This document shows, in pieces, positions 1 to 37,756 of a stretch of DNA of 37,756 nucleotides. The notes under the pieces are model-generated. The model searched no databases, had not been told where the DNA came from, and saw only the letters and a program-made list of their open reading frames with translations. The position numbers were made by a program, and so were the translations under genes. The stretch comes from Bifidobacteriaceae bacterium (lineage in GTDB: Bacteria; Actinomycetota; Actinomycetes; Actinomycetales; WQXJ01). Each line of letters starts with the position of its first letter. The first letter of the stretch is position 1. The stretch is from assembly GCA_031272885.1 (NCBI GenBank), contig JAISSX010000032.1, positions 1 to 37,756 of the forward strand. Direction: 5' to 3'.

Positions 1-2
1 TT

Positions 3-75
3 GGCGGACTCGACGCCAAACCCCACCAGATCCGGCGGACTCGATGACCCGAAACGCCAGAAATGGCGGACTCGA
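3..75. repeat. Three direct repeats of GGCGGACTCGA, 31-bp period
   Basis: The 11-mer GGCGGACTCGA occurs at 3-13, 34-44 and 65-75, exactly 31 bp apart each time. The second and third copies extend to GGCGGACTCGATGA. The intervening sequence is not conserved. The array may continue to the left of the window. Eleven conserved bases are too few for a CRISPR repeat; binding-site iterons or a degenerate minisatellite fit better. Confidence 0.55.
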
Positions 76-113
76 TGAACTCAACCAACCGAAGAGATTG
101 ATGGGGACCTCAA

Positions 114-301
114 TTGCGAGCTTCGCGCACTTTTTGGACACGGCGACGCCGTTCAGGTCGATGGCTGGGCCGACGACAAGACACCGGCTTGAATGCTTGT
201 GCAGGTCAGAGACTTAGACGTTCTGCATGCCAGTCGACAAGACACGAGCTGACACGGTTCGGAGCCCGGCCTGGCGCCCAAAAAGTGTGCGAAGGTCGCA
301 A
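114..301. repeat. Inverted-repeat (MITE-like) element, 188 bp
   Basis: The 24 bases at 114-137 are the reverse complement of 278-301 with 22 of 24 matching; the arms read TTGCGASCTTCGCRCACTTT followed by TTGG. About 140 bp lie between them, with no plausible protein. Long near-perfect terminal repeats around a short non-coding core resemble a miniature inverted-repeat transposable element or a solo remnant. I see no clear target-site duplication next to the arms. Confidence 0.5.
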
Positions 302-384
302 CGGCGGCCTGCACGGCAGTGACTTGGTCCGCAGCCCCAACCCGGCGCGCCCAAACGGGACCGGGCGCCATCGGGCACGTCTTT

Positions 385-513
385 GCGCGAAAGGTCAATT
401 CTGTTGCCGCGGGTGGTTTCGCTGACGGCATAGCCCCAGGTCAGGGCCTTGGCCACGGGTGCCGTTGGAAACGGAATTGACCTTTCGTGACGGGAAAGTG
501 ACCTCTCGCGAGG
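385..513 (-). repeat. Dispersed structured element, copy E1
   Basis: Read on the minus strand, this 129-bp segment matches the 129-bp copy at 35162-35290. The outer 40 bases on the left and the outer 25 on the right are almost identical (cctcgcga-aggtcactttc, then cgaaaggtcaattcc; right end caacagaattgacctttcgcgc in part). The centre keeps TGACCTG (plus-strand CAGGTCA at 437-443) and GCGAAAC (GTTTCGC at 416-422), 14 nt apart. The ends are complementary and would form a long hairpin. It ends about 77 bp before the start of the DUF554 gene. Confidence 0.75.
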
Positions 514-590
514 AAGAGTGGTGCGTGGCCGGCCCCGGACGCGACGGCCGGACAATGGGGACAAACGGGAGTGTGACAGACTAGAGCCTC

Positions 591-1331
591 GTGTTCCCGG
601 GTATCGGCACGGTGGTGAACGTGGTGGCGGTGCTGGCCGGCTGTGGCGCCGGCCTGGCCCTTGGCCACCGCTTCCGCCCAGCCACGCGCGACCTGATCAC
701 GCAGGTGCTGGGCCTGTTCTCAATGGTGTTGGGTGGACGCGCCATCGCCCAGGGGCTCAGCCCGGCGCTGACCCAAGAGGTCGGCGAGAATGCCCCGCTG
801 CTGGTGGTCCTTGGGGCGCTCCTACTAGGTGCCCTGATAGGTGCCGGCATCCGCCTGGAACAACGCCTGGACGGCGCGGCCGATTGGCTGCGCGGCAAGG
901 TGGCCCGCAACTCCGACAAGGGCCGGTTCATTGAGGCCGCCGTCACCTCGACCCTGATTTTCTGTGTGGGGCCGCTGTCTATTTTGGGGTCCCTCTCGGA
1001 CGGGCTGGGCACCGGCGCCGAACAACTCTTCGTCAAATCGGTGATGGACGGGTTCGCCGCCATTGCCTTCACTTCTTCGCTGGGGATCGGCGTCATGGCG
1101 TCGGTCATCCCGCTGACCATCTATCAGGGTGCCTTCACGGTACTGGGCTATTTCCTGGGCAACTTCCTCAGCGCCGGGCAGGTCGACGCCCTGACCGCTA
1201 CCGGTGGTGTCATCCTGCTGGGCTTGGGCGTGCGCCTGGCCGGGATCAAGAAGATCCAGATCGGCGACCTGCTGCCCGCCTTGGCCCTGGCGCCCATCAT
1301 TGTCTGGGTGGTCAACCTGGCCGTCCGCTAG
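591..1331 (+). CDS. DUF554 family membrane protein
   Basis: A 246-residue very hydrophobic protein with about six or seven membrane segments. It matches the DUF554 (YqgA/YdfK-like) family in length and layout: an N-terminal GTVVNVVAVLAGCGAG segment, the FIEAAVTSTLIFCVGPLSILGS stretch split by glycines (residues around 115-135), and a C-terminal LLPALALAP segment. Members are uncharacterised inner-membrane proteins, so no transport substrate can be given. The GTG start follows an imperfect -10-like TAGAGC with no Shine-Dalgarno sequence, so the exact start is slightly uncertain. The gene converges on the polysaccharide deacetylase with only 3 bp between the stop codons. Confidence 0.85.
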   Translation: MFPGIGTVVNVVAVLAGCGAGLALGHRFRPATRDLITQVLGLFSMVLGGRAIAQGLSPALTQEVGENAPLLVVLGALLLGALIGAGIRLEQRLDGAADWLRGKVARNSDKGRFIEAAVTSTLIFCVGPLSILGSLSDGLGTGAEQLFVKSVMDGFAAIAFTSSLGIGVMASVIPLTIYQGAFTVLGYFLGNFLSAGQVDALTATGGVILLGLGVRLAGIKKIQIGDLLPALALAPIIVWVVNLAVR

Positions 1332-1334
1332 CGC

Positions 1335-2954
1335 TCAGCCCGAGTAGTACAACCCCCCGGCCACCGGTGCCGTGCCGGCATAGGTCAGCAGTTCGGTCAC
1401 GGTGACGAACTGGTAGCCCTGGGCTTGCAGCTCCGGGATCACCTGGGCCACCGCCGCCACCGTTTCGGGATACAGGTCGTGGCACAGCACGATGGCGCCC
1501 GGTTTGGCGCCGTCCAAGATGGCCTGCCGGATGGCGGCCGTGTCTTTCGACGCCCAATCCTCCGAGTCGACGTTCCAGTTGACCAGCGCCAGCCCGGCGG
1601 CACCGGCCAGCGACTTGATGCGGTCATCGACCGCGCCATAGGGCGGGCGCACCAGGGTGGGCGTGACACCGGCCACGGCCTGCGCGGCGGCCGTGGCCTG
1701 GGCGAATTCGGCGGCCACTTGGGCGTCCGTCAGGTCGGTCAATTGCCGGTGGTCCCACGAGTGTTCGGCCAGTTCAGAGCCCTGAGCCACGATGGCGCGG
1801 ACCGCTTCCGGGTAGTAGTCCAACCGGTTGCCCACGGTAAAGAAAGTGGCCCGGGCACCGTTGGCGCTCAAGGCATCCAACAGCCCCTGGGTGTTGGCGC
1901 TGGGCCCGTCGTCGAAGGTCAGGGCGATCAGCGGCCGGTTCGGGTCGATTTCGGCCGGCTGGCCGGTGGGCGTGGCCGGTTGGGGCGCCACCGTGGCCGA
2001 TGCCGCCGCGTCGCCTTCGCCGCCGGGCCCCGCCCCTTCCCCCTGGGCCGCTCCCGCACCCACGCCATCACCCGGAACCGCACCCACGCCATCGGCCGCG
2101 CCACCCAACCCCGGCAGCAGCAACGCCTCCCCCAACGTCTCGTACGGCAGCACCACCGACTGGGTGCCCAGCGTGGACGCCAGGTACTGTCCTGGCGCCA
2201 ACACCACCTCCAGCCCGGCCTCGGTCAGCACGGCCTGGTCCAACACCGCCTCAGGCGGCAGGCCCAGCCCAACTGCGTCCTCGATGAACTGTTCCGCCAC
2301 GGCCGCCTCAATTAAGCCCAGCACATCACCTTGCCGGGCCGGGTCGATGATCTGGTCCCGCTCCAGCAGCAGGCCGGCGCCCTTGTCGACGTTGAAGACC
2401 ACCGGGTATTCCTCGGGGTGGGCCAGGGCCGGGGTGGACAGGAAGACGGTTTCCAGCACACCGGCGTAGCGGCCCGCCACCAGCGACAGGTCGAAGCCCA
2501 CATTGAGTTCGCCTTCGGCTGCCGGATCGGCCGCCGCCAGCGCCGCCATGTCCGCCGCCGCGGACTCGTATAGACCCTGCGCCCACGCCGCAATGGCCTG
2601 GTCCGGGTTGGGCTGCCCGAAGGCCGGGTAGCTGACATAGGCCCGCAGCTTGTCCGAATTATCGGCAATCACCCGCGTGGTGCCCTTGTTGTCCACGTCA
2701 CCCTGGGTGGGCGGCGCGACATCGGCCATCGTCTCGGTGCCCGATGCCGCCACCTCACCCGATGCCGCCACCTCACCCGAGGCAGCCACCTCACCCGAGG
2801 CAGCCACGGCACCTGAGGCCCACCGCTCGCCGATGGCGTCCCACAGCGAGCGCCCCACCGTCAGCACGGCCCACGCCGCCAGGCCGAGCACGGCCAGCAG
2901 CGCCACCCAACGCCAGGCGTAGGTGCGTAGCCAGCCGGAGCCTTGCCGTGCCAT
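1335..2954 (-). CDS. Membrane-anchored polysaccharide deacetylase (NodB domain), PdaC-like
   Basis: 539 residues, probably removing acetyl groups from peptidoglycan or another surface glycan outside the membrane. Order of parts: a positively charged N-terminus and one membrane segment (17-38), a stalk with a repeated AASGEV unit (about 49-72), a DUF3298-like region (about 100-285), an Ala/Gly/Pro linker, and a NodB deacetylase domain (341-525). The NodB motifs are visible: TFDDGP (346-351, catalytic and metal Asp), HSWDH (398-402, metal histidines), RPPYG (436-440), and LCHD (490-493, catalytic His). DUF3298 plus NodB is the arrangement of Bacillus PdaC. No Shine-Dalgarno or well-spaced -10 box precedes the ATG, so a slightly later start is possible. 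Confidence 0.88.
   Translation of the reverse strand: MARQGSGWLRTYAWRWVALLAVLGLAAWAVLTVGRSLWDAIGERWASGAVAASGEVAASGEVAASGEVAASGTETMADVAPPTQGDVDNKGTTRVIADNSDKLRAYVSYPAFGQPNPDQAIAAWAQGLYESAAADMAALAAADPAAEGELNVGFDLSLVAGRYAGVLETVFLSTPALAHPEEYPVVFNVDKGAGLLLERDQIIDPARQGDVLGLIEAAVAEQFIEDAVGLGLPPEAVLDQAVLTEAGLEVVLAPGQYLASTLGTQSVVLPYETLGEALLLPGLGGAADGVGAVPGDGVGAGAAQGEGAGPGGEGDAAASATVAPQPATPTGQPAEIDPNRPLIALTFDDGPSANTQGLLDALSANGARATFFTVGNRLDYYPEAVRAIVAQGSELAEHSWDHRQLTDLTDAQVAAEFAQATAAAQAVAGVTPTLVRPPYGAVDDRIKSLAGAAGLALVNWNVDSEDWASKDTAAIRQAILDGAKPGAIVLCHDLYPETVAAVAQVIPELQAQGYQFVTVTELLTYAGTAPVAGGLYYSG
2739..2810 (-). repeat. 18-bp tandem repeat coding the stalk of the deacetylase
   Basis: Four near-identical 18-bp units, reading on the plus strand as variations of GCCGCCACCTCACCCGAT or GCAGCCACCTCACCCGAG, encode the six-residue unit AASGEV just outside the membrane anchor. 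Such in-frame repeats usually vary in number between strains and set the length of a wall-spanning stalk. Confidence 0.75.
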
Positions 2955-3183
2955 TGGTTAACGGAAGCCTTTCGGTGAGGGCGGGGTTAGAACTGTCTCG
3001 CAATCCGGCGGCGGCTGCGGCGGCGCCGGTGGGCGCCCACGGTCGCCTGCCTCGCCATCGCCACCGGATCATGAGTCGGCTCTCGGTGGGGGGTCGTTTC
3101 GACCATAACCCCGGGCCCAGGCCAGACAAACCGGCCGGGCGGGCGTGTCGCACCTCGGGTCCGTGACGTTAGACAATAGATCC

Positions 3184-3708
3184 ATGAGCCCCGCATACGG
3201 CACCGTAATCGACACTTCGGATGGCCCCTTCGGGCTGGTGGTAGACCACGGCGCGGTGGTGGCCGCCGGCTGGACAGCGGACCAAGCCCGCCTGGCCGGC
3301 CTGATTCCGCCTGAACAACGCCCCGAACATATTGAGTGGATCGGCGAAGCCGACGCCGCCTTCGTGGGCGGCGTGCTGGCGTGGGCCGTGGGCGCGGTGC
3401 ACCGCTACTACCGCGGCTACCACGCCGCCCCCGGCGAGGTGCCGGTGCGCCAGGCTGGCACGCCGTTCCTGATGCAGGCCTGGGCGGCGATGCGCGGCAT
3501 CGAGGCAGGGAATGTGGCCACCTATGGCGAACTGGCGGCGATGGCGGGCCATCCCACGGCGGCGCGGGCGGCCGGGCGGGCCTGCTCGCACAACGCGGTG
3601 GCCCTGTTTGTGCCCTGTCACCGGGTGATCCCGTCCGATGGCGGCGTGGGCGAGTTCGGCTACGGCCGCGCCCTCAAGAAGGCCCTGTTGGTCCGTGAAC
3701 GGGCCTGA
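3184..3708 (+). CDS. ogt: Methylated-DNA--[protein]-cysteine S-methyltransferase
   Basis: 174 residues. It transfers the methyl group from O6-methylguanine in DNA to its own cysteine, a one-use repair reaction in the cytoplasm. The active-site motif PCHRVIP is at 144-150 with acceptor Cys145. The preceding helix-turn-helix region carries TYGELA and the arginine-finger segment ARAAGRACSHN typical of the family. The ATG was chosen because it follows TTAGACAATAGAT, a -10-like box, with no Shine-Dalgarno sequence; an in-frame upstream start at 3145 would lie inside that promoter. The M16-like gene begins 1 bp after the stop codon. Confidence 0.92.
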   Translation: MSPAYGTVIDTSDGPFGLVVDHGAVVAAGWTADQARLAGLIPPEQRPEHIEWIGEADAAFVGGVLAWAVGAVHRYYRGYHAAPGEVPVRQAGTPFLMQAWAAMRGIEAGNVATYGELAAMAGHPTAARAAGRACSHNAVALFVPCHRVIPSDGGVGEFGYGRALKKALLVRERA

Positions 3709-3709
3709 T

Positions 3710-5506
3710 ATGGCAGTGCCAGAACCCGTCATCCAGCGCGACCAGGTTGGTGGCGTCACCATCCTGTGGGCCGATTCGGGCCGGCCCCAGTTGCGGGCAT
3801 CGCTGGCCTTCCGGGCCGGCGTGGTCGACGAGGTGATGCCAACGCGCGGCTGGACCCACCTGCTGGAGCACGCGGCGCTGCACGGGACCACGGCCCCGTC
3901 CGGCACCCCCGGCCTGGCCGTCAACGGCAGCACGTGGCTGCTCTACACCAGCCTTGACGCGACCGGCTCGCCGCAGGGGGTGGCGCAGGCCCTGGGCCGG
4001 GCGGCCCAGCACCTGGCCCAGCTTGACCCGGCGGCCATCCAAACCGAGGCCAAGGTGTTGGCGGCAGAGGCGTCCCGGCCGATCCGCCGCACCTTCAACG
4101 CTGCCCTGCTGCACCACTTCGGGGTGGTGGGTCCGGGGCTGGTTGCCACCATGGAGACCGGCCTGCCGCTGGCCAACCCCGAAGCCCTGGCCAGCTTCGC
4201 AGCCAACCGTTTCACCAGCGGCAACGCTGTCCTTTGCCTGGACGGGCCGCCACCGCCGGGGCTGGCCGAGGCCCTGGCCCAAGCCCTGCCCGGCGGGCCG
4301 CGCCGGCCCGTGCCGCCGCCCGTCCAACTGCCCAACGCCGCCGGCGTCTACAAGCTGGACGGGGGTGGCGGCGTGGTGGCCTCGGCGGTGCTGCCGCGGG
4401 CGGGTGCACCGGGCACGATGGCGCGCCTCTTGCGCCAGCGGGTGGCGGAGGCAGCCTGGCGGCAGCTCGGCCTTGAGGTGCAGCCGGAAGTCAACCTCGA
4501 AACGCTAGGCCCGGACCAACTGTGGCTGGCCCTGGGGCTATGGGTGACGCCGCAGGACGCCGCGGCGGTGGCGCAGTTGGTGGTGGCGCAGGCCCGCCAG
4601 TTGGCGGCCGAAGGCCCGCGCCAGGTTGAACTGTCGGACCAGGTTGAGGTGGCCCAGACCGACTTGGCCGCGGCTGTGGCCAAGGGCATCCTCCCTTGGC
4701 AGGTCGGTCAAGACTTCCTGCTGGGGCGGCCGGTCAAGCAGCCGGCCGAACTGGGGGCGGATCTTCAGGTTGGCGCCCACGAGGTGGCCGCCACGGCTGG
4801 CGCCTTCATCGACGGCCTGGCCCTGGCGGTGCCGCCCACTGTGCCGGCCACCGACTACCCGCTGCCGCCCTGCCCCCGGTTCCTGGCCGAACCGGTCAAG
4901 GGCCGCCGCCACCGCATCCCGTTCGGCCGGGGTGATATGGACGGCTCGTCCCTGGTGGTGGGCCATCAGGGCCTGTCGGTTGCCAACGGCGGCGTCACCA
5001 CCGCGTTCCCATGGGATCAGGTGGTGGCCTTCTACCACTGGCCCGATGGCGCCCGGGAACTGTTGCGGCGCGACGGGGTCACCTTCCTGGTAGACCCGGC
5101 CGACTGGCGCCGGGGCCAGCGTGTGACTGAACAGATCGACCGCGCCCTGCCGCCGCAGGTGGCCCTGCCGGGCGAGCCCCGTGAAACCCGGCCCAGGCCG
5201 CGCCTGGCCGTGGGCCTGTTGGGTGAGTTCCTCTACAGCGGCTCGGCCCGGCGGCAGATCGGGGCCGGCCTGGCCTGCTTCTTGGCCTGTTTGCTGGTTG
5301 GAGCCGTGGCGGCCTTCCTGACGTTTGGACCCGGCGGCTACGACGGCGTGGACGCCAACTTGTGGCAGGGCATTGGCCTGGCCTGCATGGTGATCGGCTG
5401 GTCGGCTGCCGGGGCGATGATCATATTGGAGCCGTTCATGTTGTTCCAGGTGGTCAAACGGCGCCGCGCCCGGCGTGCCGGCCGTGGCGGAACGGACCAA
5501 CCGTGA
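3710..5506 (+). CDS. Membrane-anchored M16 (pitrilysin-like) peptidase, subunit with zinc motif
   Basis: 598 residues. The first 360 or so resemble M16B peptidases. The inverted zinc motif HLLEH is at 50-54 in the expected context (RGWTHLLEHAALHGT), and glutamates at 113 and 120 could supply the third metal ligand. Unlike normal M16 proteins it continues into a small domain (about 403-480; the SLVVGHQGLSV and PWDQV strands look like a bacterial PH-type fold) and two membrane segments (about 515-541 and 551-580) ending in a cluster of arginines. No signal peptide is seen, so the peptidase part probably faces the cytoplasm. The stop codon overlaps the start of the next gene, a paralogue lacking the zinc motif, suggesting a heterodimer. 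Substrate unknown. Confidence 0.7.
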   Translation: MAVPEPVIQRDQVGGVTILWADSGRPQLRASLAFRAGVVDEVMPTRGWTHLLEHAALHGTTAPSGTPGLAVNGSTWLLYTSLDATGSPQGVAQALGRAAQHLAQLDPAAIQTEAKVLAAEASRPIRRTFNAALLHHFGVVGPGLVATMETGLPLANPEALASFAANRFTSGNAVLCLDGPPPPGLAEALAQALPGGPRRPVPPPVQLPNAAGVYKLDGGGGVVASAVLPRAGAPGTMARLLRQRVAEAAWRQLGLEVQPEVNLETLGPDQLWLALGLWVTPQDAAAVAQLVVAQARQLAAEGPRQVELSDQVEVAQTDLAAAVAKGILPWQVGQDFLLGRPVKQPAELGADLQVGAHEVAATAGAFIDGLALAVPPTVPATDYPLPPCPRFLAEPVKGRRHRIPFGRGDMDGSSLVVGHQGLSVANGGVTTAFPWDQVVAFYHWPDGARELLRRDGVTFLVDPADWRRGQRVTEQIDRALPPQVALPGEPRETRPRPRLAVGLLGEFLYSGSARRQIGAGLACFLACLLVGAVAAFLTFGPGGYDGVDANLWQGIGLACMVIGWSAAGAMIILEPFMLFQVVKRRRARRAGRGGTDQP

Positions 5507-7374
5507 CCGCCGCCCCGGAATGGCAGACCGGCCAGGCGGGGCCCCTGCGTCTGTTCTGGTCCGATGCCGATGGGCCCACGCTGCGGGCCGGCCTCAGCTT
5601 CCGGGTGGGGTTGATCGATGAGACCTTGCCACGCTTGGGCCTGACGGCGCTGTGGGCCCGCTGGGCGGCCGGCGGCCCCACCCGGCCCCAGTTGCAGGTG
5701 GCCGCCACCGGCCACCTGCTCACCACCGATTTCCAAGTGGCCGGCCCGCCCGCCATGGTGGCGGACGCCCTAACCCAGATCTGCGACCGGCTGAGCCAAT
5801 CCCCCGCCGCCGCCGGCCCGGCCTTGGACCGCCTGGCTTGGACCTTGATCAACACGGGCCACAGCGAGGGCGAGGGCCGCCTGGGCCAGGCCTGGGCCGA
5901 ACGCTACGGCCCCAACGGCCCGGGCCTGGCGGCCTCACGCCGCTACGGCCTGGAAAGCCCCGACCTGCCTGCCCTCACTAGCTGGGCCGCCAGCCGTTTC
6001 ACCAGCGCAAACGCCGTGCTCTGCCTGGACGGGCCGCCGCCGCCCGGGCTGGCCGAAACCCTGGCCCAAGCCCTGCCCGCCGGCCCACCGCAGCCCCTCC
6101 CTCCACTACCGCTGGAACTGCACCGCGGCCAGGCCTACACCCAGGACTACTCCGGCCTCACGGCCACAGCCATCCTGCCGGACGGGCCGGCCACCATCAT
6201 GCTGCTGGGCTTGACGCACCAGCGCCTGTTCCAGGACCTGCGGCTTGAGGCCGGGGTGGCCTACGACCCGTTTGCCGGCCTCCTCAGGTTTGGCCCCCAG
6301 GCGTTGGTGGCGGTGGGCACCGACACCCTGTACGGCTCGGAGGCCGAAGCGGCCCAGGTGCTGGCCGAGACCCTGGAGGAACTGGCCACCGCCGGCCCAC
6401 AACCCCCAGACCTGGCCGCCGCCCTGGCGGCGGCCACGCCAATCGAGGACACCCCACCGGAAGCGGCCCAGGCCGAACCGTTCACGGCCGGCCGCCGGGC
6501 GCTGTTGGGCCAGCCGTATCCGGGCCGGGCGGCCCAGGCGGCCGCCCTGGCCGCCGTCACCCCGGACCAGGTGCAAGCCGCGGCCGCCCAATTCCGGGAC
6601 TCGATCCTGGTGGGCGTGGGGCCCGGCTCCGACCTGGTCGACCTCCCCTGGCCCGAAGTGCCCGCCCCCCCATCGGACCCACCGATCGAGGGCCGCCGCC
6701 ACATCCGCACGGGCAGCGCCGGCGCGGCCACCGCCGCCGCCGGCACCGGCACCGGGCTGATCTGCGGCCCGGTCGGCCTGGCCCTGGAACGCAGCCAACC
6801 CGGCCGGCCCCTGCAACGGATTGCCATACCGTGGGACCGCCTGGCGGCCGCCCTGGTCAACCCCGGTGGCACCGTCACCCTGATGCGCGATGACGGCCGG
6901 GCCGTCAACGTCAACCCGGCCCTTTGGCGGGACGCCGCCGCGGTCCGGGACGCCATCGGGCAATACGTCGCGGCGGACCGTTGGGTCTGGCGCCGCCACC
7001 CGGACGGCACCCCCCAAGCCGAGCACGAACTGCCGCCCGTGCCCAAGCCGACCTGGCCCCACCTCTACGGCCGCCTGATCGCCCAACTGGAGTACCCCAC
7101 ATCGTGGCGGTCATGGGGCCGGGCGGTGGCCATCGGTATCGCCAGCAGCGTGGCCCTGACCGGCCTGGCCTGGGTCTTGGCTTCGCTGGCGTGGGACCAC
7201 TGGGGTGAAAAGCTGGGCGCCCTGGTCATGCTGGTGATCATGGCTCCCGTCCCGTTCCTCCTGCTGCCGGCCCTGATCTTGAGCCCGGGCGGCGCCTGGC
7301 AGCTACTCAAGGCCCGCCGCGCGGCGCGTGCGATGGTTGGCGTGGACGGTCCAGCGGGGCAGGCAGACGAATAG
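5503..7374 (+). CDS. M16-like protein without zinc motif, membrane-anchored partner
   Basis: 623 residues, a clear paralogue of the preceding gene: same domain order, an RFTS.NAVLCLDGPPPPGLAE block at 165-185, a PH-like stretch (about 410-490) and two C-terminal membrane segments. The HxxEH position reads LTALW, and the downstream glutamates are absent, so it should be catalytically inactive. Paired active and inactive M16 subunits are known from bacterial and mitochondrial family members. The GTG start overlaps the upstream stop as GTGA, so translation is coupled. The last 72 bp overlap the 3' end of the MFS gene on the other strand. Confidence 0.65.
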   Translation: MTAAPEWQTGQAGPLRLFWSDADGPTLRAGLSFRVGLIDETLPRLGLTALWARWAAGGPTRPQLQVAATGHLLTTDFQVAGPPAMVADALTQICDRLSQSPAAAGPALDRLAWTLINTGHSEGEGRLGQAWAERYGPNGPGLAASRRYGLESPDLPALTSWAASRFTSANAVLCLDGPPPPGLAETLAQALPAGPPQPLPPLPLELHRGQAYTQDYSGLTATAILPDGPATIMLLGLTHQRLFQDLRLEAGVAYDPFAGLLRFGPQALVAVGTDTLYGSEAEAAQVLAETLEELATAGPQPPDLAAALAAATPIEDTPPEAAQAEPFTAGRRALLGQPYPGRAAQAAALAAVTPDQVQAAAAQFRDSILVGVGPGSDLVDLPWPEVPAPPSDPPIEGRRHIRTGSAGAATAAAGTGTGLICGPVGLALERSQPGRPLQRIAIPWDRLAAALVNPGGTVTLMRDDGRAVNVNPALWRDAAAVRDAIGQYVAADRWVWRRHPDGTPQAEHELPPVPKPTWPHLYGRLIAQLEYPTSWRSWGRAVAIGIASSVALTGLAWVLASLAWDHWGEKLGALVMLVIMAPVPFLLLPALILSPGGAWQLLKARRAARAMVGVDGPAGQADE

Positions 7375-8571
7375 CAGCGCCGCTGCCACCAGGCCGCCGC
7401 CCGCCATCACCCAGACGCCGGCCGCCAGCGAGCCCAGGGCCGCCCCAGCCGAAACCACCAACGGCCCGCCCGCATTGCCGGAATCATGCAGCAACCGCCA
7501 CACGGCCAGGAACTGGACGGTGTAGCCGGCCGGCGCCAGGTCCGCGCCCAGCGTCATCACGATCCCCGAACCGATGCCGTTGCCGAAGCCCAGCGCCATC
7601 GCCACCGCCGCCAGCGAACCCAGCCCCCCGGTTAGCGGCAACAGGGCCAGACACACCCCCATCACCGCCATCGACGGCACCGCCACCCAGGCCCGGCCGT
7701 GCCGGTCCATCACCTTGCCGGAGGGATAGAACAAGGCCGCGTCCACCAGCCCGGACAGGCCGAATACGATCGAGGTGGTGGCGTCATCAAGCCCGATCTC
7801 GGCGCTCCACAGCGGCAGCACCACGTTGCGGGTGGCCCGCACCGCCCCCACCAAGATGATGCCCACCCCCATGGTGGCCAACATGCGCCGGTTGCGTTTG
7901 ACAATGGCCCAGGCGGAGACGGGCGCCTCCCGGCCACCCTCGCCTTGGCCGCCGATGGCGCCCGGTGCGGCGGTTTCAGCCGGCCCCTCCCCCGGCACGC
8001 TCAGCAGCGCCACCACCGCCACCGTCACCGCCGATGTCGCCACGGCCAGCCAGAACGCCGCCCGCACCGAGAAGGCGTGCTCAAGGGGCGCGGCCGCGAA
8101 CGGGCCAATCAGCATGCCGATGCGCGCCACCCCGCCCAGCGAAGACAGGGCCCGGGCGCGCACCGCCACCGGCGCCACCCGGGTGACGTAGGCCTGGCGG
8201 GCCAGGCCGAAAATGGCGCCGATGCCGCCCAGGACGAGGACCGCACCCGCCAACACCAGCCAGTGGCCGGCCACGGCCGCCACCGCCAGGACGCCGATGC
8301 CGGCCGTGCCGCCGATCAACATGGCCCAGCGATCCCCCACCCGGGCGGCCAGTTTGCCGGCCGGCACGTCACCGATGATCTGGCCGAAGCCGAGCAGGGC
8401 CACGATGACGGCCGAGACGGCGTGTCCGGCCCCCAGGCGGTGGCCCAGCAGCGGGATGGCGGGCGTGACCGCCCCCATGCCGCAGGCCCATAAGGCCGAG
8501 GGCAGATAGACCGCCCAAAGGACGCGCCCACCGAAGCCGCCATTGGGCGCTGTGGTGGGCTGCCGCGTCAC
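7303..8571 (-). CDS. MFS transporter
   Basis: 422 residues with about twelve membrane segments in two halves, separated by a polar loop near residues 195-215. The loop after the second segment carries GDVPAGKLAARVGDR, the conserved GxLADRxGRR-type MFS motif A, and a similar YPSGKVMDRHGR occurs at the start of the second half. This matches drug or small-molecule efflux families, but the substrate cannot be told. The GTG start is fixed by TAGCCT six nt upstream (leaderless). It is convergent with, and overlaps by 72 bp, the second M16-like gene. Confidence 0.85.
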   Translation of the reverse strand: MTRQPTTAPNGGFGGRVLWAVYLPSALWACGMGAVTPAIPLLGHRLGAGHAVSAVIVALLGFGQIIGDVPAGKLAARVGDRWAMLIGGTAGIGVLAVAAVAGHWLVLAGAVLVLGGIGAIFGLARQAYVTRVAPVAVRARALSSLGGVARIGMLIGPFAAAPLEHAFSVRAAFWLAVATSAVTVAVVALLSVPGEGPAETAAPGAIGGQGEGGREAPVSAWAIVKRNRRMLATMGVGIILVGAVRATRNVVLPLWSAEIGLDDATTSIVFGLSGLVDAALFYPSGKVMDRHGRAWVAVPSMAVMGVCLALLPLTGGLGSLAAVAMALGFGNGIGSGIVMTLGADLAPAGYTVQFLAVWRLLHDSGNAGGPLVVSAGAALGSLAAGVWVMAGGGLVAAALLFVCLPRWTVHANHRTRRAAGLE

Positions 8572-8577
8572 TCTCGC

Positions 8578-8583
8578 AGGCTA
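8578..8583 (-). promoter_or_regulatory. -10 box of leaderless MFS gene
   Basis: On the minus strand TAGCCT is followed by six bases and the GTG start, the spacing expected for a transcript that begins at its start codon. No Shine-Dalgarno sequence is present. Confidence 0.6.
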
Positions 8584-8625
8584 CGCCGCCGCCGGCCCCC
8601 GCTGCCAAGGGCCACGCCGCACCGG

Positions 8626-11600
8626 TCAGCCGCGCAGCCGGCGGCGCCGGCCCGCTGCCAGGGCCATACCGCCGCCCAGGATCAGCGCGGTGGCTAGCAC
8701 CAGCGACCGTCCCGCGTCCGTGCCGGTGTAGGGCAAGTTGCCGGCCGTGGCGGTGCGGGCGGCCTTGGTGGCAGGTGTGGTACTGCTCTCCTGGCCGCCC
8801 GAGTTGTCGCTGCCACCCGAGTCCTGGCCGCCGTCCCACTTGATGGGCAGGTTGCCGCCGGTATCGTCATCGGTCTTGCCGCTGTCGTCGCCCTGATCCG
8901 GGTCGTCGTCCTCGTCCACGCGCGGATCGGCCGACTGGCTCGGTGTGGGCGTGGCCGTGGCGGTGGGCGTGGGTGTGGGCGTGGGCGTGGTGCCGCCACC
9001 CGGCCGGCCCTTGCCGCGCGAACCGCCGCCCGAGCCGTCGCCATCGTCCTCGACGGCCTCCCATTGGGCCACGTAGACCACGTCCCCGGTCACGGTGTCG
9101 GTGACCTGGGGGCTCCACCCCACAAAGTGCCAGTGGTCCTCCCCAACCAACTGGTCGCCATCGGGCGCCGGGGGCGTGGGGTCGTCTTCCCGCAAGCCGG
9201 TATAGAAGTACGGCTCCTTGTCCGCCTGCCAGTGGCCGGCCTCGCCCGGCGCGTACATGACCGAGAAGGTGATCTCCTCCCACTGGCCGTACAGCGTGAC
9301 CGCGCGCAGGGCCATGATGTAGCGCTCACCCAGGGCGTAGGCGGTGCCGCTGCCATCCGGTTCGGTGTTCCAGCCCACCAGGCGGTAGTGCCTCTTGGTC
9401 ATATTGGGCACGTCGTAGGTGCGGGCCAAGATGACGTAGTTGCCCTTGAGCACGTCCAGCGGGCCAAAATCAGGCACGCCGTCGCCATCCAGGTCTTCGC
9501 CCTCTTCCGCCACCGGGTCTTCGGCGTCCCTGACCAGGTTGCCGGTGTTGGACAGGTAGGTCAGGTTGACCACGTCACCCAGGGAGCCGAAGGCCGGATA
9601 CATGTCCAGGTTGCCGATGACGCGCAGGTTGTGTCCGGCCGGGTAGTAGATCACACCCAGCACGCCGATGCGCCAACCCAGGAAAGTCTGGCCGGTCGCC
9701 ACCGTGATGCCTTCGGAGTCACGCACCGTGGCCTGCACGCCGTTGCCGTAACCCAGGCCGTCCGCGCCCTTGTCGACCTCAAGGACCTTGCCCGTCTGGT
9801 CGTGGTAGGTGATGCTGAGGCCGCCCTGCTGCCAGCGGGCGTACAACACCAGGTTCTTCTTCACCGGGGTATCCATCGGGAACGGCATCTTGTCCGATGT
9901 CGGGGTGGGCTTGTAGTCCCAACCCACCAGGGCGCCGCGCGAATCGGCGTAACCGATGGTGTAGCGCGTGCCGCCGATCACCACGTTGTTGAAGTTGATG
10001 TGGGCGCCATCGGCGATGCCGTGTACGTCCGAGCCGTCGGTCGCCATGGGCGAGCCGTCCGTGTCTAGGAACGTCACCCAGTGATCGGTGTTCTCCCACT
10101 TGGCGTAAACCGTTACGGGGGCGGCCGGCATGGCGCTGTCGAAGTCGAACGGCGTCATCAAGGCGGTGTCCGTGTACCAGCCGCGGAACACGTAGTGGTC
10201 CACGCCGGCCGGTTCCACGTTGGCCGCCGTCAGCTTGTATTCGTACGGCACGTCGAGCGAGGCCGGCGGTTCACCGACGCCGCGCATGTCGTAGCTGAAG
10301 GTGTAGGAGTCACGCACATAGTAGAAGTGGCGCCAGTTGCGCAGTTCTTCGTTTTCATCCGGCACGTCCTGCAGCAGCTCACCACCCCAGGCCAACAGGC
10401 CGGTTATCTGCTTGGCGCTCAAGTCCGCCGTCAGCAGCACTTCGGTGTTGAACTGGGGCATCAGGACCCAGTCCTTACCCTCGTAGGTGCGGTGCTCGAT
10501 GGTGGTGTCGGTGGCCTGTTCCGGCGTCGGTTCCACCCAGTAGCGCATTGAGATCCACGGCTTGCCGGCCGGGTCGATCATGTACAGGGTGATGGTGAAC
10601 CCGGTCAGGGTAAGCGGCACCTTGGGCACCATTGAGCCGTTCACCTGGGTGCGCGGCGTCTGGAACTGGCCCAACGCCGGGTTGGCCGCACCGCTTGGCT
10701 TGGACCAATAGGAGTAGACGTAGTTCTCGTGTCCGCTGGCGCCATCGAAGAAGACGGCGCCGGTGTCCGGGTGCGGCCAGCGCTTCGAGATGTCCTCCCC
10801 AAACTTGTATTGCATGATGTAGGGGTTGGCAATGATGCCAAGCACGGGTGAGATGGTGGGGTTTGTGTAGTGCTCCTTGACGCCATCGCCGTCCGAATCG
10901 AACTCCATCCAGCAGTAGTAGGAACTACACAACTTGAAGGTGATCTTGTAAACCCGCAGCTTCATGTAGACGTTCACCACGGTGCGTTCCTCGCCCGTTT
11001 CGGCGCCGATGATGGTGGTGGTCTCGGTGGCCTGCCACTCCGCGTAGCGCATCGGGTCGTTGACGTCGAAGATGGTGTAGTTCAAGGTGTCGACACCGTC
11101 GATTGAAACCAGGTTGCCCGAACTTGGCGTGTTGGGCGGCCCGATGATGGTTTCGGCGCCCGAATAGGGCCCGCCCACCAGGGTGCCGGCCGTGCCGGCG
11201 AACACCTGCGGTTGGGCGTAGCCGAACACGTAGTCCGCCATGTTACCCGGCTGCGGCGTGGTGGCGTAGCCCAGGTTGGGGCGCTCCACCCAATAGACCA
11301 CCTGGAACGTGGTGCCATCGGGCACCGGCAGCCACTGCATGTAGAAGGTGCAGTCCGTGTCCAACACCGTATCGGCCGGCACGGTGGGGCCGCCGGCCGG
11401 CCCCGGCACCAGCGACCAGTGCGACGGCGTGTAGCCGGAACGGAGTATGCCCACGGTGGACGGGATGACGTTCTCGCCAACCGTGGAACCCTTCTTAACC
11501 TGGATTGGCAGCACCTGCGTGCCGTAGGTCTCAAAGGAGACGGTGACCGCGTCATAGAGCTTCGGCATCAGGGTGATGTTGCTGGTCACGGGCGTGCCGA

Positions 11601-12489
11601 AGTCATAGATCTCGCCCGTGCCGTCCTTAAGCGTCCAGGTGTGCTCAAACCATTTGTCGTTGGGGAAGCCGAAACCGGCCGCGTCCAGTTCGCCCTGGTC
11701 CAGGCGGTGGGTCGGGTTGCCATCCTGGATCAGGCGGGTCAACATGGCCCGGCCGTAGCCGTCTAGGTAGGTCACCAGGTGCTTCTGGCTGAAGACGGCG
11801 TACACCACCAGGTCTTCGGTCAGCGGCTGGTCGAAGTCGAACATGGGCGACTCCTCGGTGGCCGCCGGATCGATGGTCCAGCCGACAAACGTGATGGCCG
11901 GCGGCACCGGTTCCGGCGGCTCCGGCGGGGTCACCATGATGGTGTCCGGGTCCGTCACGCGGTGGTCCATTTCGGTCCAGCCGCCCGTGCCGTCCGGCAC
12001 CATGAACGAGACGCCATAGGTGGCGACGGTTTCCAGGGCCTTGGCCTTGGGCCCGGGCGTGGGACTGGGCGTGGGGCTGGGCGTGGGGCTGGGCGTGGGT
12101 GTCGGTTCAGCCGCCGGGGCCGATGGCGTGTCACTCGGTTCGGTCGGCTCGGTCGCCTCCGTTGGCTCGGTCGCCTCCGTTGGCTCAGTCGGCTCGTCAG
12201 CCGGCTCGGCCGCCTCGGTCGATTCCGTTGGCTCAGTCGCCTCCGTTGGCTCAGCCGTTTCGGACACCCCAGCGTCACTCGCGGACACCAAAGCGTCACT
12301 CACGGACATCCCAGCGTCACCCGCGGACACCAAAGCGTCATCCCGGGCTTGACCCGGGATCTCCGTCTCCACCACCGGGCTGGGGGCCGGTTTCGTGGCC
12401 GCGCCGGCCGGTATCGCCGCCAACGACAGCAACAGTGGCAGGGCGGCCGCGAAGGCCACCACCTTGGTTCCATTCTTGAGGCTAAGCAC
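8626..12489 (-). CDS. Giant LPxTG-anchored surface protein with InlB B-type repeats
   Basis: About 1287 residues. An N-terminal signal peptide (KNGTKVVAFAAALPLLLSL, ending in AGAA) is followed by a low-complexity stalk: seven-residue repeats, then Glu-Pro-Thr repeats, then Pro-Thr-Pro-Ser repeats. The body is a string of InlB B-type (Listeria/Bacteroides) beta-grasp repeats, recognised by recurring F.GW.......F.F..P....V.VYA.W patterns and VVYWVE and VVNVYMK modules. A PT-rich wall spacer precedes the sorting signal LPYTG, a membrane segment and RRRRLRG. A sortase, not in this window, would link it to peptidoglycan. Likely an adhesin; the ligand is unknown. The GTG at 12489 gives a normal signal peptide; the frame is open to 12540, so the start is not certain. 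Confidence 0.85.
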   Translation of the reverse strand: MLSLKNGTKVVAFAAALPLLLSLAAIPAGAATKPAPSPVVETEIPGQARDDALVSAGDAGMSVSDALVSASDAGVSETAEPTEATEPTESTEAAEPADEPTEPTEATEPTEATEPTEPSDTPSAPAAEPTPTPSPTPSPTPSPTPGPKAKALETVATYGVSFMVPDGTGGWTEMDHRVTDPDTIMVTPPEPPEPVPPAITFVGWTIDPAATEESPMFDFDQPLTEDLVVYAVFSQKHLVTYLDGYGRAMLTRLIQDGNPTHRLDQGELDAAGFGFPNDKWFEHTWTLKDGTGEIYDFGTPVTSNITLMPKLYDAVTVSFETYGTQVLPIQVKKGSTVGENVIPSTVGILRSGYTPSHWSLVPGPAGGPTVPADTVLDTDCTFYMQWLPVPDGTTFQVVYWVERPNLGYATTPQPGNMADYVFGYAQPQVFAGTAGTLVGGPYSGAETIIGPPNTPSSGNLVSIDGVDTLNYTIFDVNDPMRYAEWQATETTTIIGAETGEERTVVNVYMKLRVYKITFKLCSSYYCWMEFDSDGDGVKEHYTNPTISPVLGIIANPYIMQYKFGEDISKRWPHPDTGAVFFDGASGHENYVYSYWSKPSGAANPALGQFQTPRTQVNGSMVPKVPLTLTGFTITLYMIDPAGKPWISMRYWVEPTPEQATDTTIEHRTYEGKDWVLMPQFNTEVLLTADLSAKQITGLLAWGGELLQDVPDENEELRNWRHFYYVRDSYTFSYDMRGVGEPPASLDVPYEYKLTAANVEPAGVDHYVFRGWYTDTALMTPFDFDSAMPAAPVTVYAKWENTDHWVTFLDTDGSPMATDGSDVHGIADGAHINFNNVVIGGTRYTIGYADSRGALVGWDYKPTPTSDKMPFPMDTPVKKNLVLYARWQQGGLSITYHDQTGKVLEVDKGADGLGYGNGVQATVRDSEGITVATGQTFLGWRIGVLGVIYYPAGHNLRVIGNLDMYPAFGSLGDVVNLTYLSNTGNLVRDAEDPVAEEGEDLDGDGVPDFGPLDVLKGNYVILARTYDVPNMTKRHYRLVGWNTEPDGSGTAYALGERYIMALRAVTLYGQWEEITFSVMYAPGEAGHWQADKEPYFYTGLREDDPTPPAPDGDQLVGEDHWHFVGWSPQVTDTVTGDVVYVAQWEAVEDDGDGSGGGSRGKGRPGGGTTPTPTPTPTATATPTPSQSADPRVDEDDDPDQGDDSGKTDDDTGGNLPIKWDGGQDSGGSDNSGGQESSTTPATKAARTATAGNLPYTGTDAGRSLVLATALILGGGMALAAGRRRRLRG
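12262..12345 (-). repeat. 21-bp tandem repeat, four units, in the stalk of the surface protein
   Basis: Four units of GGACAYCMMAGCGTCACYCR plus one base lie head to tail, alternating CAAAG and CCCAG types, so there is also a 42-bp higher-order period. They encode seven-residue units such as ALVSAGD and AGMSVSD. The array abuts the palindrome at 12340-12360. Confidence 0.8.
12340..12360. repeat. REP-like palindrome inside a coding region
   Basis: ATCCCGGG, CTTGA, CCCGGGAT forms a perfect 8-bp stem with a 5-base loop. This resembles a dispersed intergenic palindrome seen in many bacteria, which translates in one frame to the tell-tale IPGQARDD, exactly what is found here just after the signal peptide. 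A diverged copy lies at 17161-17181. Confidence 0.7.
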
Positions 12490-12652
12490 TTGGGTCTCAC
12501 AATCCTCGGGACTAGTGAGACCGGGCCTGGGGGCTACCACCCGGTCTGCTATGTGATGATCCAGTCTTGTCGCATCGTGAAACCGCCCCAGGATTCGAGA
12601 CCAAGGCCACCCGGTGCCAGAAAATCCCCTTTGACCTGCGCCTTAACCAGCG

Positions 12653-12676
12653 AAGGGCACCCCGAAGGGTGCCCTT
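12653..12676. terminator. Perfect hairpin between the signal peptidase gene and the surface protein gene
   Basis: AAGGGCACCC, CGAA, GGGTGCCCTT is a perfect 10-bp stem with a four-base loop, 14 bp past the stop codon of the signal peptidase gene on the minus strand. There is no long T-run. It probably ends or stabilises the two-gene signal peptidase transcript and separates it from the giant surface protein gene. Confidence 0.65.
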
Positions 12677-12690
12677 GCGCGTAGTTCACG

Positions 12691-13371
12691 TCACATCGTG
12701 GTGTGCGTCACTGACCCGGCCGCCACCGGTGTGCTCAGGCCCGGCGGTGCCGCCGGCGCGGCCTGTGTGGAGGCCTCGGCCAGACTGGCCGGAGGGGCCG
12801 GCTTAGTGCGGCGCAGGCTGACCAGGAAAACCACCCCGGCGTAGCACAGCAGCCCCACGCCCAGGCCAAGCATCGCCTTCGACCGGCCCTGTGGGGACAG
12901 CTTCAGCACGTTGCCTACCCACGGCACGGTGTAGGCCAGCTTGGCCTTCAGTTGGACTTCCTTGATCGGATCATCCGGCGTGTTGTTGGCGTCGCCCTGC
13001 ACTACCAGGCGGCGCTCGCCATCGACCCCGGTGGTCCAGGCCACGGCCCGGTGGGTCACCAGTGTCGGATCATCGGGGTTGGGCATGTAGGTAACCACAT
13101 CGCCCAGTTCGATGTCGTCGAAGCCGTCCACCGCGAACACCACGGCCACGTCTCCGGGATTGAGGGCCGGCTGCATCGAGCCGGTCAGGACGGTCAGGGC
13201 CTTGCCGTGGTTAAGGGAAGGAATCACGGCTAGGGCCACCGCCAGGGCCAGCAACACCACCATGACGCCGGTGGCCAGCCAAGAGATGGCCCGGCGGGCG
13301 GGCCCGGGCTTGGCCCGGTGCCCGCCGCGCGCGGGGGTGGTAGGTGCGCTCGCGCTCATTGGCGTTGTCAC
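12691..13371 (-). CDS. sipW: Signal peptidase I, SipW type
   Basis: 226 residues. A membrane serine peptidase that cuts signal peptides outside the membrane. There is a membrane segment at about 28-50, the catalytic serine in TGSMQPALNPGDV (Ser65), and LVTHR, where His107 replaces the lysine of ordinary bacterial signal peptidase I. This is the hallmark of the SipW/archaeal/ER class. GDANNTPD follows, then a second membrane segment at about 165-185 and a Pro/Ala-rich tail. SipW enzymes usually process TasA-like proteins encoded next door, and such a gene lies 31 bp upstream on the same strand. An ATG four codons downstream is an alternative start; neither has a clear Shine-Dalgarno sequence. 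Confidence 0.88.
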   Translation of the reverse strand: MTTPMSASAPTTPARGGHRAKPGPARRAISWLATGVMVVLLALAVALAVIPSLNHGKALTVLTGSMQPALNPGDVAVVFAVDGFDDIELGDVVTYMPNPDDPTLVTHRAVAWTTGVDGERRLVVQGDANNTPDDPIKEVQLKAKLAYTVPWVGNVLKLSPQGRSKAMLGLGVGLLCYAGVVFLVSLRRTKPAPPASLAEASTQAAPAAPPGLSTPVAAGSVTHTTM

Positions 13372-13402
13372 CGTTCGCTGTCGGTCAGCCGCGGGGCCGC
13401 GT

Positions 13403-14059
13403 TCAGCGGACCTGTTGCAGGGCGACGGTGACGGTGCCTAGGCTGAGCGTGCCGTCTACGCCGGTCTGGTTCGAAGCGTCGAACGTGCCACTGATGGCGA
13501 CGGCGTACTTGGCGCCATTCGCCACGTTCGTGGCAATCGTGACGCCGCTGGACAGGTTGCTCAGTGAGCCGGTGGCCCAGTCCTCGCTGATGGCCACGTA
13601 GGCGCTGGTATCCCACTTGAAGACCTTGTAGGTCAGGGTCCAGTTGTCGGCTGAGGCGCCGGTGGCGCTCAACACCAGGTTGGCCTTCAGGTTGTCGCCG
13701 GACAAGGTCACCGAGATGTCCTTGAGGTCGACCTCAACGGTGTCACCGGGCACGGCCTTGAAGGTTGAGGCGCTGATCTCGTTGCCGCCGGCGTCTCCGC
13801 TATTGTCATACAGCAAGGTGGCCACGGAGCCGGCCTTGTTGACCCGGTCCTGCGACACGTCGTAGAGCTTCGGGTTGGAGAACTCGGCCACCAGGTCCAG
13901 TTTGCCGTGGCTGACGGAAGCCGGGCTGGCCGTGCTGCTGTCGCTCCACGTGGCGAACGTGGTGCCACCCAGCAGCAGAGCGACGCCGGCCGCGCCGGCC
14001 ACCAACGCCTTGGTGCGCAGCGAACGCCGGCCCGAGGCAGTCTTGGTTGAAGTAGTCAT
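13403..14059 (-). CDS. SipW-dependent secreted protein (alternate-type signal peptide), TasA/camelysin-like
   Basis: 218 residues. The N-terminus has basic residues, then KALVAGAAGVALLLGGTTFA, then TWSDS, the alternate signal peptide processed by SipW-type peptidases. The mature part is predicted to be all-beta (alternating VEVDLKDISVTL and NLVLSATG strands), with no cysteines, similar in size to TasA, camelysin and the actinobacterial proteins of this type. TasA-like proteins form extracellular fibres or act as metalloproteases; neither can be assigned here. AAGAAAGGA lies 13 nt before the chosen ATG; an upstream in-frame start would remove the normal charge pattern. First gene of a two-gene unit with the signal peptidase. 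Confidence 0.8.
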   Translation of the reverse strand: MTTSTKTASGRRSLRTKALVAGAAGVALLLGGTTFATWSDSSTASPASVSHGKLDLVAEFSNPKLYDVSQDRVNKAGSVATLLYDNSGDAGGNEISASTFKAVPGDTVEVDLKDISVTLSGDNLKANLVLSATGASADNWTLTYKVFKWDTSAYVAISEDWATGSLSNLSSGVTIATNVANGAKYAVAISGTFDASNQTGVDGTLSLGTVTVALQQVR

Positions 14060-14214
14060 GGGTTGGGTTGGTCCTTTCTTGGGGCGCCGGGCACGTCGTG
14101 CCACGGCACCGGGCAGTTGGTTGATTGGCCGGAAAGCCGCTCAATTGCCTCAACCCAGATGAAAGGCCGTTTATTCCCCCGCCGGCGGTAAGCAATTCAC
14201 CTGCTAGCGAACAG

Positions 14215-15372
14215 CTAGCGCAGGCCCACCGGGCGCTCCAGCGCCAGATCGATCAACTCGCTGATCAACTCTGTGTAGCTCACCCCAGCCACACCCCACA
14301 TGCGGGGATACAGCGAGTGCGGCGTGAACCCCGGCATGGTGTTGATCTCGCTGATGATGACGCGCCCGGCGCCGGGGACGCCATCGGGCACATAGAAAAA
14401 GTCAACCCGCGAAATACCCTCAGCCCCTACGGCGTCGAAAGTTCGCACGGCCAGGGCGCGGATCTCCGCGGCCACATCCGGCGGCAGGTCCGCCGGGCAG
14501 GCCAGCGTGGCGGCGGCCTCTTGCAGGTACTTGGCCTCGAAGTCATAGAACGGGTGCGAGGCGTCCACAATCACTTCGGCCGGCGGCGCGGTACGGGCGG
14601 CCTGGCCGTGGCGGCCACCCAAGACGGCGCACTCAACCTCGCGGCCATGGACCATCGCCTCCACCAAGACGCGCGGGTCATGCCGGGAGGCCTCGACGAT
14701 GGCGGGCGCCAGGTCCTGCACCCGCTCCACCTTGGTGATGCCCAGCGACGAACCAGCCCGGCACGGCTTGACAAACAGCGGCAGGCCCAGGGTCAGGGCC
14801 CGTTCCGTGGCGCCCTCCGGGTGTTCTCGCCATTCGGCCGGCGTGATCACCACATACGGCGCCACCGGCAGGCCCTGCGCCTCCAACACGGCCTTCATGT
14901 AGCCCTTGTCCATGCCCAGCGCGCTGGCCAAGACGCCGGCGCCAACATAGCGGGCGTCGGTCAGTTCCAACGCCCCCTGCACCGTGCCGTCCTCCCCGAA
15001 CGGACCGTGCAACAGGGGAAACACCACGTCGATATGGCCCAGCGGGCGCAGCTTATGCATGCACGGATCGCCGCCGTCCACCCAGTACCACTCGTTAGAC
15101 CCGGCGGCCTGGGGCGGGATCACCAGGGGGCCGTCCCCCGGCACCTGGGGCAGGCGGCCGTCTTGGAGTTGCCAAAGCGCCGGGTCTTCGCTGGCCAAAG
15201 TCCAGCGGCCGTCCTTGGTGATGCCCACCGGCACCGGTTCGAACCGGCTGCGGTCGATAGCGGCCATGATGCCGCCGGCCGTGACACAGCTGATGCCGTG
15301 CTCGCCGGAGCGTCCCCCGAACAACAAGGCCACCCGCAGGGGGTGGTGGGTGGCGGTGGCGGCGGGACTCAT
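14215..15372 (-). CDS. ddl: D-alanine--D-alanine ligase
   Basis: 385 residues, close to the usual Ddl length. It joins two D-alanines with ATP to make the peptidoglycan terminal dipeptide, in the cytoplasm. Motifs in order: LLFGGRSGEHGIS (N-terminal D-Ala site; Ile replaces the common Val), PLLHGPFGEDGTVQG, the ATP-grasp lysine region LFVKPCRAGSSLG, and the metal-binding end ISEINTMPGFTPHSLYP. The ATG was chosen because TAGACT lies exactly 7 nt before it on the minus strand; the open frame upstream to 15768 overlaps the promoter and the divergent gene. The same-strand SipW substrate gene begins 155 bp beyond the stop and seems separate. Confidence 0.95.
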   Translation of the reverse strand: MSPAATATHHPLRVALLFGGRSGEHGISCVTAGGIMAAIDRSRFEPVPVGITKDGRWTLASEDPALWQLQDGRLPQVPGDGPLVIPPQAAGSNEWYWVDGGDPCMHKLRPLGHIDVVFPLLHGPFGEDGTVQGALELTDARYVGAGVLASALGMDKGYMKAVLEAQGLPVAPYVVITPAEWREHPEGATERALTLGLPLFVKPCRAGSSLGITKVERVQDLAPAIVEASRHDPRVLVEAMVHGREVECAVLGGRHGQAARTAPPAEVIVDASHPFYDFEAKYLQEAAATLACPADLPPDVAAEIRALAVRTFDAVGAEGISRVDFFYVPDGVPGAGRVIISEINTMPGFTPHSLYPRMWGVAGVSYTELISELIDLALERPVGLR

Positions 15373-15379
15373 CCCTCTC

Positions 15380-15385
15380 AGTCTA
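15380..15385 (-). promoter_or_regulatory. -10 box of leaderless ddl
   Basis: TAGACT on the minus strand, seven bases before the ATG of ddl. No Shine-Dalgarno sequence follows, so the transcript probably starts at or next to the A of ATG. Confidence 0.7.
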
Positions 15386-15422
15386 AGGGTGATTCGCGGC
15401 GACGGGGCCCTAGCCCGCGGGC

Positions 15423-15482
15423 GGACCGTCATGCGTCGGTCCCCAGGTAGGTGCCCGGGCAGAGGACAGCGATACATCGCTG
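15423..15482. promoter_or_regulatory. Two palindromes in the ddl/metB-like divergent region
   Basis: GGACCG-8 nt-CGGTCC at 15423-15442 and CAGCGAT-AC-ATCGCTG at 15467-15482 are perfect inverted repeats in the 259-bp gap between two divergent leaderless genes. They sit where a repressor or activator of either gene could bind. No regulator can be named. Confidence 0.35.
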
Positions 15483-15619
15483 GTAGCGGGCGGCATCGGG
15501 CGTACCACGGTGCGCCAATCGGCACCTTTGCCGCCACCCGGGCTGACCGGTGTGGGCCCGGCCGGCGGGGAGTGAGAGCCTTGGTGGCGGGGACGCCATC
15601 GGGCATAACCGGCCGCGTG

Positions 15620-15625
15620 TACTGT
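15620..15625 (+). promoter_or_regulatory. -10 box of leaderless metB-like gene
   Basis: TACTGT preceded by TG, followed by six bases and the GTG start at 15632. There is no Shine-Dalgarno sequence. Confidence 0.6.
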
Positions 15626-15631
15626 GGTGCC

Positions 15632-16816
15632 GTGCCCAACTCACCCCATGATTTCGCTTCGCTGTCCCCCCAGACGGTGGCGGCCGCGGCCGGCCGGCCG
15701 GCCAAGACCCAAGGCGCGCCGGTCAACCCGCCCCTCATTCTCAGCTCCACCTTCGTGTCGCGCGGCACTCCTGCGCCGGGCGAACCGGCCTATGCCCGTT
15801 ACGACAGCCCGTCGCACCATGCTCCCGAAGAGGTGATCGGCCTGCTTGAGGCCGCTCCCGGGCCGGCCGTGCTCTTCTCCTCCGGCATGGCCGCCATCGC
15901 CGCCGTGTTCGCGACTGTCCCACCCGGTGGGCGTCTGGTGATGCCGGCCCACAGTTACATGGGCACGTTAGGCCTGGCCAACGAACTGGCGGCCGAAGGC
16001 CGGATCCACCTGACCACGGTCGCCATCGAGGACACGGCCGCCGTGGTGCAGGCGCTGCAGCCCGGCGCTGGCCCTGGCGGCGGCCCGGCCGCCATGTTGT
16101 GGATCGAGACCCCCACCAATCCCCTGCTGGAGGTGGCGGACGCGCCGGCCCTGATCAAGGCCGCCCACGCCGTCGGCGCCCTGGTGGCGGTAGACAACAC
16201 GGTGGGCACTCCCCTGATCCAGCAGCCGCTGGTGTGGGGAGCCGATTACTCGGTCCACTCCGCCTCCAAGTACCTGGGCGGGCACAGCGACCTGGTGCTG
16301 GGGGCCGTGGTGGCCGCCGATGCCGCCCGCGACGCCAAGCTGCGCGAATACCGCCGGGTGCATGGCGCCACGCCCGGTTCGTTCGACGCATTCTTGCTGT
16401 TGCGCGGCCTGCGCACACTGGCACTGCGCGTGGAGCGGGCCAACCAGACCGCTAGTGACTTGGCCCGGCGCCTGGAGGCGCACCCGGCAGTGGCGGCGGT
16501 GCACCACCCCTCGCTTCTATCGCACCCTGGGCACGCGGTGGCGGCGGCCCAGATGAAGGGCGGTTTCGGCGCCCTGCTTTCAATTGAGGTGAAGGGTGGG
16601 GCGGCGCCGGCCGATGCCGTGGCGGCCAGGACCACGCTGTGGGCGCCGGCCACGTCGCTGGGCGGTGTCGAGTCGATGCTGGAACGGCGCCGGCGCTGGC
16701 CGGGCGAATTCACCGACGTGCCCCCTGGGTTGCTGCGGTTGTCGGTTGGCATTGAGCACGTCGATGACCTGTGGGCGGACCTTTCGGCCGCCCTCGACGC
16801 CGCGCAGGCGTTCTAG
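15632..16816 (+). CDS. Cystathionine gamma-synthase/lyase family PLP enzyme
   Basis: 394 residues of the Cys/Met-metabolism PLP family. These enzymes make or break cystathionine or related thioethers in the cytoplasm. The PLP lysine is Lys213 in SVHSASKYLGGHSD. Also visible are the YARYDSP segment (phosphate-contacting Tyr and Arg from the neighbouring subunit), LFSSGMAAI, and IETPTNPLLEVAD with the cofactor Asp in VAVDNT. The C-terminal SLGGVESMLERR is typical. Family members differ in reaction, so gamma-synthase, gamma-lyase and beta-lyase cannot be separated. The GTG start is set by the -10 box at 15620. The gene is divergent from ddl. Confidence 0.88.
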   Translation: MPNSPHDFASLSPQTVAAAAGRPAKTQGAPVNPPLILSSTFVSRGTPAPGEPAYARYDSPSHHAPEEVIGLLEAAPGPAVLFSSGMAAIAAVFATVPPGGRLVMPAHSYMGTLGLANELAAEGRIHLTTVAIEDTAAVVQALQPGAGPGGGPAAMLWIETPTNPLLEVADAPALIKAAHAVGALVAVDNTVGTPLIQQPLVWGADYSVHSASKYLGGHSDLVLGAVVAADAARDAKLREYRRVHGATPGSFDAFLLLRGLRTLALRVERANQTASDLARRLEAHPAVAAVHHPSLLSHPGHAVAAAQMKGGFGALLSIEVKGGAAPADAVAARTTLWAPATSLGGVESMLERRRRWPGEFTDVPPGLLRLSVGIEHVDDLWADLSAALDAAQAF

Positions 16817-17001
16817 TCCCGCCTGGTTCCTGCCCGCCGCCGCGCGCCTTTCGACGAGCGCAGCGGCGGGGTGGTTGGCGGGGTGGCGCTTGCGGCGGTG
16901 TGGTTGGCCTGGCTCCGGCTACCCCGCGCGCGTCGATGTGTTCGGTCTGGTTGACTACCGGAAGTCTCTCCGGATCGCTGGGGCGGACGCCATCGGGCAC
17001 C

Positions 17002-17143
17002 CGGGTAGAGAGTTGTTGCAGTGCTGGAGCCCGGAACCATCGCCGGGTAGAGAGTTGTTGCGGTGCCGGAGCCTGATTGGGGCCTGGGGTAGAGGGTTGT
17101 TGCAGTTTTCCGGGCCGAAAATCTGCAACAAGTCTCTACCCGG
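17002..17143. repeat. Three direct and one inverted copy of GGGTAGAGAGTTGTTGCAG
   Basis: Copies start at 17002, 17044 and 17086, a 42-bp period, each followed by a divergent GC-rich spacer. A fourth copy is inverted at 17123-17143 (CTGCAACAAGTCTCTACCCGG in part). The third and fourth form a 19-20-bp stem with a loop of about 17 nt. Lying between convergent genes, the hairpin could act as a bidirectional terminator. Confidence 0.75.
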
Positions 17144-17160
17144 TTGGCTGTGGGGGCGAG

Positions 17161-17215
17161 ATCACGGCTCAAGGCCGGGATGACGTCGAGGAGCGCCGGG
17201 ATGACCTCAGGGCGG
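17161..17215. repeat. REP-like palindrome followed by 21-bp repeat
   Basis: ATCACGGC, TCAAG, GCCGGGAT (17161-17181) is a diverged copy of the palindrome at 12340-12360, with one stem mismatch. GCCGGGATGAC recurs 21 bp later, the same period as the array next to the first palindrome. Both copies therefore show palindrome plus 21-bp repeat. Confidence 0.6.
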
Positions 17216-17223
17216 CCGGGCTG

Positions 17224-18171
17224 TCAGCGCCAGCCCCCCGAGCGGCGGCCCGAACGGCCGGCCCGAGCGACGCGGCCGGCCCGCAAACCGTCCACCCCCA
17301 GGATCACCAGTGCGATCCAGACCACCGCGAAGCCGAACCAGCGGGCCGGCGGCATGACCTCATGGAACAAGAAGACCCCGGTCAGGAACTGCAGCGTCGG
17401 ATTGAGGTACTGCAACATGCCCACCACGGTCAGTGGCAGGCGCCGGGCGGCGCCGTTGAACAGCAGCAACGGCACCACCGTGACCACCCCCAGACCCGCC
17501 ATGGCCAGCGCATGCCAGGTGCCGTAGCCGGTGAAACTCTGGCCGCCGGTCAGCCCAAGCCAGATGACATAAGCACCGGCCAACGGCGCCATGGTGCAGG
17601 TCTCCACCGTCAAGGCCGCCACGACCGGCACGGTGACGCCGACCTTCTTCTCGGTGTAGCCGTAAAAACCCCAGCTCAGGGCCAGGGCCAGCGCAATCCA
17701 AGGCACATGACCGGCGGACACGCCGATCACCACCACGGCCGTCGCCGCAATCCCCAGTGCCACCCACTGGGCCGGCCGCAGCCGTTCGTGCAGCAACACC
17801 ACACCCAAAGCGACCGAGAACAGGGGGTTGATGAAATAGCCCAACGCGCCGTCCACCACGTGGCCGCTCAGGACGGCGTAGACAAAGGTCAGCCAGTTGA
17901 TCACCAGCAGCGCGCCGCACAAGGTCAACAGCCCAAACGACCGCGGGCTGGAGACGGCCCGCCGCAGCGCCGCCCCCTGGTGCACCACCCTCAGCAGCAC
18001 GCCGCAAGCCACCAGCGACCACAACACCCGGTGGGCAATCACCTCGACGGCGCCAGCGGGGTGTAGCAGGTTGAGGTACAGCGGCAGGAAACCCCACCAC
18101 AGGTAGGCGCCGATGCCGAGCACCAAGCCATCGCGCCGGTTGCGGCCAGAGGAAGCGGAGCCTTGGGGCAC
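17224..18171 (-). CDS. rarD: RarD-type EamA/DMT permease
   Basis: 315 residues, ten predicted membrane segments in two EamA halves. The N-terminal LGIGAYLWWGFLPLYLNLL and the EVIAHRVLWS segment are characteristic of RarD, as is NPLFSVALGVVLLHERLRPAQW and the C-terminal QYLNPTLQFLTGVFLFHE. RarD was named for a chloramphenicol-sensitivity phenotype; the physiological substrate is not settled. The GTG start follows TAACCT by six bases on the minus strand and there is no Shine-Dalgarno sequence. The C-terminus is arginine-rich. Confidence 0.9.
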   Translation of the reverse strand: MPQGSASSGRNRRDGLVLGIGAYLWWGFLPLYLNLLHPAGAVEVIAHRVLWSLVACGVLLRVVHQGAALRRAVSSPRSFGLLTLCGALLVINWLTFVYAVLSGHVVDGALGYFINPLFSVALGVVLLHERLRPAQWVALGIAATAVVVIGVSAGHVPWIALALALSWGFYGYTEKKVGVTVPVVAALTVETCTMAPLAGAYVIWLGLTGGQSFTGYGTWHALAMAGLGVVTVVPLLLFNGAARRLPLTVVGMLQYLNPTLQFLTGVFLFHEVMPPARWFGFAVVWIALVILGVDGLRAGRVARAGRSGRRSGGWR

Positions 18172-18177
18172 CAGCCC

Positions 18178-18183
18178 AGGTTA
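18178..18183 (-). promoter_or_regulatory. -10 box of leaderless rarD
   Basis: TAACCT on the minus strand, six bases before the GTG start. Confidence 0.6.
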
Positions 18184-18313
18184 GCCGGTGCGGACCGCGG
18201 CGGCAGCCAACCGGTCCGAGGCACCGACCAGGCGAAAGACACCAGAGGTAGACCGCAGCCAACCAGCCACGGCCAACCGGCCACGCGCCACACGGCCAAC
18301 CCGCCGCCCGCCG

Positions 18314-19066
18314 CTACACCAGGCGCGGCACGGCCGCCAGCAGGGCCCGGGTGTAGTCATGCTGGGGGCTGCCCATCACCTGTTCCACGTCGCCCTGTTC
18401 CACGATGACGCCCTCTTGCATCACCGCCACGTGGTCACAGATGTAGCGCACCACGGCCAGGTTGTGGCTGATGAACAGCATCGAGTGCCGTTCGGAGGCC
18501 AAGATCTCGCGCAGCACGTTCAACACCTGGGCCTGCACCGACACGTCCAACGCGGAGGTGATCTCGTCCGCCACAATCACATCCGGCTGGGCGGCAAAGG
18601 CCCGCGCGATGGCGACCCGTTGGCGTTGCCCGCCGGACAGCCGCCGCGGCAGCCGCGGCACCACTTCGGACGACATCGAGACCAGTTCCAGCAGCCGCAG
18701 CACCTCGGCCCGGCGTTCGGCCGGTCTCAGGCCGCGGTGGGACAGGGCCTCGGCCACGATCTGCCCCACGGTCATGCGCGGATTGAGGGACCCGTACGGG
18801 TCTTGGAAGATCATCTGGACCCGCCGGGCACGCTCAGCCGCCCGCAGCGAAGCCAGGTTGACGCCATCCATGGTGACCACCCCGCCGGACGGTTTGACCA
18901 GGCCAAGGATGGCCCGCGCCACGGTCGACTTGCCGGAGCCGGACTCCCCCACCAGGCCGATCACCTTGCCTTGCGGTATGACCAGGTCGGCATGTTTGAC
19001 CACCGTGCGGGCGGCGCCGCCCCGGCCGTAGGTGACGGACAGGTCGCGGATGGCCAGTTCACCCAT
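18314..19066 (-). CDS. Peptide-type ABC transporter ATPase, OppF/DppF-like
   Basis: 250 residues; the second ATPase of a dipeptide/oligopeptide-type importer. Walker A GESGSGKS (40-47), Q-loop MIFQDPYGSLNP, signature LSGGQRQR (143-150), Walker B VIVADEI (163-169) and the H-loop FISHNL are intact. Usual OppF proteins have 50-80 further residues with a cysteine-rich end; this one stops at LLAAVPRLV and lacks that extension. The ATG overlaps the stop of the upstream fused gene (ATGGGTGA) and has a strong GGAGGT 8 nt upstream, which rules out the longer open frame. Last gene of the importer operon. Confidence 0.92.
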   Translation of the reverse strand: MGELAIRDLSVTYGRGGAARTVVKHADLVIPQGKVIGLVGESGSGKSTVARAILGLVKPSGGVVTMDGVNLASLRAAERARRVQMIFQDPYGSLNPRMTVGQIVAEALSHRGLRPAERRAEVLRLLELVSMSSEVVPRLPRRLSGGQRQRVAIARAFAAQPDVIVADEITSALDVSVQAQVLNVLREILASERHSMLFISHNLAVVRYICDHVAVMQEGVIVEQGDVEQVMGSPQHDYTRALLAAVPRLV

Positions 19067-21035
19067 CGCCGTCCACCTCCTCCCGGCTGCCGGCCCGCGC
19101 CACCGCGGCGGCCGCCACCGTGGCACGGGTCTGTGGGTGGTGGCAGGCCACACGGTGCCCGATGCCGCTGGGGGCCAACGGCGGCTGCGTCGCCTCGCAC
19201 TCGGGGGTGGCGAAGGCGCAGCGCGGCGCGAAGGGGCAGCCGGGCGGCATGGCGGCCAGCGCGGGTGGCCGGCCGGGGATGGTGGCCAGCGGGCTGGTCT
19301 TGTCGGTGTGGGTGTCCGGCACGGCCTCGACCAGCGCCAGGGTGTACGGGTGGGCGGCCTCGGTCAGCAGCCCGTCGGTGGGTAGGTCTTCCATGATCAG
19401 CCCGCCGTACATCACGATGACCCGTGCGCAGACCGATGTCACCACCGCAATGTCATGCGAGATCAGCACGATGGCGGTGCCTTCCTCGGCGTTGATGCGT
19501 TCCAGCAGGTCAAGGATCTGCCGTTGCACAGTGACGTCTAGGGCAGTGGTTGGCTCGTCGGCGATGATCAGCTTGGGCGCCTCGGTCAGGCCCATGGCGA
19601 TCATGGCCCGCTGCTGCATGCCGCCCGAGAATTCGAACGGATACTGCCGCAGCCGCAGCTCCGGTTCCGGGATGCCCACCTCGCCCAGTTTCTCGATGGC
19701 GAGCTGGCGCCCTTCAGAGGCGGACAGGCCCCGGTGGACCCGCGATGATTCCGCCACCTGGACGCCGATGCGCATGGCCGGATTGAGCGAAGACATGGGG
19801 TTTTGGAACACCATGGCCAGGTTGGTGCCCAGGAAGCGGCTGAGCGCGGCGGGCGACAGTCGCCTGATGTCGGTGCCGCTGAAGTCCAACCGGTCGGCAC
19901 TGACCTGCCCTGGATAGTCGATCAGTTGGGCGATGGCGAGCATGGACAGGGTCTTGCCGGAACCGGATTCACCGACCACCCCGATCCGCTCCCCGGCCGC
20001 CAACGTCAGCGAGATGCCCCGCACCGGCCAGACCACGCCATCGGCCGTGGGGAAGGCCACCTTCAGGTTGTCGACCTCCAAGACAGGGGCAAGGGACGAT
20101 GCCGCCGGGCTCGCCCCGGCCGCCGCCAGTTCGGCCGCCGCCGCCCCCTGCGGTATGCCCTTCATGGTGGCCCGCAGTTGCCGCGCCAGCCGGTTGACCT
20201 TGCCGGTGGCTTGGGTGTCTTGGATGGTGCCGGCAATCGATTCGCCCAGCATGACAAAGGCGATGCCCGCCAGGGCGGTCATGGTGGCCGGGCCGATGAC
20301 GGACAGCGGCGCCGGGTAGAAGTTGCCTTCCTTCTGGGCCGTGATCATCAGCGAACCCCAGTCATAGGCCGGCGACGCCGTGCCCACCCCCAGGAAGCTC
20401 ATGGTGGCCACACCCAGGATGCAGACGCCCACCGAGGTGGCGGCCTGGATCACCAGCGGTTCGGCCACGTTGGGCAGGATGTGCCGGGTCAGGATGCGCG
20501 GCGTGCCGATGCCCATGGTGCGGGCCGCCGCCACATAGTCCAGTTTGGCCACCGAGGCGGTCATGGTTTGGGCCAGGCGGGCAAAGCCGGGCGCCATGGC
20601 AATGCCGATGCCGATCACCGCCGCCTTGGTGCCGGCCCCCACGATGACGGCCACGAACAGGGCCAGCAGCACCGCCGGGAAGGCGATCATGACGTTGATG
20701 ACGCCGGTGAAGAAGCCCTTGGCGCGCGGACCGAGGGCGCTGGCGAACAGACCCACCGGCAGGCCGATGCAGATGCCGATGGCGGCCGCGATCAGGGCTG
20801 CCACCAGCGACAACCGGGTGGCTACCAGGGTGCGCAGGAAGATGTCTTGGCCCAACCGGGTGGTGCCGAACCAGTGTTCGGCGCTGGTGGGGGCGTTGCG
20901 GTCCAGGATGTCGCGGGCCACGGCGGCATCGCCCCAGACCATGGGCGCCACGATGGCCAGCACGATGAAGGCCAGCAACATGACGGAGGCGACGATGCCG
21001 GTGGCGGTGGTGTAGAGCGGCCGCAGCATTTTCAT
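19059..21035 (-). CDS. Fused permease-ATPase (DppC-DppD) of a peptide-type ABC importer
   Basis: 658 residues combining two subunits that are normally separate. Residues 1-290 are a DppC-type permease with about six membrane segments, the usual N-terminal HWFGTTRLGQDIF, and the EAA loop at about 169-189 that contacts the ATPase. After an Ala-rich linker (about 295-318), residues 319-640 are a DppD-type ATPase: Walker A GESGSGKT (355-362), signature FSGGMQQRA (469-477), Walker B LIIADEP (489-495), and the cysteine-rich CPFAPRC end. Such fusions occur in other actinobacteria. Start and stop overlap both neighbours by a few bases, so translation is coupled. Confidence 0.93.
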   Translation of the reverse strand: MKMLRPLYTTATGIVASVMLLAFIVLAIVAPMVWGDAAVARDILDRNAPTSAEHWFGTTRLGQDIFLRTLVATRLSLVAALIAAAIGICIGLPVGLFASALGPRAKGFFTGVINVMIAFPAVLLALFVAVIVGAGTKAAVIGIGIAMAPGFARLAQTMTASVAKLDYVAAARTMGIGTPRILTRHILPNVAEPLVIQAATSVGVCILGVATMSFLGVGTASPAYDWGSLMITAQKEGNFYPAPLSVIGPATMTALAGIAFVMLGESIAGTIQDTQATGKVNRLARQLRATMKGIPQGAAAAELAAAGASPAASSLAPVLEVDNLKVAFPTADGVVWPVRGISLTLAAGERIGVVGESGSGKTLSMLAIAQLIDYPGQVSADRLDFSGTDIRRLSPAALSRFLGTNLAMVFQNPMSSLNPAMRIGVQVAESSRVHRGLSASEGRQLAIEKLGEVGIPEPELRLRQYPFEFSGGMQQRAMIAMGLTEAPKLIIADEPTTALDVTVQRQILDLLERINAEEGTAIVLISHDIAVVTSVCARVIVMYGGLIMEDLPTDGLLTEAAHPYTLALVEAVPDTHTDKTSPLATIPGRPPALAAMPPGCPFAPRCAFATPECEATQPPLAPSGIGHRVACHHPQTRATVAAAAVARAGSREEVDGDG

Positions 21036-21988
21036 GACTGGCCCACCTCCCGCCCGGCGCGCGGATCGAAGAAGACCAGCAGGATGTCCACCACCAGGTT
21101 GACCACCAACACGGAGGTGGCGAAGATCAGCATGCAGATCTGGGCGGCCGGAAAATCACCTTGGACGATGGCGGTGGTCAGCATCTGGCCTAGGCCGGGA
21201 ATGGCGAAAACCTGCTCAACCACGATGGTGCCGGTGACGGCGGCCCCCACCTGGAGGCCGCCGATGGTTAGGGCGGCCGTCAACAGGTTGGGCAGGGCGT
21301 GGCGGAAGTAGATGCGCCGCCGGGGCAGCCGTTTGGACCGGGCCACCAGGATGTAGTCCTCCCCCAACACCTTTTCGGTGGAGGACCGCACGATGCGGCT
21401 CAGGTTGGCGATGGTGCCCAGGGCGATGGCGGCCAGCGGCAACACGAACCACTTGTAGCCGGAGGCGAAGGCGATGGGGAACCAACCGGCCCGCATGGCG
21501 AAGAAGTAGACGAAGACCGGCGCCAGCAGGAACGATGGCAGCGCGCCCACCCAGGCGGTCGACATGTTGAAGAACAGCCGCAGGCTGGTCAGGCGGCTGG
21601 ACCGGGTGACGATGCCGACCACCACGCCGCCCAGCAGGGCCAACACCAGGGTGGCCACCATGCTCATGGCCACCAGGATCAGGGTGTTGGGCGCCCGGGC
21701 GGCGAGCATGCTCGAAATCGGCGTGCCGTAGATGATCGAATCACCCAGGTTGCCGGTAAAGACGTTCTTCCAGTAGTTGATGTACTGGATGAAGATGTTG
21801 CGGTCCAGGCCGAGTTGATGGGTGCGTTCCAGCACCAGTTCCTGGGGAGCGTCAGGGCCCAGGGCGGTGCGCACCGGATCACCCGGAATCAACTGGATCA
21901 TTAGGAAGGACAGGGTCAGCACGGCCACCAGCGAGATGATCAGCCGGTTGATGCGCCGCACCCACGCCCGCGCCGCCGTGACTTCCAT
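21032..21988 (-). CDS. Peptide-type ABC transporter permease, DppB-like
   Basis: 318 residues, about six membrane segments. It forms the importer channel with the permease half of the next gene. Family marks: the first segment followed by IPGDPVRTALG, LGLDRNIFIQYINYWKN, the EAA loop region DYILVARSKRLPRRRIYFRHALPN, and the final VFFDPR. The ATG at 21988 has AGGAGG about 9 nt upstream; the longer open frame to 22093 runs into the untranslated region. It ends in an ATGA overlap with the fused gene. Confidence 0.93.
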   Translation of the reverse strand: MEVTAARAWVRRINRLIISLVAVLTLSFLMIQLIPGDPVRTALGPDAPQELVLERTHQLGLDRNIFIQYINYWKNVFTGNLGDSIIYGTPISSMLAARAPNTLILVAMSMVATLVLALLGGVVVGIVTRSSRLTSLRLFFNMSTAWVGALPSFLLAPVFVYFFAMRAGWFPIAFASGYKWFVLPLAAIALGTIANLSRIVRSSTEKVLGEDYILVARSKRLPRRRIYFRHALPNLLTAALTIGGLQVGAAVTGTIVVEQVFAIPGLGQMLTTAIVQGDFPAAQICMLIFATSVLVVNLVVDILLVFFDPRAGREVGQS

Positions 21989-22113
21989 CGCCCCATCCTC
22001 CTGCAGGAACGCCTGTGCCGGTTTGGCCGCCCCGTCTCGGCCGCAGGCCGCGGTTCCCCCGGTTGTCCAAGGGAACCGCGGCCGGCGGTTCAAGGGCGAG
22101 CCAAGATTGGTTC

Positions 22114-23829
22114 CTAAGAGGCGTAGACCCGCAGGGCGGTGGCCAGCGGCCGCCCGCCCAGGGCCTCAAATTCGCCGCCGATGACCAGCCAGTTGGTGGG
22201 CCATTCGCCGATCGGCAGCAGGTCCACGTTGCTGAACAGGGCCTCGGAGGCCTTGTTCCAGTACTCGCAGCCATAGTTCTCGGGCGTCACAATCGCCTGG
22301 GCGATGGCGTCCTTGTACTCCTGGTTGTCGATGTGCTGGGCGTTCATGCCGTCGGGCGGATAGGCGCCGGCGAACATGCCGGTGATGGTGGACGGGAACG
22401 GGTTCGAGAAGACCTCGATACCCATGATGTCGAAGTCACCGGTTTGGTTCAGCGTCTGCAGGTAGTCGGAGTGCTCCAACGGCTTGATCTCGATGTCGAA
22501 GCCGACCGCCTTCCAGTCTTCCGCCATGAATTCGACGGCGGCGGCGGCCGGGCCCACCGAGGTGTTGTAGGAGACACTCAGGTGCAGCTTCTGGCCGTCC
22601 TTCTCACGGATGCCATCAGACCCCAAGACCCAGCCGGCCTCGTCCAACAGGGCGCCGGCGGCAGCGGGATCGTAGGCCGGAATGGCGCTGGCGGCAGAGG
22701 CGTCGTCCTGGCACAGCTTGGGCGTGGCGGGGGCCACCGAGGTGCCGGGTTCCGGCCGCAGGCCGTTGGTCATGACGGTGGCCACCGAGCCGCGGTCAAC
22801 CGACATCGCCAGGGCCTGGCGGATGGTCTTGTCGGCCGTCAGCTTGCCTTCGACCTGGCTGTAGGACTGCAGGATGCCGCCCAGCGTATAGGTCTGGATT
22901 TCGGCGCCGGCGTCCAGCACGCGCTGCTGGTCCTGGCCGTTGATGATGGCGGCGTTGACTTCACCGCTGATCAGCAGGTTGGCGGCGGTGGTTTCATCGG
23001 CCACGATCTTGATGACAACCTTGGCCGGGAAGCCTTCGGCGTCGTTCGTGGCGCCACCGGCACCCCAGGTGTAGCCCTCGCGCTTGGCCAGCACGTACTC
23101 GCTGGACGGCACGGCGCTTTCAAGGGTGAAGGGGCCGGAGCCGGAACTGAGCGTGATGCCCTCAGGGTCATCGGCGCCGGGGCCGCAAGGGATGAACTGG
23201 AAGCTCAGCGCCGGCAGCAGCTGCGAGAACGTCTCCTCCAGGTGGATGGTGAAGGTGCCGGCCGCGTCATCGGCCTCCGTGGAGTAGTTGCGGTTGGGCA
23301 ACACGGAACCGATGTTGGTGGCCGGGTTTTCGGGATCAAGCATGTAGTCGAAGCTCTTCTTGATCACGCTGGGCGTCACGGCGCTGCCGTCATAGCAGGT
23401 GGCGTCCGGGTTGATCTGGAAGGTGGCGTCGGTGCCGTCGTATGTCCACTCGGTGGCCAGGCCGGAAATGATGGAGCCGTCCGGCGCCCGGTTGACCAGC
23501 GGGTCATAGATGAAGCGGAACAGCCAGTTGCCGTAGTTGGTGGGGTTGTTCAGCGGGTTGAGGGTGCTTGGGTCGCCAACGAAGACGATGGTGAAGGTGC
23601 CGTCTTCGGCGTAGGCCACACCGCCCGTGTCGGTGGTTTCGGTGTCGCCACCGGGCTCGGTGGTGTCGGTGGTATCGGTGGCCTCGCCCGCGGGCGTGTC
23701 AGTGGCGGTGGCGGTGGTAGTGGCGCCGCCGGTTGAGTCGCTGCCCGTGTCCTTGTCGTCGGACGAGCACCCGGCCGTCAGGGCGACGGCCGCGGCGAGG
23801 GCGACAGCGGAGGTGATCAGTTTCTTCAC
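22114..23829 (-). CDS. Extracellular substrate-binding lipoprotein (SBP family 5)
   Basis: 571 residues. The lipoprotein signal peptide ends in LTAGC, with the lipidated Cys21, followed by a Thr/Asp/Gly-rich linker (about 25-70) that holds the protein off the membrane. The mature part fits the dipeptide/nickel/oligopeptide-binding family: STLNPL, LVNRAPDGSIISGLATEW (family 5 signature) and the FDIEIKPLEHSDYLQTL region near the C-terminus. It captures the substrate for the importer encoded directly downstream. GGAAGG lies about 10 nt before the GTG start. The gap to the permease gene is 125 bp, so binding protein may be expressed above the level of the rest. Confidence 0.93.
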   Translation of the reverse strand: MKKLITSAVALAAAVALTAGCSSDDKDTGSDSTGGATTTATATDTPAGEATDTTDTTEPGGDTETTDTGGVAYAEDGTFTIVFVGDPSTLNPLNNPTNYGNWLFRFIYDPLVNRAPDGSIISGLATEWTYDGTDATFQINPDATCYDGSAVTPSVIKKSFDYMLDPENPATNIGSVLPNRNYSTEADDAAGTFTIHLEETFSQLLPALSFQFIPCGPGADDPEGITLSSGSGPFTLESAVPSSEYVLAKREGYTWGAGGATNDAEGFPAKVVIKIVADETTAANLLISGEVNAAIINGQDQQRVLDAGAEIQTYTLGGILQSYSQVEGKLTADKTIRQALAMSVDRGSVATVMTNGLRPEPGTSVAPATPKLCQDDASAASAIPAYDPAAAGALLDEAGWVLGSDGIREKDGQKLHLSVSYNTSVGPAAAAVEFMAEDWKAVGFDIEIKPLEHSDYLQTLNQTGDFDIMGIEVFSNPFPSTITGMFAGAYPPDGMNAQHIDNQEYKDAIAQAIVTPENYGCEYWNKASEALFSNVDLLPIGEWPTNWLVIGGEFEALGGRPLATALRVYAS

Positions 23830-23999
23830 GGTATTTGACCTTCCCGTGCTGGGGTGTCGAGGACGAAAGCCGTGTTCCGTCAAGCGATATGGTATTGCGC
23901 CCAGCGAGCTAAAGCGAGTCGGAGAAGAGTCTCAGGGGAGAATTTTCACCATCGCAGACAAGGATTTACCAGCCGGACACACACATAGCGACAAGAACC

Positions 24000-25220
24000 C
24001 TAGGCGTAGTGCCGCGCCCGCCGGCCCAGCCGGTAGACGGAGCGCAGGTTGCCCGGATAGGCCGACATGTCGAACGGGTCGCCCGTCACCACGATCAGAT
24101 CGGCCTGCTTGCCGGCCTCGACCGTGCCCACCTTGTGGTCGATCCGCATCAACTGGGCGGCCGAACTGGTGGCGCTGACCAGCACCTGCTGCGGCGTCAT
24201 GCCCATCTTGTGCATCAACGGGAACTCGATCAGGTTCTTGCCGTGCATGTCGGCCGCGGCATCGGACCCCATGGCGATCTTGACGCCCGCCGCCACGGCC
24301 TTCTGGAAGGTGTCCGCCCGCAGGTCGTAGTTGGCCCTGGCCTTGACCGCGATCTCGGGCGGGATGGCGTCACCAGCCTCGATCCGGTCCAGGATGTACT
24401 GGGTCACGCCCAGCGTCGGCACCAGCCAGGCGCCGTGCTCCAGCAGCAGGTCGATGGCCTCGTCATCCAGTTCCGTGCCGTGCTCCACCGAACGGACGCC
24501 GTTCCTGATGGCGGCCTTGATCCCGGGGGCGCCGTGGCAGTGTGCCATGACGTAGGCGCCCAGCCGCTCGGCCTCGTCCACCATGGCCCGGATCTCCGCG
24601 TCGCTGAAGTGCTGCACCGTGGGGTTGTCGCGCGGCGAGAAGACGCCCCCGGAGGTGTTGATCTTGATCTGGTTGGCCCCCATCCGGATGCACTCGCGCA
24701 CCCGCTTGCGGCAGGCGTCCACGCCATCGACCACCCCGGACGGCCGGCCCGGGTGGGGCTGGAGAATCTCGGGTGCGTTGCCGCTGGGCAGCCAGTGGTC
24801 ACCGTGGCCGCCGGTCTGGCTGAGCGCGATCAGGCAGAGGTACACCGCCGGGCCGTCGATCAGGCCCTCCTCCACCGCCCGCTGCACGCCCAGGTCCGCC
24901 CCGGAAGCGTCGCGGCAACTGGTGATGCCGATGCTCAAGGTCTTCTCCAGCACCTTTTCGGTGTGGAAGAACTGCAGCGAAAACGGCATGTTGACGCCAC
25001 GCAGGTAGTCGATCTCGACCAGGCCAACGTGGGTGTGGCAGTCGATCAGGCCGGGCAGGATGGTCAGACCGGTGGCATCGACCACTTCATCGCCCGGCTG
25101 CGGCGCGATCGACTCCGCCACCGCCACGATCTGCGACCCCTCGATGGCCACGTCTCGCTGAGCGAGAGGGGCTCCGGTGCCATCAAAAACCTGTCCATGC
25201 TGGAAAACGGTGCGACTCAT
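24000..25220 (-). CDS. Metal-dependent amidohydrolase (imidazolonepropionase-like)
   Basis: 406 residues, a cytoplasmic TIM-barrel hydrolase of C-N bonds. Metal ligands can be placed: HTH (His62, His64), Lys186 in IKIN (probably carbamylated), His227 or His229 in AHCHG, His247 in VEHGTE, and Asp320 in MGSDAA. The N- and C-terminal beta-sandwich is present (GLTILPGLIDCHTH, GTVEAGKQADLIVVTGDPF). Related enzymes act on dipeptides (Xaa-Pro/Arg dipeptidases), imidazolones and enamides. A GGAGGGAGA lies 8-9 nt before the ATG. It is divergent from the LLM-IclR pair over a 78-bp gap and lies just upstream of the importer genes on the same strand. Confidence 0.9.
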   Translation of the reverse strand: MSRTVFQHGQVFDGTGAPLAQRDVAIEGSQIVAVAESIAPQPGDEVVDATGLTILPGLIDCHTHVGLVEIDYLRGVNMPFSLQFFHTEKVLEKTLSIGITSCRDASGADLGVQRAVEEGLIDGPAVYLCLIALSQTGGHGDHWLPSGNAPEILQPHPGRPSGVVDGVDACRKRVRECIRMGANQIKINTSGGVFSPRDNPTVQHFSDAEIRAMVDEAERLGAYVMAHCHGAPGIKAAIRNGVRSVEHGTELDDEAIDLLLEHGAWLVPTLGVTQYILDRIEAGDAIPPEIAVKARANYDLRADTFQKAVAAGVKIAMGSDAAADMHGKNLIEFPLMHKMGMTPQQVLVSATSSAAQLMRIDHKVGTVEAGKQADLIVVTGDPFDMSAYPGNLRSVYRLGRRARHYA

Positions 25221-25277
25221 GTCGTCTCTCCCTCCGAATTGCCCGCCAAGTACCCCATCAGCGTACCGCTCGGCGCA

Positions 25278-25292
25278 ACACTCTTGTAGTGT
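25278..25292. promoter_or_regulatory. -10 box of leaderless LLM gene with overlapping palindrome
   Basis: TAGTGT (25287-25292) is followed by six bases and the ATG at 25299. The perfect inverted repeat ACACT-CTTGT-AGTGT covers the box. A protein bound here would block transcription of the LLM-IclR unit; the IclR product is the obvious candidate, but this is inference. Confidence 0.5.
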
Positions 25293-25298
25293 GGCGGC

Positions 25299-26330
25299 AT
25301 GACGATTCCGACGCGCCCCCAGGGCCGCTGGCGTTGCGGCATCGCCACCCTGACCGAAACCCCCATCCCGCAGGTGGCCATCCGGGCCGGCGCCTGGGAA
25401 GCCCTGGGCTTCGACGACATCTGGGTGCCGGACGAACGCCTGACCCGCAACGTCTACATCACCCTGGCCACCGTGGCCCAAGCCACCTCCCAGGTTGGTC
25501 TTGGCCCAGCCGTCACCAACCCCTACACCCGCCACCCCGCCATCACGGCGGCCGCCATCGCCACGGTCGACGAGATCAGCGGCGGGCGCGCCTCCCTGGC
25601 CTTCGGCGCCGGCGGCGGCCTGGACGTCTACGGCCTGGAACGCACCCGGCCGGCCGCCACCCTGAAGGAAGCCGTCCGGGTGGTGCAGGGCCTGACCGCC
25701 GGCGAACGCCTCACCTACCAAGGCGAAGTCTTCTCGCTGCACGATGCCGGGTTGGACTTCCAGCCGGTCCGTCCCGTGCCGGTCTACCTGGCCGGGCGGG
25801 GGCCGCGCCTGCTGGAGACGGCCGGCGAGGTGGCCGACGGCGCCATCATCGGCGGATTCGCCACCGCCGCCGGCCTGGGTTACGCCCTGGAACGGATCGA
25901 CCAGGGGGTGCAGCAGGCCGGACGGGCCACCCGCCCGGACGTCATGGCCTGGCTCTACCTGTCGGTGCACGATGACGCGACGGCGGCTCGGGTGGCCGTC
26001 AGCCACATGGTGTTGGCCTCCCTGATCACGTCGCGGCCCATCTTGGACCGGCTGGGCCTGCGCCTGCCGGCCCGCCTGAAGGACCACCTGGACGCCACCG
26101 GCTGGCGCTACCCCACCGAAACCCCAGCTCAAGCGGCTGAACTGCTGCCGGACGAACTGGTCGAAGCCTTCGCCGTCTACGGCACGCCGGCCGACTGCCT
26201 CGGCCGGCTGGACGCCATCGGGCAACTGGGCCTGAACCACGTGGCCTTCGTGCCATTCCCGGCCGGGGAGGATACCCTCGACCAGGCGGCCCGCCGCGCC
26301 GCCGCCTTGCTGACAGACCTCCAGCACTAA
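25299..26330 (+). CDS. LLM-class flavin-dependent oxidoreductase
   Basis: 343 residues of the luciferase-like (bacterial luciferase/F420-dependent reductase) family, a TIM barrel using FMN or F420. Typical features: the N-terminal GIATLTETP strand, AWEALGFDDIWVPDE, VGLGPAVTNPYTRHPAITAAAIATVDEISGGRASLAFGAGG with the family ISGGR motif, and VYLAGRGPRLLETAGEVADG. The overall pattern is closest to methylenetetrahydromethanopterin reductase-like members. The substrate is unknown. The start is leaderless. An IclR gene follows after 18 bp and is probably co-transcribed. Confidence 0.9.
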   Translation: MTIPTRPQGRWRCGIATLTETPIPQVAIRAGAWEALGFDDIWVPDERLTRNVYITLATVAQATSQVGLGPAVTNPYTRHPAITAAAIATVDEISGGRASLAFGAGGGLDVYGLERTRPAATLKEAVRVVQGLTAGERLTYQGEVFSLHDAGLDFQPVRPVPVYLAGRGPRLLETAGEVADGAIIGGFATAAGLGYALERIDQGVQQAGRATRPDVMAWLYLSVHDDATAARVAVSHMVLASLITSRPILDRLGLRLPARLKDHLDATGWRYPTETPAQAAELLPDELVEAFAVYGTPADCLGRLDAIGQLGLNHVAFVPFPAGEDTLDQAARRAAALLTDLQH

Positions 26331-26348
26331 GGAAAGAGCCACATCGCC

Positions 26349-27155
26349 ATGGCCAATGCCACCCCCGCCAAACTGAACGGCGACACCCCCGTGCCCAACG
26401 TGGCGGTGGACCGTTCCCTGCGCATCCTTGAAGCCTTCCTGGGTGACAAGACCGACCTGGGCGTGCTGGAACTGTCCCGGCTGCTGGGCCTGGACAAGTC
26501 GGTGGTGCACCGGGTGCTGCTGACCATGGTGGGGCGCGGCTTCCTGGAACAAGACCCGAACACGCGGCGCTACCGGGTGGGGCTGCGCTCCTGGGAGTTG
26601 GGCCGGCGCTACCGGGTGGGCGAGCCGATCAAGCTGATCGCCGAACGCGAGATTGAGGCGATGGTGGCGCGCTACCCCTATTCGACGGGCTTCACCTCGG
26701 AATTCTCCGACGGCGACATGATCATCCTGACCTGTTTCATGGGCCCGGGGCCGATGAACGTGTCGATCACGCCCGGCATCCGCTTGATGGCGGAGACCAC
26801 CACCACCGGCAAGGTTTGGCTGGCCCACCTGGACCCTTCGGAGGCGGAACAGATCATCATGCAGCGGCGCAAGGCCTACACGGGCACGCCGCTGCCCGCG
26901 CTGACCACCCTGATGGCCGAGTTGGCGGACATCCGCGAGCGCGGCTACGAGGCCGCCCAGGGCGCCTTCACGCCGTCGATCGCCACGGTCGCCACCGTGG
27001 TGCGGGACCCGTCCGGGACACTGGCCCTGGGGCTGTCGGTCGACTACCTGCTGTCGGACCAGACCGTGGGGTTGGGCGCGGCCCTGCCACCGGATCTGCT
27101 GGCCTGTGCCCGCGCCATCGAGCGGGCGGCCACCGCCTCGCCGCCGGTGGAGTGA
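26349..27155 (+). CDS. IclR family transcriptional regulator
   Basis: 268 residues. The N-terminal winged helix-turn-helix spans about 18-80 (RSLRILEAFLGDKTDLGVLELSRLLGLDKSVVHRVLLTM), followed by the YRVG wing and the effector-binding IclR domain (about 90-260). IclR proteins bind a small molecule and usually control adjacent catabolic genes, so it is the likely regulator of this cluster. AAGGA lies about 15 nt before the ATG, farther than usual; coupling with the preceding LLM gene may help. Confidence 0.93.
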   Translation: MANATPAKLNGDTPVPNVAVDRSLRILEAFLGDKTDLGVLELSRLLGLDKSVVHRVLLTMVGRGFLEQDPNTRRYRVGLRSWELGRRYRVGEPIKLIAEREIEAMVARYPYSTGFTSEFSDGDMIILTCFMGPGPMNVSITPGIRLMAETTTTGKVWLAHLDPSEAEQIIMQRRKAYTGTPLPALTTLMAELADIRERGYEAAQGAFTPSIATVATVVRDPSGTLALGLSVDYLLSDQTVGLGAALPPDLLACARAIERAATASPPVE

Positions 27156-27173
27156 GGCCCGTGCCCCTGGGCG

Positions 27174-27650
27174 TCAGCCGAGTTTGACGACGGCCTCCAC
27201 CTCGGTCGCGATCGACATCGGCAACGAAGCCACGCCGATGGCGCTGCGGGCATGCACGGCACCGGGGCCGAACACCTTCAGGATCAGGTCGCTGGCGCCG
27301 TTGGCCACATAGGGCTGGGCTTCGAAGTCCTCCGTGGCGTTGACCAGGACCAACAGCTTCAAGAAGCCTTTGACCCGGCTCAGTTCGCCGATCTCGGCCT
27401 TGAGCGAAGACAGCACGTTCATGCAGGTCAGTTCGGCCGAGGCGTAGCCCTCTTCCGGCGTCAGGTCGCGGCCCACCTTGCCGCGGTAGACGGCCTGGCC
27501 GGCCAGCATGGGCCCGTGGCCGGAGACGTAGGCGATGTCGCCGTCCACCCGGACTGCGACGTAGGCGGCGGCCGGCGGGAACGGATCCGGCAGGGCAATG
27601 CCCAGTTCGGCCAGGATGTCTTCGGGGCGCTTAGCGGCGGGTTGGCTCAT
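27174..27650 (-). CDS. RidA family protein (YjgF/UK114)
   Basis: 158 residues, slightly longer than canonical RidA (about 130). RidA hydrolyses reactive enamines and imines such as 2-aminoacrylate to keto acids and ammonia. Family features: the AAYVAVRVDGDIAYVSGHGPM segment and the substrate-binding arginine in GAVHARSAIGVASLP, followed by VEAVVKL. The N-terminal IALPDPFPPAAAY form is typical of the YjgF-like subgroup rather than archetypal RidA. AGGAG lies 7 nt before the ATG at 27650, so the ATG five codons upstream is rejected. Last gene of a minus-strand unit with the LLM, M24 and PLP genes. Confidence 0.9.
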   Translation of the reverse strand: MSQPAAKRPEDILAELGIALPDPFPPAAAYVAVRVDGDIAYVSGHGPMLAGQAVYRGKVGRDLTPEEGYASAELTCMNVLSSLKAEIGELSRVKGFLKLLVLVNATEDFEAQPYVANGASDLILKVFGPGAVHARSAIGVASLPMSIATEVEAVVKLG

Positions 27651-27671
27651 GGGTGGCTCCTTCACGGCGGG

Positions 27672-28685
27672 CTACTGGGACGGGAAGGCCGGCATGACTT
27701 CTTCGGCCAGCATAGACATTTGATCGGCCATCTCGGCTTCGGAATTGGCCACCACGATCAGGCCGGCCATTTCGGTGGCGCCGCATTCGGCCAGCGCCGC
27801 CACACGGTCGATCACCTGGGCCGGGCTGCCGATCAGGTTCTGGGCGGCGAAACCGGATTCGTCGAAGCCCTTCAAGGTGGAGTTCCTGAGTGACACCAGG
27901 TGTTCGTGGGCCTGGGAGCCCTTGAAGGTCTCAAGGGCGGCGGCCGGGTCGCGGCCCAGGCACAGCACCAACTGCGGGGCGATGTCAAACTTGATGTCGC
28001 CGCGGCCAGCGTCCTCGGCGTATTGGTGCAGCCGCTTGACGGCCTCCGCCATCAGGGCGTCCGGCATGCCGGCCGGCATCCAGCCGCAGCCGTACAGGGC
28101 GGCCCGCTTGATGACACCCTCCGCGTTGCCGCAACCCCAGATGGGGAATGGTTGCTGGACCGGTTTGGGGAACAGTTCGACGTCGCTGAAGCGGTAGAAG
28201 TTGCCGTTGTAGGAGGCTCGCCGCTGGCTGAACAGCTCAACCAGGCTGGCCATGCCCTCCGTCACCAGAAGGCCGCGCGGGGCCTCGGCCATGTCCGGCC
28301 GGACCGATTCGAACTCGGCCCGGTAGGCGCCCACGCCCAGGCCCAGGGTGAACCGCCCACCCGAGATCTGGTCCAGCGTGGCCACCTGTTTGGCCAGCAG
28401 CACTGGTTCGCGCATCGGCATCACCACCACGCCCGTCATCAACCGGATGCGGCTGGTGCGGGCGGCCACGTAGGTCAAGGTGGTGAGGGGCTCATAGAAG
28501 CGGGGTGGGTCCCTGAACTGGTCCCGCACGTACGGCATGGTCGAATAGTGGTCGTTGGCCAGCACCGAGTCGAAGCCCAGCGCCTCGGCGTGCAGGGCCA
28601 AGCGCAAAATCGCCTCGTGGTCCGCCAGCCGGATGGGATAGGCCATGCCTTCCACACAGTTGGGTAGGGCTACTCCGTAACGCAT
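27672..28685 (-). CDS. LLM-class flavin-dependent oxidoreductase (second)
   Basis: 337 residues, another luciferase-like monooxygenase or reductase, only moderately similar to the one at 25299. Visible: HAEALGFDSVLANDHY, SRIRLMTGVVVMPMREPVLLAKQVATLDQISGGRFTLGLGVG (family ISGGR motif) and FPIWGCGNAEGVIKRAALYGCGWMPAG. This pattern is common in F420-dependent oxidoreductases of actinobacteria. AGAGGAG lies 6 nt before the ATG. It lies 41 bp downstream of the M24 gene and 21 bp upstream of the RidA gene. Confidence 0.9.
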   Translation of the reverse strand: MRYGVALPNCVEGMAYPIRLADHEAILRLALHAEALGFDSVLANDHYSTMPYVRDQFRDPPRFYEPLTTLTYVAARTSRIRLMTGVVVMPMREPVLLAKQVATLDQISGGRFTLGLGVGAYRAEFESVRPDMAEAPRGLLVTEGMASLVELFSQRRASYNGNFYRFSDVELFPKPVQQPFPIWGCGNAEGVIKRAALYGCGWMPAGMPDALMAEAVKRLHQYAEDAGRGDIKFDIAPQLVLCLGRDPAAALETFKGSQAHEHLVSLRNSTLKGFDESGFAAQNLIGSPAQVIDRVAALAECGATEMAGLIVVANSEAEMADQMSMLAEEVMPAFPSQ

Positions 28686-28726
28686 CGCACCGCTCCTCTC
28701 TGAGACTTGTGGCTTGGGCCCGTTGC

Positions 28727-29926
28727 CTAGGCCGGCAGGATGATCGGCTCGCGCGGCAACTCGGTAACGATGCGGGCGCCATCGGGCCCTATCACCACCG
28801 TGTCCTCGATGAAGGCGCCACCCACCCCCAAACGGTAGTAGGGCGTCTCCACCTCGAACACCATGTCCGCCTCCAGCACCGTCTCCGAACTGGGCGTCAA
28901 CACCGGCAGGTCGTAGTATTCGACGCCGATGCCGTGCCCCACGTGTTGGCGCTTGTAACTGGGGATACCGGCGTCGATGACGGTCTGGACGGCCAGGTTG
29001 AAAATGTCCTTCGCCACCGCGCCCGGCTTCATGGCGTCGATGGCGGCCTGCTGGCCCGCCTTCGAGGCCGCCATCAGCGGTTCGATCGACGGATCGGGCT
29101 CGCCGAAGTAGACCAGCCGGCCGATGTCGGACTTGTAGCCGTGCAGGTTGACGCCACAGTCGAAGAAGGCGAAGTCGCCATACCGAAGTTGCCGCTGCCC
29201 GGGCGGCACCTGGCCCAGGGCCAGGCCCTTGCCGAAGCGGATCAGGCAGAAGCCGGGCTGGGCGCCGGCCGCCACCACCGAGCGGAAGAAGGTGCGCTGG
29301 ATCTCCAGTTCGGTCACGCCCACCTTGAAGGCCGCCCAGGCGTCCCGCAGGCCCTGTTCGGTGACGCGCAGGGCGGCGATCACCTTGTCGATCTCGTCCG
29401 GCATCTTGACCGCCCGGATGGCCCGCAACAGGCCGGAGGCGGGCACGAACTTGGTGCCGGGCAGGGCGGCCTCGAGGGCGGGGAACAGGTTGCGGTTGGG
29501 GCCGCGTTCATCGACGGCCACGGTACCGCCGGCCGCGCCGGCTTGTTGGATGGCTTCGGCCAGGGCGGAGACGGCGTCGCGGCCGGTCTGGTGGCGGTCG
29601 GTGACCTCCTTGACCCACTCTTCGTCGCTGTCCAGTTCGTAGCCGGGCAGCACGTCGCGGAAGAAGGTGCCAAAGGTGACGATGCCGCCCAGGGTGGGGT
29701 GGCCGCCCAGGGCCAGGTCGGCCGAACCGATCGAGCAGACCACGATGCCGGCGTCCGGGGCGGTGGCCGGCACCACCGTGTATGACTCGGTGTCCAGCGG
29801 GAACATCTCCTGTCCGTCGATCCAGAAGCCGCCGAAATAGAAGTTGTTCTCCAGCGTGGCGGCCACGACGGCGTCGACGCCGGCCTCGGCCATCAGGCGG
29901 CTGGCGCGTTCGGTGTTGATCGACAT
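28727..29926 (-). CDS. M24 family metallopeptidase/hydrolase (Xaa-Pro peptidase-like)
   Basis: 399 residues: an N-terminal creatinase/prolidase domain (1-170) and a pita-bread catalytic domain (175-399). The five dinuclear-metal ligands are Asp256, Asp267, His331 (GHGIG), Glu360 and Glu374. The usual second motif, HExP after the metal His, reads YYDLP, so a substrate-contacting histidine is replaced by tyrosine. The family includes proline dipeptidases, creatinase and ectoine hydrolase, so the substrate need not be a peptide. AGGAG lies 9-10 nt before the ATG. Same-strand neighbours are the PLP enzyme (36 bp upstream) and the second LLM gene. Confidence 0.88.
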   Translation of the reverse strand: MSINTERASRLMAEAGVDAVVAATLENNFYFGGFWIDGQEMFPLDTESYTVVPATAPDAGIVVCSIGSADLALGGHPTLGGIVTFGTFFRDVLPGYELDSDEEWVKEVTDRHQTGRDAVSALAEAIQQAGAAGGTVAVDERGPNRNLFPALEAALPGTKFVPASGLLRAIRAVKMPDEIDKVIAALRVTEQGLRDAWAAFKVGVTELEIQRTFFRSVVAAGAQPGFCLIRFGKGLALGQVPPGQRQLRYGDFAFFDCGVNLHGYKSDIGRLVYFGEPDPSIEPLMAASKAGQQAAIDAMKPGAVAKDIFNLAVQTVIDAGIPSYKRQHVGHGIGVEYYDLPVLTPSSETVLEADMVFEVETPYYRLGVGGAFIEDTVVIGPDGARIVTELPREPIILPA

Positions 29927-29962
29927 GTTCGGTCTGCTCCTTAGGGCTATCGGGTTGGGGTG

Positions 29963-31252
29963 CTAACTGAGGCGGCGGGCGGGCTGGGCGGGGTCGAAGC
30001 CGTAGGCGTCGCGCAGGGCGGCCAGGGTGGACTCGAAGTTGGCTTCAGAGGCCGGAATGGGCGGCAGCACGGCGGCCGTGGTTTCGGGGTCTTTCAGGCC
30101 GTGCGAGGTCAGCACCGCCACCACCGGCCCGGCCGGGTCGATGGCGCCCGCCTGAATCAGCTTGGGCAGCACCGCCACCGACAGGGCGGACGAGGTCTCC
30201 ACCCAGATGCCTTCCAGCGCGGCCAGGTCCGCCTGGGCCTGGAGCATGTCTTCGTTGGAGGCCGAGCGAGCGCTGCCGCCGGTGCGTTTGAGCACGTCAA
30301 GAGCCTGGTAGGTGGACAGGTTGGAGCCAACCGAGACGGCCACGGTCTGGTGGCCGTGGGTGTCGATCTCTTCGACGTAGTCCAGGCCTTTGGCCAGGGC
30401 GTGTTCCAGCGGCCCGTAGACTTCGGCCGCGTGCATCCGTGGGACTTTGGGCAACGCGCCGGCCCTGTGATACTCCGCCAGGCCCTTGTAGGCGCCGCTG
30501 AAGGCGTCCCCGGCTCCCACCGGGAACACGATGTCGGTGGGCAGGTCAGGCGCCTGGTCGGCAATCTCGTAGCCGATCGTCTTGTAGCCCTCGATGCCGT
30601 ACGTGTTGGAGCCGAAGAACGGGTAGCTGAAGACCGTGATGGGGAACCAGCCCAACTGGTCCACGCCGGCCTCCATCAGATGCCAGCGGTCCCGCGTGGT
30701 GGGGGCCGCCACCAGGTAGGTGCCGTACACCCCCATCTGGGTTTTCATGGTCAGCGGGAAGGACTGGGTGGTGAACATGACGCACGGCAACCCGGCCCTG
30801 GCCGCCATCGCCGCCACGGCCGCGCCGGCGTTGCCCGATGACGAGCCCACCACCACCTGCCGGCCCAGTTGGCGGGCGGCGGAGACGGCGGCGGCGGCCA
30901 GGCGGTCCTTGAACGAGCCGGTGGGGTTGCGTGATTCGTCCTTCAGCCACAGGTTGGGCACGCCGTAGGCGGCGCCCAGGCGCGGGGCGGGCAGCAGCGG
31001 CGTGCCGCCCTCGCCCAGCGTGGTGAGGTTGTCTGGGTCGATTGGCAGCAGGTCGCGGTAGTGCCACATCGAGGCCGGGGTGCGGCTGGAGCCGGCCACC
31101 TGGCGCACGGCGGGGAGAAACTCCGCGTCGTTGTACTGGACCTGGAGGTTGCACGGCTTGCCCGTCTCACGGCAGCGGTCGCAGCCCTTGAAAGCGCTGT
31201 CCGTGGGGTAGGTGGCCCCACAGCGGATGCAACGCAACGCCACTGCCTTCAC
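29963..31252 (-). CDS. Threonine synthase-like PLP enzyme
   Basis: 429 residues of the fold-type II PLP family. An N-terminal zinc ribbon has Cys8, Cys11, Cys24 and Cys27. The PLP lysine is Lys115 in NPTGSFKDR, and the phosphate loop GSSSGNAGAAVAA and AVLTSHGLK follow the threonine synthase pattern. Threonine synthase makes threonine from O-phosphohomoserine; close relatives are cysteate synthase and threonine/serine dehydratase-type enzymes. As first gene of a unit with an M24 hydrolase, an LLM oxidoreductase and RidA, a catabolic or side role is possible. GGGGAG lies 4-5 nt before the GTG start. No hom or thrB gene is nearby. Confidence 0.85.
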   Translation of the reverse strand: MKAVALRCIRCGATYPTDSAFKGCDRCRETGKPCNLQVQYNDAEFLPAVRQVAGSSRTPASMWHYRDLLPIDPDNLTTLGEGGTPLLPAPRLGAAYGVPNLWLKDESRNPTGSFKDRLAAAAVSAARQLGRQVVVGSSSGNAGAAVAAMAARAGLPCVMFTTQSFPLTMKTQMGVYGTYLVAAPTTRDRWHLMEAGVDQLGWFPITVFSYPFFGSNTYGIEGYKTIGYEIADQAPDLPTDIVFPVGAGDAFSGAYKGLAEYHRAGALPKVPRMHAAEVYGPLEHALAKGLDYVEEIDTHGHQTVAVSVGSNLSTYQALDVLKRTGGSARSASNEDMLQAQADLAALEGIWVETSSALSVAVLPKLIQAGAIDPAGPVVAVLTSHGLKDPETTAAVLPPIPASEANFESTLAALRDAYGFDPAQPARRLS

Positions 31253-31338
31253 TTGTCTCCCCCTAAGAAGTGAGCCATCGCGGCCAGATTACCAGCGTTG
31301 CGCCCTGCGATACATCATCTCCCCTGGCGCACCGGGAC

Positions 31339-31344
31339 TAGAGT
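31339..31344 (+). promoter_or_regulatory. -10 box of leaderless S9 peptidase gene
   Basis: TAGAGT followed by six bases and the ATG at 31351. There is no Shine-Dalgarno sequence. Confidence 0.65.
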
Positions 31345-31350
31345 CTTCTC

Positions 31351-33336
31351 ATGCGACCCGAGCACCTTGACCGCCTGTACGCCGTGTCCCGCCCCGCCCT
31401 GCACCCAGCCGGCTGGGCCGTGGTAGCCGCCACCCGCCCCGATTTTGCGTCCGACGCCTACGTGGGGCAGTTGTGGCAGGTGCCGCTGGACGGTTCTGCA
31501 CCGCCGCGCCGCCTGACCCGCGGCTTTCGCGACACCGCGCCTTGCGTTTCACCTGATGGCCGGCTGATCGGTTTCCTGCGGGCGGCCGGGCCGGGCCTGC
31601 CCGCCCAGTTGGCCCTGGTCGAGGCCGGCGGCGGCGAACCGATGGTGGTGACCGACCAGCCGCTGGGCGTGGCCGAGTTCTGCTTCTCGGCCGACTCCAG
31701 CCGGCTCTACTTCACCGCCCCCGTGCCCGAGCCCGGCCGCTACGGCACGCCACCCGTCCTGGACCCGGCGGCCGAGGCCCCACGCCACATCACCACCCTG
31801 TCCTTCCAGTGGAACGGCCGTGGTTATGTGGGTGACCAGCGCCTGCACGTGTTCACCCTTACCGTGCCCGATGTCGGCGGGGAACCACCCGTAGCGCCGG
31901 TAGGCCGGGCCGCGGCGGCCGGCTCCGAGCCGGCTCGCTTGGTGCCCTTGGCGACTCAACTGACCGACGGCGACGCCGACCACTCCCAGCCGGTGGCGGT
32001 GCCCGGCGGCGTGGTCGTGGCGGCCGCCCGGCACCCGCACCACGACCTGGACCTCAGGGTTGACCTGTACCGGGTGGGCGACGGCGGCGGCGCACCGGTC
32101 CAGTTGACCAACACGGCCGAAGGTTTGATGCTGCGCTGCGCCAACCCGGTGCCGGTAGGGGACGATTTGTTCTTCACCGCCTGGAACATCGGACCGATCG
32201 GCCGCGACCTGGCGGCCGTCAACCAGGCCGTCTACCGGGTGGCCCTGGGTGGCGGCGAGCCGGAGCGCCTGACGGTACCGGACGACATCGGCTTCGAATC
32301 CCTGGTGGCCGCCCCTGGCGGCGACCCGGACTGGCCGCTGTTGGGCGTCATCGGGCACCGGGGGGAAGGGCTGGCGGTGCAGGTCAGCCGGGAGGGCGCC
32401 ATCAGACGCCTGGCCCTGCCGGAAGGTGCCTCCGCCCTGGCGCTGGCGGGCCTAAACGGCCTGGTGGCGGCGGCCGTGGCGACGCCCGGTTCGCCGGGCG
32501 AGGTGGCGCGGCTGTCCGGCCCGGGGCCCGCCCTACTGACCGACTTCGCCGGGCCGCTGCGGACGGCTGAGACACCGGTGCCGCCGGTCGAACTGGTGGC
32601 CACCAGCCCCGACGGTGCTCAGGTGCACGGCTGGGTGTTTGTACCGCCGGGCGAGGGGCCGCATCCCGTGCTCTTGGTGATGCACGGCGGGCCGTATTTC
32701 GCCTGGCACCCGTGGTTCTTCGACGAGGCGCAGGTCTATGCCGGGGCCGGCTACGCCGTGGTGATGCCCAACCCGCGCGGTTCGGCCGAATACGGCGAGG
32801 CCTGGGGCAAAGTGGTGAAGGGGAGCATGGGCGACCGCGACTCGGTGGACGTGCTCGCCTTCCTAGAGCATGCTCTCGCTACGGTGCCGGGGCTTGATGG
32901 TGCTCGCCTGGGCGTGATGGGCGGGTCCTACGGCGGCTTCCTGAGCGCCTGGCTGATTGCGCACGATCACCGCTTCAAGGGCGCCATCGTGGAGCGGGCC
33001 TACCTGGACCCGCGGAGCGCCAACGGGGCCTCGGACATCGGTTGGCTGTTCGGCTGGGGCTACAACCCGGCAGACCTGGCCGAACTGGACCGGCAGTCCC
33101 CCACCCTGCTGGTGGACCAGGTCAAGACACCGGTGTTGGTGCTCCACTCCGAGCAGGACCTGCGCTGCCCGCTGGCCCACGGCCTGCGCTACTACACCGA
33201 GCTGAAACTGGCCGGGGTGGAGGCCGAACTGCTGGTCTTCCCGGGTGAATCGCACGAGCTGACCCGGTCCGGCCGGCCGTGGCACCGGCGCCAGCGCTTC
33301 GACGCTGTGCTCGATTGGTGGGCCCGGCGGCTGTAA
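31351..33336 (+). CDS. S9 family serine peptidase (acylaminoacyl/prolyl oligopeptidase type)
   Basis: 661 residues without a signal peptide, so cytoplasmic. Residues 1-410 form a beta-propeller-like region with WD40-type blades (SPDGRLIGF, ADSSRLYFTA). Residues 420-661 are an alpha/beta hydrolase with Ser526 in GGSYGGF, Asp603 in SEQDLRCP and His635 in GESHEL, and the oxyanion segment MHGGPYFAW. These enzymes trim short or N-acylated peptides. It is divergent from the catabolic operon across a 98-bp gap, and may process peptides imported by it, though co-regulation is not shown. Confidence 0.93.
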   Translation: MRPEHLDRLYAVSRPALHPAGWAVVAATRPDFASDAYVGQLWQVPLDGSAPPRRLTRGFRDTAPCVSPDGRLIGFLRAAGPGLPAQLALVEAGGGEPMVVTDQPLGVAEFCFSADSSRLYFTAPVPEPGRYGTPPVLDPAAEAPRHITTLSFQWNGRGYVGDQRLHVFTLTVPDVGGEPPVAPVGRAAAAGSEPARLVPLATQLTDGDADHSQPVAVPGGVVVAAARHPHHDLDLRVDLYRVGDGGGAPVQLTNTAEGLMLRCANPVPVGDDLFFTAWNIGPIGRDLAAVNQAVYRVALGGGEPERLTVPDDIGFESLVAAPGGDPDWPLLGVIGHRGEGLAVQVSREGAIRRLALPEGASALALAGLNGLVAAAVATPGSPGEVARLSGPGPALLTDFAGPLRTAETPVPPVELVATSPDGAQVHGWVFVPPGEGPHPVLLVMHGGPYFAWHPWFFDEAQVYAGAGYAVVMPNPRGSAEYGEAWGKVVKGSMGDRDSVDVLAFLEHALATVPGLDGARLGVMGGSYGGFLSAWLIAHDHRFKGAIVERAYLDPRSANGASDIGWLFGWGYNPADLAELDRQSPTLLVDQVKTPVLVLHSEQDLRCPLAHGLRYYTELKLAGVEAELLVFPGESHELTRSGRPWHRRQRFDAVLDWWARRL

Positions 33337-33401
33337 TGCGCCGGGCGCCTTGTCGGTAGGCTTGGTCTACCTGCCCCACGACCCCGAGAGAACCCGCTGT
33401 C

Positions 33402-34496
33402 ATGAGCCTCCAGCCGCCTGGTGACCTGTCCGCTTCGACCCCTGACCTGCCTGCGGCCCCGGCTGCTCCGGTTGACTTGATCCCGCCGGTTTCGCCGCCC
33501 GAGCCGGCGCCCAGGCCGCACAGAGCAGGCGCTGGCGCGCCGGGCGACGCGCCTGTGGTCTACGAGTACGTGGGCCTGCCGCCCCTGGTGGCCTTCGGCG
33601 CCGGCTGCGGCATCATGCTCGGTTGCACCGCTGCGGTGTTCTGCCTGGCTGCCTTGCCGGCGCTACGAGTGCCAGAGGTCGCAGCACTGGGGTTTTGGAT
33701 GCCGTTCAGCCTGGTAAGCGGCGGCGCCACCTTGGTAGCCGGCCTGGCGGCCTGCCGCGGCCGGCGCTGGGCCGCCATCCCCGCCATCGTGGGTGCCCTG
33801 ATGTGGCTGATCAGCCTATTCCCACCCGAATCACAAATCGCTTCGATCAACGACCTCGCAAGCGGTCTGGGCGTCGCCGAAGACGTCACGGCACGGACGG
33901 CGGGTGACATCTTCGGCTACTTGGTGGTAGCGGCCTGTCACACCCTGTTGATCATTGGTGCCTTGAGCCGAGCCGCCCGGGCGCGAGGGGCGGCGTTGGA
34001 CGAGTACCGCCGCCGCTACGGCGCGGCGGCGCTGAGCCCGGCCCAACTGCGGCACCGCCCAGGGCCGGTCACTGCCGCCGCTGTGCTGATCATCGTGATG
34101 GGCTCCGGTCTAGCCGCCTATAGCTTCATGGTGCTCTTCACCCGGGGCGAGTTCTCCCTGGGGCAAGTCTCCGTCACTTGGGCGGCCGACATGGTAATAC
34201 TACTGGCGGGGTTGGCCGCGGCCGCCCTGATCGCCCTTGGGGTGGCCGTGCTGAATGGCGTCGACTGGGCGGGCCCCACCGCTGTGGTTACCATGATCTA
34301 CCTGGCCATCGTCGCCGCCCAGAGCCTGTTGGCAGAGTTTTCCCGCCTCGCCCTTGTCGTATTACTGGTACCCGCAGTGGCGCTCTGTTTGCTCCTCAGC
34401 TCGGCGGGCCGCACCTCGTTCTTTGGGGCGGTGGAACCCACCCGCCGCTACCGCGACCTGATGGCTGCCCCTCCCCCTGATCAGCCGACGTCCTAA
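33402..34496 (+). CDS. Multi-pass membrane protein, paralogue A
   Basis: 364 residues, family not recognised. A Pro-rich cytoplasmic N-terminus (1-50) precedes YEYVGLPPLVAFGAGCGI and about seven or eight membrane segments. The central polar loop carries ARARGAALDEYRRRYG, and the C-terminus ends in RRYRDLMAAP. The protein at 35423 has the same order of conserved blocks (YEYVGLPPLVA.GAGCGI, GDI.G.L.VAA, GPVTAAAVLII-type, DWAG.TA.VTMIYL, YRDLMA), so the two are tandem duplicates. GAGAGAACC precedes the ATG. Function unknown. Confidence 0.75.
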   Translation: MSLQPPGDLSASTPDLPAAPAAPVDLIPPVSPPEPAPRPHRAGAGAPGDAPVVYEYVGLPPLVAFGAGCGIMLGCTAAVFCLAALPALRVPEVAALGFWMPFSLVSGGATLVAGLAACRGRRWAAIPAIVGALMWLISLFPPESQIASINDLASGLGVAEDVTARTAGDIFGYLVVAACHTLLIIGALSRAARARGAALDEYRRRYGAAALSPAQLRHRPGPVTAAAVLIIVMGSGLAAYSFMVLFTRGEFSLGQVSVTWAADMVILLAGLAAAALIALGVAVLNGVDWAGPTAVVTMIYLAIVAAQSLLAEFSRLALVVLLVPAVALCLLLSSAGRTSFFGAVEPTRRYRDLMAAPPPDQPTS

Positions 34497-34498
34497 CC

Positions 34499-34570
34499 GG
34501 TCCTGGCTGGCCCTAGCTGGTCCTAGGCGGCCCTAGCTGGCCCTGGGCGGCCCTAGCTGGTCCTAGCTGG
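34499..34570. repeat. 10-bp tandem repeat, about seven units, between convergent genes
   Basis: GGYCCTAGCT and close variants (GGTCCTAGGC, GGCCCTGGGC) repeat with an exact 10-bp period from just after the stop codon of paralogue A to the last codons of the DUF2798 gene, which takes its TAG stop from the array. Ten base pairs is near the helical repeat, so every unit would present the same face of the DNA. Confidence 0.85.
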
Positions 34571-35024
34571 CCCGCCGGTTCTGGATGGCCTTGAGGACCA
34601 GCCTGGAAGCGGGGCCCACAATTAGGAGCTGCAGCGGCAGTGCCGCCAGGATGTTGAACGCCACGGCCGTGCCCCAGGCGGGCAGGAACCGGCTGTTCAG
34701 GCCGGTGTTGACGGCGGTGGCGTAGGCCGACATCAGGGTGACCATCATCGCCATCATGAAACACGAGGTCACCAGGATGACTTGCCAACGGGCCTCTCGG
34801 TTGATCGGCATCCGCCTGGTCAGGGCCTTGCACGTGCGGTTGACGAACGCCACCGTGAGGGCCAGCGCCACCAGAAAGGCCGGGCCGGCACCTAGAGCGA
34901 CACGGGACAGAAAGCCGGGACCGAAGCCGTGGTGCAGCAACTGGTTGTAGACGTTCATGCCCAGCACCATCAACCCCACCATCATCAACGTGAAGACGGC
35001 ATCCTGTTTCCGGCTGCGCGGCAT
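34563..35024 (-). CDS. DUF2798-like small membrane protein
   Basis: 153 residues with four membrane segments: FTLMMVGLMVLGMNVYNQLL, FLVALALTVAFVNRTC, VILVTSCFMMAMMVTLMS and the segment after FNILAALPLQLLIVGP. Length, the basic RRMPINRE loop and the final segment agree with DUF2798, which has no known function. GGAGGT precedes the ATG with a short spacing. The 5' leader is a terminator hairpin, described separately. The gene lies between two paralogous membrane genes on the other strand. Confidence 0.7.
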   Translation of the reverse strand: MPRSRKQDAVFTLMMVGLMVLGMNVYNQLLHHGFGPGFLSRVALGAGPAFLVALALTVAFVNRTCKALTRRMPINREARWQVILVTSCFMMAMMVTLMSAYATAVNTGLNSRFLPAWGTAVAFNILAALPLQLLIVGPASRLVLKAIQNRRAS

Positions 35025-35043
35025 ATGACCTCCTGAACTGGGC

Positions 35044-35100
35044 AAACAAAAAACGAGCGGTGACGCCCAACTGGTCTTACGTGGCTGGGCACCGCTCGTT
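35044..35100 (-). terminator. Intrinsic terminator in the 5' leader of the DUF2798 gene (attenuator or small RNA)
   Basis: On the minus strand AACGAGCGGTG (35100-35090) pairs with CACCGCTCGTT (35062-35052), extended inside by CCCA with TGGG. The stem runs straight into TTTTTTGTTTG, a classic Rho-independent terminator. It ends about 20 nt before the start codon and lies between the promoter and the gene. Confidence 0.75.
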
Positions 35101-35109
35101 GCGTCAGTC

Positions 35110-35115
35110 AGTGTA
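35110..35115 (-). promoter_or_regulatory. Extended -10 box of the DUF2798 leader
   Basis: TGC-TACACT on the minus strand is an extended -10 promoter. Transcription should start near 35103, just before the terminator hairpin, so the default product would be an RNA of about 60 nt. Confidence 0.55.
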
Positions 35116-35161
35116 GCAAACCGCCCGATGCCGCCCGCCCGATGCCGTCCGCCCGCCCCTC

Positions 35162-35290
35162 CCTCGCGAAAGGTCACTTTCACGGCCCGAAAGGTCAATT
35201 CCGCGACTGTCGGGCGCCTGGCCCAACGCCGTGACCTGCGGTTATGCTCAAGGCGAAACGGTGGAGCGCAACAGAATTGACCTTTCGCGC
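35162..35290 (+). repeat. Dispersed structured element, copy E2
   Basis: 129 bp, the same length as E1 and in the opposite orientation. Left end CCTCGCGAAAGGTCACTTTC, then an internal second copy CGAAAGGTCAATTCC; right end CAGAATTGACCTTTCGCGC. The right end can pair with either left copy, giving two alternative hairpins. The core keeps CAACGCCGTGACCTGCG and GCGAAAC, 14 nt apart. It lies 132 bp before the start codon of membrane paralogue B. Confidence 0.8.
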
Positions 35291-35422
35291 AGATGCTCCG
35301 CTTCCCCTCCCCTACCCACGTGGGGAGTTGTCCCCAGGGAGTTATCCCCATTACAGAGCCCTTTTCGGCTCCGTACGGTGGCAGACATACTTGCTCGCGC
35401 TAACAAACGGAGAGAACCGAAA

Positions 35423-36493
35423 ATGTCCCTCGACTCAGTCGCCGCCTGGACCCTGAACTGGCCCGAACCCGGCACCGCCATTCAGGCTGGGGCCGTTCGC
35501 CAAGACGCCCCTACGGCGGCCCGGCCCGGCCCCGATACGGGCGCACCCCTATCCGGCCCGGAAACCGCCCAGGCGGACTACGAATACGTTGGGCTGCCGC
35601 CCCTGGTGGCCGCCGGCGCCGGCTGCGGCATCACCGTCGGCGCCACGACGGTCCTGACGTGCCTGGCCGTGTGTCCGGCACTCCCGGCCTTGGCGGGCAC
35701 CTCGCTGGGATTCTGGATGGTAATCACCGCCATCGGCGGCGGCGCCACCCTGCTGAGCGGCATCGCCCTGTGCCGCGGGCTGCGCTGGGCTGGCCTGTCC
35801 GGCATCGTTGGCGCCTTGGTCTGGCTGATCGGTCTGTTCGCCTCCGAATCGCAGCTCGCCTCGATCACCGACGTTCTGGGCGGCCTGGACTCGGCCGACC
35901 AGCTCACGCACTGGAATGCGGGCGACATCATCGGCTCCCTGATTGTGGCAGCTTCCTACACGCTGTTGATACTGGCCGCCCGCAGCCGGGCCGCCAAGGC
36001 CCGCGGTGTGGCGCTGGAGGAGTTCCGCCGCCACCACGGCCGCACGATGTCGGCCGGGCCGGCCCGGGTGCGCCTGCGGCCGGGATCTGTCACCGCGGCG
36101 GCGGTGTTGATCATCCTGATGGGCGCCGGGCTGGCCCTCATGGCCATCATCGTGCTGGTCGGCCGGGGCCGGGTCTACCCAACTTGGGCGGTCGACGTGA
36201 CGATGCTGTTGTGCGCCACCATGGGTATCGCTTTGATCGTTCTAGGAATCGGCCTGCTGCACGGGGCCGATTGGGCGGGCGGGACCGCCACTGTCACGAT
36301 GATCTACCTGGTGGCGAGCGCCATATCAAGCCTGTTCACGGCGTTCACCGTCGGTGTCTTCCTCATTGCCCTGGTACCCGCTGTGGCGCTCAGCTTGGTC
36401 CTCGGCCAGGCCGGCCGCCTCTGGTTCTACGAATCGCCGCGGCCCTCGGACCGCTACCCCTACCGCGACCTGATGGCAACCCAGTCCCGCTGA
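35423..36493 (+). CDS. Multi-pass membrane protein, paralogue B
   Basis: 356 residues, tandem duplicate of the gene at 33402 with the same blocks in order and about seven or eight membrane segments; family not recognised. Its N-terminal extension is less proline-rich. GGAGAG lies 8 nt before the ATG, which rules out the longer frame from 35231 that passes through the dispersed element E2. TTGTCCCCA (35328-35336) and TTATCCCCA (35342-35350) lie upstream. Elements E2 and E3 flank the gene in opposite orientation. Confidence 0.75.
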   Translation: MSLDSVAAWTLNWPEPGTAIQAGAVRQDAPTAARPGPDTGAPLSGPETAQADYEYVGLPPLVAAGAGCGITVGATTVLTCLAVCPALPALAGTSLGFWMVITAIGGGATLLSGIALCRGLRWAGLSGIVGALVWLIGLFASESQLASITDVLGGLDSADQLTHWNAGDIIGSLIVAASYTLLILAARSRAAKARGVALEEFRRHHGRTMSAGPARVRLRPGSVTAAAVLIILMGAGLALMAIIVLVGRGRVYPTWAVDVTMLLCATMGIALIVLGIGLLHGADWAGGTATVTMIYLVASAISSLFTAFTVGVFLIALVPAVALSLVLGQAGRLWFYESPRPSDRYPYRDLMATQSR

Positions 36494-36531
36494 CTAGCAC
36501 CGTTCTGGATGGCCATCTTCCCCCGCCCCTT

Positions 36532-36640
36532 CCTCGCGATAGTACGGTTATGTAGGTGTTTCGCTCAGAGTGAAATGCGTTTACGCAGGTCACAGCGTTG
36601 CCAGAAGTTGGCAGACCTACATAACCGTACTTTCGCGAGG
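36532..36640 (-). repeat. Dispersed structured element, copy E3
   Basis: 109 bp with 26-bp terminal arms (36532-36557 and 36615-36640) complementary at 25 positions: CCTCGCGA-AGTACGGTTATG, then TAGGT. On the minus strand the interior keeps CAACGCTGTGACCTGCG and GCGAAAC (plus-strand 36558-36564), as in E1 and E2, but 21 nt apart. The arms share only the CCTCGCGAAAG tip with E1/E2; the rest is different sequence that still pairs. It ends 16 bp before the -10 box of the rRNA methyltransferase gene. Confidence 0.8.
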
Positions 36641-36656
36641 AGAGGAGGGATCTCGG

Positions 36657-36662
36657 TAGCCT
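36657..36662 (+). promoter_or_regulatory. -10 box of leaderless RlmA-like gene
   Basis: TAGCCT followed by seven bases and the GTG at 36670; no Shine-Dalgarno sequence. Element E3 ends 16 bp upstream, so it occupies the -35 region. Confidence 0.6.
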
Positions 36663-36669
36663 GAGGCCT

Positions 36670-37536
36670 GTGATCACACTGGCCCAAGGCTTATTGGCTT
36701 GCCCGGTCTGTCTGCGCCGCGGGCAGGCTGGGCCGGCCGGCGGACCCGGCAGGGGCACCCCAGTTGCCCAGCCCCTTGAGATCGGCCCGGCCCAGGCAAC
36801 CTGCGCCAATGGCCACGCTTTCGACATCGCCCGCCAGGGTTACCTAAACCTGCTTGGAGGGGCCCAGCCCTGCCACGCCGACACCGCCGCCATGGTGGCC
36901 GCCCGCAACCGCGTTCACCAGGCCGGCCTGTTTGCGCTGGTGGCTGAGAGCCTGCGCGACCTGACACACTCCAACCCGGCGCAGGCCGGTGGCACAGTCA
37001 TGGAGGTGGGCGCCGGCCCGGCCTACTACCTGGCCTCACTAGTGGAATCGACCCAAGCCACAGGCCTGGCCCTGGACATCTCGACGGCGGCCGCCAGGGC
37101 GGCCGCCCAAGCCTCACGTCGCATCGCCGCCGTGGTGGCCGACGTGTGGCAACCGCTGCCGCTGCTGGATGGCGTCATCGACCTGATCCTGTGCGTCTTC
37201 GCGCCCCGCAACCTGCCGGAATTCGCCCGCGTCCTTCACCCCGCCGGCCAGGTAGTGGTTGTCACCCCCAACTCAGGCCATTTGGCCAGGTTGCGGCAGC
37301 AGTACGGCTTGATCGGCATCGGCCAGGCGAAGACGACCGACCTGCAACGCGGACCGTTCCGGCTGATAGCAGCCCAACAGTTGTGCTACCCGGTAGAACT
37401 GCCCGCGCCATTGGCCACGGACGTCATCGGCATGGGGCCCAACGCCTTCCACCACCCTCCGCCGGTCACCGAAGGCCTAACCGACCACGTCGACCTCACC
37501 ATTCACATGCTGGACCTGCCCGAGGGAACCAGCTAG
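36670..37536 (+). CDS. 23S rRNA (guanine-N1) methyltransferase, RlmA family
   Basis: 288 residues. RlmA enzymes methylate N1 of G745 or G748 in 23S rRNA using S-adenosylmethionine; in some actinobacteria this gives macrolide resistance (TlrB). The N-terminal zinc site has Cys11, Cys14, Cys45 and His49 (CPVC, then CANGHAFDIARQGYLNLL, a family hallmark). A Gly/Pro-rich insertion of about 25 residues separates the two pairs. The SAM motif is MEVGAGPAYYL (about 110-120), then LALDIST and ILCVFAPRNLPEFARVL. RlmA(I) and RlmA(II) cannot be told apart by eye. The GTG start is leaderless. Confidence 0.88.
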   Translation: MITLAQGLLACPVCLRRGQAGPAGGPGRGTPVAQPLEIGPAQATCANGHAFDIARQGYLNLLGGAQPCHADTAAMVAARNRVHQAGLFALVAESLRDLTHSNPAQAGGTVMEVGAGPAYYLASLVESTQATGLALDISTAAARAAAQASRRIAAVVADVWQPLPLLDGVIDLILCVFAPRNLPEFARVLHPAGQVVVVTPNSGHLARLRQQYGLIGIGQAKTTDLQRGPFRLIAAQQLCYPVELPAPLATDVIGMGPNAFHHPPPVTEGLTDHVDLTIHMLDLPEGTS

Positions 37537-37572
37537 GGCAAAGGCCACAGCGAGCCCCGTGCCCGGTAATCC

Positions 37573-37645
37573 CGAACGCCCCCTCATCCCGGCCAGCCTT
37601 CCGATACGAACTGGCGTACTTCTTCGTGATGTCCCTGCGAGAGGC
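37573..37645 (-). pseudogene. Remnant of an IS transposase/integrase N-terminus
   Basis: Minus-strand translation from the ATG at 37645 gives MASRRDITKKYASSYRKAGR, then DEGA. This resembles the first residues of integrase-core (IS481/ISL3-like) transposases of actinobacteria, which begin RRxxTKxYAxxYRxAxKxEK and go on to a helix-turn-helix. Here the similarity stops and is followed by unrelated sequence, a stop codon at about 37496 and no catalytic domain. I regard it as a truncated insertion sequence end. A GCCGGGATGA half-palindrome sits at the break. Confidence 0.45.
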
Positions 37646-37756
37646 CATCGTCAACTCCTGACTCATAACCGCCAGGAAACCCCAACACCAACCCCACCGC
37701 CACGCGGACATTCTCATCTGAGGCAAGCGTTGCGCTTCCCGGACCTTTCACCTGAG

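Follow-up and report, generated by a model that had tools for sequence, protein, structure and literature searches.

Two families of dispersed elements with inverted arms around a shared core in an actinobacterial genome: probable protein-DNA scaffolds

Anatomy and copy number of the elements

The window analyzed here is a whole contig of 37,756 nucleotides from an 81-contig, 2.95-Mb actinobacterial assembly (G000). It carries three short related elements, E1, E2, and E3, which the initial annotation had described as a fixed core between arms that change but still pair, and in which it had seen selection for structure. The question is what such elements are: structured RNAs, mobile palindromes, or sites of another kind. 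According to our analysis, all three are real and their arms are genuine inverted repeats. E2 (35162 to 35290, plus strand), used as a BLAST query, retrieved E1 (385 to 513, minus strand) as a copy with 76% identity, and the two have in common, as proposed, the arms CGAAAGGTCAATTC ... GAATTGACCTTTCG. In E2, the inner arm CGAAAGGTCAATTC (35188 to 35201, plus) and the opposite arm GAATTGACCTTTCG (35274 to 35287, plus) form an inverted repeat around the core CGCCGTGACCTGCGGTTATGC, placed by alignment at 35227 to 35247 (plus), with the core word listed at 35227 to 35239. Both elements carry the arm word a third time, as a direct copy at one end; in E2 this outer copy (35162 to 35181, plus) is a direct repeat 21 bp before the inner one. 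In E1, the outer copy CCTCGCGAGAGGTCACTTTC (494 to 513, minus) directly repeats the inner arm word, which is CGAAAGGTCAATTC on the minus strand (474 to 487), and is followed by the core GCCCTGACCTGGGGCTATGCC (428 to 448, minus, from the family A alignment) and by the opposite arm (388 to 401, plus) in inverted repeat. E3 (36532 to 36640, minus strand), delimited as a BLAST query and by its fold, is bounded by arms at 36531 to 36557 and 36615 to 36641 (both plus), whose reported self-complementarity holds over 27 nt at 96%; its core CGCTGTGACCTGCGTAAACGC was aligned at 36577 to 36597 (minus), with the core word listed at 36585 to 36597.

E1 and E2 belong to one family, here called A, and E3 to another, called B. 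The view that the arms change and yet stay paired is therefore borne out between families, where the arms differ and remain inverted repeats, but not by the comparison of E1 with E2. Similarly, a central block of the type YGTGACCTGCG fits E2 and E3, whereas the core of E1 deviates from its family type and reads CCTGACCTGGGG. A B element consists of an arm CTCGCGARAGTACGGTTRTGTAG, a spacer of about 16 nt, the core CAACGCYSTGACCTGCRNAAACGY, a spacer of about 24 nt, and the inverted arm. An A element places inverted CGAAAGGTCAATTC arms around a core of like type, CAACGCCSTGACCTGCGGTTATRCC, and has one more arm, in direct repeat, 21 bp beyond one end (beyond both ends in L006); relative to this extra copy, the core can be oriented either way. 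The core common to families A and B is CTGACCTGCGNNNAYGC, and elements of both families have inverted terminal repeats and no coding capacity. Two minimal A palindromes, L280 (G000:C11:9700-10300) and L279 (G000:C1:3400-4000), have no core, their arms being 24 bp apart.

When further copies were sought in the 2.95-Mb genome, the A-arm word GAATTGACCTTTC was found at 111 sites and the B-arm word ACGGTTRTGTAG at 89, with none for either reversed control, which corresponds to roughly 55 A elements (including E1 and E2) and 45 B elements (including E3). The tip CCTCGCGANAG, singled out in the initial annotation, occurs 127 times against 3 for its reversed control; when E2 or E3 served as the BLAST query against the genome, at least 40 copies of the respective family were scored, and 32 of the 40 core words in G000 lie inside A or B elements. 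E1 and E2, of family A, and E3, of family B, thus belong to a set of about 100 small noncoding elements dispersed through the genome.

Conservation of the arms as sequence

The arms are conserved as sequence and not as structure. Across 30 B copies, the 23 arm pairs show no compensatory change; 16 of the 23 are invariant, and the two pairs with the most variable columns, 8:102 and 18:92, are mismatched in 17 of 60 cells. In the A arms, two pairs have changes on both sides, no more than shuffles give. The mini-hairpin that can be drawn within the core (TGCG-NNNA-YGC) showed no coupling of variable positions among its copies in this genome, in other bacteria, or in viruses, and an Rfam scan at gathering and permissive thresholds returned nothing relevant. 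Compared pair by pair, B copies have on average 95 to 96% identical arms and an 82% identical core, with averages of 41% and 56% for the two spacers. In 152 of these pairs, identity is below 45% for each spacer and arm identity is still 95.5%, although these arm values may overstate the constraint, since copies were collected by their arm and core similarity and decayed ones are under-counted. The pairing of the arms follows from their being inverted copies of one putative recognition site. Selection for base pairing, as originally suggested, and the reading of the elements as structured RNA are not supported, since neither the arms within a family nor the core hairpin covary.

Helical phasing of arms and core

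The strongest single result of our analysis is that arms and core are spaced in phase with the DNA helix. Arm-to-arm distances in family A fall into four classes, 84 to 86 bp (n = 15), 95 to 97 bp (n = 7), 106 to 107 bp (n = 8), and 116 to 117 bp (n = 5), the exceptions being two core-less palindromes at 24 bp and one composite element at 327 bp. When periods from 5 to 25 bp were scanned, the best was 10.65 bp (R = 0.958), a value of R that none of 5,000 uniform draws reached (P < 0.0002); P rises to about 0.0008 if each of the four classes is counted only once. The distance from arm to core changes in the same way, in steps of 10 to 11 bp, through 33.5, 43.5 to 44.5, and 55.5 bp on the 5' side and, independently of that side, 40.5 and 50.5 to 51.5 bp on the 3' side. 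In L030, a reversed-core copy, it is 45.5 bp. Such steps recur with other arms in unrelated genomes, each represented by few copies: 30 and 40 bp in G142, 33 and 44 bp in G067, and 34 and 45 bp in Miniimonas arenae.

Lengths that step by turns of B-DNA are expected where proteins occupy a single face of the duplex, and not in a hairpin or an RNA, which further disfavors the structure reading; an arrangement with arm and core on one face would instead point to a protein-DNA scaffold.

Mobility and genomic setting

In nineteen pairs of B copies, spacer identity is 82% or higher, and, a few partial matches excepted, the flanks of the two copies resemble each other as those of unrelated copies do, with a similarity mostly between 0.2 and 0.45 at 11 to 60 bp from the element (mean of unrelated copies, 0.32). 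Since near-identical spacers are thus joined to unrelated flanks, B copies have moved or been copied as units, and the suggestion of a mobile palindrome, one of several made for these elements, is upheld by this finding. No direct repeat of 2 to 9 nt that could represent a target-site duplication was found beside the tips of B copies, and searches for the arm arrays in plasmids gave no match.

E1, E2, and E3 all lie upstream of a gene, as noted before, but this position does not extend to the families: by crude gene calls, B copies lie mostly 7 to 57 bp from a stop codon and often between convergent genes. Their left flank is rich in C and their right flank in G, a bias that decays over about 60 bp and may reflect a preference of the elements for rut-like 3' regions. 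These flanks were also considered as an extended stem, a possibility which we rejected, complementarity within elements barely exceeding that of shuffled flank pairings and doing so over the first 6 nt only (P = 0.04).

The core in other bacteria and in actinophages

In related genomes, nearly all matches to an A query were restricted to the core segment, and no B-like match was found at an E value of 1e-5 or below. The core itself is flanked there by other arms: CGAGTGTTTCAATTTATCTCC in G016 (JAITJY01, 'Bifidobacteriaceae bacterium Pcl387_bin30') and G010, CTAGGAGACTGTCGGACAAAGCCG in G008, and, in other families, CCTCGCTCTCTGCGGACGG in G142 and CTGTCCACGAGGGCGCCTCAGA in G067; among named genomes, Arthrobacter mangrovi has ACTGTCCACGTTTA and Miniimonas arenae TTGACTGGTC. 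One core between differing, self-complementary arms is therefore shared by further genera and families of the order, so that the pattern of a fixed core with family-specific arms, first seen in the window, reaches well beyond it. The arms are frequently present as direct pairs about 20 to 21 bp apart. Compared with its reversed control, the word CYCTGACCTGCGG occurs 120 times to 0 in G013, 42 to 1 in G016, 18 to 0 in G000, and 11 to 0 in G142; exact core matches outside these genomes are mostly without clear arms. The 120 cores of G013 are repeated in tandem arrays with a period of 158 bp (L086, L093, L119, and L131), each unit of which has a CTACACTTCTC..GAGAAGTGTAG hairpin.

Actinophages carry the core as well. 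At least 120 viral contigs contain the word CTGACCTGCGGAAACGC, in no fewer than 103 distinct contexts, compared with 2 for its reversal, a control that excludes a chance or coding word, and the B-type form CTGACCTGCGTAAACGC is present in 18 viral contigs. Among isolate phage contigs, the core lies less than 150 bp (47 to 138 bp) from a contig end in 12 of 22, where 0.16 would be expected by chance, the phages concerned being partly related to one another. Several mycobacteriophages have it 47 to 83 bp from a cos end, in several phages past an HNH-endonuclease gene, and in the records of TChen, Taj, Jabbawokkie, and Renaud18 the matches run to the last base. Other viral cores follow tRNA 3' ends (L333, L359, L378, and L411) or are near replicative helicase/primase or FtsK-like genes. 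About 15% of viral cores are enclosed by an inverted repeat scoring at least 10, compared with 1.6% of random places, an effect of this subset, since the whole range of scores gives no significant difference (P = 0.11). In many phage copies, arms are not recognizable, and the A and B arms were found in no viral contig.

Proposed architecture and alternative explanations

Arms and core are constrained while the spacers drift, distances change by whole helical turns, and copies are dispersed to unrelated sites; the elements have the appearance of docking sites for DNA-binding proteins and not that of structured RNAs. We consider it probable that E1 to E3 represent two families of dispersed double-stranded protein-DNA scaffolds with family-specific arms inverted around a shared core. 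Each would have two to four arms, all copies of one site specific to the family, inverted around the shared actinobacterial core CTGACCTGCGNNNAYGC. One protein may bind the arms and another, conserved widely, the core, the two assembling along the same face of the helix. Their joint complex would draw the arms together and serve the movement of the elements, which may spread nonautonomously, carried by a recombinase or transposase supplied in trans. The core-binding protein is probably a DNA-bending or architectural protein of the host, given that unrelated phages carry the core near cos and att.

The elements could instead be MITEs, that is, internally deleted forms of a conventional insertion sequence, with the arms as terminal repeats and an incidental core. 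Inverted terminal repeats, absence of coding capacity, high copy number, and movement agree with this, as do arm copies 20 to 21 bp apart, which recall the transposase-binding arrays of IS21-like ends. We nevertheless hold such an origin to be unlikely: a core kept across unrelated arm families is the opposite of what a MITE would show, B copies have no detectable target-site duplication, and the sole IS21 element of this genome, considered as a source of the arms, was discarded because its ends differ. Neither an arm pair at transposase length nor a gene enclosed by arms was found in G000 among the first 100 of the 111 A sites and all B sites, and no arm-flanked transposase, recombinase, or other gene was found in the complete genome G142, although in G000 a long parent may have been lost or left unassembled.

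Constraint on arms and core beside saturated spacers, helical phasing, and an intergenic position would also suit host regulatory or chromosome-organizing sites, such as operators, nucleoid-protein sites, or partition sites, amplified long ago and now immobile. This explanation, to which we assign a distinctly low probability, is at odds with recently copied sets in unrelated flanks, with the complete turnover of arms between genera of one family, and, in a small sample, with neighboring genes that have no common function. Least probable, and in our judgment very unlikely, is a structured RNA or bidirectional terminator working in 3' untranslated regions. The predicted folds are very stable (z = -11.9 for E3) and B copies mostly lie just past stop codons, but compensatory changes and Rfam matches are absent, the spacing is phased with the helix, and the core occurs both ways round relative to the outer arm.

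Relation to known systems

The closest known kind are the E. coli RIB/RIP elements (BIME-1), which, according to PMC2817692, citing Boccard and Prentki 1993, are extragenic, lie at the 3' ends of transcription units, and have an IHF site between two inverted REPs. The A/B elements appear to resemble them in architecture, two inverted units flanking a central putative host-factor site; the arms, unlike REPs, are 13- to 27-nt inverted putative protein sites with no internal hairpin, around a core that is unrelated to the IHF consensus and common to unrelated arm families across the order and to phages. REP/REPIN sequences are likewise high-copy extragenic palindromes, found mainly downstream of genes and thought to be dispersed in trans by RAYT (TnpA-REP) (PMC3733652). 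The A/B arms, however, lack a 20- to 40-nt hairpin with an unpaired GTAG/CGTC foot (the B arm ends in GTAG but forms no stem-loop), no RAYT was seen beside the elements among the listed arm sites, and the conserved central core sets the elements apart. With MITEs, Correia/NEMIS, and ERIC sequences they share short, noncoding, intergenic inverted repeats, but neither a target-site duplication nor a parent insertion sequence was found for them, and across families it is the core rather than the termini that is conserved.

In lambda cosB (R3-IHF-R2) and attP, helically spaced repeats specific to the element surround a site at which a host protein bends the DNA. The core close to mycobacteriophage cos ends recalls cosB; the lambda host site, however, is that of IHF, whereas the actinophage core is a putative host site and the arms would at most be candidate sites for terminase or integrase. 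IHF-like proteins of actinobacteria include mIHF and sIHF, and we know of no sequence-specific IHF-type site in Actinobacteria. ChIP-seq of mIHF yielded no motif (PMC6155035), and a direct link of the core to mIHF is not supported. More tentatively, and at somewhat less than an even chance, CTGACCTGCGNNNAYGC may be an order-wide, perhaps phylum-wide, site of an unrecognized host architectural protein, a counterpart of IHF, recruited independently by dispersed palindromic elements whose arms keep changing and by actinophages, the latter at cos, at att, and perhaps at replication sites; around this one host-bound core, each would build its own helically phased complex. If so, a 17-bp motif present in chromosomal elements and at phage packaging ends would be an IHF-type site and a direct route to the protein; it would explain why palindromic elements with unrelated ends are of one kind, and it would offer a concrete, mutable site for studies of mycobacteriophage packaging and integration. 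Searches of the open-access literature yielded no account of the core or the elements, and the exact core gave no relevant match.

Additional repeats and local features

The multi-copy word GGCGGACTCGATGA / CATCGAGTCCGCC, probably a third arm family, forms direct arrays at positions 1 to 95 of the window and within a 340-bp A element (L273, G000:C66:61900-62600). A palindrome, GTCATCCCGGACTTGATCCGGGATC, is present in the spacers of longer A elements (L007, L010, L019, L022, L023, L027, and L029), and another repeat, the word GCGCCATCGGGCAC, borders the ends of A/B elements L003, L011, L014, L022, L027, L039, and L043. The sequence ACCTGCGGT also occurs in 16S rRNA, at the 3' end of helix 45, a match deemed coincidental. 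At positions 35052 to 35100 of the window, on the minus strand, a GC-rich hairpin followed by TTTTTTG and an SD-like AGGAGG precedes an open reading frame starting at about 35026 and, judged by its sequence, looks like a transcription attenuator.
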